From NCBI GenBank assembly GCA_025054835.1, contig JANWZQ010000141.1, forward strand, positions 1 to 64,000: 64,000 nt of DNA, read 5' to 3'. Origin of the DNA: Chthonomonadaceae bacterium (GTDB taxonomy: Bacteria; Armatimonadota; Chthonomonadetes; Chthonomonadales; Chthonomonadaceae). How positions within the stretch are numbered: position 1 is the first letter of the stretch; the number at the start of each line of letters is the position of its first letter. Positions 1-64,000 of this stretch are shown piece after piece. Position numbers and translations under genes: made by a program. Below the pieces are notes generated by a model. The model did no database searches and was not told where the DNA came from. It saw only the letters and a list, made by a program, of their open reading frames with translations.

Positions 1-947
1 CCTGTTGCCAGTACTGTTACCCGCACCTCTCCCTCCAGGTTAGGATCCGGTACCCACCCGATGATAATGTTGGCTTCCTTCTGATCACACAACTGCTGGA
101 TCTGCTGCGCCGCCTCGTAGAACTCCTCCAGGCGCAGATCATTACCCGAAGTGATATTTACCAGAACCCGGGTCGCACCGGCGATATTGGTCTCCAACAG
201 TTGCGAGGACACCGCGTTCTGCGCAGCCTCCACGGCACGATGATCACCGCTGGCCGTGCCAATCCCCATTAGAGCCGGCCCCGCCTGAGACATGATTGCC
301 CGCACGTCCGCGAAGTCCACATTGATGATGCCGGGGATGGTGATGATATCCGAGATACCCTGCACTCCCTGCCGGAGCACGTCATCAGCAACCTTGAATG
401 CCTCCACCAGGGTCATTCGGCGGTCACCCACAGAGAGCAACTTATCGTTGGGCACCACAATGATCGTGTCTACCCTGCTTTTGAGGTTCTCAACCCCCTC
501 TTCAGCCAGACGCATACGGCGCGGCCCCTCGAAGCTGAAGGGCTTGGTAACGACTCCTACCGTCAGCGCATTGATCTCACGTGCGATCTCTGCGATGATT
601 GGCGCTGCCCCTGTTCCTGTACCGCCCCCCATGCCAGCTGTAATGAACACCATATCTGCGCCTTCCAGCATCCGCTTGATCTCCGTGCGACTCTCTTCCG
701 CTGCCGCACGCCCAACCTCCGGGTTGCCGCCAGCGCCCAGACCGCGAGTCGAGTTCTCCCCGAGCTGCAGTTTGCGTGTTGCTTTGGAGATATTCAACAC
801 CTGCAGATCGGTGTTCATCGCCAGAAACTCTACGCCACTGACCCCCGCCTCAATCATGCGGTTGACCGCGTTAGTTCCACCTCCGCCGACCCCGATGACT
901 TTGATCTGGGCCGCATCTCTTCCCGATGCAACGATATGGTTTGACAT
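1..947 (-). CDS. ftsZ: Cell division GTPase FtsZ (3' end beyond window)
   Basis: Tubulin-like GTPase that polymerises into the cytoplasmic Z-ring. About 315 residues are visible. The N-terminus reads [24 protein letters not shown], giving the first glycine-rich loop, and the tubulin signature GGGTGTG lies near residues 105-112 (about 608-632). The last 50-80 residues, including the C-terminal FtsA-binding peptide, are outside the window. The ATG at 945-947 follows a GGGGAAAGG stretch 7 nt upstream that can act as ribosome-binding site. It is the last visible gene of the dcw run, 51 bp after ftsA. The long plus-strand ORF over it is antisense shadow. Confidence 0.97.
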
Positions 948-997
948 GGGCGCGCCTTTCCCCGATCCCTGATAAGGTAGAGCAATGATTGCTGGAA

Positions 998-1003
998 ATT
1001 ATA
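998..1003 (-). promoter_or_regulatory. Possible -10 element for ftsZ at the ftsA stop codon
   Basis: A perfect TATAAT is formed by the last Val codon and TAA stop of ftsA, 51 nt before the ftsZ start. There is no recognisable -35 hexamer 16-18 nt upstream, so it may be coincidence of the GTA TAA T codons. Confidence 0.25.
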
Positions 1004-2234
1004 CCCCGAACCACTCGCGCAGCCGCGTCCACAAACGCACAAGCCCCCGCGAGCCACCACGCCATCCCTGGCGTCCCGCCATTGTTGCCGTTCGGCGCGC
1101 TCCGTACAGCAACAACCCCGCAGCCGTCGCATACATCGGGTGATCCAACGTTTCACCCAGTCCGCCCAACCCCTGTGGCCGGCCCACACGTACTGGCATG
1201 CGCAATTCCTGATGCGCCACTTCCACGCACCCCTGTAACTGACTTCCCCCGCCGGTCAGTACCATACCCGCCGGTACACGCCCGAGACAGTCAGCCCGCT
1301 CCAGTTCCATCCGCACCAGCTGAAAGAGCTCTTGCATCCGGGGCTCGATGATCGGAACCAGCGCACGACGGCGCAACTTACGCGTTTCGCTGCGCCCCAC
1401 CTGCCGGATCGCAATCACATCATCCTCCGGCACCAGATCCGCCAGCGCGCTACCACTCTCCGTCTTGATCCGCTCCGCCTCGTCATGCCCTACGGTCAAC
1501 CCGAAAGCCAGATCGTTTGTAACATGGTTGCCGCCAACCGGGATCACTGCCGAGTAGAGGATCTCACCCTCTGCAAACACCGCCAGATCCGAAGTGCCTC
1601 CTCCTATATCCAACAGGCAAACGCCTAATTCCTTCTCAGCAGGAAATAGAACAGCGATTGCCGTCGCGAGGGGCTCCAGTACCTCCTCCACGACTTCAAG
1701 CCCGGCTCTGTTGACACACTTCTCCACGTTCTGTAGAAATGTAACAGCGCCATGCACGATGTGTGTCTCTACCTCCAGCCGGGTACCGCTCATACCTACT
1801 GGATGCCGGATACCGTTCTGACCGTCGATGGAGTAGGAACGGGGGATCGCATGAATGATCTGACGGTCGGGGGGCAGAACGATTACACGTGCCGCTTCCA
1901 GCACGCGTTCTACGTCGCCATGCGTGATCTCTCGATCCGGATGCGTGATCGCAATACGCCCGCTGCTGTTGAGCGAAGCGATGTGCTCTCCGGTCACCCC
2001 GACGTAGACGGCCTCTACTTCCCGTCCCGCCTGACGTGAGGCGGCCTGTACAGCCTCCTCTACAGAGCGCGTCGTCGCCTCGATATCCACTACCACTCCC
2101 TTTTTCATTCCGTAGGAGGGGGCCAGGCCGATTCCGGTCACCAGTGGCTGGCCGTGCTCATCCAGCTCTGCAATCAACGCGCAGACCTTGGTTGTGCCAA
2201 TATCTAAACCGGCAATCGTGTCGCTTCTGGCCAT
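999..2234 (-). CDS. ftsA: Cell division protein FtsA
   Basis: Actin-like ATPase that tethers FtsZ to the membrane. From the chosen ATG it has 411 residues. The phosphate-1 loop DIGTTK is at 11-16, DIGGGTSD at 209-216 and TGGGSQ at 327-332. The C-terminal amphipathic helix rich in Leu, Trp and Arg (about 398-411) is the usual membrane-targeting tail. An in-frame GTG at 2357 would add 41 residues with a hydrophobic stretch. I rejected it because FtsA proteins normally start a few residues before the DIGTT motif, although the chosen ATG has no clear Shine-Dalgarno. It lies between sbp and ftsZ. Confidence 0.95.
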   Translation of the reverse strand: MARSDTIAGLDIGTTKVCALIAELDEHGQPLVTGIGLAPSYGMKKGVVVDIEATTRSVEEAVQAASRQAGREVEAVYVGVTGEHIASLNSSGRIAITHPDREITHGDVERVLEAARVIVLPPDRQIIHAIPRSYSIDGQNGIRHPVGMSGTRLEVETHIVHGAVTFLQNVEKCVNRAGLEVVEEVLEPLATAIAVLFPAEKELGVCLLDIGGGTSDLAVFAEGEILYSAVIPVGGNHVTNDLAFGLTVGHDEAERIKTESGSALADLVPEDDVIAIRQVGRSETRKLRRRALVPIIEPRMQELFQLVRMELERADCLGRVPAGMVLTGGGSQLQGCVEVAHQELRMPVRVGRPQGLGGLGETLDHPMYATAAGLLLYGARRTATMAGRQGWRGGSRGLVRLWTRLREWFGV

Positions 2235-2363
2235 GGCGGAAAAAAAGAGGGAGAAGTATGTGAGAAGCAGCCAGGTTCCTGCACTGACTGCTGGCAGGAC
2301 ATCAGCAGTCACACCGGCCACTTCCGGCACGCTTATCCGCCTTTCAGGAAACTCCACTCCTGC

Positions 2364-2804
2364 CTACTGGAGTTCTGGCTTCTGGCTGAGTGCAGGAGCG
2401 GGAAGCGACGAGACAGATGTCACTTCCTCCTGTTGACGGCTACGCGCCAGCGCCAATTTGTTCAGGTAGTAGCGGCGGATCAGAGACAGGTTCAGAAACA
2501 CGCGGGACCCCAGCGCAATCACAGCCACCAGCGCCAGACTGACGCCAATGCGGTCACCCAACCACGCCAGTCCAGCCGCAAGCAACGTGTTCAACAGAAA
2601 ACCGCTGGCAAAGATATCGTTCTGGAAACGGCCTTCGATACCGGCCCGGATCCCTCCGAAGATCGTATCGAGTCCGGCCAGTGCCGCAACCGAGAGGTAG
2701 GGCGCATATTCCGCAGGCACATACCAGTTCAGGCGGGTCAGCAGGGCATAGCCCAGCGCGAATCCTGCGCAGAGGCTCAGAACGGGCAACAACCAGGTTT
2801 TCAT
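2364..2804 (-). CDS. sbp: Small basic protein (DUF1290 family) in the ftsA-ftsZ region
   Basis: Short membrane protein of the Sbp/DUF1290 family, found next to ftsA/ftsZ or divIB in many Gram-positive and related bacteria; its biochemical role is unknown. From ATG 2804 it has 146 residues with several hydrophobic segments and the family-like stretch LAGLDTIFGGIRAGIEGRF. A longer ORF starts at 2858, but the DUF881 gene stops at 2810-2812, so I prefer the ATG 5 nt after that stop. The order DUF881 then sbp then ftsA supports the assignment. Confidence 0.85.
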   Translation of the reverse strand: MKTWLLPVLSLCAGFALGYALLTRLNWYVPAEYAPYLSVAALAGLDTIFGGIRAGIEGRFQNDIFASGFLLNTLLAAGLAWLGDRIGVSLALVAVIALGSRVFLNLSLIRRYYLNKLALARSRQQEEVTSVSSLPAPALSQKPELQ

Positions 2805-2809
2805 CTTGC

Positions 2810-3586
2810 TTACTCTTCGTCCTTCCGGGGAACTGCATCCGTTCTGGGGCGCGCCCATCTGGGTTGTGTGCTGCCGGCAAAGGCGGCCAGCACGAGCTTT
2901 GGCTTCTTCTCAATCTTCACCATGGCCGGGTCATAACGGCGCAGTTCATCCAGCACACCGTTCTGCATGTTGAGCGCGTTGTATAGTGTATGCATGTCCC
3001 CGATCGCCGTCACCACGTAGGGAGGCGCCGCGGGGACGCCGTTGACATGCACCACGGGCCCAACACACCGTACGGCGGTCGTTGCAACCACGCGCTGCCC
3101 GTTCACTGCTATTGCCTCTGCACCGGCCGCTTTCAACTCGTTGACCACATTCGCGATATCCACATCATGGATCAAGTTCTTTTGCTGGAACTGGTCGATC
3201 GGTGCGACCGGGGCCTTCCGACTATCCATCAGGGTGACCTGAACCCCGGGGCCCACCGCGTCCGTGACCCCGGCGAAGAAGCGCAACTTCTGCAGTTCTT
3301 CGTTCAACATGCTGGCCGCACTGGTGCCTTTGGAGACTTTGCTTTCCAGTTCTGCGATGTATTCGTTCTTCTTCTTGATCTCGGCCTCATACTCCATAGC
3401 CTTACGGGCAGCTACCTGCACGCTGGAACCGTAGGCAAACCCGGCACGATTGGGCGCACTTCCCGAACGACTGATCTGGCTCGTCGTTTGCGACGCAGCG
3501 GCCAGCAGTAGCCCGAGCACAAAGCAGAGCGCACTGATCTGCCAGTGAAAGGAACGATGCGTCATGCCCGTTGAAAACACACTCAT
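2810..3586 (-). CDS. DUF881 family protein
   Basis: Predicted 258-residue single-pass membrane protein. The N-terminal hydrophobic helix is at about 14-32, a charged coiled-coil segment (KAMEYEAEIKKKNEYIAELE) follows, and then a globular DUF881 domain. The family sits beside sbp and ftsQ in many genomes and its function is not established. The ATG at 3586 follows GGAG with 8 nt spacing, a better site than upstream in-frame codons. It lies 72 bp after ftsQ and is 5 nt from sbp, so it is probably translated with the division genes. Confidence 0.85.
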   Translation of the reverse strand: MSVFSTGMTHRSFHWQISALCFVLGLLLAAASQTTSQISRSGSAPNRAGFAYGSSVQVAARKAMEYEAEIKKKNEYIAELESKVSKGTSAASMLNEELQKLRFFAGVTDAVGPGVQVTLMDSRKAPVAPIDQFQQKNLIHDVDIANVVNELKAAGAEAIAVNGQRVVATTAVRCVGPVVHVNGVPAAPPYVVTAIGDMHTLYNALNMQNGVLDELRRYDPAMVKIEKKPKLVLAAFAGSTQPRWARPRTDAVPRKDEE

Positions 3587-3658
3587 CGCACTTACTCCAG
3601 ACCTGACACGGGTGGCACGAGCGGATCCAGCACCACCCTGCACCTCGTTCCTGTCAAT

Positions 3659-4537
3659 TCACTCCCCGGCATCTGCCGCTACGGATACTCCTCTGCGCAC
3701 CACACAGGCCGGCCAGTCCGGATTGGAGAGATTGATCGCACGCAAACGCTGCGAGATGCCGGGCTCCCGCTCGTAGATCATCTGAACCAGACGAAATTTG
3801 CGTGCAAGCTCCTCGGTGTTCCCGAGGTCAATCCGGACCCCGTCGAGCATATTTAAGCATAGATTATCCTGCGGGTCAACCTCTATTTTAGCGATACGCA
3901 ACCAGAGCGAGGGTTCGTTCGATCGGGCCAGCTGGATCAGTGAGGTAACTACAGGATCTGCAAGGGGCCGACCGGGTTGCAGCTCTTCCCCCCGTTGCAA
4001 TTCAATGAAAGGCAGGTGGCGTCTCGCCGGACGCGCCTGCCGGATGGGTACACCATCAGCATCTACTTCATAGTTTCGGTTCCCGGCCCGCACGATCACC
4101 AGCGGAATCCGAACCTGTATCTGCGCATCTATGGAAAAAGGAACACCGCGCTGCATGCGCGCAGAGCGAACAAAAGGCAGGGCATGTAGAGCACGTGTCC
4201 GGTCTCCCAGAGACACCAGAAACCAGCTGGCAGGCGATCGAAAGCGCAGTACTTCCTCCACTGCTGTCGCTTCATGCTCCAGCAGCAGGCCGGTTGCTCG
4301 CCATGTGACCTGCCGCACGCGGAACCAGGGGGAGGTGAATACCGCGACGATGCACTCCATGACCAGCACCAGACACAGCACCAGCAAAACCAGCCTGCGA
4401 GCACGTCGTATGGCCCGTTGCTGCCGCGCCAGCGTGCCCTGCCGGAACCGCCGGGTGTGCAACGGTTCTTCTAGAATATGGTCCCATTTTCTCCGTGCAT
4501 GGTCTGACCATCGAGGCGGATAGGGGTAGTCAGGCAC
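3659..4537 (-). CDS. ftsQ: Cell division protein FtsQ/DivIB
   Basis: Bitopic divisome protein that holds the FtsB/FtsL and FtsW/FtsI complex at the septum. It has 292 residues: a basic cytoplasmic tail, one membrane helix at about 49-67 (LVLLVLCLVLVMECIVAVF), then a POTRA-like domain beginning near FRVRQVTW and a beta domain. Start is a GTG at 4537 preceded by AAGGAGG with 5 nt spacing; a second GTG at 4540 is possible. It overlaps the end of ddl by a few bases, implying translational coupling. Sequence divergence is normal for this family; position in the cluster is the strongest evidence. Confidence 0.9.
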   Translation of the reverse strand: MPDYPYPPRWSDHARRKWDHILEEPLHTRRFRQGTLARQQRAIRRARRLVLLVLCLVLVMECIVAVFTSPWFRVRQVTWRATGLLLEHEATAVEEVLRFRSPASWFLVSLGDRTRALHALPFVRSARMQRGVPFSIDAQIQVRIPLVIVRAGNRNYEVDADGVPIRQARPARRHLPFIELQRGEELQPGRPLADPVVTSLIQLARSNEPSLWLRIAKIEVDPQDNLCLNMLDGVRIDLGNTEELARKFRLVQMIYEREPGISQRLRAINLSNPDWPACVVRRGVSVAADAGE

Positions 4538-5525
4538 CACATCCTCCTTCCCGCTTGCCAGACAGGGCCAGGCTGATAATCCGGTCCAGAAGCTCGGAGA
4601 ACGCGATCCCCGCATGCGCTGCCGCCTGTGGCAGGAGGCTTGTTGGCGTCATTCCCGGGATCGTATTGGTCTCCAGCACCCAGAGAGACTCCCCGGAAGC
4701 GATCAGATCCGTACGCGACATGCCCCGACATCCCAGCAACGTATGGCATACAAGCGCAATCTCCTGAGCACGGCGCAACAGCGTATCCGGCAGGCGGGCC
4801 GGAATAATGTGTTCACTGCCGCCCTCTGCATACTTGCTTTCATAGTCGTAGTATGCCGCACGCGGCACAATCTCGATGACTGGCAGGGCCTGCAGAGTTG
4901 TTCCGGTGTTTCCCAGCACGCCGACTGTGATCTCAGTCCCCTGCACGTAGGGTTCGACCAGAGCCAGAGGATCGTACGTCAATGCGGTCTGTATGGCGGA
5001 CTCCAGCGTGGCAGGGGCAGTTACCAGGGTACAACCGAAAGTCGAGCCTTCTGCGTTGGGCTTGACGAAAACCGGATACCCGCCCAGTTCCGCGCAGACA
5101 CGTTCATGTACGCCGGTTAATGGCTCGCCCCGCCGCAGGCGCAGGTCCTTCAAAACGGGCACTCCTGCTGCCCGGAAGAGTGTTTTGGCCATGGCCTTGT
5201 CCATCGCCAGAGCGCTCGCCAGAACGCCGGATCCCGTGTAGGGCACTCCCATCAACTCGAGTAGCCCCTGCACAGTGCCGTCCTCACCCCCTCTGCCGTG
5301 TAGGGCAATCCACACTACGTCCGGTCGGGCTTCAGCCAGTGCCCGGGCTGCCTGTCCGGTCAGTGCAGCAGGACCGGTCAGATCCTGCGTGTCGATCGCG
5401 ATTGCCTCGTAACGCTCCGGGTCCAGCGCGCTCAGGACCATCCGCCCTGTAGAGAGCGAGACCTCACGCTCACGGGAAATGCCGCCCATCAGCACGGCCA
5501 CACGGATTTTGCGTGGTCCACTCAC
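4530..5525 (-). CDS. ddl: D-alanine--D-alanine ligase
   Basis: Cytoplasmic ATP-grasp enzyme that joins two D-Ala for the peptidoglycan stem peptide. 331 residues from GTG 5525, whose GTGA overlaps the murC stop. Visible motifs include the N-terminal VLMGGISREREVSL, the central VKPNAEGSTFG and the C-terminal metal-binding ETNTIPGMTPTSLLPQAA. GGGAGGGA lies upstream of the GTG. The raw ORF extends 67 codons further upstream inside murC, but that part lacks family similarity. It follows murC directly, in the position where murB often sits. Confidence 0.95.
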   Translation of the reverse strand: MSGPRKIRVAVLMGGISREREVSLSTGRMVLSALDPERYEAIAIDTQDLTGPAALTGQAARALAEARPDVVWIALHGRGGEDGTVQGLLELMGVPYTGSGVLASALAMDKAMAKTLFRAAGVPVLKDLRLRRGEPLTGVHERVCAELGGYPVFVKPNAEGSTFGCTLVTAPATLESAIQTALTYDPLALVEPYVQGTEITVGVLGNTGTTLQALPVIEIVPRAAYYDYESKYAEGGSEHIIPARLPDTLLRRAQEIALVCHTLLGCRGMSRTDLIASGESLWVLETNTIPGMTPTSLLPQAAAHAGIAFSELLDRIISLALSGKREGGCGA

Positions 5526-6931
5526 GCCTGTCCCTCCCCGGCGCGCAAAAGTCGGATAAACGCCTCGCCCTGCGCACGAATATCTCCGGCACCCAGAAAT
5601 AGCACCATGTCGCCAGAACGCACCACCTCTCGAAGGACCTGCTGCAATACGGCGTTGTCGGGTGCGAAGATAGCTGGAAATCCTGGATTTTTCTGTACCA
5701 CGCGACGCACGATATCCCCGGCGCATACCCCTGCCAGGGGGGCCTCACGTGCCGCATAGATCTCTGTGACGACCGCTCCATCTGCCTGTGCGAGCGCCTC
5801 GGCAAAGTCGTCCAGAAAATCGCGAGTACGCGTGTACAGGTGTGGTTGAAAAACCGCCAGCACCCTCCGGCACGGGTAGGCCGATCGCATAGCCTGCAGG
5901 GTCGCGCGGATCTCCGCAGGATGGTGCGCATAGTCGTCCACGACCAGCACGCCGCCGACCTCGCCCAGCACCTCCTGCCGCCGTCCTACAGCGCGGAACG
6001 CATTCAATCCGCTGGCAATGCACTCCGGTTCCAGACCGAGCGCCAGTCCTGCTGCAACCGCAGCCAGCGCGTTCAACGCATTGTGTCGACCGGGAACCTG
6101 CAGGCGTGTCTCCCACTGTCCAGCAGGAGTGATTACCCTGAGATCGCTGACCAATCCCCCTGGCTCTACGGCGCCTCGCACCTCTGCTGCCGTAGCATCG
6201 AGCGCGTATCGGGTGACCGGAACTCTGCGGGCAAACTCATCTGCCTTTGCGATCAGCACCGGATCGTCTGCACAGATCACCAGGCGTTGCCTGACACCCG
6301 CAGCGAAACGGGCGAAACTGGCCTTCACCGCATCAAATGTGCGGAAGTAGTCGAGGTGGTCTGGTTCGATGTTCGTGATCACACCGATGTCGGGCTGCAG
6401 ACTCAGGAAGGAGTCGTAGGCCTCACAGGCCTCCGTCACAAACGGTCCGGTGCTGCTCCCGATGCACAGGTTGCCACCCAGCTGTGCGACTTCGCCGCCA
6501 ACCAGTACTGTCGGATCCCTCCCTGCGGTCTGCAGCATCACGCCGATCATCGCCGTGGTCGTCGTTTTGCCATGCGTGCCGGCCACTGCGATCCGGGGGC
6601 CCGGGTGCGCGGCCATCAGTTCTCCGAGGAACTCCGCGCGTGACACCACCCGGATCCCGCGCCGATACGCTTCCTGCACCTCCGGGTTCGCATCCGGTAC
6701 TGCCGCAGTCACCACCACCATTCCAGCGTCGGCAGGCACGTTCTCTGCCCGATGCTGGCAGAACAATCGTGCGCCTCCCGCCAGCAGACGCGCCACAGCC
6801 GGGTTCTGCTCGGGGCGCGCGCCGGGGTCCGAGCCCGAGATGACACACCCACGGGCCTGCGCCAGCTGCGCCAGGGCGCTCATCCCGATGCCGGCAATGC
6901 CCACAAAATGAATGCTTGCTGGCAGGTTCAT
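5522..6931 (-). CDS. murC: UDP-N-acetylmuramate--L-alanine ligase
   Basis: First Mur ligase: adds L-Ala to UDP-MurNAc with ATP in the cytoplasm. 469 residues, the normal length. The N-terminal Rossmann motif HFVGIAGIGMSALA, the ATP-binding GTHGKTTT (118-125) and the DDYAHHPAEI motif of the MurC C-terminal half are all visible. It starts 16 bp after the murG stop and its own stop overlaps the ddl start. Confidence 0.97.
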   Translation of the reverse strand: MNLPASIHFVGIAGIGMSALAQLAQARGCVISGSDPGARPEQNPAVARLLAGGARLFCQHRAENVPADAGMVVVTAAVPDANPEVQEAYRRGIRVVSRAEFLGELMAAHPGPRIAVAGTHGKTTTTAMIGVMLQTAGRDPTVLVGGEVAQLGGNLCIGSSTGPFVTEACEAYDSFLSLQPDIGVITNIEPDHLDYFRTFDAVKASFARFAAGVRQRLVICADDPVLIAKADEFARRVPVTRYALDATAAEVRGAVEPGGLVSDLRVITPAGQWETRLQVPGRHNALNALAAVAAGLALGLEPECIASGLNAFRAVGRRQEVLGEVGGVLVVDDYAHHPAEIRATLQAMRSAYPCRRVLAVFQPHLYTRTRDFLDDFAEALAQADGAVVTEIYAAREAPLAGVCAGDIVRRVVQKNPGFPAIFAPDNAVLQQVLREVVRSGDMVLFLGAGDIRAQGEAFIRLLRAGEGQA

Positions 6932-6946
6932 CTCGTTATCCCTGTA

Positions 6947-8071
6947 TCAGAGCGTGTTCAGCACCAGACGGGCCACGTGATCGGCTGCATGCGGACGCCC
7001 CATTGCTCGCATGGCTCCAGCCATCTGTGCCCTGCGGTGCGGCGCGTCACGCAACTCCAGCACCATTTCAGTCAGACTCTCTCCTGTCAGATCGCGTTCC
7101 GGGCACAGGAGCGCTGCACCAGCGCGCTCCAGTACCCGGGCGTTGTGCGTCTGGTGATCGGCGTAGGCAGTTGGCAGAGGCACGATCAGGGCGGGCAGAC
7201 CGTTGACCATCACTTCCGACAATGTGGAAATCCCTCCCCGGCAGACGATGAGATCTGCAGCACGCAGAGCCAGAGAAATCTGATTGTGCTCCAGAAAGGG
7301 CAACGGGACATAGCCGGATTGTGCCTCCAGTCCTCGTGCCTGCGCGATGGCCCGGACCTCTGCCTCATTGGCGCGACCTGTCTGGTGCAGGATCTGCACT
7401 CCGACCTGCAGCAATCGGGGTGCAGCGTCCAGCACGCGCAGGTTGATCCCGCGGGCCCCCTGACTTCCCCCGAGCACCAGCAGCGTGAACCGATCCGGTG
7501 ACAGACCGGGCAGGGCACAGCGGGCCTGTCGCGCGTTCACTTCGGGGGGCAGCACAATCCCGGCGCGTAACGGCAGGCCAGTCTGCACAGCGCGGCCTCC
7601 GGGGAACTGCGCCAGAGTTTCCTGAAAAGCCACACAGATCCAGCGCGCAAAGCGCGCCTGCAAGCGGTTTGTCCTTCCGGCAATCGCGTTGCCCTCCAGT
7701 ATGATAACAGGCAATCCCAGACGCGCCCCGGCCAGCACCGTAGCAGCAGCCACGTAGCCCCCTGTGCCCACCACGGCCTGTGCACGAAACGCTTTCAGGC
7801 AGGCTTTCGCCTGCGCGTACCCCCGCAACAGTGAGGCCACCACGCCAATCGTCGAGAGCGATATCACCCTCCGCAACTTGCGCGCGGTCACAGCCTGATA
7901 CATCAGTCCCTCTCGCGGTACGATCTGCGTCTCCATGCCGGATGTACCGCCGATGTAGAGTGTTTCTGCATTCGCGATGCGTTGCAGGCTCTCGGCCACC
8001 GCGATTGCCGGGAAGATGTGTCCTCCGGTGCCACCTCCACTGACCACAACGCGCACGCCCTGCCCTGCCAT
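6947..8071 (-). CDS. murG: Lipid II synthase MurG (UDP-GlcNAc transferase)
   Basis: Peripheral inner-membrane glycosyltransferase that converts lipid I to lipid II. 374 residues from ATG 8071; the GT-B loop GGGTGGHIFPA is at 12-22 and the C-terminal donor-site region reads CRGGISTLSEVMVNGLPALIVP. The ORF extends 66 codons upstream into ftsW, which I do not accept because ftsW stops at 8079-8081, just 7 nt before the ATG. Confidence 0.96.
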   Translation of the reverse strand: MAGQGVRVVVSGGGTGGHIFPAIAVAESLQRIANAETLYIGGTSGMETQIVPREGLMYQAVTARKLRRVISLSTIGVVASLLRGYAQAKACLKAFRAQAVVGTGGYVAAATVLAGARLGLPVIILEGNAIAGRTNRLQARFARWICVAFQETLAQFPGGRAVQTGLPLRAGIVLPPEVNARQARCALPGLSPDRFTLLVLGGSQGARGINLRVLDAAPRLLQVGVQILHQTGRANEAEVRAIAQARGLEAQSGYVPLPFLEHNQISLALRAADLIVCRGGISTLSEVMVNGLPALIVPLPTAYADHQTHNARVLERAGAALLCPERDLTGESLTEMVLELRDAPHRRAQMAGAMRAMGRPHAADHVARLVLNTL

Positions 8072-8078
8072 ATGTGTA

Positions 8079-9314
8079 CTACACTGCCCCCCGGGGATGT
8101 ATCGCCCCGGCATTCCCTGGAGCGCTGCCATTGCTCTTCCGGGCGCGCGACAGGTCGCTCGCTTCTGCTGGAGGCACCGGGTACTGCGCGATGTTGAGCA
8201 ACACCCCCACGCCGGCCATTGTGAGCACCAGCGCGGTCGACCCATGGCTGATGAAGGGCAATGGAACACCTGTTGCCGGGATCGCAGCAGTCGCCACGGC
8301 GATATTCACGATCGCCTGCCAGCTAATGAGTGCTGCGATGCCCCCGGCCAGTAACGCGCCGAACCGGTCCCGGGTACACCACGCAATCCGGAAGCCACGC
8401 CACCCCACAATGAAGAGCAGGGTGATTACCGGGACCGTGCGCACGAACCCCAGCTCCTCCGCCAGTGTGGCGAACACGAAGTCCGAGTTCGCCTGAGGAA
8501 TGTACGACTTCTCGCGGCTCTGCCCCAGTCCCTGACCAAACCATCCTCCTGAGCCAATGGCCAGCCGGGCATGATACACCTGAAAGCCGATGCCCTGCCG
8601 ATCGTGATCCGGGTTGACGAACGCGGTCAGGCGGCCTGCGCGATGCCCTATGCCGTCGCCACGCAACCCGTAGAGCAGAACAGCCAGCCCGCATATCAGC
8701 AGGATCAACAGCAGGTGGCGCTTGCGCGCTCCGGCAAGGAACAGCTGCGTCAGAACCGCAAGAAACAGCACGAATGCAGTACCGAGGTCCGGCTCCCGTT
8801 CAATCAGTAGCAGGTAGACTCCGGCAACCAGCAGGGGCGCACTCAATCCCTTCTCTCCCAGATAGCGCACGTTCCGATCCGGCCGCGACAGGATCGCGGC
8901 CAGATAGAGCAACAGCGTGAACTTGGCTACCTCAGAGGGTTGAAATGTCACGGGACCCAGATCCACCCAACGGTGCGCATGATTGAGCTCTTTGCCGATC
9001 CCCGGCACCCAGACACAGCACAGCAGCACAACCCCGACAAGCATCCCGGGCACTGCCAGCCGTCGCAACCGCCAGTAGTCCGTACGCATCATCCAGAACA
9101 GGGCACACATCCCGACGACCGCACCGACAGCCTGGCGACGCACGAGAAAGAACGCGTCGTACCCGTGCTCCGGATTGTCCAGAGAGCGGACATAACTGGT
9201 ATCGAGAACCATCCAGATCCCGATGACTACCAGCGCGAGTGTTGCGCCAAACAATGGAATGTCGATGGGCATCCGCGCGCACGTCTGCACGGCTCCCGGG
9301 TGTGAGCGGCTCAT
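8079..9314 (-). CDS. ftsW: Lipid II polymerase FtsW (SEDS family)
   Basis: Polytopic SEDS glycosyltransferase that polymerises septal peptidoglycan with FtsI. 411 residues with about ten hydrophobic segments. The family stretches GFQVYHARLAIGSGGWFGQGLGQSREK and PQANSDFVFATLAEELGF are visible, as is the C-terminal PFISHGSTALVL. The ATG at 9312-9314 overlaps the murD stop as ATGA. The family also includes RodA and SpoVE, but the location inside the dcw cluster makes FtsW most likely. Confidence 0.94.
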   Translation of the reverse strand: MSRSHPGAVQTCARMPIDIPLFGATLALVVIGIWMVLDTSYVRSLDNPEHGYDAFFLVRRQAVGAVVGMCALFWMMRTDYWRLRRLAVPGMLVGVVLLCCVWVPGIGKELNHAHRWVDLGPVTFQPSEVAKFTLLLYLAAILSRPDRNVRYLGEKGLSAPLLVAGVYLLLIEREPDLGTAFVLFLAVLTQLFLAGARKRHLLLILLICGLAVLLYGLRGDGIGHRAGRLTAFVNPDHDRQGIGFQVYHARLAIGSGGWFGQGLGQSREKSYIPQANSDFVFATLAEELGFVRTVPVITLLFIVGWRGFRIAWCTRDRFGALLAGGIAALISWQAIVNIAVATAAIPATGVPLPFISHGSTALVLTMAGVGVLLNIAQYPVPPAEASDLSRARKSNGSAPGNAGAIHPRGAV

Positions 9315-10726
9315 CCCTGCGCCTCCTGCAGCGTGCGCACGATCTGTCGGAAGGCCGCGCCGCGCGCTTCGAAATCGGAGAACATATCGAAACTGGCGCA
9401 TGCCGGGGAGAGCAGGACCGCTTCTCCCGGGGAGGCGATCTCGAAAGCCTTCTGCACTGCCTGCTCCAGATCGCCAGCACGTTCGATTGCAAGATATCCC
9501 TGTGCGCGCAGGGTCGCCTCGATTCTGTCTGCAGCGGCCCCGATCAGGATCAGGTGCCGGGCTTTCGCTTTCAAAGTCGCCCCCAGCGGTCCGAAATCCA
9601 GCCCCTTGTCGGCCCCGCCTGCAATCACCACAGCAGGCCGGTCCATCGCCTGCAACGAGCGCACGGCGGCCTCCACGTTGGTGCACATGCTGTTATTGAT
9701 GAACCGCACGCCCCGGATCTCGGCTACATATTCCATGCGGTGAGGCACCCCGGGAAAGTCGCGTACCGCACGCGCAATCGCTTCGGGCTTCCCCCCGATC
9801 GCCATACTGGCAGCAACAGCGGCCAGCACATTCTCCACACTGTGATCGCCGGGCAGAGCCGGAGATAGAGCGTTTGTTGCGAGCACAGGCAGTCCCTCCG
9901 TGTGCTCTTCCAACCGGACATACAGCAGACCATGCTCTACCCAGGCGCACGGCCCGTCTCCGGGAGGTGCCTTCCGTGTGAACCAGATCTTGCGGCCGGG
10001 CAACGCGCCCTCTCCAATCACGCGCGCCGCAGGATCATCCCGATTGACGATCGCCCGGTCCCGGGAGGTCTGTGCGGCAAAGATCCGGGCTTTGGTAGCA
10101 GCATACTCCGCGAAGCTGGCATGCCGGTCCAGGTGATCCGGCGTGATGTTGGTCAACACGGCAACAGCCGGGGCGAAGCGCTCCACCCACTCCAGCTGAA
10201 AACTGCTGACCTCTGCAACGATCACTCCCTCCTGCACCTCGAAGGCGGCCTCAACCAGCGTCTTCTTGATCGCATCGGCGCTGATGTTGCCCGCCACCAC
10301 CGCGGGTATCTCCGACGCACGCAGCATGGCACCGATTAACAGGACCGTTGTCGTTTTGCCATTGGTTCCGGTGACCGCCACAATTGGCACCCGGGCCAGT
10401 CGGAAGGCCAGCTCGATCTCACTCCAGACCGGGATCCCGCGCGCCACAGCGGCCTGTAGCACTGGCGCCGTACGCGGCACACCGGGGCTGGTGATCACAC
10501 GTTCGGTTCCGGGTGGCAACGCCGTGTCGATGGTCGCGCCAAACACTACCTGCGCTCCGGTAGCCAGCGCAGCCTCGCGACGCTCCGCAGAACACCGCTC
10601 TGCGGGCTGTGCATCAGACAGCGTTACCCTCGCACCCAGCGCCATGAGGACACGCGCTGCAGCCACCCCGCTTCGTGCTGCACCGATCACACTGATCTGT
10701 TGCCCTGCAAACTCCGTCCCTACCAT
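9311..10726 (-). CDS. murD: UDP-N-acetylmuramoyl-L-alanine--D-glutamate ligase
   Basis: Second Mur ligase, adding D-Glu. 471 residues from ATG 10726. The N-terminal GAARSGVAAARVL, the P-loop VTGTNGKTTT and the C-terminal GGADKGLDF motif identify it. The start overlaps the mraY stop by a few bases, and the longer ORF upstream is within mraY. Confidence 0.96.
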   Translation of the reverse strand: MVGTEFAGQQISVIGAARSGVAAARVLMALGARVTLSDAQPAERCSAERREAALATGAQVVFGATIDTALPPGTERVITSPGVPRTAPVLQAAVARGIPVWSEIELAFRLARVPIVAVTGTNGKTTTVLLIGAMLRASEIPAVVAGNISADAIKKTLVEAAFEVQEGVIVAEVSSFQLEWVERFAPAVAVLTNITPDHLDRHASFAEYAATKARIFAAQTSRDRAIVNRDDPAARVIGEGALPGRKIWFTRKAPPGDGPCAWVEHGLLYVRLEEHTEGLPVLATNALSPALPGDHSVENVLAAVAASMAIGGKPEAIARAVRDFPGVPHRMEYVAEIRGVRFINNSMCTNVEAAVRSLQAMDRPAVVIAGGADKGLDFGPLGATLKAKARHLILIGAAADRIEATLRAQGYLAIERAGDLEQAVQKAFEIASPGEAVLLSPACASFDMFSDFEARGAAFRQIVRTLQEAQG

Positions 10727-11769
10727 CGTCCCCACAGCAGCGCCAGACCGGCGCACACCGCCCCCAGCAGATAGAACCGGAAGACGACCTGTGTCTCCGC
10801 CCAGCCGATTTCCTCGAAGTGATGGTGCAGGGGCGCACGCCGGAAGAACCGATGCGTCCTCGCGTATTCCAGTCCCCGGGTGCGCCGGCGGTACTGGAAC
10901 ACCAGTACCTGTACCACCACCGAGAGCAGTTCCGCCCAGCACACCAGCGATGCGACGATCAGAGCAACCTCCTGCTTACCCAGCAGCGCCACCCCACCGA
11001 GCGCCGCCCCGAGAGCCAGAGAGCCGGTATCACCCATGAACACCTGAGCAGGATGTGCATTCCACCAGAGAAACCCGGCGATCCCTCCTGCCAGCCCCAT
11101 TGTGAAGACGGCGTAGGCGGGAAAGAGCGTGCTGACCAGCGCGGATAACGCCAGACAGACCAGCAACGTGAGGCCGCCGGACAGACCATCCAGACCATCG
11201 GTGATGTTAGTCGCGTTGGACAGCGCTACCAGGAACACACCTGCCACTGGATAGTACCAGATGCCCAGATCCACAGCAAATGGCGTTGCCAGTTGTGCAG
11301 GTGCCAGCTCCACAAAGGTAGTCAACCCTTCCTGCGCCGTGGCGTACAGGTACCACGCAAACCCGGCAGCAATCAGGAACTGCGCCGCCAGCTTCTCTCG
11401 TGCGCGCAACCCGAGGTTCCTACCACGCCGCATGCTGAGGTAGTCATCGGCCAGACCGATCATACCGAAGGCCAGTGTGAGCAGCATCAGCGCGCGCAGA
11501 TGAACGCGCGGCACTCCCCCGAATACAGGCCCTCCGGCCGGTGCTCCGCCCAGCAAGCCGGTTTCAGACAGCAACCAGACACTGCCAAGTGCAATCAGCA
11601 CGAGCACGCCTCCCATGGTCGGTGTGCCCTGCTTGGTTCTGTGCGTCGCTGGCGCGTCCTCACTCACGTTCTGCCTGACGCCCAGCGTGCGCAGGCGTGG
11701 TATCGCCCATCGTCCGGAGAGCGCAGCCACACCGAAGGCCAGCACAAAGGCGAACACTGCGTCACGCAT
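10720..11769 (-). CDS. mraY: Phospho-N-acetylmuramoyl-pentapeptide transferase MraY
   Basis: Integral membrane enzyme that makes lipid I from UDP-MurNAc-pentapeptide and undecaprenyl phosphate. 349 residues. Family motifs are in order: HRTKQGTPTMGG near the N-terminus, the Asp pair of GLADDYLSM, NATNITDGLDGLSGG, FMGDTGSLALG and HHHFEEIG near the C-terminus. It overlaps the murF end by 8 nt. Confidence 0.97.
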   Translation of the reverse strand: MRDAVFAFVLAFGVAALSGRWAIPRLRTLGVRQNVSEDAPATHRTKQGTPTMGGVLVLIALGSVWLLSETGLLGGAPAGGPVFGGVPRVHLRALMLLTLAFGMIGLADDYLSMRRGRNLGLRAREKLAAQFLIAAGFAWYLYATAQEGLTTFVELAPAQLATPFAVDLGIWYYPVAGVFLVALSNATNITDGLDGLSGGLTLLVCLALSALVSTLFPAYAVFTMGLAGGIAGFLWWNAHPAQVFMGDTGSLALGAALGGVALLGKQEVALIVASLVCWAELLSVVVQVLVFQYRRRTRGLEYARTHRFFRRAPLHHHFEEIGWAETQVVFRFYLLGAVCAGLALLWGRW

Positions 11770-13168
11770 GACCGGCAGGTCCCTCCAGACCGGTCAGTGC
11801 AGCCACGATGGTTTCCATCTGCATGGCTCGCGACCCCTTGACCAGCACGACATCGCCGGGCTGGATCTGATCCCGGACAGCGATTGTGGCGGTCGCTGTA
11901 TCGGCAAAGTGGATCACTGCAGGAGCTACGCTCCCTGTATGGTGCGCGTAGCGCTCTGCTTCCCGGCCGATCTCTGCGGCCAGATCTCCCACGGTGATCA
12001 GCAGATTGACGCCACACTCCACCACGCGATGCCCGACCTGCCTGTGCAGCACCAGAGCGAAGTCCCCCAGCTCACGCATGTCGCCCAGCACGGCTACCCG
12101 GCGTTGTGCCTCCATCAATGCGAGTGTCCGCAACGCGGCCTCCATGCTCTCTGGACCTGCATTGTAGCAGTCATCCAGCACGGTCCACCCGCCAGCCGCC
12201 TCCACCATGCGCATGCGCCCTTCAACCCCTTGCCAGCGCTCCAGGGCCTCCGCAGCAACATGCAGAGGCACTTCCAGAATATGTGCCACGGCCACAGCCG
12301 CCGCCGCATTGTGCAGATGGTGAGAACCCGACACGCGTAATTGCAGCGCAACCGTCTCGTCCCGCACAGAGAGGATTGCGGCCTGCCCGGCAGTGTAGGG
12401 CCGGGCAACAACATCCGGGGGCTCCGGTCCCTCGCCGACACCATAGGTGATAACCGACACACCCTCTGGCACCCGGCTCTGGAGGTACGCGAAGAAGGGG
12501 TCGTAGCGGGGTAGAACCGCCCATCCGCCAGCAGGCAGGCGTGCGAGCAGCTCCGACTTGGCCTGCGCAATCGCCTCGCGTGAGCCCAGCAACTCGATGT
12601 GCGCGTACCCGATGGCCGTGATCACCCCGATGGTTGGCTCTGCAATCGCAGCGAGACGATCGATCTGCCCGATCCCGCGCATCCCCATCTCGATCACCGC
12701 TACAGAGTGATGACGGTGCAACTGGAACAGGGTTAGCGGGACTCCTATCTCATTGTTGTAGTTCTTCTCGCTGGCCAGCACGCTTCTCATCGAAGCAAGC
12801 GCCTGTGCGATCATCTCTTTCGTCGAGGTTTTGCCCACGCTCCCTGTGATGCCTACCACAGGCAGACGAAACTTCCGGCGATAGAAGCCCGCCAGATCAC
12901 CGAGCGCCACAGTCGTGTCCGGCACCACCAGCAGGGGCCCTGTTACCTCCGGCAGCGCACGCTCCACCACGGCGGCAATTGCTCCCTGTGCGAACGCCTG
13001 TGCTACGTAGCGATGCCCATCGTCCTGTTCTCCCCTCAACGCGAAGAAGAGCGTCCCCTGAGCCCCCCTGCGCGTATCCGTACAGACGCCCTGGATCACG
13101 CCATGCGCCTCCCCGATCACCTGTGCACCGACCGCCTGAGCGGCCTCCACCAGAGGCATAGGTTCCAT
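11762..13168 (-). CDS. murF: UDP-N-acetylmuramoyl-tripeptide--D-alanyl-D-alanine ligase
   Basis: Adds the D-Ala-D-Ala dipeptide (made by Ddl) to the UDP-MurNAc-tripeptide. 468 residues from ATG 13168, which follows CTGGAG with about 8 nt spacing. The P-loop GITGSVGKTSTKE and the later LDDCYNAGPESMEAAL motif are typical of MurF. It lies 53 bp after murE. Confidence 0.96.
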   Translation of the reverse strand: MEPMPLVEAAQAVGAQVIGEAHGVIQGVCTDTRRGAQGTLFFALRGEQDDGHRYVAQAFAQGAIAAVVERALPEVTGPLLVVPDTTVALGDLAGFYRRKFRLPVVGITGSVGKTSTKEMIAQALASMRSVLASEKNYNNEIGVPLTLFQLHRHHSVAVIEMGMRGIGQIDRLAAIAEPTIGVITAIGYAHIELLGSREAIAQAKSELLARLPAGGWAVLPRYDPFFAYLQSRVPEGVSVITYGVGEGPEPPDVVARPYTAGQAAILSVRDETVALQLRVSGSHHLHNAAAAVAVAHILEVPLHVAAEALERWQGVEGRMRMVEAAGGWTVLDDCYNAGPESMEAALRTLALMEAQRRVAVLGDMRELGDFALVLHRQVGHRVVECGVNLLITVGDLAAEIGREAERYAHHTGSVAPAVIHFADTATATIAVRDQIQPGDVVLVKGSRAMQMETIVAALTGLEGPAGHA

Positions 13169-13221
13169 ACGACTTACTCCAGAGGCCACTCCCTTGCAGC
13201 ATCGGCCTCGAACTGTGCACA

Positions 13222-14766
13222 TCAGGGCAGGGTAGCCAGCACCTCCCGTGTGACCTGTCGGTCATCGAAGGGCAGAACCGCATCGCCCACGATCTGATAG
13301 TCCTCGTGTCCCTTGCCTGCAATGAGCACTAGATCACCCGGCCGGGCCTGCTGGATAGCCAGCGTAATGGCCGCGCGTCGATCGGGCTCTACCTGCACTT
13401 GTGCGGTGATGGCCGGATCTTTTGTCGCATCCATACCGGACAGGATCTCTGCAATGATCGCGTTCGGGTCCTCATGCCGGGGGTTGTCCGAGGTGACAAT
13501 TGCCACGTCCGCGAGTGTTCCCGCAATGCGTCCCATCTGCGGGCGTTTGGTGCGATCCCGGTTGCCTCCACACCCGAAAACAAGCAGAATGCGCCCGGGC
13601 TCCAGTTCGCGAGCCGAACGCAGCAGGTTCTCCAGACCATCCGGAGTGTGCGCGTAGTCCACAATGACGCTGAAGCCACGCCCCCCGGTCGGGACCGCTT
13701 CGAAGCGGCCGGGTACAGGGGGCAAATGCGCCAGTCCCTGCACGATCGCATCCACAGGAACGCCAAGGCGTACCGTCGCCCCCACAGCCGCCAGCGCGTT
13801 GGCGACCTGGAACGCCCCACCGACAGGCAGTGACAGCGGCAACGCCCAGCGTTCCACGCCCGCATCGTAATGCAACGTGAACCGGATAGCAGACGGCGAG
13901 AGCACCACGTCCGAGGCGGTCAGCACCGCCGGGGTATGTCCTGTTGAAAATGTGATGATCTCACCCCGGGCCATTGTCACCAGATCACGCCCCTCCCACG
14001 CCGTCACATTGATCACGTTGACGAAAGGCTGCCCGTCTGGCCGGGGGTAGAGCACCGGGTACTCCGTGAAGAGCCGCGCCTTCGCCTGGAAGTAGGCCTC
14101 CATGGTCCCGTGAAAGTCCAGATGATCCTGCGTGATGTTGGTAAAAACCCCCGCATTGAAGGCGATGCCGTCGGTACGGAACTGTGCCAGGGCGTGAGAG
14201 GAGACTTCCATGGCCACCGCCTGTGCCCCGCCCTCCACCATACGGTACAGAAGCTCCTGCAACTGATCCGCTTCTGGCGTGGTATGTGCGCTCTCCATTG
14301 GCTCGCCGTCCAGTTCTGCGCCCAGAGTGCCAATGGTACCCACCTTCTGTCCGGCCGCACGCAGAATGGAAGCGATCATCCGGACTGTGGTGGTTTTGCC
14401 ATTGGTCCCGGTCACCCCGATCATGGTCAGGCGATGGGAAGGATGCTGATAGAATGCGCAGGCCAGAATGGGCAGAGCACGTCGGGTGTCGGGCACAACA
14501 AGACGAGGGACCTCGCGCGGCAACCCCATCGTTACTGCGTGCGCCGCATCGGCATTGACTGCCAGAGCCACAGCGCCGCGCGCAACCGCCTCCGACGCGA
14601 AAGCATGTCCGTCGTGCGTGGCGCCCTTCAGACAGACAAACAGAGCACCGGGCACCACCTGCCGCGAATCGTGGCAGATGCGGGAGACTGCCACATCCTT
14701 CTGCCCTTCCAGAAGCGCATTCGGCAGAGCCGCACAGAGTGCTTCGAGGGTATGTACTGGATACAT
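13222..14766 (-). CDS. murE: UDP-N-acetylmuramoyl-L-alanyl-D-glutamate--diamino acid ligase MurE
   Basis: Adds the third residue of the stem peptide. 514 residues. P-loop VTGTNGKTTT is visible and the C-terminal domain carries TSDNPRHEDP; DNPR is the known signature of enzymes specific for meso-diaminopimelate, so I infer meso-DAP peptidoglycan. It is the first gene after a hairpin and a TGnTATAAT promoter, so transcription of the cluster probably restarts here. Confidence 0.95.
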   Translation of the reverse strand: MYPVHTLEALCAALPNALLEGQKDVAVSRICHDSRQVVPGALFVCLKGATHDGHAFASEAVARGAVALAVNADAAHAVTMGLPREVPRLVVPDTRRALPILACAFYQHPSHRLTMIGVTGTNGKTTTVRMIASILRAAGQKVGTIGTLGAELDGEPMESAHTTPEADQLQELLYRMVEGGAQAVAMEVSSHALAQFRTDGIAFNAGVFTNITQDHLDFHGTMEAYFQAKARLFTEYPVLYPRPDGQPFVNVINVTAWEGRDLVTMARGEIITFSTGHTPAVLTASDVVLSPSAIRFTLHYDAGVERWALPLSLPVGGAFQVANALAAVGATVRLGVPVDAIVQGLAHLPPVPGRFEAVPTGGRGFSVIVDYAHTPDGLENLLRSARELEPGRILLVFGCGGNRDRTKRPQMGRIAGTLADVAIVTSDNPRHEDPNAIIAEILSGMDATKDPAITAQVQVEPDRRAAITLAIQQARPGDLVLIAGKGHEDYQIVGDAVLPFDDRQVTREVLATLP

Positions 14767-14796
14767 TGCGCGTACCCTGCTGCCCTATTTCCCGGG

Positions 14797-14805
14797 ATTA
14801 TAGCA
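14797..14805 (-). promoter_or_regulatory. Extended -10 promoter for murE and downstream dcw genes
   Basis: On the minus strand the sequence TGCTATAAT gives a perfect TATAAT (14797-14802) with the TGn extended -10 element. The -35 region is poor (T-rich), which extended -10 promoters tolerate. The predicted transcription start is near 14790, leaving a leader of about 24 nt before the murE ATG. Confidence 0.6.
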
Positions 14806-14821
14806 GGTTTTCCGAACCAAG

Positions 14822-14876
14822 AAAAAGGGGGGCCGCGCAAACACAGGAGCTCTGCCTCAGGCAGTTCACGGCCCCC
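14822..14876 (-). terminator. Hairpin plus T-tract between ftsI and murE
   Basis: Read on the minus strand, GGGGGCCG (14869-14876) pairs with CGGCCCCC (14828-14835). The loop holds a small nested hairpin CTGCC-TGA-GGCAG, and CTTTTTC follows (T-tract 14822-14826). It starts about 105 nt after the ftsI stop and is followed by the murE promoter, so it is a likely intrinsic terminator or attenuator inside the dcw cluster. Confidence 0.6.
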
Positions 14877-14980
14877 AGGACCACACGCCGAACCGGAGCC
14901 GAGAGCGTGTGGACATCCGGTCACAGGGGACGCAATCCCCCTGCAGCCTTCTCGCGGAAACACTTCTGCTGCAGCCGAAT

Positions 14981-16897
14981 TCAGAGACGTTGCGCCGCGC
15001 GATACTGTGTGGACTCCGGATCGTCCTCCGGTACGTTCCAGCAGTCCATCAGACGGCGGGCGATGGCCCGGAACACCGGTGCAGCGACGTCGCCACCGTA
15101 GTACGCGCCCTGTGGCTCATCCACCGCCACCAGAATCACAGCCCGGGGAGTTGCGCCCGGACTGGCCGGAAGATAGCCCACAAAAGAGCTGATGTACGCC
15201 CCGGCGCGGTACTTCTTCGCGGTTCCCGTTTTGCCTGCCACCTGATAACCCGGCACGGCCGCGTTGCGGCCCGTTCCCGCAGAGACCACGGAACGCAGCA
15301 TGGCGGTCATCTCCCGACAGGTCTGCTCGGAGAGCACCCGGCGCAACGCCCGGGACGGCCATTCGCGCTGTACGTTGCCCCGGGGATCGCGCAATGAGGC
15401 AATCAGGCGCGGTTGCATCAATACGCCTCCGTTGGCAATGGCCGCATAAGCATTGGCCACGTGCAGAGGCGTGGTCGTGACAGCGTGCCCGAAGGCAACG
15501 CGTGCGACCTTGCCTGCAGAGTACAGATCCTCGCGGTTCCTGGGATCCAGAGACAGGTAGCCACGTTGCTCTGCCGGAATGCCGATGCCATAGCGCGAGA
15601 ACAGGCCGAATCGCGTATCCGCGGCGTAGAGTCTGCGGCCTGTCATTCGCAATCCGATCTGTGCCGATGCCACGTTGCAGGAACGGCGCATGATATCCGT
15701 GGGCGTCACCATGCCATGTCCGCGCCGGCCACCGTCGTGTGCGTCACACCGGATGGCACGCCTGCCGACAGCCAGGGTACCGCTGCAGTAGAAACGGTCG
15801 TTCAGACGCACGACCCCGGCGTCCAGTGCGGCGGCAACCGTGATCGCTTTCAATGTGGAGCCCGGCTCATAGAGCCTGCAGACGGTACGCTCCGCCAGCA
15901 CCTCCGGGCTCTCCAGACGACGCCGGCCCGGGTTCGGATCGTAGTTGGGCAGACTGACCAGCGCCAGAATATCCCCTGTTGCTGGCTCCAGTACCACTAC
16001 ACTGACACCCTTCGCACGGAACTGTTGGAAAGCCCGTCGTGCTTCCTCGGTGGCGATATGCTGCGCGCTACTATCCAGAGTGCAATACACATCCAGGCCA
16101 TCTTCTGCTGGTTGCATGCGGCGCAATGTGCCCGGGATCTCGCGCCGACGATAGTCCACTTCGACAATGGCATAGCCCGGTTTGCTTCGTAACCAGGGCT
16201 CACAGAAGGCCTCCAGACCGGCCCGGCCGACCTCCTCGGGCAGGAAGGCAAGTCCTGCAGGTAGCAGATCCACCTGTTCTCCGGTACTGGAACCCCACTC
16301 CGGGCGCGATCCCACAAATCCCACAACCTGTGCGGCGCGATCCCCGATTGGATAGACTCGCCTGCTGCCATCCGTTACGCCGAAACCGGGATAGAGCTCC
16401 CGATGTTCCCGGATCTGCTGCGCTACTTCCAGCGACACGTCGCGCCGGATCTCATAGTAGCGCCGCGGTCGGACACGCTGTTTCTGGCAGGCAGCGCGAG
16501 CGTGGGTAACTGTGCTGACAATCTGCGACTCCGGTATCCGCAGTAGAGAGGCCAGACGCCGGCATGCCTCTGCGAGGCGCTCTTCGGCCTTCTGCGCCAC
16601 ACGTCCGCCCTTGCGAACCTCGGCTTCAATCACCAACGGGTCGAAACTGACTGTTCCTGAGTAGCGGCTGATGGCCAGTGGATTGCCATTCCGATCGCAG
16701 ATTGCGCCCCGGAAGGCGCGCAACAGAATGGGTCGCTCACGCAACTCCCGGGCCTCCTCACGCAACACAGGACTCATGATGCCCTGCAGGTAGAGCAACC
16801 GTCCGATGAGCCCCAGATAAGCCAGCAGGGTCACCCAGAACGCGATCTGCAATCTGCGGCGCAACACCCCCTCGCGTGGCATTCCTTTGACTGCCAT
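14981..16897 (-). CDS. ftsI: Septal transpeptidase FtsI / penicillin-binding protein 3
   Basis: Class B penicillin-binding protein that cross-links septal peptidoglycan, working with FtsW. 638 residues: N-terminal membrane helix at about 17-39, dimerisation domain, then transpeptidase domain with the active-site STLK at 347-350, SCN at 406-408 and KTG at 556-558. There is no C-terminal PASTA domain, unlike many monoderm homologues. It starts 57 bp after the ftsL stop. A hairpin after its stop probably ends or reduces transcription. Confidence 0.95.
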   Translation of the reverse strand: MAVKGMPREGVLRRRLQIAFWVTLLAYLGLIGRLLYLQGIMSPVLREEARELRERPILLRAFRGAICDRNGNPLAISRYSGTVSFDPLVIEAEVRKGGRVAQKAEERLAEACRRLASLLRIPESQIVSTVTHARAACQKQRVRPRRYYEIRRDVSLEVAQQIREHRELYPGFGVTDGSRRVYPIGDRAAQVVGFVGSRPEWGSSTGEQVDLLPAGLAFLPEEVGRAGLEAFCEPWLRSKPGYAIVEVDYRRREIPGTLRRMQPAEDGLDVYCTLDSSAQHIATEEARRAFQQFRAKGVSVVVLEPATGDILALVSLPNYDPNPGRRRLESPEVLAERTVCRLYEPGSTLKAITVAAALDAGVVRLNDRFYCSGTLAVGRRAIRCDAHDGGRRGHGMVTPTDIMRRSCNVASAQIGLRMTGRRLYAADTRFGLFSRYGIGIPAEQRGYLSLDPRNREDLYSAGKVARVAFGHAVTTTPLHVANAYAAIANGGVLMQPRLIASLRDPRGNVQREWPSRALRRVLSEQTCREMTAMLRSVVSAGTGRNAAVPGYQVAGKTGTAKKYRAGAYISSFVGYLPASPGATPRAVILVAVDEPQGAYYGGDVAAPVFRAIARRLMDCWNVPEDDPESTQYRAAQRL

Positions 16898-16953
16898 GCT
16901 CTTGCCTCTTCACGCATCCGGTGAGCACATGGTGCGGTGCCCGGTCCTGCATG

Positions 16954-17364
16954 TCATTTCAGGATAACCGCCTGACCATCGTCTGCGCGGATCATGCCCA
17001 GAGCGCGTGCCCGCGTCTCAATGGCCGTCGGCGCCATCACCTGACTGTGCAACTCACGCCAGTTCTGCGCTTTCACCTGCTCCTGTAACAACATGGCCTT
17101 GAGCCGTGCCTTGCGATAGCCCTCCCGGGTTACACTGGCACAGGCAGAGAGGTAGGCAAGCCCCAGACTGACACAGACCAGCGCCGCAATCAGGATCAGA
17201 CCGATCCAGGCCATCTGTGCCCGACGTTCAGCCCGAGCAACGCGCTTCGGAGCGACAGGCCTCCGCGCCACAGGCTCCGGCGGATGAGCGGGCCGTACTC
17301 CCGCAGCATAGGTGCTCACGGGAGGTAGGACGTGCGCTCCACTTCTGGTCTGTAAGGAAGGCAT
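16954..17364 (-). CDS. ftsL: FtsL-like bitopic division protein
   Basis: 136-residue protein with a basic, proline-rich cytoplasmic tail, one membrane helix at about 52-72 and a short coiled coil after it (ARLKAMLLQEQVKAQNWRELHS). The tail pattern RARALGMIRADDGQAVILK is typical of FtsL/DivIC-like proteins. Position between rsmH and ftsI is the usual ftsL slot. The family is too divergent to be sure by sequence alone. Confidence 0.8.
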   Translation of the reverse strand: MPSLQTRSGAHVLPPVSTYAAGVRPAHPPEPVARRPVAPKRVARAERRAQMAWIGLILIAALVCVSLGLAYLSACASVTREGYRKARLKAMLLQEQVKAQNWRELHSQVMAPTAIETRARALGMIRADDGQAVILK

Positions 17365-17411
17365 GACATGAACTCTCCTGGCAACGTTCCGGGATCAGAC
17401 CCTCTGCAACA

Positions 17412-18398
17412 CTACGCGATTCTGCGCGCGGCGCGCAATCTGGCGCTCCGCGCCCGCGGGTTCTGCGCAACCTCTGCCACCGGGGGCATAACGGGCTTGC
17501 GTGTCAGCAACTCCAGTTCTGGCAGGTCGACTTCCTGCATCGTGGAGGCCCTGCCAGCGGCACTGGCAAAGGTCTGCTTCACAATGCGATCTTCCAGCGA
17601 GTGATAGCTGAGAACCGCGATCCGCCCCCCGGGTGCGAGGCGCCGAATGACCGCCTGCAAACCCGCCTGCAACTCCTCCAGTTCCCTGTTGACCCGGATG
17701 CGAATGCCCTGAAAGGTGCGCGTAGCTACATGGATCCTGTCAGGCCATGCAGCCCGGGGAACGCATTGCGCCACCAGTGCGGCCAGTTGCGCCGTGGTCT
17801 CGATGCGCTCCCCGCGTTGCCGCCGCTCTACAATCGCACGGGCAATGCGCCGACTGAACCGCTCCTCCCCGTACTCCCACAACACCTGCGCAATCTCACG
17901 CTCGGAGGCAGTGGCTAGGAACTGCGCAGCCGTCGGCGTCGTGGCATCCCCCGGATCCATGCGCATGTCCAGCGGCTCATCACGGCGGAAACTGAACCCG
18001 CGCGGCGTGTCCAGTTGATGCGACGAAACTCCCAGATCCATCAACGCTCCGTCCAGCAGACGGCCAGCGAGCTCCGGGTTCGCATCCAGCACTGTACCTA
18101 TCTTGCTAAAAGTCGTACGAGCAAGTATAATCGTTAAAGATTGACGATAGGGTGCGAGGACCCGACTGGCTTCCGCGATCGCCTCCGGATCCCGGTCCAG
18201 TCCAATGAGTGTGCCCCCCGGGATCAACGCCTGCGCGATGCGCATGCTGTGCCCGCCCCCGCCCACTGTGGCGTCCAGGACGGTCTGCCCGGGTGCAGGT
18301 TGCAGGTACTGCAACGTCTCAGCAAGTAACACCGGGATATGGTATGCGCCCGGATCGGCTTCGTCTGTGCCCGTGTCGTCAGGCAACTTCCGGATCAT
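17412..18398 (-). CDS. rsmH: 16S rRNA (cytosine1402-N4)-methyltransferase RsmH (MraW)
   Basis: SAM-dependent methyltransferase acting on C1402 in the ribosomal P-site region. 328 residues. YHIPVLLAET near the N-terminus, the SAM-binding VLDATVGGGGHS, DLGVSSHQLDTPRGFSFR and the C-terminal AVLSYHSLEDRIVK are diagnostic. Its start overlaps the mraZ end by 20 nt. Confidence 0.97.
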   Translation of the reverse strand: MIRKLPDDTGTDEADPGAYHIPVLLAETLQYLQPAPGQTVLDATVGGGGHSMRIAQALIPGGTLIGLDRDPEAIAEASRVLAPYRQSLTIILARTTFSKIGTVLDANPELAGRLLDGALMDLGVSSHQLDTPRGFSFRRDEPLDMRMDPGDATTPTAAQFLATASEREIAQVLWEYGEERFSRRIARAIVERRQRGERIETTAQLAALVAQCVPRAAWPDRIHVATRTFQGIRIRVNRELEELQAGLQAVIRRLAPGGRIAVLSYHSLEDRIVKQTFASAAGRASTMQEVDLPELELLTRKPVMPPVAEVAQNPRARSARLRAARRIA

Positions 18399-18909
18399 CG
18401 GCTCCTGATGGGACAGTGTCCCCCCCGTTTCCCACAGCGGTCGGCTCTGACCGGGGAGCAGAGACCGGGTTGAGCGTGAACTTGCGCCGTGCCGCTGCGG
18501 AGGCCGCGTTGGCCTCGGTGAAAACCTTGTTAACAGTCTCCCAGTTGGGACGACTCCAGATCTCCAGACGCGTTCCCACGCCGATGATGATCGCGAGATC
18601 GCCCTCCTGCAGTCCTGCCCACCCGCGCAGGTACCGCGGGATTGAAAGCCGATTGGCCTGGTCCAGGCTCACGAACTCGCAGTTGCCGTAAAGTCGTTGC
18701 AGGAAGAGGACGTCTTCGTTCAATTCGTCGAGCATATCGACATGGATCAACTGCTCCTCGATGCGCTGCCAGACCGCCATCGGGAAGACGCGGATATGGT
18801 TGCCCGGCCCCATGGTGAGCACGAACTCCTCGCCAAGTGACGGACGGAACTTCTGTGGGATAATCACACGCCCTTTGTCATCGAGGCTGTGTTCGAAGTG
18901 CCCCCACAT
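18379..18909 (-). CDS. mraZ: Transcriptional regulator MraZ
   Basis: AbrB-like DNA-binding protein that regulates the dcw operon in other bacteria. From ATG 18909 it has 176 residues. The N-terminal MWGHFEHSLDDKGRVIIPQK and the second half-repeat SLDQANRLSIPRYLRGWAG are the two SpoVT-AbrB repeats. It carries an extra C-terminal tail beyond the usual 140-150 residues, low-complexity with many Ala, Arg and Pro, that overlaps rsmH. An ATG at 18936 is an alternative start; neither has a clear Shine-Dalgarno. Confidence 0.93.
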   Translation of the reverse strand: MWGHFEHSLDDKGRVIIPQKFRPSLGEEFVLTMGPGNHIRVFPMAVWQRIEEQLIHVDMLDELNEDVLFLQRLYGNCEFVSLDQANRLSIPRYLRGWAGLQEGDLAIIIGVGTRLEIWSRPNWETVNKVFTEANAASAAARRKFTLNPVSAPRSEPTAVGNGGDTVPSGADDPEVA

Positions 18910-18991
18910 ACGAATGGGAGGGGCCTGTGTGAGCATACGAAAAATAACCCGGGCATAGAACGTTGCCGGGGAACCGGAGACCGGAGAGGAT

Positions 18992-19053
18992 GACCCATAG
19001 TCCCCCCGGAGTCTCCCCTCCGTCTCCACTGAGTTCCCCCAGACACGCCCCCA
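18992..19053 (-). promoter_or_regulatory. G-rich repeats downstream of the mraZ promoter (candidate MraZ boxes)
   Basis: On the minus strand, TGGGGG occurs at 19048-19053 and 19036-19041, TGGAGA at 19023-19028, GGGGAGA at 19012-19018, a GGGGGGA run at 19001-19007 and TGGGTC at 18992-18997. MraZ in other bacteria binds direct TGGGN repeats next to its own promoter. Here the spacing is about 11-13 nt, not the strict 10 of E. coli, so this is a candidate. Confidence 0.4.
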
Positions 19054-19081
19054 TTTTACATGGAGGCGCTTGTAGTGTCAA
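19053..19081 (-). promoter_or_regulatory. Sigma-70 promoter of mraZ
   Basis: TTGACA (19076-19081), exactly 17 nt spacer, then TAAAAT (19053-19058), read on the minus strand. The predicted start is near 19046, giving a leader of about 135 nt to ATG 18909. It is the strongest promoter match seen in the window. Confidence 0.8.
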
Positions 19082-19581
19082 GTGCCCGAAGGTTTTTTTT
19101 CGTCTGCCCGGCAGGGTTTTTCGCCACAGGAAGCGGTTCGGAGCCCGATACCGGAGCCGTATCCGCAGGGGAAAGCATCCAGTGTCACAGTCTCCGGGCA
19201 CATATCCTGTGCCGGGCAGGTGCGTGTGGTGGCAGGTCAGGGGAAGTTCGGGGGAGAGCAGTCCCATGGCCAGACGCCCGCAACCGGGTTCTGTGCGGTT
19301 GCGCGAGGCTGGAAGGGAAGATTGCAGGAAGTCTGTGGTGACGACCTGCAGTGATCTCGTGTCGCCGTACTCCCATGCAAGAGGTTCGCACGGATGCATG
19401 GCCGTGCGCAGACGCTGTGCGGGACAACAGAATTGCGGTTGCGGAGGCATTTTATTAGCCCGGACACGCGGAGCGCGCCGGGCTTCAGCAGGTGTCACAG
19501 GGCGGAAACGCCCGTTCATAACCTTCTGTCTTGCTCCACAACCACCGGAGTGGCTCAGAGCGGCCTTCTGGCTAAAACAGG

Positions 19582-19617
19582 CTATACCGCCTGCTCACCT
19601 CGTTGACTAAAATCCAT
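19582..19617 (-). CDS. Candidate 11-residue leader peptide ORF upstream of mraZ
   Basis: ATG at 19617 encodes MDFSQRGEQAV and stops at TAG 19582-19584. It is preceded by AAAGGAGGTGGTGG, one of the strongest Shine-Dalgarno matches in the window, with AGGAGG 12 nt from the ATG. A sigma-70-like promoter sits just upstream. No homologue is known to me. It could be a regulatory leader peptide or a chance ORF in a structured RNA. Confidence 0.3.
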   Translation of the reverse strand: MDFSQRGEQAV

Positions 19618-19650
19618 GTTTAGCCACCACCTCCTTTCCTGTCACTATCC

Positions 19651-19679
19651 ATTATTGCAGGAGGCAGGGCAAAAGTCAA
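19651..19679 (-). promoter_or_regulatory. Sigma-70-like promoter reading toward mraZ
   Basis: TTGACT (19674-19679), 17-nt spacer, AATAAT (19651-19656) on the minus strand. The predicted start near 19644 lies just upstream of the AGGAGG and the 11-codon ORF. No normal-sized gene follows for 700 nt, so it may make a long mraZ leader or a small RNA. Confidence 0.5.
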
Positions 19680-19798
19680 GTACGTGTTCACGGGATGCTG
19701 GAAGCCAGTGCGCAGTCTTCCTGCACGCAACGAGGAGAGCAACGCAGAACACCCATGCTCCCGAAACGAGGCAGTCTATCAGGGGGAACAACAGGATC

Positions 19799-20740
19799 AT
19801 GCAATATGGCTCTATTCCCGGCGTCGCGTTACCCGTCGCGCGCATCATTCTGGGATCCATGGTCTGCACCACCGACGCGATGGAAGCAACCAGAGCGTTG
19901 CTGGACGCTTACGTGCAGGCAGGGGGCAATGCGATCGATACGGCGCATCTGTATCATGGAGGCAAGAGCGAACGGGCGATCGGTCAGTGGATGCAGGAAC
20001 GTGGTAACCGGGACCGGATCGTACTGATCACCAAGGGAGCACACCCCACAGATGCAGGACCGCGCGTCACTCCCGGGGATATCACGCAGGATCTGACAGA
20101 GAGTCTGGATCGTTTACAGACCGACCGAATCGATATCTACCTGTTGCACCGGGACGATGAGAACGTACCGGTTGAGCCTATCATTGAGTGCCTGAACCAG
20201 CACTGTGCCGAGGGCCGCATCGTCATCTTCGGGGCGTCCAACTGGTCCACAGCCCGGATCGACGCGGCAAACGCCTACGCTCGCCAGCAGGGATTGCGCG
20301 GATTCAGCGTTAGTTCGCCCCATTTCAGTCTGGCGCTCACCAACGAGCCCGTCTGGGCCGGATGCGTGACTCTGGACGATGCCGGGCGACAGTGGCACCG
20401 GCAGAACCAGATGCCCCTGCTGCCGTGGTCTGCACAGGCGCGCGGTTTCTTCACCGGGCGCTTCACTCCAGACGACACCAGCAGCGAGCACATGGTGCGT
20501 GTCTACTACAACGACACCAACTGGGAACGCTACCGGCGTGCACAGGAACTGGCTCTCCAGAAAGGATGTGACGCACGCCACATCGCTCTCGCCTACGTGC
20601 TGGCAGAGCCCTATCCGGTATTCGCCCTGATCGGGCCAGCAACCATCGCGGAACTGCAGGACAGCCTGCGCGCGCTGGATGTGGCCCTGTCGCCCCGGGA
20701 ACGCGCTTACCTGGAGTTGCGCGCGGACCTGCCAGCATAA
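19799..20740 (+). CDS. Aldo/keto reductase family oxidoreductase
   Basis: NADPH-type TIM-barrel reductase of 313 residues; the substrate cannot be told from sequence. AGGNAIDTAHLYHGGKSERAIG carries the family Asp and catalytic Tyr (DTAHLY), the Lys of LITKGAH, and the catalytic His in YLLHRDD; FGASNWS follows. The C-terminal cofactor-binding region reads LAEPYPVFALIGPATIAELQDSL. The ORF opens at 19616, but I chose ATG 19799 because the similarity begins there and AGGGGG/AGGA lie just upstream. It converges on pfkA with an 18-bp gap and no obvious terminator. Confidence 0.88.
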   Translation: MQYGSIPGVALPVARIILGSMVCTTDAMEATRALLDAYVQAGGNAIDTAHLYHGGKSERAIGQWMQERGNRDRIVLITKGAHPTDAGPRVTPGDITQDLTESLDRLQTDRIDIYLLHRDDENVPVEPIIECLNQHCAEGRIVIFGASNWSTARIDAANAYARQQGLRGFSVSSPHFSLALTNEPVWAGCVTLDDAGRQWHRQNQMPLLPWSAQARGFFTGRFTPDDTSSEHMVRVYYNDTNWERYRRAQELALQKGCDARHIALAYVLAEPYPVFALIGPATIAELQDSLRALDVALSPRERAYLELRADLPA

Positions 20741-20758
20741 CCAGCGGGTAGCACAGGC

Positions 20759-21721
20759 TCAGGTAGCGGTGATGTTCACCACCGTGAGCCGATCTGCCTC
20801 CACCATACGTCGTCCCTGACGCACCATCTCCAGCGGTCTGTGCGTCACCGTACTGCCATCCAGAGAGACCATCCAGTTGGATTGCCCGTCCTTCAGGAGG
20901 CGTACCGCGTACTCCCCGAACTGCGTCGCCATGACCCGATCCCGCGCAGTTGGTGCTCCTCCCCGTTGAATGTGTCCGAGCACCGTCAGGCGCGTCTGTA
21001 TCCCGGTAATCTGCGTGATGGTCGTAGCCACATCCGCGCCCGACGCAGCCCCTTCCGCCACAATGATGATGCAGGACTTTTTGCCCCGGGTCTGCCAGCC
21101 GCGGATCTTCTCACACAACTGCAGCATATCCGTACGGAACTCCGGGATCAGGACGGCCTCTGCGCCGCCCGCAATGGCGACTTCCAGTGCGATCTGCCCG
21201 TCGTGCCTGCCCATGACCTCGATCACGAAGATACGCCCGTGCGAGTCAGCTGTGTCCCGGATCCGGTCGATGGCGTCCAGTGCAGTGTTGACCGCGGTAT
21301 CGAATCCAATGGTGTAGTCCGTTCCGGGGATGTCATTGTCGATGGTACCGGGCACACCAATCACACGCACTCCACAGGTCTGGTTTAAAAGCAACGCGCC
21401 CTGATAGGATCCGTTCCCCCCGATGATGATCAGTCCATCCAGACTGTGTCGCTCGATGGTCGCGGCGCACCGTTGCTGCCCTTCCGGAGTCATGAATTCC
21501 TCGCTCCGCGCCGTGTGCAGGATAGTGCCCCCACGGTTGATGATCCCACTAACCGACTGTGCGGTCAGGGGGCGCACCTGCCCCTGCATCAGCCCCTGAA
21601 ACCCGTACTCGATCCCGATAACTTCCAGACCGTGGACAATGCCCGACCGCACAATGGCGCGGATCGCGGCATTCATGCCCGGTGCATCTCCCCCGCTGGT
21701 CAGCACTCCGATACGCCGCAT
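20759..21721 (-). CDS. pfkA: ATP-dependent 6-phosphofructokinase
   Basis: Glycolytic enzyme phosphorylating fructose 6-phosphate. 320 residues, the bacterial PfkA length. Motifs: LTSGGDAPGMNA, GGNGSYQGA at 101-109, catalytic TIDNDIPGTD, MGRHDGQIAL, and LGHIQRGGAPTARDR. Gly104 (counting matches E. coli) indicates ATP rather than PPi use. Residue 103, usually Asp and involved in Mg-ATP binding in E. coli, is Asn (codon at 21413-21415). It starts 51 bp after the recombinase gene on the same strand. Confidence 0.95.
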   Translation of the reverse strand: MRRIGVLTSGGDAPGMNAAIRAIVRSGIVHGLEVIGIEYGFQGLMQGQVRPLTAQSVSGIINRGGTILHTARSEEFMTPEGQQRCAATIERHSLDGLIIIGGNGSYQGALLLNQTCGVRVIGVPGTIDNDIPGTDYTIGFDTAVNTALDAIDRIRDTADSHGRIFVIEVMGRHDGQIALEVAIAGGAEAVLIPEFRTDMLQLCEKIRGWQTRGKKSCIIIVAEGAASGADVATTITQITGIQTRLTVLGHIQRGGAPTARDRVMATQFGEYAVRLLKDGQSNWMVSLDGSTVTHRPLEMVRQGRRMVEADRLTVVNITAT

Positions 21722-21772
21722 CTCATCCCCTCTTGCTCTAACCGGGCAGGCGTTCGTGCTCGCGCCTGTCTG

Positions 21773-22810
21773 TTACTCCTCATTGGCCCGGGGATGCGCC
21801 TGCTCGTAGACAGTCCGCATACGCTCTGCACTGACGTGCGTGTAGATCTGCGTGGTGACCAAGTGCGCATGCCCCAGCAACTCCTGCACGGCGCGCAGGT
21901 CAGCGCCGTTATCCAGCAGGTGTGTGGCAAATGTGTGACGCAGAATGTGTGGCGTGATCTTGAGTCGATCCGAGGCCTCACGGAAGTACTTGTCGAAGGT
22001 GCGCCGGATACCCCGGTCCGAGAGCCTGCGACCGAACTTGTTGAGGAACACGGCTGGATCAGGGGGTCCATCATTGTGTGAGGCCAGCAGGGGTCGCCCA
22101 TTGGCCAGGTAGTCACGCAGGGCGATCACGGCAGCGCGGCCCATCAGGGCGATACGCTCCCGATCGCCCTTGCCATGACGGATCCGCACCTCCTCATTTT
22201 CCAGATCCAGATCCTCCAGATTGAGTGCCTGCGCCTCCCCGGCCCGGATCCCCGAAGCGTAGAGCAATTCCATCAGTGCTCTGTCCCGCAAGCCTTCGGG
22301 CGTGCCGGTGTCCGGCGCGTTGAGCAGAGCTTCTACCTCACGCAAGCGAAGGAACTGCGGGATGCGTTCCTCCTGCTTGATGGTAATCACCCCCACGGTG
22401 GGATCTCCCTGAATGTAGCCCTGACTTTTAGCCCACGCACAGAACGCGCGCAGGGCCGCCAGTTTACGCGCCAGTGACGTACGGGCGTAGTGCCCCTGCT
22501 GCAGTTCGGTCAGAAACGCGCGCACGTGTGCACGCTCCACCTGGATCAGGTTGCCCTGCAGCTCCGGATGCACCTGAACGAAGCCCAGAAACTGCGCGAT
22601 GTCTGCCCGGTAGGCGCGTACCGTGTGCGCCGCGGCGTTTTTTGCCAGCCGGCAGAACTGCAGAAATCCGTGCAGCACATCATTCAACGCAGGGCTCAGT
22701 CCTGCATCAATCACAGGGGGATCCTGTGGCAGGGTATGCGAGAAATCGCCTTCTACCCCGGGATCAAGAGCGTGCGCGTCTTCCTCTCCGAACATAGCAA
22801 GCCTCTTCAC
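21773..22810 (-). CDS. Site-specific tyrosine recombinase, XerC/XerD family
   Basis: 345-residue tyrosine recombinase, probably for chromosome dimer resolution. The N-terminal SAM-like domain spans about 42-130. The catalytic set is complete: Arg189 in SGIRAGEAQAL, Lys214, His288 and Arg291 in HILRHTFATHLL, His314, and Tyr323 in TTQIYTHV. An extra 40-residue N-terminal tail precedes the core. The start ATG overlaps the stop of the upstream 138-codon gene. It could be either XerC or XerD, or a lone Xer; no integron or phage context is visible. Confidence 0.9.
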   Translation of the reverse strand: MKRLAMFGEEDAHALDPGVEGDFSHTLPQDPPVIDAGLSPALNDVLHGFLQFCRLAKNAAAHTVRAYRADIAQFLGFVQVHPELQGNLIQVERAHVRAFLTELQQGHYARTSLARKLAALRAFCAWAKSQGYIQGDPTVGVITIKQEERIPQFLRLREVEALLNAPDTGTPEGLRDRALMELLYASGIRAGEAQALNLEDLDLENEEVRIRHGKGDRERIALMGRAAVIALRDYLANGRPLLASHNDGPPDPAVFLNKFGRRLSDRGIRRTFDKYFREASDRLKITPHILRHTFATHLLDNGADLRAVQELLGHAHLVTTQIYTHVSAERMRTVYEQAHPRANEE

Positions 22811-23223
22811 ATCTCAAGAAGCGAGTCAAGACTGGCCTCCTCCGCAGCAAAGAGATCCGCAGTGGTGGCGCGTGGAGCGGGCGTCTCACGCGGAGCAGTC
22901 AGGTCTCTGGCATGTACCAGGACCACGTAGCGCAGACGAAAGAGCTTCTCTGCGTCGGTCAGGCGATTGCGTGCCTCTTCCGACAACCCATCCAGCCAGC
23001 GATTCTTCATCTGCTCCTGTACTTCCCGATGCCGGGTGGCGATCGCCTCCTCCAGACTCTCCAGATCCACGTCAACGGCAACCTCGCCAGTTGCATACAC
23101 TTTCTGGACTGTTCCGACCAGACCCTGAAAGTGACGGTAGTAGAGCCCGGACTTCGCGTCCTCCGCGTTTGGATCGCGCACCACAATCTGTACACGATCG
23201 CCCTCTTTCACTGCATGTGCCAT
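22807..23223 (-). CDS. Small protein with KOW/SH3-like N-terminus, unknown function
   Basis: 138 residues. The first 60 (VKEGDRVQIVVRD, then FQGLVGTVQKVYATGEVAVDV) look like a small beta barrel similar to KOW or SH3 repeats; the rest is acidic and helical. I do not recognise the family. A good AGAGGAGG precedes the ATG, and the stop overlaps the recombinase start as ATGA, so the two are probably co-translated. A short hairpin TGCCGG/CCGGCA (23236-23252) sits just upstream. Confidence 0.75.
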   Translation of the reverse strand: MAHAVKEGDRVQIVVRDPNAEDAKSGLYYRHFQGLVGTVQKVYATGEVAVDVDLESLEEAIATRHREVQEQMKNRWLDGLSEEARNRLTDAEKLFRLRYVVLVHARDLTAPRETPAPRATTADLFAAEEASLDSLLEM

Positions 23224-23256
23224 TGCTCCTCCTCTTGCCGGTCTCCCCGGCAGGGA

Positions 23257-24363
23257 TTATACCCCGACCAGCGCCATCATCAGCGCCTCGGTCACCATGG
23301 CAACATTTGCGTTGGCCTCGAGCCGTCGGCGGGCCATCAGGAGTGCATCCAGACAATACATCCAGCGTTCCGGCCCGGCGGAGGCCGCTATCCGGGCCAA
23401 CCGATCCACTCGATCCCGATTGACCACGCAGGCAGAGGCGCCACTCACGCTCAAAGCCAGCAGATCCCGATAGAAAATGACCAGCAGATCGATACAGCCG
23501 AGCAGAGTGCGACGGCTCGCTTTCTCCTTTGCAGGTGCAGTGTCCCCCTCGTCACCGGAGATCGGGTCCGCCTGCCCGCCGGGAAGAGCGCGGAGTTGCG
23601 CGGCACACTGCCGCAACTGTTCTGCCAGCCGCAGGGCGCGCACGCGGGGTGCGCGCGGAATGCCTTCTGCCAGGTCCAGCACCCGCGCGATTTCTGCGGC
23701 AATCGCAGGATTTTCCGCCATCCGCACCGCCTGCCCGACCTTCCCTTCCGCGTATGCGGCTATGGCCTCTGCCCGATCTGCCGGCATGTGGAACCTCTGT
23801 GCCAGATAGTCGGTCAATCGATCCGTGGGTACCGGATGGACCCGCACGATCTGGCATCGGGACACGATGGTTGGCAGCACATGCGACGTATGGGGCGCCC
23901 GTAGCAGAAAGAGCGCGTAGGGGGGAGGCTCCTCCAGAACTTTCAGAAGACTGTTGGCAGCGGCCTCCGTAAGCGTGTCGGCCTGCTCGAGAATATACAC
24001 TCGCCTGCGACCGATCACAGGCGCGTAGCAGAGGGTGGTGGAGAGCACACCCGGCGTGTCCCGGTTGTCGCGCGTCCAGAACTGCCAGATCTGTGTCTGC
24101 TCGCCCGCCGGACTGACCCGGACTACCTCCGGATGAGTCCCGGCGCGCAGACGGCGACAGGACCCACACTGGCCACACGCATCGAAAGGGTGTACCGGCG
24201 CAGTACAGGTGGCGGCGCTGGCGAGTGCATCGGCAAGCGCGCCCTTGCCAGTACCGGGTGCTCCTACGAACAGGTAAGCCCCGGCAAGACAGTCGTGCGC
24301 CAGCGCCCGCCGGATTGCCCCGATGGCAGCCTCCTGCCCGAAGATCTGCTGCAACGTCATCAT
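23257..24363 (-). CDS. holB: DNA polymerase III delta' subunit
   Basis: AAA+ subunit of the clamp loader, acting with the DnaX protein encoded at 58784-60700. 368 residues. FGQEAAIGAIRRAL opens the AAA+ domain, Walker A-like GAPGTGKGA follows, a four-Cys zinc module (C53, CGQCGSC region) is present, and the arginine-finger motif SRCQ appears after LLKVLEEPPPYALFLL. ATG at 24363 or the next ATG at 24360 could start it. There is no Shine-Dalgarno, and a TATAAT lies 8 bp upstream, so the mRNA may be leaderless. Confidence 0.9.
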   Translation of the reverse strand: MMTLQQIFGQEAAIGAIRRALAHDCLAGAYLFVGAPGTGKGALADALASAATCTAPVHPFDACGQCGSCRRLRAGTHPEVVRVSPAGEQTQIWQFWTRDNRDTPGVLSTTLCYAPVIGRRRVYILEQADTLTEAAANSLLKVLEEPPPYALFLLRAPHTSHVLPTIVSRCQIVRVHPVPTDRLTDYLAQRFHMPADRAEAIAAYAEGKVGQAVRMAENPAIAAEIARVLDLAEGIPRAPRVRALRLAEQLRQCAAQLRALPGGQADPISGDEGDTAPAKEKASRRTLLGCIDLLVIFYRDLLALSVSGASACVVNRDRVDRLARIAASAGPERWMYCLDALLMARRRLEANANVAMVTEALMMALVGV

Positions 24364-24371
24364 ACTGGATC

Positions 24372-24377
24372 ATTATA
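24372..24377 (-). promoter_or_regulatory. TATAAT -10 element directly before holB (possible leaderless start)
   Basis: Perfect TATAAT read on the minus strand, ending 8 bp before the ATG. A start about 7 nt downstream would put +1 at or within 2 nt of the ATG. The -35 region (24395-24400, TGCCGG) is weak. Confidence 0.45.
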
Positions 24378-24489
24378 CCGTGGCCGACATCCCCCCGGCA
24401 CATACACCTGCCTCCTCACAGACCGCAGGAAAATCCCTGCTCGCTAGCGAATCAGAGATAGTCAGCGTCTTCAGATCAAGGAAGTCACC

Positions 24490-25224
24490 ATGCGCCCACT
24501 TATTTCACCGGAGCAACATCAGCAGTACGAAGAACGTGGCTTCTTCGTTCTGGAAGACCTGTTCACGGCAACGGATCTGGAACCGCTGCTCGCGGTACTG
24601 GAAAAGCACCATGCGTTGCATGAAGCCCGCCTACAGCAGACAGGAACTGAAGGCATCTCGCGCGCCGGCGAGATCGCGTTTACCGCACACATCGCCAGAA
24701 ACGACCCGACGGTCCTGGCTTTCTGCCGGCGACCGGAGTTCATCGCCATTACCACGCAGCTTCTGGGCCCGGATGTGGACCTCTACTGGGACCAGACGGT
24801 TTTCAAGGGGCCGGAAGGTCAGCACCAGTTCCCGTGGCATCAGGATGACGGATATACCCCTGTGACGCCTTCTCCCTACCTCACGCTCTGGCTTGCGCTC
24901 AACGACGCCACTGTCGAGAACGGGTGCGTGTGGGTGCTTCCCGGCTCCCATAGACTGGGCCTCCTGCCACACAAACCCGGTCCTACCGGGCTCACCTGTT
25001 ATCCGCTGGATGCGCCGGATCAGGGCGTTCCCGTACCTGTGCGCGCCGGTTCTGTGGTCGTCTTTCAGTCGCTCACCGTGCACAAGAGCGGAACCAACCG
25101 GTCGTCCGGGATGCGCAAGGCCTACATCATCCAGTATGCGCAGGCTGGCCTGCGCAGTGCGCTTACCGGCGAACTCATTCCCGGAACGATCCCCATCGCA
25201 CGGGGAGGGAATGCTGTCGCGTAA
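24490..25224 (+). CDS. Phytanoyl-CoA dioxygenase (PhyH) family protein
   Basis: Fe(II)/2-oxoglutarate oxygenase of 244 residues; substrate unknown. The metal triad is visible as HQDDG (His and Asp) in FPWHQDDG and a later His in SLTVHKSG, with the 2-oxoglutarate Arg region NRSSGMRKAY nearby. NDATVENGCVWVLPGSHR is a hallmark of the family. AAGGAAG precedes the ATG. It is divergent from holB. A second family member is at 57546-58463, so these are paralogues with unrelated neighbours. Confidence 0.88.
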   Translation: MRPLISPEQHQQYEERGFFVLEDLFTATDLEPLLAVLEKHHALHEARLQQTGTEGISRAGEIAFTAHIARNDPTVLAFCRRPEFIAITTQLLGPDVDLYWDQTVFKGPEGQHQFPWHQDDGYTPVTPSPYLTLWLALNDATVENGCVWVLPGSHRLGLLPHKPGPTGLTCYPLDAPDQGVPVPVRAGSVVVFQSLTVHKSGTNRSSGMRKAYIIQYAQAGLRSALTGELIPGTIPIARGGNAVA

Positions 25225-25343
25225 GCCCCGGTTGACCACTCCGCATGTGCGCTCGCAGGATGGACCTCAATCTTGTCTAACCTCTCCGACGAGAAGTCCC
25301 GACAATGAGGAAGAGACTGAGATTGAAGGAGCCTCCTGTCGCT

Positions 25344-26639
25344 ATGTCGCAACCTGTTCCCTTGTTCGACGTTACCAGAAATGAGGATACTGCTCAGACA
25401 ACTCCCCCGGTGCTGATTGCCGACACAGACCCGGTCCTGCGCCGGGTACTGGCTACCGTTTTTTCTACCGCAGGCTACAGCGTCACCTGTGCCGAAGATG
25501 GTCAGGAAGTCCTTGAGCTGGTTCAGCGCCAGAGCTTCCCCCTGTTGATTTTTTCCATCGACCTGCCGAAAGTCGACGGGATTCGCCTGACCCGTGCCCT
25601 CGCCGAGCGGGATACCTTTGCCGTCTGTCTGCTGCTGGCCCTGCCTGAGCAGCTGGACCTGGTGCTGGAAGCCGCCGAAAACGGCAACGTCTACAATCAC
25701 TTCTGGAAGCCAATTCGCGATGTGGGAGACCTGGCGCGCGCCGCGGCCCGCGCACTGGAACAACGCGAACTGCGCCGCCGTAACGCCTATCTACTGACGG
25801 AACTGCGCGACGCCCGGAGTGAACTCAAGGCGCTGCATGCGCGTCTGGAGCAACTGGACCGGGTCAACACACTGGGGCAGATGACACAGGCGATGACCAC
25901 CGATCTGGAAAAGTCGCTCGCAGGCCTGAAGGCCTACGCGCACTACCTGCGAGAACGTCTCGAGCGACAGGACACCGAACCGCTGAACGCCCGGCAGATG
26001 GAGCGCATACAGGCCTACATGCAGGACATGGAGAGCAGCATCGCCCGATGCCACGCCAGCGTGCAGAGCATGCGGGATTACGTATGCCCTCAGGACGATA
26101 CTCCGGGTCCTGTCACCGTCCGGACGGTTCTCGAGGACTGCCTGCACCTGCTCACGCCCGGACTGCAGGAGCAGAACATTCAGATCCAGGTGGACTTTTC
26201 CGGAGAGATCGCACCGGTGCTGGCCCATCCGCATCGTCTCCGACAGGCGTTGACCAACCTGATCCTGAACGCCCGGCAGGCAATGCCCGGGGGAGGCACT
26301 CTGCTCCTCGCAATCACTGCATTGAAAGACGAGTTCACAGGGAAAGAGACGGCCGTGCAGGTCCACATCACGGATACCGGGACTGGCATTTCGGCGGACG
26401 TTCTACCACACATCTTTGAGCCCTTCTTCACCACGCATGTCTCGGAGAAACAGCTGGGGCTCGGCCTGACTGTAGCCCGACAGATCGTGGAAGAGTGGCG
26501 TGGCCGGATCGATGTGGATAGTGCTCCGGGCAGAGGCACCACGGTCACCCTGACATTGCCCGTGTGCGCCGAGGTAGCGGTTCCGGTGCGCTCGGGGCTC
26601 CTGCAGGAACAGCCTGCTCCGTCTCAGAAAGCGGCCTGA
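25344..26639 (+). CDS. Hybrid receiver-histidine kinase lacking both phosphoacceptor residues
   Basis: 431 residues from ATG 25344 (AAGGAG lies 12 nt upstream). Residues 23-135 form a receiver domain with the acidic pocket (D27, D29) and Lys122, but the phosphoacceptor position is Ser71 (LLIFSIDLPKVDG). Residues 140-250 are the dimerisation helices; the H-box that should read AHE-N-P reads MTTDLEKSL, so the acceptor His is Thr186. The ATPase domain is intact: LTNLILNARQAM, DTGTGIS (344-350), FEPFFTT and GLGLTVAR. I infer a non-canonical or scaffold kinase-like ATPase. No transmembrane segment. It follows the dioxygenase gene by 119 bp and ends at a strong hairpin. Confidence 0.88.
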   Translation: MSQPVPLFDVTRNEDTAQTTPPVLIADTDPVLRRVLATVFSTAGYSVTCAEDGQEVLELVQRQSFPLLIFSIDLPKVDGIRLTRALAERDTFAVCLLLALPEQLDLVLEAAENGNVYNHFWKPIRDVGDLARAAARALEQRELRRRNAYLLTELRDARSELKALHARLEQLDRVNTLGQMTQAMTTDLEKSLAGLKAYAHYLRERLERQDTEPLNARQMERIQAYMQDMESSIARCHASVQSMRDYVCPQDDTPGPVTVRTVLEDCLHLLTPGLQEQNIQIQVDFSGEIAPVLAHPHRLRQALTNLILNARQAMPGGGTLLLAITALKDEFTGKETAVQVHITDTGTGISADVLPHIFEPFFTTHVSEKQLGLGLTVARQIVEEWRGRIDVDSAPGRGTTVTLTLPVCAEVAVPVRSGLLQEQPAPSQKAA

Positions 26640-26649
26640 TGCACAGGCA

Positions 26650-26686
26650 GAGTTGCCCTCCGTTGGAGTCGAACGGAGGGCAACTC
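26650..26686. terminator. 15-bp perfect hairpin between convergent genes
   Basis: GAGTTGCCCTCCGTT (26650-26664) and AACGGAGGGCAACTC (26672-26686) pair perfectly around a 7-nt loop. It lies between the stop of the hybrid kinase (26639) and the stop of the phosphoesterase (26721). No run of T follows on either strand, so it is a tail-less bidirectional terminator candidate. Confidence 0.6.
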
Positions 26687-26720
26687 GCGCAACTGCACTC
26701 TGGAATGCATCACAACGCCA

Positions 26721-27539
26721 TCAGGCCAGCACAGGTTCCTCCTGCATGCGTGCTGTCTGCACAGCAAGGGGATCGGGAACCAGCCGGAAGAGCGCCACTT
26801 CCGCCGGGCAGTTGAGGCGAAACGGCTCCCCGGTCACCCCGACGCCCCGGTTGACGTACTCCCTTGCCCTGCCATTGTGATACCATCCGGCAACCTGACG
26901 ACAGCGCAAGTGCAGCCAGCAGACAACCTTCCCCGTCAGCACGTAGGGCAACGTGATCTGCCCTCCGTGCGTGTGCCCGGAAAGGATCAGGTAGTCGCCC
27001 TGAACCCGCTCGATCAACCGGGGGTTGTGCGACAGCACCATGCTGGTCCTGTCAGGAGGGAGCCCCTGCAACGCGCGCGCCATATCGGGCTCTCCTTCTT
27101 CCAGATCGTCGATACCCGCCAGATACAACCCGTTCTCCAGCTGCACATGACGGTTATTCAGGACAGTCACGTTCGCCCGTTCCAGTTTACGGAGGATCCC
27201 CGACACCCCCCGACGGTGGTCATGGTTGCCGAACACACCGAACACCCCCCGGCGCGCGCGGAAACGAGCCAGCACCTGTTCGATGGGATAGTCAGCCTGT
27301 CGGGCATGATCGTCGATATAGTCACCCGTGAAGAGCACATAGTCGGGTTGGGCCGCATTGACCCGGGCAATCGCCTCCTCGTAGACTGCCTCCGTATTGC
27401 CAAAGCCGGCATGCAGGTCGGTCAGATGTGCGATCACGCAGGGCTCAGAAAGCCCGCGCACGGGCAGTTCCTGTGTGGAGATCTCCAGCATGTAGGGCCG
27501 TTTGCGCCCGGTCTGTATAGCAATCTGTGTTGTTTCCAC
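26721..27539 (-). CDS. Metallophosphoesterase family protein (YaeI-like)
   Basis: 272 residues from GTG 27539. The calcineurin-type dimetal motifs are complete: HLTDLHAG (DLH at 41-43), FTGDYIDD (72-77), FGNHDHR (104-107), VLSHNPRLI and SGHTHGGQ. The family includes membrane-lipid phosphohydrolases, but the substrate is unknown. Start is uncertain: the reading frame is open further upstream within the preceding gene, and ATG 27491 is another option. It is the last gene of the kinase/FHA operon, 19 bp after the gene before it. Confidence 0.85.
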   Translation of the reverse strand: METTQIAIQTGRKRPYMLEISTQELPVRGLSEPCVIAHLTDLHAGFGNTEAVYEEAIARVNAAQPDYVLFTGDYIDDHARQADYPIEQVLARFRARRGVFGVFGNHDHRRGVSGILRKLERANVTVLNNRHVQLENGLYLAGIDDLEEGEPDMARALQGLPPDRTSMVLSHNPRLIERVQGDYLILSGHTHGGQITLPYVLTGKVVCWLHLRCRQVAGWYHNGRAREYVNRGVGVTGEPFRLNCPAEVALFRLVPDPLAVQTARMQEEPVLA

Positions 27540-27558
27540 GCGAAAGAGCTTTCTCCGA

Positions 27559-28620
27559 TCATGCTCCGGGTTGCACACCGGTCGGGATATCGCCTCTGTG
27601 CTCTGCCTGCTCCCGCAGCAGGTGGTACGCCACAGCCCACGAGCGCTCCACCAGAAAGCGTGCGAAGGGCACTTCGGACACGGGTTTATCTTCGGCAAGT
27701 TGCCCCGCATGGTAGAGTGCCATGCGTGCCGCCTCCCTCTCCGAACGGCGTTGCAGAATATCGGCAGTCTCCTCCAGACGGCGTACATAGAGGCGACGCA
27801 CCGGAGCCGGCAACAGCCCTTCTGTCGCCTCCGCGAGCGATCGGGCCCTGCGCTCAGCCCTGGCGCTCTCGGGCAACTCGATCGGGCTCTGCATCGCCTG
27901 AACGTACCGGTACAACCAGGGGATCACTTCATTGACGTCCAGAAACCAGTTCTCGAACCAGACCGTTGCGAAGAGCTTTTCCGGATCATGCGGAACCGTC
28001 GGATCTGACAGTACTTCTTCCGGGGAGAGATGCGCGTAAACCGCGGGGCGTTCGTACTCCTGGCGGGGCATCCCGATGAGCGGCAGCAGATCCAGAAAGC
28101 CGGCGGGCGTCATGGTACCATCGCGCTGATGAATGGCGCGCGCCTCTGCCAGCAGGAAACGGCCGTAGTCGGGCTCGATCTCCGCGATTGCTAGCCCCCG
28201 CTCCATGCCACGTTCCATATCGGAGATGCGCGCCTCGATCTGACGGCGTGGCACGCGTTGTCCGCCGTAATCCCGTATTCCTCGCGCATCGTTGATCAGG
28301 ATATGACTGAGCAGGGGATTGCCCCCGTCCGGTTGCGGGATCAGAAAGATGAGCAGGCGGTTGCCCGCCCCATCGAATGCAGAGGCAAAAGCGCGCAACG
28401 CATCCGCAGGCGCCTGCAACACCGTGGTTGGCGCCACGGGTTCCGAACGCTCTACTGGCAGGATATGTTTCTGGCTGAGCAGGTACAGAGCGCGTTTCGC
28501 CGCTTTACGCCGCTCGCGATCCGGCGCCATCTCAGCAATGTCCCTCAACTGCGTCGCGGCCTCCGGGGTCGCCTGATGTAGCAGGTCTGCAATGTCCGCA
28601 GGGGGATTCCACCCGGCCAT
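27559..28620 (-). CDS. Conserved-looking soluble protein of unknown function
   Basis: 353 residues, largely helical and charged, without signal peptide or membrane segment. I recognise no catalytic motif. The first 60 residues (ATPEAATQLRDIAEMAPDRERRKAAKRALYLL) resemble a HEAT-like or armadillo helical pair. A beta-rich middle follows (NRLLIFLIPQPDGGNPLLSHILIND), and the end is again helical. It lies 33 bp after the Ser/Thr kinase in the same operon, so it may be a substrate or partner of that pathway; this is inference from position only. Confidence 0.75.
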   Translation of the reverse strand: MAGWNPPADIADLLHQATPEAATQLRDIAEMAPDRERRKAAKRALYLLSQKHILPVERSEPVAPTTVLQAPADALRAFASAFDGAGNRLLIFLIPQPDGGNPLLSHILINDARGIRDYGGQRVPRRQIEARISDMERGMERGLAIAEIEPDYGRFLLAEARAIHQRDGTMTPAGFLDLLPLIGMPRQEYERPAVYAHLSPEEVLSDPTVPHDPEKLFATVWFENWFLDVNEVIPWLYRYVQAMQSPIELPESARAERRARSLAEATEGLLPAPVRRLYVRRLEETADILQRRSEREAARMALYHAGQLAEDKPVSEVPFARFLVERSWAVAYHLLREQAEHRGDIPTGVQPGA

Positions 28621-28653
28621 AACGGTTCTGTTGCCCTCCTCCCGTAAATGCCT

Positions 28654-30594
28654 TCAGTCGCTCCACTGAGGCGGCCCGGACTCTGTCTGTGCGAGCCGAT
28701 TGTTCGCCTCGTCGCGCATCGCCGTCCCGGCCCCCTCGCGTACTGCGTCGCGCCACTTTGCCCGGGCCTGCTCCACGTCTCCCCTCCGGTACAGAGCATC
28801 CCCTTCTGCAATCAACTGTTGCGCTCTCTGCATCCGCTCCGTGAGAAAAGCGTCCGGGTCAGCCGGTACAGACTCCATGCCGTCCGCGCTAGCAGCAACC
28901 GTATCCAGCTCCGCCGGTGTTCCGGTTCCCCCGAGTCCACTGCGAGCCAGTTCCCGCTCGGAGCGCGCTTCGTCGCCCCGTCCCATCCGCTCCAGAACGG
29001 CTGCCAGTCCCTCGCGCGCGAGACGGTTGTACGCGTCCACTTCCAGAGCCGCGCGGTAGGCGGCCTCCGCGTCCTGCCAGCGCCCTTCGCTCTCCGCCAC
29101 CCGTGCCAGTTGTACGTAGGCAGACACCAGATTGAAGCGGATAGTCTGCCGCTCTCTGGCAGAAGGGTTCTGCGCCAGAGCCTGTTCGAACAGACGCACT
29201 GCCTCCACGTACCGGCGCGCGTTGTACTCCTGTACTCCCTGATTGATCAGGCTGACAGCCTGCTGTACCGAGGACTGCTGCAGATGGATCTGATACGCCC
29301 GCAAAAAACCGATTACGATACCGGCCAGACCGATTCCCAGCAGAATTGCCAGGCCAATTGCTATCAGAGTTGTCCGTTGCGCGGGGGTAATCCGGATCAC
29401 CGGCCAGGAAGCCCACGGATCTCGTGACGTGGCCCATGCAGGAACCTGCCCGCCGGAAGAAGCGGGCACCCCTGCAGGCGTTTGCAGGGGTGCCCCGGCC
29501 ACCGGTGCCATGGCTGTGGGCGGAACCCCGGCAGAAGCTGCCCCCGGAGTGTTCCACGGCCATGGCTGTCCCAGAGGATGAGGATACGGGGGCGCTACAG
29601 GGAGCGATGGCGCACACCCCATCCCCGGTGAGCCATACGGTGCGACCGGGTAAGCACCTCCCCCGGCCGGATACGGATTAGGATAGGGAGCAGGAGGCGA
29701 TATGGACGCCCAGGGCCCGCTCACGCCTCCCCCATACCCCGATCCGGACACATTGGCCGCAGGAAGGTAGGTCACCGGTGCGCGCTCCGCACGTTGCAAC
29801 GCATTCCGCATTTCCTCTGCGGTTTCCGGGCGCCCTGAGGGATCCTTGCAGAGCGCCCGCCGGATCACCTGCTCCACAGCCGCAGGGATCCCGCTCATGG
29901 GCGGGGGATCGAAGTGCATGATCGCGTACGTGATGCTGATCACGCTATCGCCCGTGAAGGGCCGGCGCCCGGTGAGCATCTCGTACAGGACGACGCCCAC
30001 GGAGAAGAGGTCGGAGCGATGGTCGATCTCCCGCCCGATAACTTGCTCCGGAGACATGTAGCTTGGCGTACCGAAGATCTGCCCATCATTTGTTAACGCA
30101 GGTTGATCGGTCAGGCGGGCGATACCGAAGTCTGTGAGCTTTACCTGCCCGCCCGGCAGGATGTGAATATTGTCGGGCTTGATATCCCGATGAACAACGC
30201 CCCGTTCGTGCGCAAACGCCAGCGCATCCAGTACCTGATAGGCAATATTCAGGGCTTCCTGTAGAGAGAGTACTCTCTGCGTCTGCAGGTGGTCACGCAG
30301 GTTCTGGCCCTCCAGGTACTCCATGACGATGAAGTGCCGCCCGTTCTCCTCGCCATACTCGTAAATGGAGACGATATTGCGATGCCGGAGCCGTCTGGTG
30401 GCCTCCGCCTCTCGCCGAAACCGTTCGACACGCTCGCTGCGCAGCTGCCCGGTCATGCCCGGAGCGATGTTGAGCTCCTTGATGGCGACCCGACGCCCGC
30501 AGGTCACATCCTCCGCTTCGTAGACGATGTCGTTGCTGCGCGCGATCTCGCGTATGATCCGGTATTTCCCTCTGAGGGTCTCCACCAAGGCCAT
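28654..30594 (-). CDS. Membrane Ser/Thr protein kinase with C-terminal TPR region
   Basis: Hanks-type kinase of 646 residues from ATG 30594 (GTG 30603 is an alternative). The kinase domain spans about 10-270: Lys39 in RRVAIKE, HRDIKPDN at 135-142, DFG at 155-157, and GTPSYMSPEQ. The glycine-rich loop is replaced by IREIARSNDIVYEA, lacking GxGxxG. A linker rich in Pro, Gly, Ala and Tyr (272-408) precedes one membrane helix (409-431). The remainder is TPR-like (INQGVQEYNARRYVEAVRLFEQAL and two further repeats). It follows the PP2C phosphatase closely, implying antagonistic control of shared substrates. Confidence 0.93.
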   Translation of the reverse strand: MALVETLRGKYRIIREIARSNDIVYEAEDVTCGRRVAIKELNIAPGMTGQLRSERVERFRREAEATRRLRHRNIVSIYEYGEENGRHFIVMEYLEGQNLRDHLQTQRVLSLQEALNIAYQVLDALAFAHERGVVHRDIKPDNIHILPGGQVKLTDFGIARLTDQPALTNDGQIFGTPSYMSPEQVIGREIDHRSDLFSVGVVLYEMLTGRRPFTGDSVISITYAIMHFDPPPMSGIPAAVEQVIRRALCKDPSGRPETAEEMRNALQRAERAPVTYLPAANVSGSGYGGGVSGPWASISPPAPYPNPYPAGGGAYPVAPYGSPGMGCAPSLPVAPPYPHPLGQPWPWNTPGAASAGVPPTAMAPVAGAPLQTPAGVPASSGGQVPAWATSRDPWASWPVIRITPAQRTTLIAIGLAILLGIGLAGIVIGFLRAYQIHLQQSSVQQAVSLINQGVQEYNARRYVEAVRLFEQALAQNPSARERQTIRFNLVSAYVQLARVAESEGRWQDAEAAYRAALEVDAYNRLAREGLAAVLERMGRGDEARSERELARSGLGGTGTPAELDTVAASADGMESVPADPDAFLTERMQRAQQLIAEGDALYRRGDVEQARAKWRDAVREGAGTAMRDEANNRLAQTESGPPQWSD

Positions 30595-30640
30595 CGTCTC
30601 CACGCAGCGGTGCCCGGTACGTCACGCAACCGTCACCCCA

Positions 30641-31660
30641 TCACCGACCGAACAGCCATCGCCACCCGGAACGCGGGGAGCTCTGCGCGCCGTTGTCACT
30701 GCCAGCCCGTGTCACAGGGTCACCTGTGTCACGAACATACCCTGCAGTTTCTGTGCCGGCTCCCGGCACGGCTGGCGTTTCTGCGTATGCGTAGAAATCG
30801 CGCACAGCGATCACGAACACCGTGATGTTATCGCGCCCGCCACGCCCGTTAGCCAGTTCTATCAGCTGTCTGGCAGCCTCAGAAGGCGCATGGCGCGAGG
30901 CGACCTGCAGGATCTCGCTCTCCTCCACATGTCCGGTCAGTCCATCGGTGCAGAGTACCCAGATGTCGCCCGGGCAACATGTCTCCGTGAACAGGTCCGG
31001 CTGCACCGCAGGCGCAGCGCCAATGGAGCGCGTGATCACATTGCGGAAGGGCGACATCTCGGCCTCGGCACGCGAGAGCAGGCCAGCACGCACCTGCTCT
31101 TCCACCCACGAGTGGTCCTGCGTGATCTGCCGGATAGCGCCTCCGCGTATCAGATACGCCCGGCTGTCGCCCAGTTGCGCCACCACAACCCGGTCTTCCA
31201 CAAAGATTGCGGCGGTCAGAGTGGTGCCCATGCCATTACGCTCCGGGATCATCTGCGCCAGCGTGTAGATCCGATCGTTGGCTTCGGCAATCGCGTCCCG
31301 CAGGGCAATCTCCAGATCCGGTGATGGATGATCGTAGTAGGCCGTGATGAGGGTCTTGAGCATGAGTTCACTGGCAATCTGACCGGCGAGCGCCCCTCCT
31401 ACACCGTCCGCCACAGCGAACAGACTCCCCCGGGCCGCCAGAATGGCCGGCACCTCTGGCTCATAGTAGTCGAACTTATCCTCGTTGTTCTCGCGCAACT
31501 GCCCCATATCGGTCTTGGCCGCGTACTTCAACAACGGCACCACGCGGGGCATGCGTTGCTCATATTCCCGCCATCCGCGCACCAGCTCATCGCGATGGAA
31601 ACGGGCGGTTGCCTCCGGGTCTTCTTGCGTGTCCGTACAGGGGGGATTGAGATCGCTCAT
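30641..31660 (-). CDS. PP2C-family Ser/Thr protein phosphatase
   Basis: 339 residues. Mn/Mg-dependent phosphatase with RENNED at 56-61, FAVADGVGG (Asp85-Gly86), MGTTLTAAIF, AQLGDSRAYLIR, LCTDGLTGHV and GRDNITVFV, all the metal-site motifs expected. A 45-residue N-terminal extension and a low-complexity C-terminal tail flank the domain; no membrane helix. ATG is preceded by GAGGAAA. It sits between the FHA/zinc-ribbon gene and the kinase and probably reverses kinase action on the FHA ligands. Confidence 0.94.
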   Translation of the reverse strand: MSDLNPPCTDTQEDPEATARFHRDELVRGWREYEQRMPRVVPLLKYAAKTDMGQLRENNEDKFDYYEPEVPAILAARGSLFAVADGVGGALAGQIASELMLKTLITAYYDHPSPDLEIALRDAIAEANDRIYTLAQMIPERNGMGTTLTAAIFVEDRVVVAQLGDSRAYLIRGGAIRQITQDHSWVEEQVRAGLLSRAEAEMSPFRNVITRSIGAAPAVQPDLFTETCCPGDIWVLCTDGLTGHVEESEILQVASRHAPSEAARQLIELANGRGGRDNITVFVIAVRDFYAYAETPAVPGAGTETAGYVRDTGDPVTRAGSDNGAQSSPRSGWRWLFGR

Positions 31661-31696
31661 GCTCGGGTTTCCTCATTTTGATATCAGGGAGAGGAA

Positions 31697-32887
31697 CTAC
31701 GGCTCGGGGTGGATCCAACCGGAATCGTCGGTCTCTGCTTCTGCCCGGGCCCTGTCATCAGGGACCTCCGTGCCTGCAGTTGTAGCAGGCGTGGAGTAGT
31801 CGGTCGGGGGGAACAGGTCCACCAGGACCTGTTCTGTGACCATCTGTGCGGTTTGCTCCGACAGGGTTTGCAGCGGTGCTGCCGGAAACAACGGTTCTTC
31901 GATCAACTCGAACAGGTACGTGTTCATTCCCAGTTGTATCTCATCGCCTGCAAGCAACAGGCGACGCTCATGGGGCGGGATCTTCTGCCCGTTGATCACT
32001 GTTCCGTTGGTACTGCCGATGTCGGTCAGGTACGTTCCCGTGTTATCCGTTGTGATCTCCGCATGTCGCCCGGAGACATAGTTGTCTGGGATAACCAGAT
32101 CGTTCTCTGGCCTGCGCCCCACACGCAACGTGCCCGGGCGCAGCAGCAGGTCCTTGCCGGTTCCTCTGACCACCCGGAGCCGGGCCACAGCACCTGCAGC
32201 GCCTGCACCACTGGACGACGTCAGCGTTCCTGCCACGACCGTTCGGGTAGCGCCAGGGGAGCGCGCCTCTTCTACAGGAGCCATCAACGTGGCTTCCGTC
32301 GCGGCAGGCATGCGCGTCGGCCCGGCATCCCCGGCACCGGCGATCTCCAACATCACACGCCAGTTGCCAAACTTGAGGGGGGTGCCGTGTGTGGCCGGGG
32401 TCGGCTGGTTCGGCCCGATGCGCCGATCTCCCACTTTGGTGCCGTTGCTGCTGCCCAGATCCTCCACGATCACCTGGCCATTTTCGACCGTCAGGCGGGC
32501 GTGCATGCGCGAGACTGTGCCGTCCATCACCAGTACGTCGGCGCCCTGTCGCCCCAGCGTGTTGACCCCCGGGCGCAGGCGATAGCGTCGTCCGTTCAGG
32601 ACGTCGACCAGCTCGGCTACTGGCTCCTGCTCCACGGGAGCCTGAATGTTCTCTGCCGGGGTTGAGGCGAGCAGAAAACCGCACTCACCACAGTACGTCT
32701 CGCCGATGGGTGTGGTGGAGTGGCACACCGGGCACGTCGCCATCCCCCCGATCTGTGTGCGTGCGGGATCCACTCCGATCCCTCCTGCAGGCATCTGCTG
32801 CGTCACGCCGGCTCCCGGCACGGTCGGCGTCGCGAGCACGGTCTGATCCGGCACACCCATCATTCTGGTCTGATCTGTGTCGCTCAT
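31697..32887 (-). CDS. Zinc-ribbon protein with two FHA domains
   Basis: 396 residues from ATG 32887 (GGAG upstream). The tail 1-50 is disordered and carries DPARTQIGGMA at 40-50. A zinc ribbon has Cys52, 55, 66 and 69. FHA domain a spans about 95-180 (GR at 112-113, SRMH at 126-129, SSNGT at 146-150) and domain b about 233-328 (GR at 257-258, SGRH at 272-275, STNGT at 292-296); both are canonical phospho-Thr binders. The linker contains more Thr-rich segments such as GATRTVVAG. Probably an adaptor in the kinase pathway. It lies 13 bp after the VWA gene. Confidence 0.9.
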   Translation of the reverse strand: MSDTDQTRMMGVPDQTVLATPTVPGAGVTQQMPAGGIGVDPARTQIGGMATCPVCHSTTPIGETYCGECGFLLASTPAENIQAPVEQEPVAELVDVLNGRRYRLRPGVNTLGRQGADVLVMDGTVSRMHARLTVENGQVIVEDLGSSNGTKVGDRRIGPNQPTPATHGTPLKFGNWRVMLEIAGAGDAGPTRMPAATEATLMAPVEEARSPGATRTVVAGTLTSSSGAGAAGAVARLRVVRGTGKDLLLRPGTLRVGRRPENDLVIPDNYVSGRHAEITTDNTGTYLTDIGSTNGTVINGQKIPPHERRLLLAGDEIQLGMNTYLFELIEEPLFPAAPLQTLSEQTAQMVTEQVLVDLFPPTDYSTPATTAGTEVPDDRARAEAETDDSGWIHPEP

Positions 32888-32900
32888 CCGCTTCTTGCTC

Positions 32901-34271
32901 CTACTGACGCCTGCCCTGATCGAGATTGTAGATGGTGCCGATGATGGTTTTCTCGACATCCGCTCCCTGCTGGAGGGCCTGCATGGCCGCATCGACTTCC
33001 TGCACCTGCTGTAGCTGCCCGGCGTTCAGGAGAATGGTGCGGGTCTTTTGAAGTTCTGCCAGTGCGCCCATAGCAGTCATCTGCTGGGTACGCATGCCCA
33101 TCATGGTGCGTTGCAGGTTCTGCGAGGCCATCGCGATCTCCAGCTCGTTGCGCACGATCGGGTTCACGTGAGCCGCAATCCGGCTCCGATCCACGGTGAA
33201 CTCAAACACACAATCGGCCGCCGCATGTTCTGGTCGGTTGTTCACAACGTCATCATAGGCTACTTCTACTCTGGCCACCCGGTAAATTCCTGCCGGGTGC
33301 CGATCAAATTCCAGTTCCGCCAGCGCGGTACGACTGGTGCCGCGCTCGATATCCGGCAGGGTGACCTCAACAGCGCGCCCCTGGAAGGAAGGTTGCATGC
33401 CATAGATCTGCCGCAGTTGCACCCATTTCGATAGCAGGAAGCGCACGCGCACGTTCTTGGCCACGATGGTCATCAGCGCCTGCAACTCCCGGCGAAACAC
33501 TTCGGGCAACAGATCGGGGCGCTGGATGTAGTAGTAATTGCCCCCGGATCGGCGCGCGATCCCTGCCATCAGCTCCTCGTTGTACTCGCTGCCGAAGCCC
33601 AGCGCAGTGATAGAGATCCCGCGCTGTTTCTGTTCTGCCACCTGCTGCACAATGGAGTTGTAGTCTCTCAGTCCAGCAGTCGGCTCGCCGTCCGTAAGCA
33701 GCAGGACCCGGTTCACGTACCCTGCGGTCTGGGGCATCACCGAGGCGATCTGCATGCAGGCAGCCATCATGCCATCGTAGAGATTGGTGGTGTTGCCCAC
33801 CTGAAGCCGGTGGATGTGTTCCTTGACCAGCGCCTTGTTGACTACCCGGCGCGCCGGCATCAGCACGTCGACCTGCTCCTCGAAGGTCACGATGGACAGG
33901 ATATCGTTGGGCTCCAGCAGGTCCACCACGTAGTCGCAGGCGCGCTTGACGTACTCCAGAGGCTCGCCCTCCATACTGCCGGAGCGGTCGATGCACAGGC
34001 AGATGTTCAGAGGGGCGCGTCGCCCCGGTTGCTGCCCTGTAGCCTTCACGACGACCAGCGCATGCTCCCGGGCCAGTTCGCCGGCAAGGACGTACTGATT
34101 TCCGGAAAGACACTCCACCTCGAGTGTGCGGGCCGCCATGCCGATCACTGTGCGCCCGGGGTCCATCCCCGGCACCCCCATTGGCGTAGGCGCGCCCGTC
34201 AGTACCGTCGGTTGCGCGCCCGCAGGAGCCGGTGGAACAAACTGTCCTGCTATCTGCGTGCGGTCTTCCAT
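32901..34271 (-). CDS. VWA-domain protein with Thr-motif N-terminal tail
   Basis: 456 residues from ATG 34271, preceded by the strong site GAGGAGGTGAGAGGG. The N-terminal tail contains two related motifs, EDRTQIAGQ (2-10) and DPGRTVIGMAA (37-47). The von Willebrand A domain begins near 86 with the MIDAS DRSGSM (95-100), the later Thr of NTTNLYDG and Asp of LLTDGEPTAG. A beta-sandwich-like region and C-terminal helices follow. No signal peptide or membrane helix. VWA, PP2C and kinase together recall the TerY-P triad described in tellurium-resistance systems, though no Ter genes are seen here. Confidence 0.9.
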   Translation of the reverse strand: MEDRTQIAGQFVPPAPAGAQPTVLTGAPTPMGVPGMDPGRTVIGMAARTLEVECLSGNQYVLAGELAREHALVVVKATGQQPGRRAPLNICLCIDRSGSMEGEPLEYVKRACDYVVDLLEPNDILSIVTFEEQVDVLMPARRVVNKALVKEHIHRLQVGNTTNLYDGMMAACMQIASVMPQTAGYVNRVLLLTDGEPTAGLRDYNSIVQQVAEQKQRGISITALGFGSEYNEELMAGIARRSGGNYYYIQRPDLLPEVFRRELQALMTIVAKNVRVRFLLSKWVQLRQIYGMQPSFQGRAVEVTLPDIERGTSRTALAELEFDRHPAGIYRVARVEVAYDDVVNNRPEHAAADCVFEFTVDRSRIAAHVNPIVRNELEIAMASQNLQRTMMGMRTQQMTAMGALAELQKTRTILLNAGQLQQVQEVDAAMQALQQGADVEKTIIGTIYNLDQGRRQ

Positions 34272-34371
34272 CCCTCTCACCTCCTCACAATCGTGCGCAC
34301 AGGATATGGCCGGAAACCGTGCCGGAACACTGTCGCGCTCCCGGGCTCGCCGGTCGTACCGGCGTTTTCCC

Positions 34372-35859
34372 TCACTCGAATCGGAACTTGCTTGCCCCGA
34401 ATTGCACCAGATCTCCCGGTGCAAGGACCTGCATGGCAATCCGCATACCGTTGACAAAAGTCCCGTTAGCAGAGCCATTATCGTACAGGACGAAACGCCC
34501 CTGCTCATTGACCAGACGAGCGTGATTGCGCGACACCGTGGTGTCCGCAGAAAGCACGATGTCCTTATCCGGTTCACGCCCCAGAAACGTTACCGGATTG
34601 TTCAGCAGGAACACCTGTCCGGCATAGGGGCCCTCCACTCCTACAAGGCGCGGCATCGTTGTACCTCCTGCTGCCGCAACATCCTGCCCGCCGGGCATTG
34701 GATGCCGGGGCGCTCCTGTATAAGCCTCGAGGCCGGGTTGTGACCATCCAGGCCCCCACCCGGGAGATCCGACAACGGAGCACTGGCAGTGACCGGCAGC
34801 ATCTTTCGGAGCACCACAGAAGGGACACAGATGGGCGGGCATGGGTACGCCGGAGGGAACTGGCGGCTGACTTCTGGGAGCGTCTACCGGGTCCCGGGCA
34901 AAGCGGGCAGCAGTCGCTTTCTCACGAAACAGAATGCGGTGCGTGCCAATCTGGATCATGTCGCCGTCCCGCAGCAGCAACTCACCTCCCGGGGGCACCC
35001 GTTGACCGTTGACCAGCGTGCCCACAGGCGTTCCGGCGTCCATCAACACGTGCCGATTGTCATCGGCGCGGATCGCGGCATGCTGCGGCGCGACGTTCAT
35101 GTCGCCATACAGTGGCACCTCACAGCGTTCGTCACGCCCCAGTATATTCATCGGGCGCGACAGAATGAAATCCTTACCTTCGTTCCGGCCGACCAGTACG
35201 CGCACCCAGGCCTGCTTCATCCACTCTTCCACCAGGCCGATGAAGAAGCCGGTCAATCCCCCGATGGCCGTGAAGCCCACCATGCGGCTCTGCCCACCCA
35301 CGTCGCGCAGGCCGGGCTCCCCGAGCGCCTGATGCACCGGGTTCATGGTGATTGCCAGAATGTCGAAGACAAACCCGCCCAGAAAACCACCGAGGAAACC
35401 GCCCAGTGCCCCGTGCCAGATACGCCGGGGCGACAGCGTCGCCAGCGAGGCCCCTACCCCGAGCCCGGCTCCCAGACCCGCCCAGCCAAAAGAGCGCGCG
35501 ATGACCTGTCTGGCGAACCCGAAAAGCCCCTCGCCAGACATGCTGTCAGCACGTCCCCCGAGCGCATTGAAGATAGCGTTTCCGAAGAAGAAGCCAATCA
35601 ACCCGAACAGGATCCCTCCGAACAGACCGACCAGCAGGCCACGCGCCAGCTTCCGGGTGTTGCCCTCCACGATCCCGTCCACTGCACCCAGCCACAGTCC
35701 AATCAGGCCGCCTACACACAATACCAGTATGCGTGTGGCATACGCCGGCATATCCTGTTCCAGGAACGCGTTGTAGTCGAGCAGGTTCTCCTGTAGCAAC
35801 CAGCCCAGAAACCCACCTGCCGATCCGCAGATCAGGCCGACCAGAATACGCGATCTCAC
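34372..35859 (-). CDS. Multi-pass membrane protein with two cytoplasmic FHA domains and zinc knuckle
   Basis: 495 residues from GTG 35859 (GGGAGG upstream; GTG 35871 is possible). The first 210 residues form several membrane segments rich in glycine-zipper repeats (GGFLGGFLGGF at 153-163). FHA domain a (219-311) keeps GR241-242 but has APQH for SRxH and TPVGT for SSNGT, so it probably does not bind phospho-Thr. A Cys cluster (345, 348, 358, 360) follows. FHA domain b (403-494) is canonical: GR 427-428, SRNH 443-446, SANGT 463-467. It is 34 bp after the preceding FHA gene and likely anchors the signalling complex at the membrane. Confidence 0.88.
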   Translation of the reverse strand: MRSRILVGLICGSAGGFLGWLLQENLLDYNAFLEQDMPAYATRILVLCVGGLIGLWLGAVDGIVEGNTRKLARGLLVGLFGGILFGLIGFFFGNAIFNALGGRADSMSGEGLFGFARQVIARSFGWAGLGAGLGVGASLATLSPRRIWHGALGGFLGGFLGGFVFDILAITMNPVHQALGEPGLRDVGGQSRMVGFTAIGGLTGFFIGLVEEWMKQAWVRVLVGRNEGKDFILSRPMNILGRDERCEVPLYGDMNVAPQHAAIRADDNRHVLMDAGTPVGTLVNGQRVPPGGELLLRDGDMIQIGTHRILFREKATAARFARDPVDAPRSQPPVPSGVPMPAHLCPFCGAPKDAAGHCQCSVVGSPGWGPGWSQPGLEAYTGAPRHPMPGGQDVAAAGGTTMPRLVGVEGPYAGQVFLLNNPVTFLGREPDKDIVLSADTTVSRNHARLVNEQGRFVLYDNGSANGTFVNGMRIAMQVLAPGDLVQFGASKFRFE

Positions 35860-35893
35860 GATGCCTCCCACCCCACAAACGCCTGTTGCCGGC

Positions 35894-37243
35894 TCAGGCC
35901 TCGAATCGGAAACGGGTGTTGCCCACTGTCAGCTCATCACCGGGGCGCAACGGCTGCGGCGTCTGCTGCACGATCCGCACCCCGTTCACGAAGGTACCGT
36001 TGGAGGAACCGACATCCACCAGCAGGTACTGCCCGTCGACAACCTGTATGGTGGCGTGCCTCCGGGAAGCATTGGCGTCCTGTGTCAGAGCAATTGCGTT
36101 GGATGGATCCCGCCCGATGTCCACGCTACTACCGGTCAACGGGAAGATCTGCCCGGAGTAGATCCCTGCAGTTCCAATCAGGCGTGGCCCTGCGTTGCCC
36201 GTCCCGGAGACCGGGAGCACACTGCCAGAGGGAGCCGCACTGGCAAACGGGTCTGCTGTTCCTTCGGTAATGGGTGGTACAGGCACACGCTCCACCTGTG
36301 CGAACGGACCGGGCGCAGGCTGCGTTGCCGGAACCGGAGCAGCAACCTGAATGCCCAGCTTCTCGAGCACTGTTTTCAGCTTGCCGCTCTGGTACGCCCG
36401 GTAGATGCCATAACTGCAGGCGGCCAGGAAAGCCAGGCTGATCAGCGTGCTTCCGATCCCTCCACCGGCCGCAGGCTCCGCGGAACCCGATCCACGTTCT
36501 GACGCGGAAGCCCCTACTGGCGGCAGTGTGGCAGGTGGATCCAGTGTGGCGTTCGCATCGGCACCTGTTCGCACCTCTTTCCAGTCAACTTCGATGGTCT
36601 GCCACACGTGATTGTCCCGGGTCAGAGTCTGTCCGATGCTCTTCTCCGGGTAGGCACCGAAACGCACTGTCGCCGTCAACGGGGCCCCGAGTGGCACGTT
36701 CTCAAACCGGGCGACACCGTTGTCTGTCGGGCTCAACAGGCGCGTCTGCCGGAACTTTCCATCTTTGCTCTCCAGGACCACCAGTGCCCCCACAACGGGT
36801 TTACCTGCGGACCTCACAGGCACGTGCACGGACTGCGCAACGGTGAAACTGCTCTCCATGAGGCGCAGTTCCGCGCCGGCTCTGACAGGCAGGCGAGCGA
36901 GGTTGCCCCTGTCCACATCGATTACTTCCAGCGTGGTCTCCGCAGGGCGATATCCTGCCGGAACGTTCAACGGAACTGGCCCCGGAGCTGTCCCCCCATC
37001 GCCTGCTGGCGCAGGGAGAGGAGCTGGCGGCGTCGCCATGCCAGAGGCGGACACAAAGCGGTACAACAGGTCGCCCGACACTTCCCTGCGTAGCTGCACA
37101 ATCCTGTTCGTGCTGCCCCCGGCAGCTCTGTCCGCCGCCTGCGCCGGAACCGGTTTCTGCGCCTGAGTCCACGTTACCGGAAGGCACAGCATCCCCATCA
37201 CCAGAGCGCAGCATACGCCCGTTTCTTGCGTGCGCTTACTCAT
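35894..37243 (-). CDS. Exported-sensor-like transmembrane protein with cytoplasmic FHA domain
   Basis: 449 residues from ATG 37243, overlapping the nnrD stop. A signal-peptide-like N-terminus (to about 29) is followed by a 230-residue domain with beta-rich, Ig-like features (KPVVGALVVLESKDGKFRQ), one membrane helix at 263-283, and a canonical C-terminal FHA domain (353-448; GR 377-378, SRRH 393-396, SSNGT 413-417). This topology places the N-terminal domain outside and the phospho-Thr binder inside, so it may link an external signal to the kinase. The ligand is unknown. Confidence 0.87.
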   Translation of the reverse strand: MSKRTQETGVCCALVMGMLCLPVTWTQAQKPVPAQAADRAAGGSTNRIVQLRREVSGDLLYRFVSASGMATPPAPLPAPAGDGGTAPGPVPLNVPAGYRPAETTLEVIDVDRGNLARLPVRAGAELRLMESSFTVAQSVHVPVRSAGKPVVGALVVLESKDGKFRQTRLLSPTDNGVARFENVPLGAPLTATVRFGAYPEKSIGQTLTRDNHVWQTIEVDWKEVRTGADANATLDPPATLPPVGASASERGSGSAEPAAGGGIGSTLISLAFLAACSYGIYRAYQSGKLKTVLEKLGIQVAAPVPATQPAPGPFAQVERVPVPPITEGTADPFASAAPSGSVLPVSGTGNAGPRLIGTAGIYSGQIFPLTGSSVDIGRDPSNAIALTQDANASRRHATIQVVDGQYLLVDVGSSNGTFVNGVRIVQQTPQPLRPGDELTVGNTRFRFEA

Positions 37244-38823
37244 TCTGCGGATCCCTCCAGGCACCGCAGCGCTTCTGGCAGGCAGGCGACGATGTCCCCG
37301 GCGACGAGAGGCATCTCGCCCTGTTGCCGGGCCGCGATATCGCCGGCCATACCATGCACCATCACGGCCATCTCCACGATCTGACGCACCTGCGCCTCTT
37401 GCAGCGCAGCATCCGCTGCAAACGCCTGCGCCAGCAATCCCCCGATCACTCCTGTCAGCACATCCCCGGAGCCTCCTGTCGCCATGCCAGGGTTGCCCGT
37501 TGTGTTGATGCCCACGTGTCCCTCGGGATCCGCAACCAGCGTGCGACATCCCTTCAGAACGACGCAGGCGTGGTACTGCTCCGCCAGACGCTGTGCCGAC
37601 TCCACACGGTTCGACTGCACCTGCGCGATGGACGTTCCCAGCAGTCGGGCTGCTTCGCCCGGATGCGGGGTCAATACCAGCGCAGGCAACCCGCGCTCCT
37701 GACGGCGCCGCGCCACCTCCGGATGCCCGGCCAGTGCGTTCAGACCGTCCGCGTCCATCACCAGAGGGCGGGCGATCTCCTCCACCACTCTCAGGATCAG
37801 CGGCGCAACCTGCGGCGCGTTCGTCAGGCCCGGTCCTGCACACAGAACGGCGGTGCGCGCAGCAAACTGCGCAATGGCATCGAATGCGCCCTCTGCAACG
37901 GCTCCATCGGCGTCCGGCAGGGCCAGAGTCATCGCCTCATTCACCTTTGCGGCGACAATCGGTTGCACGCAGGCAGGCGTCAACACGGTCACCAGTCCTG
38001 CACCGGCGCGTTGTGCCACCTGCGCTACCATCGCCGCTGCGCCAACCATTCCCTGTGATCCAGCCAGGATCCCGACGTGCCCGTAGTCCCCTTTGTGCGT
38101 GTCTGGCCGTCGCTTCGGGAGCACGGCGCGATACGCTTCCGGACGTATCCAGTGGTAAGGCGTTTCCAGTGCGAGGCGTTCCCACGGGAAGCCAATATCG
38201 GCCACATACAGTTTCCCTGTGTGCTCCGCGCCGGGGAACAGTAACAGGCCGAGCTTGGGCGCACCGAAGGTGACTGTGAAGGCGGCCCGTACCGCTTCCC
38301 CGGGAATGGCTCCCGTGTCGGCATCCACACCGGAGGGCACGTCCACAGCAACCACGGAAGCCCGAGCGCACCGATTGACCGCAGCGATGACCCTGTCGTA
38401 CGGGGCGCGGGGCGCGGCCCTCAGGCCGGTGCCCAGCAGAGCGTCCACCAGAATATCGGCGTGTTCCAGTACCCCCGTTTCCAATACTCTTTCTGCAGGA
38501 GAGGGATCCAGACCGATACGACAGAGAAGGTTATGGTTCACCCGTGCATCTCCCCGGATCGTCTCGGGATTGCCGGCCAGCGCCACCAGCACATCGGCCC
38601 CCCGTAGCGCGAGATGGCGCGCGATCACGAACCCATCGCCTCCGTTGTTGCCGGTGCCACAGAGAACAACAATCCGCCGCCCCCGGAGAGTGCCATGCTC
38701 TCGTTGCATGTGCTCCACGACCGCGCGCCCGGCATTCTCCATCAGAACTACCCCGGGAATGCCAGACGCCTCGATGGCCATTCGGTCCATCTCTCGCATC
38801 GTTTCCGCCGTCACGACCCTCAA
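37240..38823 (-). CDS. nnrD: Bifunctional NAD(P)H-hydrate epimerase / ADP-dependent dehydratase
   Basis: Repairs damaged NAD(P)H hydrates; 527 residues, the usual length of the fused enzyme. The N-terminal epimerase (YjeF_N, 1-215) has LCGTGNNGGDGFVIARHLA; the C-terminal kinase-fold dehydratase has GDYGHVGILAGSQGM, DADGLNAL, LTPHPGEAARLL and GNPGMATGGSGDVLTG. The start is TTG 38823, with GGAGGGG 7 nt upstream. It heads the signalling operon from its own promoter, an odd metabolic leader for a kinase locus. Confidence 0.94.
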   Translation of the reverse strand: MRVVTAETMREMDRMAIEASGIPGVVLMENAGRAVVEHMQREHGTLRGRRIVVLCGTGNNGGDGFVIARHLALRGADVLVALAGNPETIRGDARVNHNLLCRIGLDPSPAERVLETGVLEHADILVDALLGTGLRAAPRAPYDRVIAAVNRCARASVVAVDVPSGVDADTGAIPGEAVRAAFTVTFGAPKLGLLLFPGAEHTGKLYVADIGFPWERLALETPYHWIRPEAYRAVLPKRRPDTHKGDYGHVGILAGSQGMVGAAAMVAQVAQRAGAGLVTVLTPACVQPIVAAKVNEAMTLALPDADGAVAEGAFDAIAQFAARTAVLCAGPGLTNAPQVAPLILRVVEEIARPLVMDADGLNALAGHPEVARRRQERGLPALVLTPHPGEAARLLGTSIAQVQSNRVESAQRLAEQYHACVVLKGCRTLVADPEGHVGINTTGNPGMATGGSGDVLTGVIGGLLAQAFAADAALQEAQVRQIVEMAVMVHGMAGDIAARQQGEMPLVAGDIVACLPEALRCLEGSAE

Positions 38824-38855
38824 TGTGGCCCCTCCAACGGTGCATTTTTCGTGTC

Positions 38856-38884
38856 ATATTATCAAATTCTGGCACGAAACGCAA
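38856..38884 (-). promoter_or_regulatory. Promoter of the nnrD-FHA-VWA-kinase operon
   Basis: Minus strand: TTGCGT (38879-38884), 17-nt spacer, TAATAT (38856-38861) with a TGA extended -10 directly upstream. The predicted start is near 38849, about 26 nt before the TTG start codon. Confidence 0.6.
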
Positions 38885-39102
38885 GTTCCGCACAGTCCCC
38901 CCACCCGAGCAGAAAGGAACTGGTAGGTGCTGTGCGCAGAGCACAGATGTGTTTTCTTTACTACGCGACGACACCAGACGTTGTGCCCTTCGTGGAAGCC
39001 TGTGGAAACTGCGGGAGGGCACAGTGAAAGCTGTTGTGTCGGTGGAGGTACAGGCCGATTTCTGTCGTCGGGTTACCGTCCCCCGCGGGTTTTTCCACGT
39101 CA

Positions 39103-39134
39103 ACAGGCCCGCGCCAGTGCGGACGCGGGCCTGT
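39103..39134. terminator. 11-bp perfect hairpin downstream of ECF sigma gene
   Basis: ACAGGCCCGCG (39103-39113) pairs with CGCGGGCCTGT (39124-39134) around a 10-nt loop, 43 nt beyond the sigma-factor stop on the minus strand. There is no T-tract, like the other long hairpins in this window. Confidence 0.55.
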
Positions 39135-39177
39135 AACAGGATAGTACCGGTACATCTTTGATTGGGAGGGGAACGCG

Positions 39178-39825
39178 TTAGACCTCAACGAGAGATGTGG
39201 CGCTGCGATGTCGGGTACGCCCCTCTTCCCGGAGCTCTTCCGCCCGGATACGCCGTGTGCGCCCGGGGGTTACCCCTGTTTCCAGATACCTGCGCAGCAT
39301 CACACGAGCCCGGTGGATGCGAGAGCGTACCGTGCCGATGGCGCAGTTCATTCTCTCTGCAATCTCCTGATAAGAACGTTGCTCCACGTCGCACAGCAGG
39401 ATCGCCTCACGATAGTCTGCAGGAAGCGCTGCAAGCGCTTGCTGCAAACGCTCTTCCATGACGGCCCCAACAACCAGCTGTTCCGGGTTGCCCTCGGCCG
39501 CCGGGAACTCATGCGCCAGCACCTGTCCGTCGTCATCCCCCTGAATGGGCGTATCCAGCGAGTACATTGGAACGCGCTTCTGGCGACGGCGCAGATCGAT
39601 GACCCGATTGGTGATGATACGGAACAGCCATCCCTCGAATGAACGGCTTGAGTCGTAGTTGGCGAAGTTGTTCCACGCGCGCATGTAGGCGTCCTGTGTC
39701 ACATCTTCCGCGTCCGTCGCATTGCCGGTCAGACGGTAGGCCAGGTTGTAGGCGCGGCGTTGACTGCGCTGGAACAACCGTTCAAATTCGCGTTGCGAGG
39801 TCACCGTCGTCGACAGGGCTGCCAT
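39178..39825 (-). CDS. ECF-type RNA polymerase sigma factor
   Basis: 215 residues from ATG 39825 (AGGA upstream; an ORF start at 39879 adds 18 basic residues). Region 2 reads AYNLAYRLTGNATDAEDVTQDAYMRAWNNF and FEGWLFRIITNRVIDLRRR; region 4 is ALPADYREAILLCDVEQRSYQEIAERMN with HTH GTVRSRIHRARVMLRRYL. A 30-residue basic tail follows. No anti-sigma gene is adjacent. Instead a stand-alone receiver protein lies 158 bp upstream on the same strand, which may control it. Confidence 0.93.
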   Translation of the reverse strand: MAALSTTVTSQREFERLFQRSQRRAYNLAYRLTGNATDAEDVTQDAYMRAWNNFANYDSSRSFEGWLFRIITNRVIDLRRRQKRVPMYSLDTPIQGDDDGQVLAHEFPAAEGNPEQLVVGAVMEERLQQALAALPADYREAILLCDVEQRSYQEIAERMNCAIGTVRSRIHRARVMLRRYLETGVTPGRTRRIRAEELREEGRTRHRSATSLVEV

Positions 39826-39983
39826 CCGCTTTTTCCTCACTTTCTGTTTCGCTGTTCTCAACTGTTCTGGCTCCAGCATTCTCCAGAACGTGCTGTACTG
39901 CGTATGCCGGTCCCCGGGGTTCCGGGCGCTACCGGGCGATCACTACCGATAACCCACCATGAAAGCCGTGTAGAACCTGCAGG

Positions 39984-40388
39984 TCATTGCGCGTTCTGCC
40001 CCCGGTCCCCGCGAGGCGCTTGCTCGCCGAACACCTGCCGGTAGAGCGCCTCACGGATCCCCTCACATCCACAGTCTTTGGTGATGAACGCATCAGCACC
40101 TGCGGCCAGCGCCTGTGCACGTAACTGTTCGTAAACGCTCATGACGATAATCTGCTGTCGGTGATTGCGCTGTCGCAGGCATCGTGTTGCCTCGATGCCA
40201 TCCATGCGAGGCATCTGGGCATCAATCAGGATCAGATGCGGCTGGTGCTGCTGGGCCAGGATTAACGCCTGCAGTCCATTATCCGCCTCCCAGCGGATTT
40301 CGAAGCGCGGATCAGCCTCTACCGCGCGACGCAGGCACTGCCGCACAATCACATCGTCGTCAGCAAGCAAGATCGAGATCGGTTGCAT
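39984..40388 (-). CDS. Single-domain response regulator
   Basis: 134 residues, all receiver domain: acidic pocket LADDD (9-12), phosphoacceptor Asp56 in LILIDAQMPRMDG and the conserved Lys in FITKD. There is no output domain, so it acts by phosphotransfer or protein binding (CheY-like). No kinase is adjacent; the next gene in transcription order is the ECF sigma factor. Confidence 0.9.
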   Translation of the reverse strand: MQPISILLADDDVIVRQCLRRAVEADPRFEIRWEADNGLQALILAQQHQPHLILIDAQMPRMDGIEATRCLRQRNHRQQIIVMSVYEQLRAQALAAGADAFITKDCGCEGIREALYRQVFGEQAPRGDRGQNAQ

Positions 40389-40701
40389 CTGCCTTTCCGG
40401 GGCCCCACGGCCTCCCTACCGTTCGGGCGCACGTGTCGTTACTTATTATTCGTTTCACCACGCTCAATGACACTGGGCACCTTCCTGATTTTCCAACCGG
40501 CAATCCCCCAGAAAACGGACTGGGGATTTCCCTAATACTCCCCGGATATATCATTTCACAGTGAATATTTCTCCCTGAAAAGGATCCTGCATAACACGGT
40601 TTTACACGCCAGCGCAGGGACCCTGCACCCCCTGGTGGCGACGCATGAGGCCGATGTGTGATACAATAAGGCGGATACCTTTCTCAGGATGGCAATCAGA
40701 A
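40389..40701. other. 313-bp divergent intergenic region with FNR promoter
   Basis: Contains the extended -10 promoter of the reductase gene (40659-40667) and a 9-bp stem with one bulge near 40503-40527 (AATCCCCCAG against CTGGGGATT). I see no gene; a stretch of low GC (40530-40570) separates the two divergent genes. Confidence 0.45.
40659..40667 (+). promoter_or_regulatory. Extended -10 promoter of the reductase gene
   Basis: TGATACAAT gives TACAAT with TGn extension; the -35 region is weak. It overlaps the ATG at 40645 that opens the ORF, which shows that translation starts further downstream, at GTG 40702. Confidence 0.5.
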
Positions 40702-41760
40702 GTGAGCGAAGCAGAAGTCAGTACAGTAGAGAGACCGGGAACCGCGATCGACACGCTCGAACTGCCCGCAGAGGACCTTTACGACATTACCATTGTTGGC
40801 GGGGGCCCCGTCGGATTGTTCGGTGCGTTCTACGCCGGTCTGCGGCAGATGAAGACCAAGATCATTGACAGCCTGCCCGAGCTGGGCGGGCAGCTAAACG
40901 CTCTCTACCCGGAAAAGTACGTCTACGACATGCCGGGGTTCCCCAAAATTCTTGCGCGCGATCTTGCAGAGCAGTTAATCCAGCAGGCGATGCGCTTCAA
41001 CCCGACCATCTGCCTCAACGAGAAGGTCCTCCGGCTGGCGCATCAGCCGGACGGCACCATTGTACTGGAGACGCAGAAGGGCGTGCATCACACACGTACG
41101 GTCGTTCTGGCTACCGGCGCCGGTGCGTTCTCACCTACCAAACTGGATACGCCCGGCGTGAATGACTACGAAGGGCGCGGGGTTTTCTATTTTGTGCGCG
41201 ATAAATCTCAGTTCACGGGCAAGCGCCTGCTGATTGTGGGTGGAGGCGACTCCGCTCTGGACTGGGCCATGAACCTCGAGGAGCAGGCCAGACAGATCAC
41301 GCTGATCCACCGGCGCGACGTGTTCCGAGCGCATGAGGAAAGCGTGGACTGGCTGCTGCATCGTTCGCGCGTGAACGTGATGCTCTGGCATGAGTTGCGG
41401 CGCGTGGAGGGTAATGGATGGATCGAGCGCGCGGTCGTCTTCCACAACAAGACGGGTGAAGAGACCACTCTGGAGGTAGACGCCATCCTGCTCAATCTGG
41501 GTTTCAAGGCGGACATTGGCCCATTGCGCGAATGGGGGCTTGCGTTGCACGGCAACCGTAAGGTCGTTGTGAATCAGCTGATGGAGACCAACCTGCCGGG
41601 CGTCTATGCCGCAGGCGACATCGCGCACTCCCCCGGTAAGCTCGATCTAATCGCTACTGGAGTTGGCGAAATCTGTATCGCCGTAAATTTCGCCAAGACC
41701 CGGATCGACCCGACCGCGAAGGCTTTCCCGGGCCACAGCAGCAATATGTCGCTCTCCTAG
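40702..41760 (+). CDS. Ferredoxin--NADP(+) reductase, thioredoxin-reductase-like type
   Basis: Flavoprotein of 352 residues from GTG 40702. The FAD-binding IVGGGPVGLFGAFYAG and the NADPH-binding LIVGGGDSALDWAMNL are both present, as is the C-terminal GVYAAGDIAHSPGKLDLIATGVGE that closes the FAD site. The redox CxxC of thioredoxin reductase is absent, which marks the YumC-like ferredoxin/flavodoxin reductase group. The start follows a weak AGGA; the upstream ATG at 40645 is inside the promoter. Confidence 0.88.
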   Translation: MSEAEVSTVERPGTAIDTLELPAEDLYDITIVGGGPVGLFGAFYAGLRQMKTKIIDSLPELGGQLNALYPEKYVYDMPGFPKILARDLAEQLIQQAMRFNPTICLNEKVLRLAHQPDGTIVLETQKGVHHTRTVVLATGAGAFSPTKLDTPGVNDYEGRGVFYFVRDKSQFTGKRLLIVGGGDSALDWAMNLEEQARQITLIHRRDVFRAHEESVDWLLHRSRVNVMLWHELRRVEGNGWIERAVVFHNKTGEETTLEVDAILLNLGFKADIGPLREWGLALHGNRKVVVNQLMETNLPGVYAAGDIAHSPGKLDLIATGVGEICIAVNFAKTRIDPTAKAFPGHSSNMSLS

Positions 41761-41960
41761 CGCCGTACAGTCCCGGGAAGGATCCGGGGCATTTGCGCCA
41801 GGAAGCAGAGAGTTGCTTTCCAGAGCTCCGGGCAGGATTTTCCCGTGATCGCGAATAAGATACTTTCGATTATCCCGGGAGCGTGCGCACACTCCGCGCA
41901 CACTGGGAACTTCTGGAGACAGTGCTGCGGCCCTGCGCGCTCCCAACAAGGAGGTCTGTA

Positions 41961-42494
41961 TTGAAAACGACAGGTACATTGTGGAGCATCGTGCTGGGGG
42001 CGCTGATCGGGGGGATCCTGCTGACAGCCTCCAGCGCCGCACAGGCTCAGTTCCAGACAGACGAAATACCGGAACTGTCACGGGACTGGACCATTCGTGC
42101 CGGTCTGTTCATCTTCAACAGCCGGGCGGCACGTGACCAGGAAGGCGCAGTGACCTTCGCAGGTAGCGTGGAGCGCACTGTGTACACCACTCCGACCTAT
42201 GACGTGTCCATCGGCGTTGGCTACTACGGCCTTGGGAACGTATACAGCGTGCCGATCATGGCGCACATCATCGGTCATCGGGAGAGCTGGCGCTACGGCA
42301 TCGGTGGCGGTTACGCGTTTGGTCGCCGCCTCGACGGGCGAGGCAGCGCGGGCGCAGCGATCGGCCTGCTGGTGGGATATCAGATCAATCGCGCCAGCCG
42401 CTACCCGCTGAATGTGGATCTGCGCTACAACTTTATCTCCGGGGCCAACAACGAGCTGGACGGCTACTCGATCACCCTCGGCGTCAAGTTCTGA
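41961..42494 (+). CDS. Small exported beta-barrel-like protein
   Basis: 177 residues starting at TTG 41961, preceded by AAGGAGG 6 nt upstream. A clear signal peptide ends near SSAAQAQF. The mature part alternates polar and hydrophobic residues in short strands (TYDVSIGVGYYGLGNVYSVPIM, SRYPLNVDLRYNF) and ends ITLGVKF with terminal Phe, a feature of outer-membrane barrels. I infer a small outer-membrane protein; no family recognised. Confidence 0.75.
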   Translation: MKTTGTLWSIVLGALIGGILLTASSAAQAQFQTDEIPELSRDWTIRAGLFIFNSRAARDQEGAVTFAGSVERTVYTTPTYDVSIGVGYYGLGNVYSVPIMAHIIGHRESWRYGIGGGYAFGRRLDGRGSAGAAIGLLVGYQINRASRYPLNVDLRYNFISGANNELDGYSITLGVKF

Positions 42495-42514
42495 GGCAGC
42501 AATACGACATCTCT

Positions 42515-42549
42515 GCACGATGCCCGGGCACAGTGCCCGGGCATCGTGC
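42515..42549. terminator. 16-bp perfect hairpin between convergent genes
   Basis: GCACGATGCCCGGGCA (42515-42530) pairs with its exact complement at 42534-42549 around the 3-nt loop CAG. It lies 21 bp after the barrel-like gene and 4 bp from the stop of the convergent gene. No T-tract on either strand. Confidence 0.65.
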
Positions 42550-42552
42550 GCT

Positions 42553-44724
42553 TCAGGAACCTTCCTGGAGAAAAATTCCGTGGTATCGCCCCATCCAGTA
42601 GGGGAGTAACCAGAACGTACCATCCTCCTCGGTGCGTCCGTCATCGCCCCCATCAGGCAGGTAGGGATTGCGGTTCCACCGGGCCACATGCGTCTCTCGC
42701 GGCGACAGAACACGCGTCAGTTGCGGTTGCGCGAACCGATCCTCCTGCGGCTGGAAGGCCACATCATCGCGATGGCTGTTGGTCATGGTCCACCCACGCA
42801 GGTCCAGAGGCGCCTCATACAACCACTGCAACGCGCGTTCTGCATCGCATGGTCGGCCGGTACAGGCGCCATAGATCACGTTGTGGAATGGCGAGCCCTC
42901 CGGCCGCAGGATTTCCCACGTGCGCTCCAGACTGAGGAGGTAGAGCGCACGCAGGTACGGATCCTGCTCCAGCAACAGCAATGGATAGTAGGCAACAGCG
43001 GCCAGTTCGTCATCCGAGTGATTGCACTCCCCTTCCGGAGGCATACGCTTCTGCAGCACCGTGTTGAGCGCGTAGCCGTGCTGTGTGATCAGATTGTCGT
43101 ACTCCCTCTGGAAGCGTGCATCTCCGCAGAGATGAATGGCCACTTTGAGGTGCGAGAGGATCTCCAGTGCGTTCAGTCCCCGCTCCTCCACCCATGCGGG
43201 ATCATCGTTCAACTTCTCAGGCGTCCACACGCCCCACCGCGTGTGCTTCCCGGTCGGGCCTACCAGCGTGTAGTTATGGTCCAGAATATGGCTGGTAACT
43301 GCCCGGCAGACTCCGGCAATCTGTGCCTTTTCCTCAACGTCCGCCACGAGGGCATCATAGACGAACCACGCGAAGTAGTGCCCGTCGACCTCATCTGAAG
43401 AAGTATCGTTCTTGTACAGAACCCCGGGCTCCACAGGCGAAGGGTACCAGTTGGGCCCCGGATCGGACTGATGCACGCGCTCCCCCTCCCGGATGAACGT
43501 GCGCGCCGGAAAGCCCGCGATGCCGGTCACGCGTACCAGCTCCAGCAACGCCTGCATCCCCAGCCGGGCCTGCTGACGTGCCTCCGGAGCCCGTGTTACC
43601 GCAAATCGGAACGATTGCGCAGCCACGTACAACGCTGTCCAGAGACCGTCATTATCGCTGGCGTGGTACAGGAAGTCACGTCCCTGATCCAGCAGGAAGC
43701 AGTCCGTCACAAAGCCGTTCCGGTTATGTCGCGCCCCGGTAATTGCCTGATACAGAGCGGCCTTGCGCTCGTGCCCCGGCAGTCGCTCATCACCCGGCAC
43801 GGGTTGAAATGTGATCCGTGCCAGCCCCTCTTCGGTAGCAATCAGCACGTCCTCCTCAACCCCGGGTCGGGATGGCATCACACAGAGGTCCACGACGCGA
43901 TCGGACGGCAACCAGCGTTTTCCGGCATAGTAGCGCCACTGCCCGCGGTACAGACAGGCGATGCCCCGCGCTGTCACAACCCAGAGCGTTCCCTGCGGCG
44001 TCAGCACCACCCGGTATGTGTCCCGCACTGGAAGCGCCGGGCGCTCGTTGAGATCCAGATAGATGTCCTGCACGTAGTAATTCAGACCTCGTGCGGTTGC
44101 AAGGTAGAACCCTCCCTTCCCGTCGGCGCACAGGTCGCGCACGTCCGCAGAGAGCAAACGGTCTTTGCAATTGGTCCACCGGCTCTCTGCAGAGAGCGGG
44201 TGAAGTCGGGATCCATCGTACCGGAACACCCCCTGATCCGTCGCCACCAGTACCTGTCCCGTGTTATCTGCAGCGATGGCCCGCGCAACCACCCCCTCAG
44301 GCAGCGCGACCGTACGCTCCTGCACACGATCGATCAGCGTGCGAGAGGTTAGCACGAGCATCGGATCCTGATGGACTACCATGTCCACGATGTCCGATCC
44401 CCCGAAGGAGACCGGTTTCTGCGTTCCGTCCAACAGCACTTGGTACGATTCTTGCATCGATGCCACGTACAGACGGCCGTTTCCCGGCGCCCAGATCCGG
44501 GATACTGCCGCTACCGGGGTCTCCGGGACAGGCTGCGGATGACCATCGGGATCCAGTTGAAACAGTCCTGCCTCTGTGCCCAGAAAGATCCGGCCGCTGG
44601 CCCCTGCAGCGACGGCCCGAACTTTTCCAGGCAACAGGGCTTCTAAGAGGGTGTAGTGTGTTGCAACGTCCTGTATCAGAGGGCCCAGAGTCACGCCATA
44701 TGCGTAGCGAGGCAATGTATTCAT
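42553..44724 (-). CDS. Beta-propeller plus helical-domain protein, unknown function
   Basis: 723 residues, no signal peptide. Residues 1-320 contain repeats such as AAGASGRIFLGTEAGLFQLDPDG, NTGQVLVATDQGVFRYDGSRL and PQGTLWVVTARGIACLYRGQW, typical of two-component-regulator-propeller blades. The rest (330-723) is helical with many Trp and Tyr, resembling an alpha/alpha toroid found in some glycoside hydrolases and lyases, though I see no sure catalytic residue. GGAAGGG precedes the ATG. Function unknown. Confidence 0.78.
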   Translation of the reverse strand: MNTLPRYAYGVTLGPLIQDVATHYTLLEALLPGKVRAVAAGASGRIFLGTEAGLFQLDPDGHPQPVPETPVAAVSRIWAPGNGRLYVASMQESYQVLLDGTQKPVSFGGSDIVDMVVHQDPMLVLTSRTLIDRVQERTVALPEGVVARAIAADNTGQVLVATDQGVFRYDGSRLHPLSAESRWTNCKDRLLSADVRDLCADGKGGFYLATARGLNYYVQDIYLDLNERPALPVRDTYRVVLTPQGTLWVVTARGIACLYRGQWRYYAGKRWLPSDRVVDLCVMPSRPGVEEDVLIATEEGLARITFQPVPGDERLPGHERKAALYQAITGARHNRNGFVTDCFLLDQGRDFLYHASDNDGLWTALYVAAQSFRFAVTRAPEARQQARLGMQALLELVRVTGIAGFPARTFIREGERVHQSDPGPNWYPSPVEPGVLYKNDTSSDEVDGHYFAWFVYDALVADVEEKAQIAGVCRAVTSHILDHNYTLVGPTGKHTRWGVWTPEKLNDDPAWVEERGLNALEILSHLKVAIHLCGDARFQREYDNLITQHGYALNTVLQKRMPPEGECNHSDDELAAVAYYPLLLLEQDPYLRALYLLSLERTWEILRPEGSPFHNVIYGACTGRPCDAERALQWLYEAPLDLRGWTMTNSHRDDVAFQPQEDRFAQPQLTRVLSPRETHVARWNRNPYLPDGGDDGRTEEDGTFWLLPYWMGRYHGIFLQEGS

Positions 44725-45039
44725 GGTTCTTTCCCTTCCGCAGATCTTCGCTTCTGCGCGATGTGGCAGAAGCGCGCTTTCTGTTCGCTACCGACGCATG
44801 GTTTCACTGCTGGCCCGGGCATGCGCACCGCTGCATAAACCAGTTGTTGCAGGGCTCATGGCATACGTCACGCCTGCCCGGCACGACACCCGTGTCCGCT
44901 GCGCGTTCTACCGGTTTTCCCCGGCATGCTTCTTCCCCGTCCCGGGAGAGAAGTCTGCCTGTGGAATAATGATCACACCCCGGGCACGTGCCCGGGCCCT
45001 GCCGCTGTGCCGTCGGCCAGAAGGAGTGTCAGTACCAGT
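44725..45039. other. 315-bp divergent intergenic region
   Basis: Holds an 8-bp hairpin GCTTCTGC/GCAGAAGC (44750-44773) in the leader of the propeller gene and an 18-bp palindrome (44979-44996) before the sigma gene. A GAATAAT at 44964-44970 could be a -10 but has no good -35. Confidence 0.45.
44979..44996 (+). promoter_or_regulatory. 18-bp perfect palindrome upstream of sigma factor gene
   Basis: CCCGGGCACGTGCCCGGG is fully self-complementary with no spacer. It lies 43 nt before the sigma ATG and just after a possible -10 (AATAAT, 44965-44970), so it would be in the early leader: an operator or mRNA hairpin. Confidence 0.4.
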
Positions 45040-45933
45040 ATGAAACGAACGACCAAGTCGGAAGCGCTTCTGGAAAAGAGGGAAGCATCATCGGAAGCCA
45101 CCGGGCGCAAGGGCGACCTTCAACCCTATCTGGGCCGCCTGACCCGACAGAGGCTGCTCACGTTCGAAGAGGAGGTGTGCCTGTCCCGACGTGTTCAGAG
45201 CGGGGACATGCGGGCCAGAGACATTCTCGTGGAAGCCAACATGCGCCTGGTCATCAATATCGCCCGGCACTACCACAGCGCGCTGATCCCGTTTGAGGAC
45301 CTGGTTCAGGAAGGTGCGATTGGCCTGATGACCGCCGCAGAACGGTACGATCCCTCCCGGGGATATCGCTTCAGCACCTACGCCACACACTGGATCAAAC
45401 AGGCGATCAGCCGGGCCATCGACAACAAATCCAAAGCCATCCGGATCCCGGCACACGTTTCTGAGACGCTTCGTAAAGTGGAAAGGACCCGCGCGCTACT
45501 CCAGCGCGAGCTGGGCGAGGAGCCTGGCGCCGAATTGATCGCACAGCACCTGGGTCTGCCCCTGCGCAAGGTCCATGCGTTGTTGCAGGCCTCTCAGGAG
45601 CCCGTTTCGCTGGACATGCTGGTCGGAGAGGAGGAGAACACGACCCTCGCTTCCCTGCTCAATGACAGCAACGCGGCCAACCCGCAGGAAGTGGTGCTCT
45701 CCTCGGAAAAGTACCAGATCCTGCACCGACTGCTGGAAACGCTCACCCCCCGGGAGCGTGAAATCATGCGCCGCCGTCTCGGCATGGATGAGGACAATGC
45801 CGAGGTGCTGCAGGAGATCGGCGAGAAGATGCATATCTCGCGCGAGCGCGTACGGCAGATCGAGGCACAGGCCCTGAAGAAGCTCAAATACGCTGCCAAA
45901 CGCGACGGCCTCTACGGATACATCTGTGACTGA
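45040..45933 (+). CDS. Sigma-70 family RNA polymerase sigma factor (group 2-like)
   Basis: 297 residues from ATG 45040 (AAGGAG about 13 nt upstream). Region 1.2-like YLGRLTRQRLLTFEEEVCLSRRVQ, region 2 FEDLVQEGAIGLMTAAERYDPSRGYRFSTYATHWIKQAI, region 3, and region 4 LTPREREIMRRRLG with HTH EIGEKMHISRERVRQIEAQALKKL. It lacks the long region 1.1, so it is probably an alternative rather than the housekeeping sigma; the latter is not excluded. A strong hairpin follows the stop. Confidence 0.92.
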   Translation: MKRTTKSEALLEKREASSEATGRKGDLQPYLGRLTRQRLLTFEEEVCLSRRVQSGDMRARDILVEANMRLVINIARHYHSALIPFEDLVQEGAIGLMTAAERYDPSRGYRFSTYATHWIKQAISRAIDNKSKAIRIPAHVSETLRKVERTRALLQRELGEEPGAELIAQHLGLPLRKVHALLQASQEPVSLDMLVGEEENTTLASLLNDSNAANPQEVVLSSEKYQILHRLLETLTPREREIMRRRLGMDEDNAEVLQEIGEKMHISRERVRQIEAQALKKLKYAAKRDGLYGYICD

Positions 45934-45957
45934 TCCCCCCGCGTCTTCTCCCTGATG

Positions 45958-45996
45958 AACATCCTCGTTGCTCGCCTGGCGGGTAACGAGGATGTT
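45958..45996. terminator. 12-bp perfect hairpin between convergent genes
   Basis: AACATCCTCGTT (45958-45969) and AACGAGGATGTT (45985-45996) pair around a 15-nt loop. It lies between the sigma stop (45933) and the stop of the convergent membrane protein gene (46025). No T-tract follows. Confidence 0.6.
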
Positions 45997-46024
45997 TGCT
46001 GCAGGCCTCTGCCATCTGCGTGCA

Positions 46025-48160
46025 TCACGGCACCGCCTCCAGCCGGATAGTGCCCACAGAAACCCGTGGCGTAGTGTAGTTCAGCACGATCCGGGGTAGC
46101 AAGAGCCTCTCCTGCTTCCACTGACGCAAGCGGTCTGAAGCCGGCAGGGCGATCGCCAGCAGATATTCGCCCTCCACCAGATGTTGCAATGTGAACGCCC
46201 CCGCAGCATCCGTCACGCTCGATGCGCAGATGGTACGATACGCGTCGAAGCGCGGCAGACGGCCGGGAGGCAGATAGGAAGGCGCGATCATATCGGATGC
46301 GTTGAGCAACCGGGCTTCCAGATCGGGCGGCAGACCATTCAGACGAATGGGGATCGCTCCAACCGGTGTGCCTGCCAGAGGTCGGCCGTTCAGCAGAATG
46401 CGCCCTTCGATACGGCCCTGATGAAACATCGGTCGCTCGGCTCGAATGCGATTTAGAAACGTACGGGGCATCTCGGCCCTGCGATACCACTGCAACGCTC
46501 TATCCCCCACCCCGAACCGCCGGTACAGGTCTCCCATCATCCGCAGGCTCTCCCGATCCGGGTAGACGAACCGTTGTCCGTCTGCAAGGCGGTTCAGCAG
46601 TGCGAGGTTCTCCGGGGATGCTGCGCAGGTGAACAGCATCTCCCGCAACGGCGGCGCAGTACGGATCATGTGCGGGCCGTATTCCTGATCGTCCAGACAG
46701 GCCGCGATCGCATCGGTGATCCGGAACCGAACGCACGCCGCGTTGTACAGATACCGGGTCGCCACCCATGAGAGCGCAGAGCGGTACCTGCGTCGCTGCA
46801 GGAAGTCGCGCACCTTCCGGACTGTCTCGTCGTCCACGAGCAGGCCATCATCGGCCAGCAGGTTCTGTCGCGCCACCCGCACACTGCTATCCAGGATCAG
46901 TACCTCGCGACTCAGAGTTCCCGGGCGTTGCGTGAGTCCGAGGCGCCGCGCCAGTTCCTGTGTAGCTTTACGAGTGTTGGGCACACCACCCGCCGGCATC
47001 CGGGGGGTGTAGGGTAGCGCAATGCCCTGCAGCACGGCCGGGGTGATATCCAGACGTGCAGCCAGCGCCTGTGGCGTGAACGGGCGTTCTGCTGCCCACG
47101 CCAGCAGACATCCCGGCAGTGCCCATCCGAGCAGCAGGCCACGCTGCCTGATCGTCAGGCAGGGACGCCCCAGAGCGTAGAGCAACGCGCCTATCGCAAA
47201 ACCTGTGCCCGCCCAGGCCGCAAAATAGCCCCCGGCGAGCTCGGCAAAGTAGCCTCGATGAAACGTGCCCAGCGTCTGGTAGAGCGTCAACCGGGGTTCC
47301 AGTAGAGGCGGTGCAAGGTGATGCAGTAACAGACCTGCTGTCAGTCCGCACAGGGCGCCAGTCATCAGCAGGTTGGAGAGATTCCCGCGTGGCCAATGCA
47401 ACCGGGGGCGATTGAAATGGCCGGCCAGCCCGTGGCAATGCATTCCCAGCCAGAGCGTTGCCCCCAGCACTCCCAGACGCAGAGCCCACAGCAGTCCCGG
47501 CCTCCCATCCGGGGTCACTGCGGGAATGTAGGCCGCGAGGCTCCTCATTGCCCACAGCAGCAATCCCACGGGCAACCCGGTGCCCAGCAACACGATACCC
47601 GCCTTGCGTAATTGCCGCACCTCCAGCACAATCAGCAACAGATCCAGCCGGGAACCGGTCCGCCACTCCCAGTGCCCCGGGCCAAACAGGCGAAAGGTCG
47701 GGTTGATCACCCCGATGAGCAGACGCAGACCGATGCCGGCCATCAGCACGGTCACTCCAAGCCGGACGGGCGCCCGCATCTCCTGCAGCAATATCAGAGC
47801 GTCCAGCAAACGGTCGGGCCATGCCAGCAGGTGGGACAGGGGCACCCCTGGCATTATCTCCTGCAGGCGCGCCGGGTCCTCGGGGTTCAGAATATGGGGC
47901 AGGACTGCGTCTGCGAAACGGGGCAGGGCCATAATGCCCCCGATCAGCGCAAATGCCACCCCTGTCCAGAAAGCCTGCCAGGGAGCCGCGCGCGCCCACT
48001 GTGCCCGTCGAACAGGCAATCGCCTGGCACGCGCATCCGCCTCTTCTGGTGGCACCTCCCGGACAGTGCCCCCGGTGTCCCCTGCACTGTCTGCACCGGA
48101 ACACCCGTCGTCCCCGGTACGCAGAGGTATGTCGTTCTCGCCCTCTTCCTGCGTCGTCAC
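46025..48160 (-). CDS. Large membrane protein with C-terminal Ig-like/regulatory domain, unknown
   Basis: 711 residues from GTG 48160. A charged N-terminus (1-55) is followed by about seven membrane helices (near 62-80, 133-152, 186-206, 222-242, 262-282, 310-331 and 340-356). The soluble C-terminal half has helical repeats (RRRYRSALSWVATRYLYNAA, SLRMMGDLYRRFGVGDRALQWYRRA) and then a carboxypeptidase-regulatory-like beta domain (583-690: IEGRILLNGRPLAGTPV, SSVTDAAGAFTLQHLVEGEYLLAI). I do not recognise the family. It is monocistronic and converges on the sigma gene. Confidence 0.78.
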   Translation of the reverse strand: MTTQEEGENDIPLRTGDDGCSGADSAGDTGGTVREVPPEEADARARRLPVRRAQWARAAPWQAFWTGVAFALIGGIMALPRFADAVLPHILNPEDPARLQEIMPGVPLSHLLAWPDRLLDALILLQEMRAPVRLGVTVLMAGIGLRLLIGVINPTFRLFGPGHWEWRTGSRLDLLLIVLEVRQLRKAGIVLLGTGLPVGLLLWAMRSLAAYIPAVTPDGRPGLLWALRLGVLGATLWLGMHCHGLAGHFNRPRLHWPRGNLSNLLMTGALCGLTAGLLLHHLAPPLLEPRLTLYQTLGTFHRGYFAELAGGYFAAWAGTGFAIGALLYALGRPCLTIRQRGLLLGWALPGCLLAWAAERPFTPQALAARLDITPAVLQGIALPYTPRMPAGGVPNTRKATQELARRLGLTQRPGTLSREVLILDSSVRVARQNLLADDGLLVDDETVRKVRDFLQRRRYRSALSWVATRYLYNAACVRFRITDAIAACLDDQEYGPHMIRTAPPLREMLFTCAASPENLALLNRLADGQRFVYPDRESLRMMGDLYRRFGVGDRALQWYRRAEMPRTFLNRIRAERPMFHQGRIEGRILLNGRPLAGTPVGAIPIRLNGLPPDLEARLLNASDMIAPSYLPPGRLPRFDAYRTICASSVTDAAGAFTLQHLVEGEYLLAIALPASDRLRQWKQERLLLPRIVLNYTTPRVSVGTIRLEAVP

Positions 48161-48488
48161 CGATCTCGCCCTACCCTATTCGTGTGTTACAGGATACCTG
48201 TTTCCCCTGCCTTCTGGAAGGTCCGGGTGCCGGTGGAGACGCAGGCATGTGCATCCTGCATAGGTGCCAGTATCTTCCAGCATCTGATCTGCCTGCAGAC
48301 ACGGGCAGTCAACGGCTACAACCGTCATCTGTTGACGGGCAGCCTGGATCTCGCACATTGTAGCCAGACGCGGTTGCACAGATCATGACCGGGCTATGGT
48401 AGTTCGCCAGCAGACCAGCAGAGAGTCCTGACTGCCTGCGGACACTTTCTGCAGACTTCCTGGCGCCCTCCCCCGGATCTCTGCCATG
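48161..48488. other. 328-bp intergenic region
   Basis: No gene seen. Contains a CCGTCA/TGACGG hairpin (48322-48338) inside a wider inverted repeat GTCAAC (48308-48313) with GTTGAC (48331-48336). A weak TATCCT -10-like element lies upstream of the large membrane protein gene on the minus strand. Confidence 0.4.
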
Positions 48489-49223
48489 TTAACCGGGTTT
48501 CACAGCAATGATCTGTGCCAGAGACAGGTACTGCTGCACAGCGTCGTCCCAGAGCGTCTGCTCGGTGTAGAGTAGAAGACGCCAACCGCGGTACAGGAAT
48601 TTCAACTCGTCGTGCTCCATGCAGTAGGCGCCAGCCTGCACAGGAGCCTCTCCCCGCATGTACACGCTGACGCTATGCATGCCCCCTGCAGACGTCCCGG
48701 ATTGAAGCCGTTGCAGGTAGGAAACGCAACGCTCCCCCAGAAACTGCAGGGCGTTGTATGTGTGCACCATGGAGACCGGAACAGGAAAACGGTAGACCTC
48801 CAGAGGGCACTGCACGCTTGTCAATCCGACGCGTGCTTCGCGAGCCAGAACTTCCAGTCGTTCCAGAGCATCCCCGGATGGATCCACGACGATCACGTCG
48901 AAACCCGCCTGCGCGAAGTAGACAGCGTCGCCTTCTGCGCCTCCTCCCGGGATCAGCAACAGGCCTTGCCGTTCGCCGTACAGGCGTTTCCAGTAGTGCA
49001 ACGCCTGACGCGCCAGAGGGCTGACCTCCGGCATGTGCGCCGGACTTTCATGATCATATACAGACCGATCTCTCAGAGGATCCTCCGACACACTCGATCC
49101 CCCGGACCCGCGACCGGAACAGCGGGGTTCCGCTCGCTGATCTGCAGGCCGGTAAACAGAATGGACGCGCTGCTCCATGAGATCGGCCAGCGCGTCCAGC
49201 GGTTCGAGAAAGGGATCGCTCAT
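48489..49223 (-). CDS. SAM-dependent methyltransferase-like protein
   Basis: 244 residues. The class I Rossmann motif LLLIPGGGAEGDAVYFAQAGFDVIVVDPSGDALERL resembles TehB/thiopurine methyltransferase-like enzymes, and the acidic end of strand 2 (VDPS) fits SAM binding. Later strands are less clear (VSMVHTYNALQFLGE). The ATG at 49223 lies 3 nt before the leuD stop region, so it is co-transcribed with leuC-leuD; a link to leucine synthesis is not obvious. Confidence 0.78.
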   Translation of the reverse strand: MSDPFLEPLDALADLMEQRVHSVYRPADQRAEPRCSGRGSGGSSVSEDPLRDRSVYDHESPAHMPEVSPLARQALHYWKRLYGERQGLLLIPGGGAEGDAVYFAQAGFDVIVVDPSGDALERLEVLAREARVGLTSVQCPLEVYRFPVPVSMVHTYNALQFLGERCVSYLQRLQSGTSAGGMHSVSVYMRGEAPVQAGAYCMEHDELKFLYRGWRLLLYTEQTLWDDAVQQYLSLAQIIAVKPG

Positions 49224-49226
49224 ACC

Positions 49227-49850
49227 TTACGGTACGTTCTGCATAACGCCACGCTTCCACGGCGGGCGCCGCGCCTCGTAGGCCGCGATGTCCGCCTCCT
49301 GTTGCAGGGTCAGTCCGATGTCATCCAGACCATGCAGAAGACAGTGCTTCCGGAACGGGTCAATCTCAAAGGATATCTGTACTGCTTCCCCGTCACAGAC
49401 GGTCTGCGCCTCCAGATCCACCGTCAACCGGTATCCGGGTTGCGCCCGGGCCTTCTCGATCAACGCACGCACGGTGTCTTCAGGAAGCACCACCGGCAAC
49501 AGGCCATTTTTGAAGCAGTTGTTATAAAAGATATCGGCAAACGAAGGGGCAATGATCACCCGGAAACCGTAGTCCATCAGGGCCCACGGTGCGTGCTCCC
49601 GTGAAGAGCCACAACCGAAGTTCCTGCCTGTAACCAGAATGGTCGCCCCGCGATACTCTGGCGCGTTCAGCTCAAAGTTCGGGTCAGGCGTTTGACCGTC
49701 GCTCAGGTAGCGCCAGTCGAAAAAGAGAAAAGGGCCAAATCCGGTACGTTCGATGCGCTTCAAAAACTGCTTGGGTATGATCTGATCGGTATCCACGTTC
49801 ACCCGGTCCAGTGGCGCTACCACACCGGTTTCACGTACAAACGGTTGCAT
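49227..49850 (-). CDS. leuD: 3-isopropylmalate dehydratase small subunit
   Basis: 207 residues. With LeuC it isomerises 2-isopropylmalate to 3-isopropylmalate in leucine synthesis. [22 protein letters not shown] and [17 protein letters not shown] are diagnostic. It starts 8 bp after the leuC stop. Confidence 0.96.
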
Positions 49851-49858
49851 GTCCTCTC

Positions 49859-51259
49859 CTATTTCCAGTCGCGAACGTCCACCAGATGGCCAGCAATGGC
49901 GGCGGCGGCGGCCATGGGGGGACTGACCAGATGCGTGCGTCCTCCCCGGCCCTGCCGCCCCTCGAAGTTCCGGTTGGACGTCGAGGCGCAGCGTTCACCG
50001 GGGCGCAGAATGTCGGGATTCATGCCCAGACACATCGAGCACCCGGCCTCACGCCATTCAAATCCAGCCTCTTTGAAGATCCGGTCCAGCCCCTCCTGTT
50101 CTGCCTGACGCCGCACCTGGGTTGAGCCGGGCACCACAATCGCGTGTACATCCGGGTGGACTTTCCGCCCCCTTGCCACTTCGGCCGCTGCGCGCAGGTC
50201 TTCAATTCGCCCGTTGGTGCACGATCCGATGAATACCCGATCCAGCTTGATCGACTGCATGGGTGTATGCGGCATCAGCCCCATATACTCCAGCGCCCGC
50301 TCCGCAGCACGCCGGTCAGCTTCCGAGGTGAATTCTTCCGGCGACGGCACACATCCTGTGATGGGCACGACCATACCGGGGCTGGTTCCCCAGGTCACGT
50401 GAGGCGCGATCTCACTCCCATCGAGCGTCACCTGTGCATCAAAGCGGGCGCCGGGATCAGTCGATAATGTGCGCCACTCCGCCAGCGCGGCCTCCCAGTC
50501 CGCGCCCTGCGGTGCGTATGGCCTGCCTTTTACGTATGCAAAAGTCTTCTCATCGGGAGCGATGAGCCCCGCGCGCGCGCCGGCCTCGATGCTCATGTTG
50601 CACACCGTCATCCGACCTTCCATGGAAAGGGCGCGGATCACCTCCCCCGTGTACTCGATCACGTAGCCAGTAGCGCCGTCGGTGCCAATACGACCGATGA
50701 TCGCGAGGATCACATCCTTCGCGGTGACACCGTAGCCCAGCGTCCCATCCACACGGATCTCCATGGTTTTCGGACGGCTCTGCCACAGGCACTGCGTGGC
50801 CAGGACGTGCTCTACCTCGCTGGTTCCAATGCCGAACGCCAGAGCCCCGAAAGCGCCATGTGTGCTGGTGTGGCTGTCACCGCAGACGATCGTCATCCCC
50901 GGTTGCGTCAGCCCCAGTTCCGGTCCGATCACGTGCACAATGCCCTGCCTCGGGTCACGCAGATGGAACAGGGTAATGCCGAACTCCGCGCAGTTGCGCT
51001 CCAGCGCCTCCATCTGCCGCTTCGATATCGGGTCTGCAACGGGCAGAGAACGATCGGTGGTGGGCACATTGTGATCCATGGTAGCAACCGTCAGGTCCGG
51101 GCGGCGTACCCTGCGTCCACTCAGGCGCAACCCGTCGAATGCCTGCGGAGAAGTTACCTCATGGATCAGGTGCAGGTCGATGTACAGCAGATCCGGACGA
51201 CCGGGCTCGGAGCGCACCACATGCGCGTCCCAGATCTTTTCCAGCATCGTCTTTGGCAT
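49859..51259 (-). CDS. leuC: 3-isopropylmalate dehydratase large subunit
   Basis: 466 residues. Aconitase-type [4Fe-4S] enzyme. Cluster ligands lie in [13 protein letters not shown] and [24 protein letters not shown] and MDHNVPT are further family motifs. The start overlaps the upstream 76-codon gene as TGATG, implying translational coupling. It belongs to the single-function bacterial LeuC group by length. Confidence 0.96.
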
Positions 51260-51489
51260 CAGGCTTCCTCTCCGCTCCCGATGCCCCCCAGCAACGCACG
51301 CGCCTGACGCAACCGCTCCTCGGCCAGATCACCACCCTCCCTGACCTGTTGGATGTCGCTCAGCGACAGATAGAGCTTGCTCACGCCGTCCAGATCGGTA
51401 TTGGCGATGTCCAGTACGATCCAGCCCTCCGGGTCCGTATCTCCCTGGTAATGGGCAGTGAAGCGCATTTTCCGTTTCGGGAACCGCAT
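51259..51489 (-). CDS. Small protein of unknown function ahead of leuC
   Basis: 76 residues from ATG 51489, with GAGGAGG 6 nt upstream, better than the ATG at 51522. It looks like a small beta-rich fold with acidic helix ([27 protein letters not shown]). No family recognised. Its stop overlaps the leuC start, so it is made with LeuC; a role in leucine synthesis or its control is only inferred from position. Confidence 0.7.
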
Positions 51490-51522
51490 ACAAGCCTCCT
51501 CGCGTGGGATCACCTGCAGCAC

Positions 51523-51528
51523 ATTGTA
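51523..51528 (-). promoter_or_regulatory. Candidate -10 of the leuC-leuD operon
   Basis: TACAAT on the minus strand, predicted start near 51516, 27 nt before ATG 51489. The -35 hexamer is weak. The 9-mer TACAATGTG also occurs at the sensor-kinase promoter. Confidence 0.4.
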
Positions 51529-51589
51529 CCCAATCTAACGCGATCCGCACAGGGGACTACATGCATGAAATGCCCGGAGCGCCGGATCC

Positions 51590-51844
51590 TCACATCGGTT
51601 GCGTCCCGCAGATCACGGGCGTATCGACATCGGTGTGCGACAGGATAGCCAGATGCGCCAACGCACATCGAGGACAGAAGTGCAACGCTTTCCCGTTATG
51701 GACTACAAACAACCATCCGTGGAGCGCATTCTCTGGCTCGTGCCCCTCTTCATCTCGTCCCGGGAGCGCGACCGGGAGCGGTACAGTAACCCCACATCCC
51801 GCACCGTCACACAGGATCCATCGTCCTTCTGCATCCAGGCTCAT
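51590..51844 (-). CDS. Small cysteine-rich, probable zinc-binding protein
   Basis: 84 residues. Cys12 and Cys17 (LCDGAGC) pair with Cys57 and Cys60 (HFCPRC), a spacing consistent with a zinc ribbon; His64 is an extra possible ligand. The middle GWLFVVHNGKALHFCPRC is beta-like. ATG follows GGAG closely. No known family assigned; function unknown. Confidence 0.65.
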   Translation of the reverse strand: MSLDAEGRWILCDGAGCGVTVPLPVALPGRDEEGHEPENALHGWLFVVHNGKALHFCPRCALAHLAILSHTDVDTPVICGTQPM

Positions 51845-52028
51845 CGCTCCACGCCTTTCTGCGCCCCTACCTCTCCCATCGGGATCAGTGTACAGCGGTC
51901 ACGTTCCACTCACATCCACAAAACGACGGATTATGCGCAAAGCAGCGGAGTCCGATCGGCCCGGCAGGGGTGTACCAGACGCGAAACAGCCTCGGCCAGA
52001 GCAGAACAGAGCGAAGAGTAGCAGGGGA

Positions 52029-52709
52029 TCAGGAGGGGGGCAGCAACCCTTTGCGTGCTGCCCAGACGGCGGCCTGCACGCGATCGGATACGCCCAGTTT
52101 GTTAATGATATGCTCGACGTGTGACTTGACGGTGCTCTCCGCGATGAATAGTACCGAAGCGATGTCCCGGTTGGACAACCCGGTAGCCAGCAGGCGCAAC
52201 ACGTCCATTTCGCGCTCGGTGAGCGGCTCTATCAGATCTTCTGAGTCCGCCGTCTGCGGGCTGACACTGCGCAGGGAGCGCGCCAGTTCCTGCGCAGAGA
52301 GCAGCATTTCCCCCGCCGCGATGGCACGCAGGGCTTTTAGCAGAGCGTCACGCTCAATTCCCTTCAACAGGTAACCGGCGGCGCCTCCAGCGACTGCACG
52401 GGCCATGTAAGTTGGATTGTCATATGTGGTGAGCATCACCACAGCCGTTTTTGGCGACTTCTTCTTAACAGCTACCAGCGCTTCCAGTCCGTCTCCGCCC
52501 GCCATACGGATGTCCATCAGCACGATGTCCGGCTGGAGTCGCTCCACGACTTCCACGGCCTCGCGCCCCGATCCAGCCTCGCCGACCACGCGGAACTCTG
52601 TGTCCTCCAGCATGCTGCTCACGCCTCCGCGCCAGATGGCGTGATCGTCTACCAGCACCACCGTGTAACCGGTGTTCTCCGTATGGCTCCCGGTCTCTCT
52701 GTCAGTCAT
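52029..52709 (-). CDS. NarL/FixJ-family response regulator
   Basis: 226 residues. Receiver with Asp21-Asp22, phosphoacceptor Asp66 in IVLMDIRMAGGDG (Ala replaces the usual Pro after Met), and Lys116; LuxR-type helix-turn-helix at about 160-226 (LTEREMDVLRLLATGLSNRDIASVLFIAESTVKSHVEHII). Its start overlaps the upstream sensor kinase stop, so the two form a cognate pair. Confidence 0.95.
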   Translation of the reverse strand: MTDRETGSHTENTGYTVVLVDDHAIWRGGVSSMLEDTEFRVVGEAGSGREAVEVVERLQPDIVLMDIRMAGGDGLEALVAVKKKSPKTAVVMLTTYDNPTYMARAVAGGAAGYLLKGIERDALLKALRAIAAGEMLLSAQELARSLRSVSPQTADSEDLIEPLTEREMDVLRLLATGLSNRDIASVLFIAESTVKSHVEHIINKLGVSDRVQAAVWAARKGLLPPS

Positions 52710-53914
52710 CGCACTTTTCTACCTCGTTCGAGTTCAACGATCGGCAGCACGGCATGCACGGTTGTGCCTTCCCCCGGAGCGCTCTGCAACGTGTATCTGC
52801 CATTCAGCAAGTTGACGCGGGCCACCATGCTGTGCAGACCGACATGGGCGTCATCGCTGGTTTTCTCTTCCAGCACGAAGCCCCTGCCCCAGTCACGTAC
52901 CTCCAGTGTCAGATGCTCGTGGCCGGCCATGTCCCTGTCAGCCAGCAACATCACGCGGACCCGTGTGGTGCCGGAATGTCGGCGTGCATTGGTCAACGCC
53001 TCCTGTACCACGCGATAGACCGTTGTCTCCAGCAGGGTATCGAAGCGGCGGCCTGCGATGTTGTGGATCAGGTCGGCTGCATCCCAGCCAGCGCGTCGCT
53101 TCTCCTCGTTGAGCAACTGCTCCACGGCGCCGGCCAGCCCCAGGTCGTCCAGCGCCAGCGGACGCAGGCCGTTAACCAGCCGACGGGACTCCATGACGGC
53201 CTGCTTCAGGTACTGCATGCCCTGCTCCAGCTCACGCTGGGCCCGATCCAGCTTCTGCTGTTGCTGCGCATGACGGAACGCCTCCAGATGCGCGTGTGCC
53301 GCCATCACGTACTGCGTCAGGCCGTCATGCAGATCATAGGCCACTGCCCGACGCTCTTCCTCCTGCGCGGCGATCAGGCCACTGACCAGGGCACGTTGTC
53401 GGGCCAGCATGTGCAGGTTGTGGATCGCGACAGCCGCGTAGGCGCTCAACGCCTGTACCGCTGCCTCGTCCGCCTCGGTGAAGACGCCACCGTCCTGCTT
53501 GTCCGTCAGGTAGAGGCTTCCCAGGACCTGCTCACCGCTCCGGATGGGTACCCCGAGGAAACTCTGCATCGGCGGGTGATGGGGTGGAAACCCCACAAAG
53601 GCCGGGTGCTCGGTCATCCGTTCAACGCGCAACGGTTCGGCGCGCTGCAGCAGCAGGCCCAGAATTCCCTTCCCGGTAGGGCGCACTCCGATCCGCGCGA
53701 TCTCCTCCGCACTCAGCCCCGCGGTCACAAACTCGGCAAGCCCATGCCCACCTGTTTTTGCCACGCCCAGCGCAGCATAGCGAGCCTGCACCAGATCCCG
53801 CGCAGCCTCGACGATATGCTGCAGCGCTGTCACACCGGTACGGCTCGCCAGAATGTCCAGTGCAACCCGGTTGGCCGTCTCCAGCAACAGTGTCTTCTGC
53901 TCTACAAGATCCAT
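52706..53914 (-). CDS. GAF-domain sensor histidine kinase (NarX/HisKA_3 type)
   Basis: 402 residues from ATG 53914; the raw ORF is longer. A GAF domain spans about 15-170 (VLGSLYLTDKQDGGVFTEADEAAV), then HisKA_3 with His196 in VAYDLHDGLTQYV, and an HATPase with VYRVVQEALTNARRHSG and VRDWGRGF. The DHp/ATPase arrangement is typical of NarX/DegS kinases. No membrane helix, so it senses a cytoplasmic signal. It pairs with the overlapping NarL-like regulator. Confidence 0.93.
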   Translation of the reverse strand: MDLVEQKTLLLETANRVALDILASRTGVTALQHIVEAARDLVQARYAALGVAKTGGHGLAEFVTAGLSAEEIARIGVRPTGKGILGLLLQRAEPLRVERMTEHPAFVGFPPHHPPMQSFLGVPIRSGEQVLGSLYLTDKQDGGVFTEADEAAVQALSAYAAVAIHNLHMLARQRALVSGLIAAQEEERRAVAYDLHDGLTQYVMAAHAHLEAFRHAQQQQKLDRAQRELEQGMQYLKQAVMESRRLVNGLRPLALDDLGLAGAVEQLLNEEKRRAGWDAADLIHNIAGRRFDTLLETTVYRVVQEALTNARRHSGTTRVRVMLLADRDMAGHEHLTLEVRDWGRGFVLEEKTSDDAHVGLHSMVARVNLLNGRYTLQSAPGEGTTVHAVLPIVELERGRKVR

Positions 53915-53941
53915 GGCCCTGACAGACTCTCCCCTGCCCAC

Positions 53942-53973
53942 ATTGTACCTTATCCCTGCGTAAACACAGGGAT
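53942..53973 (-). promoter_or_regulatory. -10 element plus inverted repeat between sensor kinase and GH44 gene
   Basis: Minus-strand TACAAT at 53942-53947. Overlapping the -35 region is a perfect 7-bp inverted repeat, ATCCCTG (53952-53958) and CAGGGAT (53967-53973), spaced by 8 nt. It is a candidate operator for the divergent genes. Confidence 0.45.
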
Positions 53974-54088
53974 GCTGCATCACACCGGCAGTTCTGCAGG
54001 AAACCGTGGCAGGATCCACCGGGCGATCCCGTCGAAATGATGGAATAGGCCGTGGGTATCGCATTCGTGACATGGAGGAGGTAGAGGG

Positions 54089-56518
54089 ATGTTCTGGCGA
54101 TACAGAACCGTTTTGCCTCTGTGGTTTCCTGTCCTGTTGCTATCGTGCACAGCCTTGCGGGGCGAGGCTCAGAACGCCCCGGTCAGCATCTCTGTGGACG
54201 TCAGAGCCAACCGGAGAGCGATCAGCCCCCTCATCTACGGAGTCGCGCATGCCACCACCGAGGTGCTGGCAGATCTGAACTGTCCGCTGAACCGGCATGG
54301 GGGCAACCACACCAGCCGCTACAACTGGCAGCTCAACGCGGATAACCGGGGCAACGACTGGTACTTTCAGAGCATCCCTTACCCCAGCGCGACACCTGGC
54401 GAAGTCGGCGATACCTTCATCGCCAGCACGCGTTCCGCCGGGGCGCAACCCATGCTGACTATCCCGATGCTGGACTGGGTGGCCAGACTGGGACCGAATC
54501 GCACCAAGCTCTGCTCCTTCTCGATCGCCAAGTATGGCCCGCAGACCGACAACGACTGGCGCTGGTTCCCGGACGCCGGCAACGGGATCTCTCTGCTAAC
54601 CGGTCAGTTCATCACGGGCAATGACCCCAATGACGCCAACGTCCGGGTCGATGCCTCTTTCCAGCAGGCATGGGTTCATCATCTGATCCAGCGATGGGGC
54701 ACCGCCGCAAACGGCGGGTTGCGCTACTACATTCTGGACAATGAGCCCAGCATCTGGCACAGCACACATCGGGACGTACATCCGGTGGGAGCCACCATGC
54801 AGGAGGTACGTGACCGGATCATCGAGTATGCGAGCCGGATCAAACAACTGGACCCGCACGCTCTGATTGTCGCACCGGAGGAGTGGGGATGGAGTGGCTA
54901 TTTCTTCAGTGGCTATGACCAGCAGTGGGGGAGCCAGCATGGCTGGCATTACCTGCCCGATCGTGCCGCACAGGGGGGATGGGACTACCTGCCATGGCTT
55001 CTGGACCAGTTGCGCCAGCACCACACGCGCACCGGCCAGCGCCTGCTGGACATCTTCAGCGTGCACTTCTATCCGCAGGGAGGCGAGTTCAGCGAGAACA
55101 CATCCACGGCCATGCAACTGCGCCGCAATCGTTCCACACGGGCCCTCTGGGATCCGAACTACACCGATGAGACGTGGATCGCTGCCCCTGTCCGCCTGAT
55201 CCCCCGGCTACGCGAGTGGGTCCACACCTACTACCCGGGCACCCGGATTGCGCTCACCGAGTACAACTGGGGCGCAGAAGGGCATATCAATGGAGCTCTG
55301 GCGCAGGCCGACCTGTTCGGGATCTTCGGCCGGGAAGGCCTCGATCTGGCCACACGCTGGACCACACCCGATCCGTCCACCCCGACCTATAAGGCCATGA
55401 AGATGTATCGCAACTACGACGGCAACCGGTCCACGTTTGGCGATACCAGCGTGGCTGCGACCGGACCGGACCCGGACAATGTGGCCACGTACGCTGCCGT
55501 ACGCTCCACCGACAACGCGCTCACTGTGATGATCATCTGCAAGCACCTCTCCGGCAGCACCCCGGTGACAGTGAACCTGTCCCACTTTGCGCACAGGGGA
55601 ACGGCACAGGTCTGGCAGCTCACGGCAGCCAATGTGATCCAGAGGCTCCCCGACATCTCCTTCAGCGGCAACGCGTTTCAGCTCACTGTGCCGGCTCAGA
55701 GCCTGACTCTGCTGGTTCTGCCCTCCGGGAATGCCGTTGCTCCTTCCTTCAGTTCCACCGCGGTAGTCAAGCCGGCCACAGTAGAACCGGGCGCTACCGC
55801 AACGATCACGGCTACCTTCGTCAACACGGGCGCGCCGCTCACCAACGGGATCATCGATCTGGAGATCTACAATGCCGCCGGTCAGAAAGTCGCGCAGCGG
55901 TTCTGGACCGGCCAGCATCTCGCGATGGGCCAGAAGCGCTCGTTCACTTACTCATGGACGGCACCTCAGGAAACGGGGGCCTACGCGGTGCGCCTGGGCG
56001 TCTTCGGTGCGGGGTGGACACCTCTGTATCACTGGAACCATCATGCGGCCAGCATTCATGTCGGCAATCAGGATCCAGCGCAGTATCACTTCGAGACTGG
56101 CCTGCAGGGATGGACGCACAACGGCGGGATCATCAGCAGTCTGTTGCGCACCACGGAGCGTGCGTACGCGGGCAATTACGCGCTGGCCGTCCATTTCAAG
56201 AGCCGTCGCGCCGGGCAGGCCAACGCGTTTGTCCCTCTGCCACCCACTCCGGCAGGACGCACCATCACGTTCCGCATCTGGTTCCCATCAGGAAGCACCA
56301 TCACCGCCATACAGCCCTACGTCCTGCAGGGCGCGGCCGGGAACTGGCGGTGGACCGGCAACTGGCAGTCCACTGCTAGCTTGCGGGCAGGCGCATGGAA
56401 TACTATCACCGTCACAGTGCCTTCCAATGCGGCCACCCCGTTGTATCAACTGGGCGTGGAGTTCACCACCAGCGCGCCGTGGAATGGCACCTGCTACATC
56501 GACTCCATCGGGTGGTAG
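54089..56518 (+). CDS. Glycoside hydrolase family 44-like secreted lipoprotein
   Basis: 809 residues. The N-terminus (MFWRYRTVLPLWFPVLLLSC) is a signal with lipobox-like LLSC (Cys20). The GH44-type catalytic domain (about 30-550) shows NRHGGNHTSRYNW (68-80), acid/base Glu219 in ILDNEPSIW, THRDVHP, and nucleophile Glu391 in TEYNWG. A CARDB-like beta domain (about 560-660) and a C-terminal carbohydrate-binding-module-like domain (about 680-809) follow. GH44 enzymes are endoglucanases or xyloglucanases; which one is not decided. GGAGGAGG precedes the ATG. It is divergent from the sensor kinase pair. Confidence 0.85.
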   Translation: MFWRYRTVLPLWFPVLLLSCTALRGEAQNAPVSISVDVRANRRAISPLIYGVAHATTEVLADLNCPLNRHGGNHTSRYNWQLNADNRGNDWYFQSIPYPSATPGEVGDTFIASTRSAGAQPMLTIPMLDWVARLGPNRTKLCSFSIAKYGPQTDNDWRWFPDAGNGISLLTGQFITGNDPNDANVRVDASFQQAWVHHLIQRWGTAANGGLRYYILDNEPSIWHSTHRDVHPVGATMQEVRDRIIEYASRIKQLDPHALIVAPEEWGWSGYFFSGYDQQWGSQHGWHYLPDRAAQGGWDYLPWLLDQLRQHHTRTGQRLLDIFSVHFYPQGGEFSENTSTAMQLRRNRSTRALWDPNYTDETWIAAPVRLIPRLREWVHTYYPGTRIALTEYNWGAEGHINGALAQADLFGIFGREGLDLATRWTTPDPSTPTYKAMKMYRNYDGNRSTFGDTSVAATGPDPDNVATYAAVRSTDNALTVMIICKHLSGSTPVTVNLSHFAHRGTAQVWQLTAANVIQRLPDISFSGNAFQLTVPAQSLTLLVLPSGNAVAPSFSSTAVVKPATVEPGATATITATFVNTGAPLTNGIIDLEIYNAAGQKVAQRFWTGQHLAMGQKRSFTYSWTAPQETGAYAVRLGVFGAGWTPLYHWNHHAASIHVGNQDPAQYHFETGLQGWTHNGGIISSLLRTTERAYAGNYALAVHFKSRRAGQANAFVPLPPTPAGRTITFRIWFPSGSTITAIQPYVLQGAAGNWRWTGNWQSTASLRAGAWNTITVTVPSNAATPLYQLGVEFTTSAPWNGTCYIDSIGW

Positions 56519-56519
56519 A

Positions 56520-57512
56520 TCAGAGAGCAGCGCCCTCCTCCAGCGCATGCTCAGCCAGTGCGCACAACAGAGCGATGCATCGCTCCACCCCTTGCAGGCT
56601 CATCCGGGCCCGGGGCAGGTGTACCCCCTCGCCAGGCAGTGCTACCGAGAGAGTCGGAGCCAGCGGCGTGAACAACAGGGTCTGGCTACCACTCCGGGCT
56701 GCTGTCAGGTGGTGCGCGACGCCACGTGCCCGCATCGCTTCCGAAGCGCGAATGCCGCATGCTGGATCGATGAAGTTGCGCCCTTCGTAGATCCGGATGG
56801 CCGGCAGATCCAGCTGGCCTCCTTCCAGGTTCTGGACACCCGGCACGTCCGCGTTGATGATCCGGCGCAACGTGGTCCCCGGGCACCCGCCGCACAGGCG
56901 TTCCAAAAACAGAACGGCTTTGCGTGCCACATCCATAGCGCACTCCTCGGCCATCACAAAGAGCGCGCCTACCTCTGGCATGTTCAGCGCACGTACTGCT
57001 TCTGTGACCGCAAACACCGTCACACGCGGGTCCAGTGCCTTGCCCTCGATCACGTCCCCTGTGATGACCGTCTTCTCGAGAAACGTCCATACCGTGCGAT
57101 AGGGACGAACGTTCTCGCCATGCAGGATCAACCGGGTTTCCGACGCATCCTGCAGAACTTCCATGCGCACCGGGAAGGCCTGTGTGGCTTCTTCGGCCAG
57201 GTAGTCCCAGGCCTGCAGACTGGCCGCGGCAAAGACGTCCGGGGTGTTTCCCCAGAAGCGCGTGTGGTATCCCCCGGAGTCGCACGGTCCGAGCACACAT
57301 CCGCCCACTTCATCCACATGCGCGACGAACACCACGGACGGGGACACCGGGGCTCCGGATGGACCTTCCGGGGCAAAGTAGCAGAAGCCGTCTGGTACGC
57401 AGTGGCGTGTAAAGCGATCCCCGAAACGCGCTGTTAGCAGGCGCCACACCGGTCCACACGCGGTACCCACGGAAGGCACCTCGGTGAGCGCTCTCAAGAA
57501 ATCGATATCCAC
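56520..57512 (-). CDS. M42-like metallopeptidase
   Basis: 330 residues. Zinc-site motifs: VAHVDEVGG, GKALDPRVTVFAV (Asp bridging position), MAEECAMD (Glu-Glu catalytic pair), INADV and a late His in GEGVHLPRARM. This is the arrangement of the M42 aminopeptidase/endoglucanase-like family, somewhat diverged. Probably a cytoplasmic aminopeptidase; substrate unknown. Its stop lies 1 bp from the stop of the convergent GH44 gene with no terminator between. Confidence 0.82.
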   Translation of the reverse strand: MDIDFLRALTEVPSVGTACGPVWRLLTARFGDRFTRHCVPDGFCYFAPEGPSGAPVSPSVVFVAHVDEVGGCVLGPCDSGGYHTRFWGNTPDVFAAASLQAWDYLAEEATQAFPVRMEVLQDASETRLILHGENVRPYRTVWTFLEKTVITGDVIEGKALDPRVTVFAVTEAVRALNMPEVGALFVMAEECAMDVARKAVLFLERLCGGCPGTTLRRIINADVPGVQNLEGGQLDLPAIRIYEGRNFIDPACGIRASEAMRARGVAHHLTAARSGSQTLLFTPLAPTLSVALPGEGVHLPRARMSLQGVERCIALLCALAEHALEEGAAL

Positions 57513-57545
57513 TCCGTTATCTCCACCTCTTCCTGTTGCTGCAGC

Positions 57546-58463
57546 TCACTTTTCCCGGGCTGTCGCTCGCTCCTCCACCGCCTTGCATGTCCGCAGCCAG
57601 ACGTCATGGGGTGGACTCTCGTAGCCTTTCCATGCGTAGGGGTCCGTACCGGCAACAGGCACGATGCACCGGCGGTCAGCGATGGCCGGGTATTCCCCCT
57701 CGCGCACCTGCCACGGCAGCAAGGACCATGCGTTCATGTAGTGATTGACCAGCACCCGCCGGTAGATTGTGCTGCGGTTCTTGCGCGAGCGGTGCAGTAG
57801 ATAGCCGTTGAAAAAGACCACGGTGCCCGCGGTTACCTCTACCGGGATCTCACCCGACGGGTCAAAGCCGTAGCTCTCCCGGGCAAAGTCAAATTCATCC
57901 GGATTGTTGTGTTCGCGTTGCGGGTAGAGATAGCCACTGCGATGCGAGCCGGGCAGGATCCAGAGACAGCCGTTCTCCACCGTTGCATCGTCGATTGCGA
58001 TCCACGCGCCCACCAGCGAGCGATCCCGCGTCGGGATGTACACCTCATCCTGGTGCCATGCCTGCCCCTGAAATTGCGGGGGCTTGACGAAGAGCATGGA
58101 CTGCATGCATTTGACGCTACCATCCCAGAACGGCAGGTGCGCCCCCGTGATCTGCGCCAGCACGCCACAGATACCCGGGTGCCGCACGTACTTCAGGATC
58201 ACCGGGCTGATGAAGTGGGGTTGATGAATACAGAGGATGTTCTGCAGGACCTCGTCGTCGCTCCATGTGTCGGGCAGGGGTTGTAACGTGGGGCAGGGAT
58301 AGCCTCCTCGCGCCAGCGTGACCGTATCCCGCTTGAGTTCCTCCAGTTCCTCCGGCGTTACAAGATCCGGCATGATCAGGTAACCGTTTTCCACGTAGAA
58401 ACGCACCTGTTCTGCCGAGAGCATCCGGGGCACCTCAATATACGGACTCTGCGCAACCTCCAC
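57546..58463 (-). CDS. Phytanoyl-CoA dioxygenase (PhyH) family protein
   Basis: 305 residues from GTG 58463 (GAGGAGGAG upstream). Fe(II)/2-oxoglutarate oxygenase with QAWHQDEVY (His and Asp ligands), a later His in YLLHRSRKNRS, and DDATVENGCLWILPGSHRSG. The substrate is unknown. It is separate from the paralogue at 24490 and lies 33 bp after the M42-like gene on the same strand's transcription path (upstream of it), so the two may be co-transcribed. Confidence 0.88.
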   Translation of the reverse strand: MEVAQSPYIEVPRMLSAEQVRFYVENGYLIMPDLVTPEELEELKRDTVTLARGGYPCPTLQPLPDTWSDDEVLQNILCIHQPHFISPVILKYVRHPGICGVLAQITGAHLPFWDGSVKCMQSMLFVKPPQFQGQAWHQDEVYIPTRDRSLVGAWIAIDDATVENGCLWILPGSHRSGYLYPQREHNNPDEFDFARESYGFDPSGEIPVEVTAGTVVFFNGYLLHRSRKNRSTIYRRVLVNHYMNAWSLLPWQVREGEYPAIADRRCIVPVAGTDPYAWKGYESPPHDVWLRTCKAVEERATAREK

Positions 58464-58526
58464 CGGGTCTCCTCCTCGAGTGAGATTCCTGCCTGTTATT
58501 CACCGGTGCATCCGGCGACTCCTACC

Positions 58527-58556
58527 TTGCTATCCGGGGTGCATTTCGGGTAGAAT
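58527..58556 (+). promoter_or_regulatory. Sigma-70-like promoter of SRP RNA
   Basis: TTGCTA (58527-58532), 18-nt spacer, TAGAAT (58551-58556). The predicted start is near 58563-58570, matching the 5' end of the RNA. Confidence 0.6.
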
Positions 58557-58569
58557 AGCGATCAAATAT

Positions 58570-58690
58570 GCGGCGCTCAGAGCCGGGCCGGGCGCAGTGA
58601 CGGGCAGACGAACCAGTGTCAGGTCCGGAAGGAAGCAGCCTTAAGTCTGACCAGTCGCGTGCGATCCGTCAACCCGGCTCTGAGCGCCGC
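58570..58690 (+). ncRNA. ffs: Bacterial SRP RNA (4.5S type)
   Basis: About 121 nt. The universally conserved helix-8 sequence GTCAGGTCCGGAAGGAAGCA (58618-58637) is present with AGTCTGACCAGT-like closing strand. The ends pair: GCGGCGCTCAGAGCCGGG (58570-58587) with CCCGGCTCTGAGCGCCGC (58673-58690). It lies just upstream of dnaX, the common location. The RNA forms the signal recognition particle with Ffh. Ends are inferred from pairing. Confidence 0.93.
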
Positions 58691-58712
58691 GCGTTCTGAC
58701 AGGAAAGTGTAA

Positions 58713-58775
58713 GGGAACGGGGAAGTCGTGCGTGGGCCGACGGCAATGCCCCTGTTCCCTCTTCCTTTTTCTTTC
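58713..58775 (+). terminator. Hairpin plus T-rich tract between SRP RNA and dnaX
   Basis: GGGAACGGGG (58713-58722) pairs with CCCCTGTTCCC (58749-58759), with one bulged base; a nested GTCG/CGAC hairpin lies in the loop, and TCTTCCTTTTTCTTTC (58760-58775) follows. A good intrinsic terminator for the RNA; its T-tract ends 8 nt before the dnaX ATG. Confidence 0.65.
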
Positions 58776-58783
58776 GTACTCCC

Positions 58784-60700
58784 ATGACCTACGTTGCGTT
58801 GTATCGCAAATACCGGTCGCAATCGTTCCAGGAACTGATGGGGCAGGAAGCGGTCACACGCACCCTGCAGAACGCCCTCCGCTCCGGGCGCATTGCGCAC
58901 GCCTACCTCTTCTATGGCGCACGCGGGTGTGGTAAGACCTCCACCGCGCGGCTCGTTGCCCGTGCCCTCAACTGTGTCGCGCAGGATGGCCCTACCCCGG
59001 ACCCCTGTGGCACCTGCCGCCTGTGCGTCAGCATCCGGGAAGGTTCCTGCATGGACGTTGTGGAGATCGACGCGGCCTCCGAGACGGGCGTTGACAATGT
59101 GCGCGAAAAGATCATTGAAAACGTGCAGTACGCCCCTGTAGAGGCGCGCTACAAGGTCTACATCATTGACGAGGTACACGACCTTTCCGCCAAGGCCTTC
59201 GATGCGCTTCTGAAAACCCTCGAGGAACCGCCAGCGCACGTGGTGTTCATCCTGGCCACCACTGAATTGCACAAGGTGCCCATCACCATTCGTTCGCGTT
59301 GCCAGAGCTACTTCTTCAAGCGTGGCACAGTGCAGGACCTGAGCGCAGCCATCCAGCGCGTGGTGACTGCCGAGGGATACACGGCGGATCCCGAGGCCAT
59401 TCTCTCTCTGGCACGTAGCGCCGAAGGGTCATGGCGGGATGCCCTCTCGCTGCTGGAACAGGTTCTGGCCTACGCGGATGGCCACATCACTGCAGAGATC
59501 GTGCATCGCGCGATCGGCACGGTAGGCATCGAGACGTTGATGCGCGTCACAGAAACGCTGGCGTCTGGCCGATGGGACGCGATACTTGCCGTTGCAGACG
59601 AGCTGATCTCTACCGGAACGGACGTGCGCTATCTGCTGACCGCGCTCTCCAATCACCTGCGGGACCTGATGCTCATCGCGTCCGGAGCCACACAGACGGC
59701 CATGCAGGAGCTGGGGCCTGAACGTTACGCCCTGCTACGCCCGCAGGCCGCTCACTTCGACCCGCGCACGCTGCTTACTATGTCCGCGGTGCTGTCCTCT
59801 GCGGAGCGCGACGTGCGGTACACCAATCAGCATCGCTGGCTGCTGGAGAGCACCCTGCTTCGTCTTCTGCCCGAGAACCTGCCACTGTGCGCCACACCGG
59901 CAGAACCGTACCGGAGGCCCCCGGAGCGTGCCGCCACCGGACCGGAGCCCGTGTCCGCCACCCCCACGGTGATCCCGAAACCGCCTGTATCAGGCCACCA
60001 GACCCCACCGGAAGCGCCGGAAGCCGCTGCGGAATCGTCCGATGCTACAGAACCGGAGCCTCCCCCTGCGCAGTCGGGACAGGCTCCTGTGGACTCCGTA
60101 TCCGGCTCCCCGCCTCCTTCTTCTCCGGTGGAGCCGGTCTCCTCTGGAGACTCCCGCTTTGCGGAGCCGGTCACACTGGAAGTGGTCCAGCGTTCCTGGG
60201 AGCGCATCCTCCAGATTGCCGGCAAACGCAGTCCCAAGGGCGTCGCTTTCCTGCGGCATGCGTCGCCCGTTGCTCTGGAGGGCAACACCATTGTGCTCGC
60301 CTTTGTCAATCAATTCAGCTGCGAACGGATCCAGAGCAAAGGGCGACAATTCGTTGAAGAGGCAATCAACGCGGGCCTGCACACGGAGGGCTACAGGATC
60401 CGGTGCGTGCCGGCGGAGACCGTCGGTACGCCCCCTGCTTCTGCCAGCAATACGTCGGCGCAACCCGCCCCGGACAACACTCCCTCTGTTGGAGTGTTGC
60501 TGGACGCCCCGCCAGCCCCGCCAGCCGCACGGCGCATCGCAGACTTCGACACGGCGACTCCGCCACATAGCGCTCCCCCGTCCGAGGTCAGAGCGACCGG
60601 GGAATCCCCCTCACAGGAGACAGAAAGCACTCTGCTGGAAACCGCTCTGGACCTGTTCGGTGGCGAGGTCATTGCGACCGAGGAGATCCCATCGTCGTAA
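58784..60700 (+). CDS. dnaX: DNA polymerase III subunits gamma/tau
   Basis: 638 residues. AAA+ clamp-loader ATPase: VLYRKYR-type N-terminus, Walker A GARGCGKTS (45-53), zinc ligands Cys64, 75, 78 and 81, DEVH at 129-132, and SRCQ arginine finger. A Pro/Ser/Glu-rich linker (about 365-465) joins the C-terminal tau domain. No obvious programmed-frameshift slip site was seen. No Shine-Dalgarno precedes the ATG, only pyrimidines from the terminator. It leads into ybaB and recR. Confidence 0.95.
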   Translation: MTYVALYRKYRSQSFQELMGQEAVTRTLQNALRSGRIAHAYLFYGARGCGKTSTARLVARALNCVAQDGPTPDPCGTCRLCVSIREGSCMDVVEIDAASETGVDNVREKIIENVQYAPVEARYKVYIIDEVHDLSAKAFDALLKTLEEPPAHVVFILATTELHKVPITIRSRCQSYFFKRGTVQDLSAAIQRVVTAEGYTADPEAILSLARSAEGSWRDALSLLEQVLAYADGHITAEIVHRAIGTVGIETLMRVTETLASGRWDAILAVADELISTGTDVRYLLTALSNHLRDLMLIASGATQTAMQELGPERYALLRPQAAHFDPRTLLTMSAVLSSAERDVRYTNQHRWLLESTLLRLLPENLPLCATPAEPYRRPPERAATGPEPVSATPTVIPKPPVSGHQTPPEAPEAAAESSDATEPEPPPAQSGQAPVDSVSGSPPPSSPVEPVSSGDSRFAEPVTLEVVQRSWERILQIAGKRSPKGVAFLRHASPVALEGNTIVLAFVNQFSCERIQSKGRQFVEEAINAGLHTEGYRIRCVPAETVGTPPASASNTSAQPAPDNTPSVGVLLDAPPAPPAARRIADFDTATPPHSAPPSEVRATGESPSQETESTLLETALDLFGGEVIATEEIPSS

Positions 60701-60759
60701 CAAATAGAGCACACACGCAACTGGTGGCACCAGAACACAGAAGGCAAGGAGAACTTTAT

Positions 60760-61122
60760 ATGGCACGATTCAGCGGGAAACCCGGGGGCTTTGGCGGCCT
60801 GGGAGACATCAGAAAGCTGATGGAACAGGCTCAGAAGATGCAGGAGGACGCGCAGAAGCTGCAGCAGGAACTGGCAGAGATGCGCTTCGAGGCCAGTGCG
60901 GGCGGCGGCATGGTCACTGCCACAGTCAATGGGCACGGCCATCTGGTGGCCCTCAGCATCAACCCGATCGTGGTCGACCCGGAAGACGTGGAGATGCTGC
61001 AGGACCTGATCCTGACCGCGGTCAGGGAAGCGTCCGAAAAAGCGCAGGACAGCCAGCAGGAACGTATGGACGAGATCACGCGCGCGCTCGGCGATCTGAA
61101 TTTGCCTCCCGGACTGATCTGA
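60760..61122 (+). CDS. YbaB/EbfC nucleoid-associated protein
   Basis: 120 residues from ATG 60760, with AAGGAG 8 nt upstream. Small dimeric DNA-binding protein. The helix DIRKLMEQAQKMQEDAQKLQQELAEMRFEASAGGGMV followed by VTATVNGHGHLVALSINP is diagnostic. It sits between dnaX and recR, its usual place. Confidence 0.94.
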   Translation: MARFSGKPGGFGGLGDIRKLMEQAQKMQEDAQKLQQELAEMRFEASAGGGMVTATVNGHGHLVALSINPIVVDPEDVEMLQDLILTAVREASEKAQDSQQERMDEITRALGDLNLPPGLI

Positions 61123-61124
61123 CC

Positions 61125-61724
61125 ATGGCACACTACGCGAAACCACTGGCACGCCTGGTCGCTGCACTGGAGCGTCTGCCGGGTGTCGGCCCCAAGTCCG
61201 CGCAACGCATGGCGTTCCACATTCTGCGTCATCCCGAAGAGGAGGCCCGTCAGCTTGCCGAGGCGATCCTGGCGGTCAAGCAATCCATTCACTTCTGTCG
61301 GGAATGCTCCAACTTCACCGATCAGGAACTGTGCGATATCTGCGCCGACCCGGGTCGGGACCGCACCCTGCTCTGCGTGGTCGCAGAGCCCCGTGACCTG
61401 ATCGCCATGGAGAAAACCAACGAGTACCGGGGTCTGTACCACGTGTTGCAGGGTTTGATCTGCCCGCTGGAAGGCATCGGCCCGGAGATGCTCCGGATCC
61501 GCGAGCTCTTCCCTCGCGTCGCCAATGGCGTGCAGGAGGTGATCCTCGCGCTGAACCCCACCACTGAGGGACAGACCACGACGATGTATCTGGCCAGCCG
61601 GCTCAAACCCCTGGGAGTCAAGGTCACACAGATCGCTTATGGAATCCCTGCAGGGGGTGACCTGGACTACGCGGACCAGGCGACGCTGATCTCGGCCCTG
61701 CAGTGGAGGCGAGAGATCCTCTAG
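61125..61724 (+). CDS. recR: Recombination protein RecR
   Basis: 199 residues. Acts with RecF/RecO in recombination repair. Helix-hairpin-helix [20 protein letters not shown], zinc Cys58, 61, 70 and 73, Toprim domain ([15 protein letters not shown]) and [15 protein letters not shown]. It begins 2 nt after the ybaB stop and its end runs close to the amidotransferase start. Confidence 0.96.
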
Positions 61725-61753
61725 CGCGCCGCTCGCCAGGAAGGATGTTTCTC

Positions 61754-62320
61754 ATGGTGCTGGTGATTGACAACTACGATAGCTTCACCTACAACCTGGT
61801 GCAATATCTGGGCGAACTGGGTGCGCGCCTGATCGTCCGTCGTAACGACCGCATCACGCTGGATGAAATCGAAGCGCTCGGTCCGGAGCGTATCGTGCTG
61901 TCGCCGGGTCCCTGCACCCCGAAGGAGGCCGGGATCTGTGTGCCACTCATCCAGCGCTTTGCCGGGCAGGTGCCCATTCTGGGCGTGTGCCTCGGGCACC
62001 AGAGCATCGGCGCGGCGTTCGGTGGCGAGGTAATACGGAATACACGTATCATGCACGGGAAGATCTCGCTGATCTACCATCAGCAACAGGGTGTTTTCCG
62101 CAGCCTGCCCACTCCATTCGAGGCCACACGCTACCACTCGCTGGTCATTCGGCGGGAAACGTTGCCTGCCTGCCTCGAGATCACTGCCGAGACCGCAGAA
62201 GGAGAGATCATGGGCGTCCGGCACCGGGAGCTTCCCGTTGAGGGCGTGCAGTTTCACCCGGAGTCCGTACTGACGACCTGTGGCAAGCAGCTACTGAGCA
62301 ACTTCCTCCACACCTCCTGA
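61754..62320 (+). CDS. pabA: Anthranilate / para-aminobenzoate synthase glutamine amidotransferase
   Basis: 188 residues from ATG 61754 (AGGAAGG 9 nt upstream). Class I glutamine amidotransferase that gives ammonia to TrpE or Pab[25 protein letters not shown], nucleophile Cys79 in GVCLGHQ and the His/Glu pair of VQFHPESV are visible. Often one protein serves both pathways; no trpE or pabB is nearby, so the choice between TrpG and PabA is open. Confidence 0.9.
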
Positions 62321-62412
62321 CCCGCGCGACCGGAGGCGAACGCAGCAGGGAACCGTGCACTGTGCGACGAACCTCATGGCGAACAGACCACATCACATGA
62401 GGACAGGTACCG

Positions 62413-63276
62413 ATGAAACTGGTTCGTTACGATGCCGGGAACGGCCCGGAGCTGGGTGCGCTGGATGCCACGGGGGCGGCCATTGTCCCGCTGGATAACG
62501 TGAGCGACACACGCTCCATGTCGGCACTTCTGGCGCAGGGCAGCCCGGGCATGGAACGCATTCGAGCTGCGGTGCAGGATGCCCGGCAACAGATCCCGCT
62601 CGCGGGTGTGCGCCTGCTGGCACCGGTAGGCGACCCGCAAAAGATCCTCTGCATCGGCCAGAACTATCGGGACCACTGTGAGGAGCAGAATCAGCCCATA
62701 CCGGAACGTGCTATCCTGTTCGCCAAGTTCGCCAACGCGATCAACGACCCCGGAGGCGTTATCCGACTGCATCGGGCCACCACGCAGGTCGACTATGAGG
62801 CGGAACTGGCAGTCGTTATCGGGGGAGCCGGTGGGGGCGGATTTGCCATCCCGGAGGAAGAGGCCATGCAACACGTTGCGGGCTATATGTGCGCCAACGA
62901 TGTCTCCGCCCGTGACATCCAGCTGCATCCGGCGGAGAAACAGTGGGTCCGTGGCAAAACACCGGACGGTTTCTTCCCGATCGGTCCCTACCTGGTCACT
63001 GCGGACGAGATCCCGGACCCGCATGCACTGGATATCTCGCTGACGCTCAACGGAGAGGTACGACAGAAGTCCAACACATCCAACCTGATCTTCAAGATAC
63101 CCTATCTGATCTCACACCTGTCGCAGACCATGACCCTGGTTCCCGGCGACATCATCTCAACCGGCACTCCGGGAGGGGTGGGCATGTACAGTAACCCGCA
63201 GGTCTTCCTCAGGCCCGGGGACGTTGTCTCAGTGACCATCTCCGGGCTGGGCACGTTGACTAACTCCGTCGCGTGA
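62413..63276 (+). CDS. Fumarylacetoacetate hydrolase (FAH) family protein
   Basis: 287 residues. Metal-dependent hydrolase/decarboxylase/isomerase family. ILCIGQNYRDHCEE, VDYEAELAVVIG (metal-binding Glu residues), ANDVSARDIQ and GDIISTGTPGGVG are typical. Members act on 5-carboxymethyl-2-oxo-hex-3-ene-1,7-dioate, acylpyruvates or oxaloacetate; substrate not decided. A possible SD AGGAC is near the ATG. Its 3' end overlaps the convergent DUF948-like gene by 17 bp. Confidence 0.9.
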   Translation: MKLVRYDAGNGPELGALDATGAAIVPLDNVSDTRSMSALLAQGSPGMERIRAAVQDARQQIPLAGVRLLAPVGDPQKILCIGQNYRDHCEEQNQPIPERAILFAKFANAINDPGGVIRLHRATTQVDYEAELAVVIGGAGGGGFAIPEEEAMQHVAGYMCANDVSARDIQLHPAEKQWVRGKTPDGFFPIGPYLVTADEIPDPHALDISLTLNGEVRQKSNTSNLIFKIPYLISHLSQTMTLVPGDIISTGTPGGVGMYSNPQVFLRPGDVVSVTISGLGTLTNSVA

Positions 63277-63646
63277 TGCGGTTCAGAACGTAGCGCAGAG
63301 CCAGTCCTGCTGCCATGCCGAGCACCTTCATTTTCAGGTTGGAGGTCCGTACAGAACGAACGGAGGAGCCGATCAATGCAATGGGCGGCATGAGCCCGGA
63401 GACAGCTTCTTCCACCTGCCCCACGATGCGTTGCGCTGTTTCCGCGCCGCTCCCGATCCGACGCGTTGCGACTTCGGCGTTGGCCAGAACGCCCTGCGCC
63501 ATGCGGAGCACATTTTTCACCTCCTGCAACAGATCGGTCACCTTGCGATACACCAGGAATCCGATCACGATCACAGTAATCATGATCAGAAAGTTGAAGC
63601 AGGCGATGGCCAGAACGGCATAGGTGAGCGTGCTGGGTATCTCCAA
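63260..63646 (-). CDS. DUF948-like single-pass membrane protein
   Basis: 128 residues from TTG 63646 (AGGAG 9 nt upstream). One N-terminal membrane helix (about 8-31) is followed by a long helical, coiled-coil-like segment (VYRKVTDLLQEVKNVLRMAQGVLANAEVATRR) and a second hydrophobic stretch. The pattern resembles DUF948/YtxG-type proteins; function unknown. Its last codons overlap the convergent FAH gene. Confidence 0.75.
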   Translation of the reverse strand: MEIPSTLTYAVLAIACFNFLIMITVIVIGFLVYRKVTDLLQEVKNVLRMAQGVLANAEVATRRIGSGAETAQRIVGQVEEAVSGLMPPIALIGSSVRSVRTSNLKMKVLGMAAGLALRYVLNRITRRS

Positions 63647-63719
63647 GGGGATTCACTCCTCTGAAAGCGGTACGGGGCGCGTCGTGCTCGGGTCACATTC
63701 GGCGCGCCTGTGATGTCCC

Positions 63720-63748
63720 AATATACCACACACTCCCCTGCGAGGCAA
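63720..63748 (-). promoter_or_regulatory. Sigma-70-like promoter of the DUF948-like gene
   Basis: Minus strand: TTGCCT (63743-63748), 17-nt spacer, TATATT (63720-63725). Predicted start near 63713, about 67 nt before the TTG start. Confidence 0.6.
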
Positions 63749-63849
63749 TTCCACGCATCCTCCGGAAGTACGCTACCCGTACACCGGGTACCGGGTATTC
63801 CAAAGCAACATCCCGGCCGAATGCGTGTCGAACAGGGCAAACAGTCAGG

Positions 63850-64000
63850 ATGGACTACACCACCGAGGAGGTCTGCATTACCCTGCAGGACGTAGCACAT
63901 CGCTTCGGGCATCGCCCGGTGTTTGCTCCCGTGTGTACGCAGGTGCAATCCGGGCAGGTACTGGCGATCACGGGCCCGAACGGCTCGGGCAAGAGCACAT
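63850..64000 (+). CDS. ABC transporter ATP-binding protein (5' part only)
   Basis: 50 residues visible from ATG 63850. After TLQDVAHRFGHRPVFAPV the Walker A GPNGSGKST appears at the window end. The short spacing from start to Walker A and the overall pattern resemble CcmA-type ATPases, but the transported substrate cannot be judged from this piece. Confidence 0.8.
   Translation, partial: MDYTTEEVCITLQDVAHRFGHRPVFAPVCTQVQSGQVLAITGPNGSGKST

Follow-up and report, generated by a model that had tools for sequence, protein, structure and literature searches.

Arrays of short threonine motifs in the predicted-disordered tails of an ArnB-like VWA protein and its FHA partner in Armatimonadota

The window, our term for the whole 64,000-nucleotide stretch of DNA analysed, comes from a member of Armatimonadota, family Chthonomonadaceae. 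Its minus strand carries an operon in the order sigma factor, YjeF, FHA protein with a transmembrane (TM) segment, two-FHA membrane protein and VWA protein, followed by a protein with a zinc ribbon and two FHA domains that we label FHA-ZnR (P0002), a PP2C phosphatase, a PknB-like kinase with TPRs and a 353-aa protein. This gene order is conserved among related loci. The genes of main concern are these:

28654..30603, minus strand: PknB-like Ser/Thr kinase (Pfam Pkinase, E 1.3e-51) with C-terminal TPRs
30641..31660, minus strand: PP2C phosphatase of the Stp1/IreP type (NF033484, 238.8 bits, above the cut-off of 230)
31697..32887, minus strand: ArnA-like FHA-ZnR protein P0002, 396 aa, with a Thr-motif tail, a zinc ribbon and two FHA domains
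32901..34271, minus strand: ArnB-like VWA protein P0001, 456 aa, with a disordered tail, split beta-sandwich, vWA domain and C-terminal helix bundle
34372..35871, minus strand: two-FHA membrane protein, the first FHA domain degenerate and the second canonical
35894..37213, minus strand: signal/TM protein with a canonical FHA domain at its C-terminus

The operon thus encodes four canonical FHA domains alongside the kinase and the phosphatase. Inspection of the kinase translation gave one predicted TM segment. The first FHA domain of the two-FHA membrane protein (34945-35145) has APQH and TPVGT in place of the pThr-binding residues SRxH and SxNGT, and is therefore probably not a pThr reader. The YjeF NAD(P)H-hydrate repair gene (37240-38823) lies ahead of the FHA/VWA genes in much of the phylum. 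The 353-aa protein after the kinase (27559-28620) is kept in a few Chthonomonadales loci; a family match for it was sought in Pfam and NCBIfam, and none was found. A defence reading of the operon was dropped because its PADLOC matches were to generic kinase models.

Within the VWA protein we mapped the following features:

34128..34271, minus strand: disordered N-terminal tail, residues 1-48 (AlphaFold2 pLDDT and motif counts)
34257..34259, minus strand: Thr5 codon, in the start-site motif EDRTQIA (Thr in 33/36 homologues with a letter here)
34206..34208, minus strand: Thr22 codon, in PTVLTG (Thr in 33/38)
34149..34151, minus strand: Thr41 codon, in DPGRTVIG (Thr in 35/40)
33471..34010, minus strand: vWA domain with intact MIDAS (DRSGSM, residues 95-100; Pfam VWA, E 9.1e-21)
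32916..33161, minus strand: C-terminal four-helix bundle, residues 371-452, counterpart of the phosphorylated RHB domain of ArnB

The AlphaFold2 model had a mean pLDDT of 89.6, with values below 50 at residues 1-22, 25-27 and 29-33. Residues D95, S97, S99, T162 and D194 were invariant in the homologue alignment. The top Foldseek match to the model was ArnB from the ArnAB complex (8s05_A, E 2.2e-25, TM-score 0.78 on the target), followed by a Catenulispora vWA protein and an ArnB paralogue. By sequence, 8s05_A was matched with phmmer (residues 56-405, E 6.7e-12) and with a profile (E 1.8e-23); among the matches listed there was none between the VWA protein and the Pfam ArnB C-terminal family. 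Its predicted structure places the VWA protein in the ArnB type, with three domains. In the archaeal system, ArnC phosphorylates several Thr in the C-terminal bundle of ArnB, after which the FHA domain of ArnA locks on (PMC12852372; PMC6509490), and the zinc finger serves as a loose, phosphorylation-independent dock (PMC12852372). Thr389, Thr395, Thr410, Thr442 and Thr446 are conserved in the bundle of the VWA protein, so ArnB-type sites may exist beside those of the tails; we regard these five as candidates.

The corresponding features of FHA-ZnR are these:

32867..32869, minus strand: Thr7 codon, in the start-site motif DQTRMM (DQTRMMG)
32756..32758, minus strand: Thr44 codon, in DPARTQIG
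32681..32734, minus strand: zinc ribbon CxxC...CxxCG, residues 52-69, with four invariant Cys and Zn_ribbon/RanBP-type Pfam matches in many members
32342..32617, minus strand: FHA domain 1, with pThr-site residues R113, S126 and N148 invariant
31904..32185, minus strand: FHA domain 2, with pThr-site residues R258 and S272 invariant and N294 nearly invariant

Here too the tail is predicted disordered and the rest well folded, and the tail also holds DQTVLAT (Thr16) and VTQQM (Thr29). The layout is that of ArnA, an N-terminal zinc ribbon followed by pThr-type FHA, in a gene adjoining that of the vWA partner. The Zn_ribbon_RanBP matches were weak, in 12 of 39 members, and a search of the PDB with the zinc-ribbon profile did not recover the finger of ArnA (8s05 chain C). 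Thr44 was as invariant in the 39-member alignment as the zinc Cys and FHA residues, and of 48 distinct homologues 46 have it exactly 8 residues ahead of the ribbon's first Cys; given this fixed distance, it may have a structural role.

A first-pass annotation of this DNA had singled out DPGRTVIGMAA (residues 37-47) and EDRTQIAGQ (2-10) in the VWA protein and DPARTQIGGMA (40-50) in its FHA neighbour, all ahead of the folded domains. Both VWA peptides are present in the translation of 32901-34271 (minus strand), which begins MEDRTQIAGQ, and the FHA peptide occupies residues 40-50 of 31697-32887 (minus strand), where its Thr is Thr44 rather than the Thr43 given; their place in predicted-disordered tails bears out the rest of the description. 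Three sites had been named, and both tails hold more.

We gathered about 70 related loci by two routes, and found that in both families the N-terminal tails, which are predicted to be disordered, are filled with arrays of 1–6 short Thr motifs. Gene starts were predicted by a Shine-Dalgarno rule blind to the motif, which clipped a few tails (L043, L044, L113 and L138). Counts were made on a nonredundant set of 56 VWA and 40 FHA-ZnR tails, with 500 shuffles of those tails as control. The broad form T[QRVAML][MILV] occurred 140 times in VWA tails, compared with 24.9 ± 4.8 (maximum 42) after shuffling, and 82 times in FHA-ZnR tails, compared with 15.1 ± 3.5 (maximum 26). Counts of the strict form [RKA]TQ[MIL][GAV] were 28 in VWA and 25 in FHA-ZnR tails, against 0.2 and 0.1 in shuffles. 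Enrichment was therefore about fivefold for the broad form and more than 100-fold for the strict form, figures to be read as descriptive because the sequences are phylogenetically related and the counts not independent. With counts so far above those of shuffles, we conclude that the motifs are not chance. The broad form reached a density per 100 aa of 5.0 in VWA and 5.3 in FHA-ZnR tails, compared with 1.30 and 0.67 in the remainder of the two proteins and 0.3–0.8 in other operon proteins; for the strict form the tails gave 1.0–1.5 per 100 aa and all other regions almost nothing.

The slot is specific for Thr. A Ser version of the motif was seen 4 times in VWA and 3 times in FHA-ZnR tails, where 8.3 and 7.0 were expected. 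Among the nonredundant tails, Thr filled 92 of the 109 slots before Q[MIL] and 60 of the 66 after DPx[RKAM], and Ser none of them. FHA domains select pThr over pSer (PMC6509490), and such a bias is what readers of this kind would lead one to expect. Copy number, position and flanks vary widely among tails while the Thr stays. The Thr codons of copies within one tail were the same in 26% of comparisons, against 33% expected from the gene's own usage.

A motif census was made by DNA-pattern scans, of 31 genomes for Dxx[RK/x]TQ[MI]G and of 61 for M[ED]D[RK/x]TQ. In the 31 genomes DPx[RK]TQ[MI]G was found only in VWA and FHA-ZnR genes, with one occurrence in the window's genome. In the 61, M[ED]D[RK/x]TQ starts only the VWA protein, two unrelated matches aside; in these strays (MxDxTQ in L199 and L200) the Met and Thr are internal to unrelated reading frames. 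The Fimbriimonadia have the set divided over two loci, one with FHA1-FHA2-VWA and a second with FHA-ZnR, where PP2C is the next gene in 5 of 6; DPN[RK]T arrays nonetheless occur on both tails, though the genes are unlinked. Limited to two proteins, kept when these are unlinked and with Thr codons shared no more often than by chance, the motif appears to be under selection as a peptide. The annotation had proposed checking for conservation only in this operon. Conservation was confirmed, in that the motif is kept across the phylum and confined to two families; the restriction to the operon failed, the Fimbriimonadia FHA gene lying elsewhere with its motif intact.

VWA and FHA-ZnR tails of one genome resembled each other at 0.453, compared with 0.375 ± 0.014 for permuted pairs, a difference confounded with phylogeny. 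When the VWA family profile was compared with P0002 only the tails aligned, weakly (probability 6). Some loci depart from the pattern. L129 (genome G087) has VWA, FHA-ZnR, PP2C and kinase together, with the VWA-tail motif missing and the zinc ribbon broken, possibly a joint loss. Operonic L064 has no recognisable VWA tail, and L134-L136 are three tail-less VWA relatives (28–32% identity) found outside such an operon.

The sites fall into two classes. Start sites, which fall within residues 1-10, have the form [DE]-[RK/x]-T-[QR]-[IMV]-[IMVL]; in VWA tails position -2 is acidic in 47 of 58 and +3 hydrophobic in 44 of 58, while those of FHA-ZnR are alike but looser (+3 ILVMF in 21 of 38). Internal sites read D-P-[NM]-[RK]-T-[QVA]-M-G, and 74 of the 143 in VWA tails carry Gly at +3; DPGRTVIG and DPARTQIG of the window belong here. 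The classes have in common the Thr, the +2 Met and an acidic residue, but not the +3 hydrophobic. In OdhI, GarA and DgcB, FHA-binding tails combine an acidic -2 with hydrophobic +2/+3 (PMC6733907), and OdhI/GarA-type tails bind their own FHA domain (PMC6733907; PMC2784874). Most start sites follow this rule for self-binding tails; internal DPxRTxMG, with Gly at +3, does not, which makes FHA reading of that class less certain. DPxRTxIG may be chiefly a kinase site, or may be read unlike the N-terminal DRTQII-type site. The earlier proposal that the Thr is a plausible kinase site and FHA ligand is partly supported, by the Thr-only slot, the company of canonical FHA domains, kinase and PP2C, and the start-site rule, and is weakened at the +3 Gly of DPxRTxIG.

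We think it probable that this is a bacterial ArnB-ArnA-like pair whose disordered tails are multi-site pThr arrays, written by a kinase, read by FHA domains and erased by PP2C. Phosphorylation, the identity of the kinase, FHA docking and the output are what we infer. The operon's Hanks-type kinase would phosphorylate Thr in D/E-x-T-Q/R-I/M-I/M at the start and in DPx[RK]T[QV]MG internally. The FHA domains of FHA-ZnR would then dock on pThr, binding either in cis, as in OdhI, or the VWA tail in trans; those of the two membrane proteins would probably do likewise, and the PP2C phosphatase would reset the marks. As phosphorylation rose or fell by degrees, the pair would pass from an open to an FHA-locked state or back, and it would be anchored to the membrane FHA proteins.

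We favour this explanation because the motif is enriched in the tails with Thr, and not Ser, in its slot; because it is kept in unlinked genes, gene order is conserved, and a kinase, PP2C and four canonical FHA domains are at hand; because the motifs are confined to two tails, both predicted disordered; because the start sites match the OdhI, GarA and DgcB tails; and because of the ArnB fold, since the ArnA FHA domain binds multiply phosphorylated ArnB after ArnC action. Against it stand the +3 Gly of the internal motifs, where usual FHA ligands are hydrophobic, the location of the ArnB pThr sites in the C-terminal bundle, where the VWA family also keeps Thr, and the operonic loci L129 and L064, which lack a VWA-tail motif. 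FHA reading of the DPxRTxMG class is the mechanism's weakest step. A more far-reaching form is offered tentatively: a phylum-wide, multivalent ArnAB-like switch, in which the kinase/PP2C balance would set the valency of FHA contacts and the ribbon-side Thr would gate the dock on the VWA protein. Such a reading, with pThr arrays of variable number on both partners and both cytosolic and membrane FHA domains, would imply a scaffold rather than a single-site switch.

In a kinase-only alternative, the tails would be phospho-acceptors that alter charge, order or zinc-ribbon docking, and the internal sites would act without FHA recognition; their +3 Gly and basic -1 fit this, as does Thr44 at its fixed distance from the zinc ribbon, the ArnAB zinc finger being a phosphorylation-independent dock (PMC12852372). 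We consider it unlikely, since a kinase alone does not usually demand the exclusion of Ser and several canonical FHA domains are conserved alongside the motif. The Thr44 spacing, together with the strong fixation of Q and M around the Thr, would also suit an unphosphorylated docking peptide, for instance an extended beta-strand or a MIDAS ligand, joining the partners or binding another protein; vWA domains do bind peptide ligands through their MIDAS (PMC6509490). This is less probable still, as copies vary in number and position within a disordered tail, Ser never replaces Thr, and kinase, PP2C and FHA are always in company. Repeat expansion or gene conversion between neighbouring genes, suggested by tandem-looking tails such as L066 with its four DPN[KR]TQ units, is refuted as a general explanation, and has next to nothing left in its favour, by Thr codons no more alike than chance, by a motif common to unlinked genes and by counts far above shuffles.

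The phospho-array reading is closest to the ArnA-ArnB-ArnC/PP2A archaellum regulatory network of Sulfolobus, in which a three-domain vWA protein adjoins a zinc-ribbon and FHA protein under a Hanks-type kinase, and multi-site Thr phosphorylation is read by FHA (PMC12852372; PMC6509490). The present set differs in being bacterial and lacking an archaellum, in an operon that itself encodes the kinase and a phosphatase of PP2C rather than PP2A type, in its added membrane FHA proteins, and in the two FHA domains of FHA-ZnR where ArnA has one; the mapped pThr sites of ArnB lie in the C-terminal bundle, whereas here the Thr arrays are N-terminal and on both partners. OdhI and GarA of Actinobacteria each have one FHA domain and one short cluster of tail sites, and lack a zinc ribbon, a vWA partner and arrays. 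DgcB of Bdellovibrio (FHA-GGDEF) has a tail, LEK-pT-SIV, bound by its own FHA domain and carrying Glu at -2 and hydrophobic +2/+3 (PMC6733907), but a single site and a GGDEF output. The TerY-P triad and the vWA-PP2C-kinase gene sets (Aravind group) likewise group vWA, PP2C and kinase genes, a linkage described in PMC7159879, and a zinc ribbon is sometimes present as well. Unlike TerY, whose vWA domain stands alone, the vWA protein here has the ArnB three-domain fold, FHA partners and Thr arrays; this candidate was dropped once ArnB emerged from the fold search, and there was no TerY-specific family match.

Both the ArnAB switch and FHA tails with a single site have been described before. Literature searches found no paper on this gene set or on FHA work in Armatimonadota, and no description of a bacterial ArnAB-like pair that bears Thr arrays at both N-termini and has a kinase and phosphatase in its operon. 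Few ligands of bacterial FHA domains are known; in this case comparative genomics alone reveals a sequence code, DRTQII at the start and DPxRTQMG internally, that goes with one kinase/phosphatase/FHA gene set throughout a phylum whose biology has hardly been studied. If our reading is right, the set would be a bacterial ArnAB counterpart with added N-terminal Thr arrays, and a directly testable set of substrates and ligands.

Some further observations concern FHA-ZnR. Its model matched 6hc1 (DgcB), with 3unn and 3uot also among the matches; these two, going by their PDB titles, we take to be entries for human MDC1. MDC1 is reportedly an FHA protein that binds a phosphorylated Thr4 peptide from its own N-terminus; a literature search on this analogy found no paper. 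The linker between the FHA domains (32185-32330) contains GPTRMP, EATLMA and ATRTVVAG, and that of L040 is similar (NERTMMT, QDRTMMA). In several deeper lineages a DnaJ-like J-domain is fused N-terminally, before the Thr-motif tail (L063, L064, L065, L073, L109, L114, L120 and L129), with a Pfam DnaJ match of E 5e-13 in the best member scanned.
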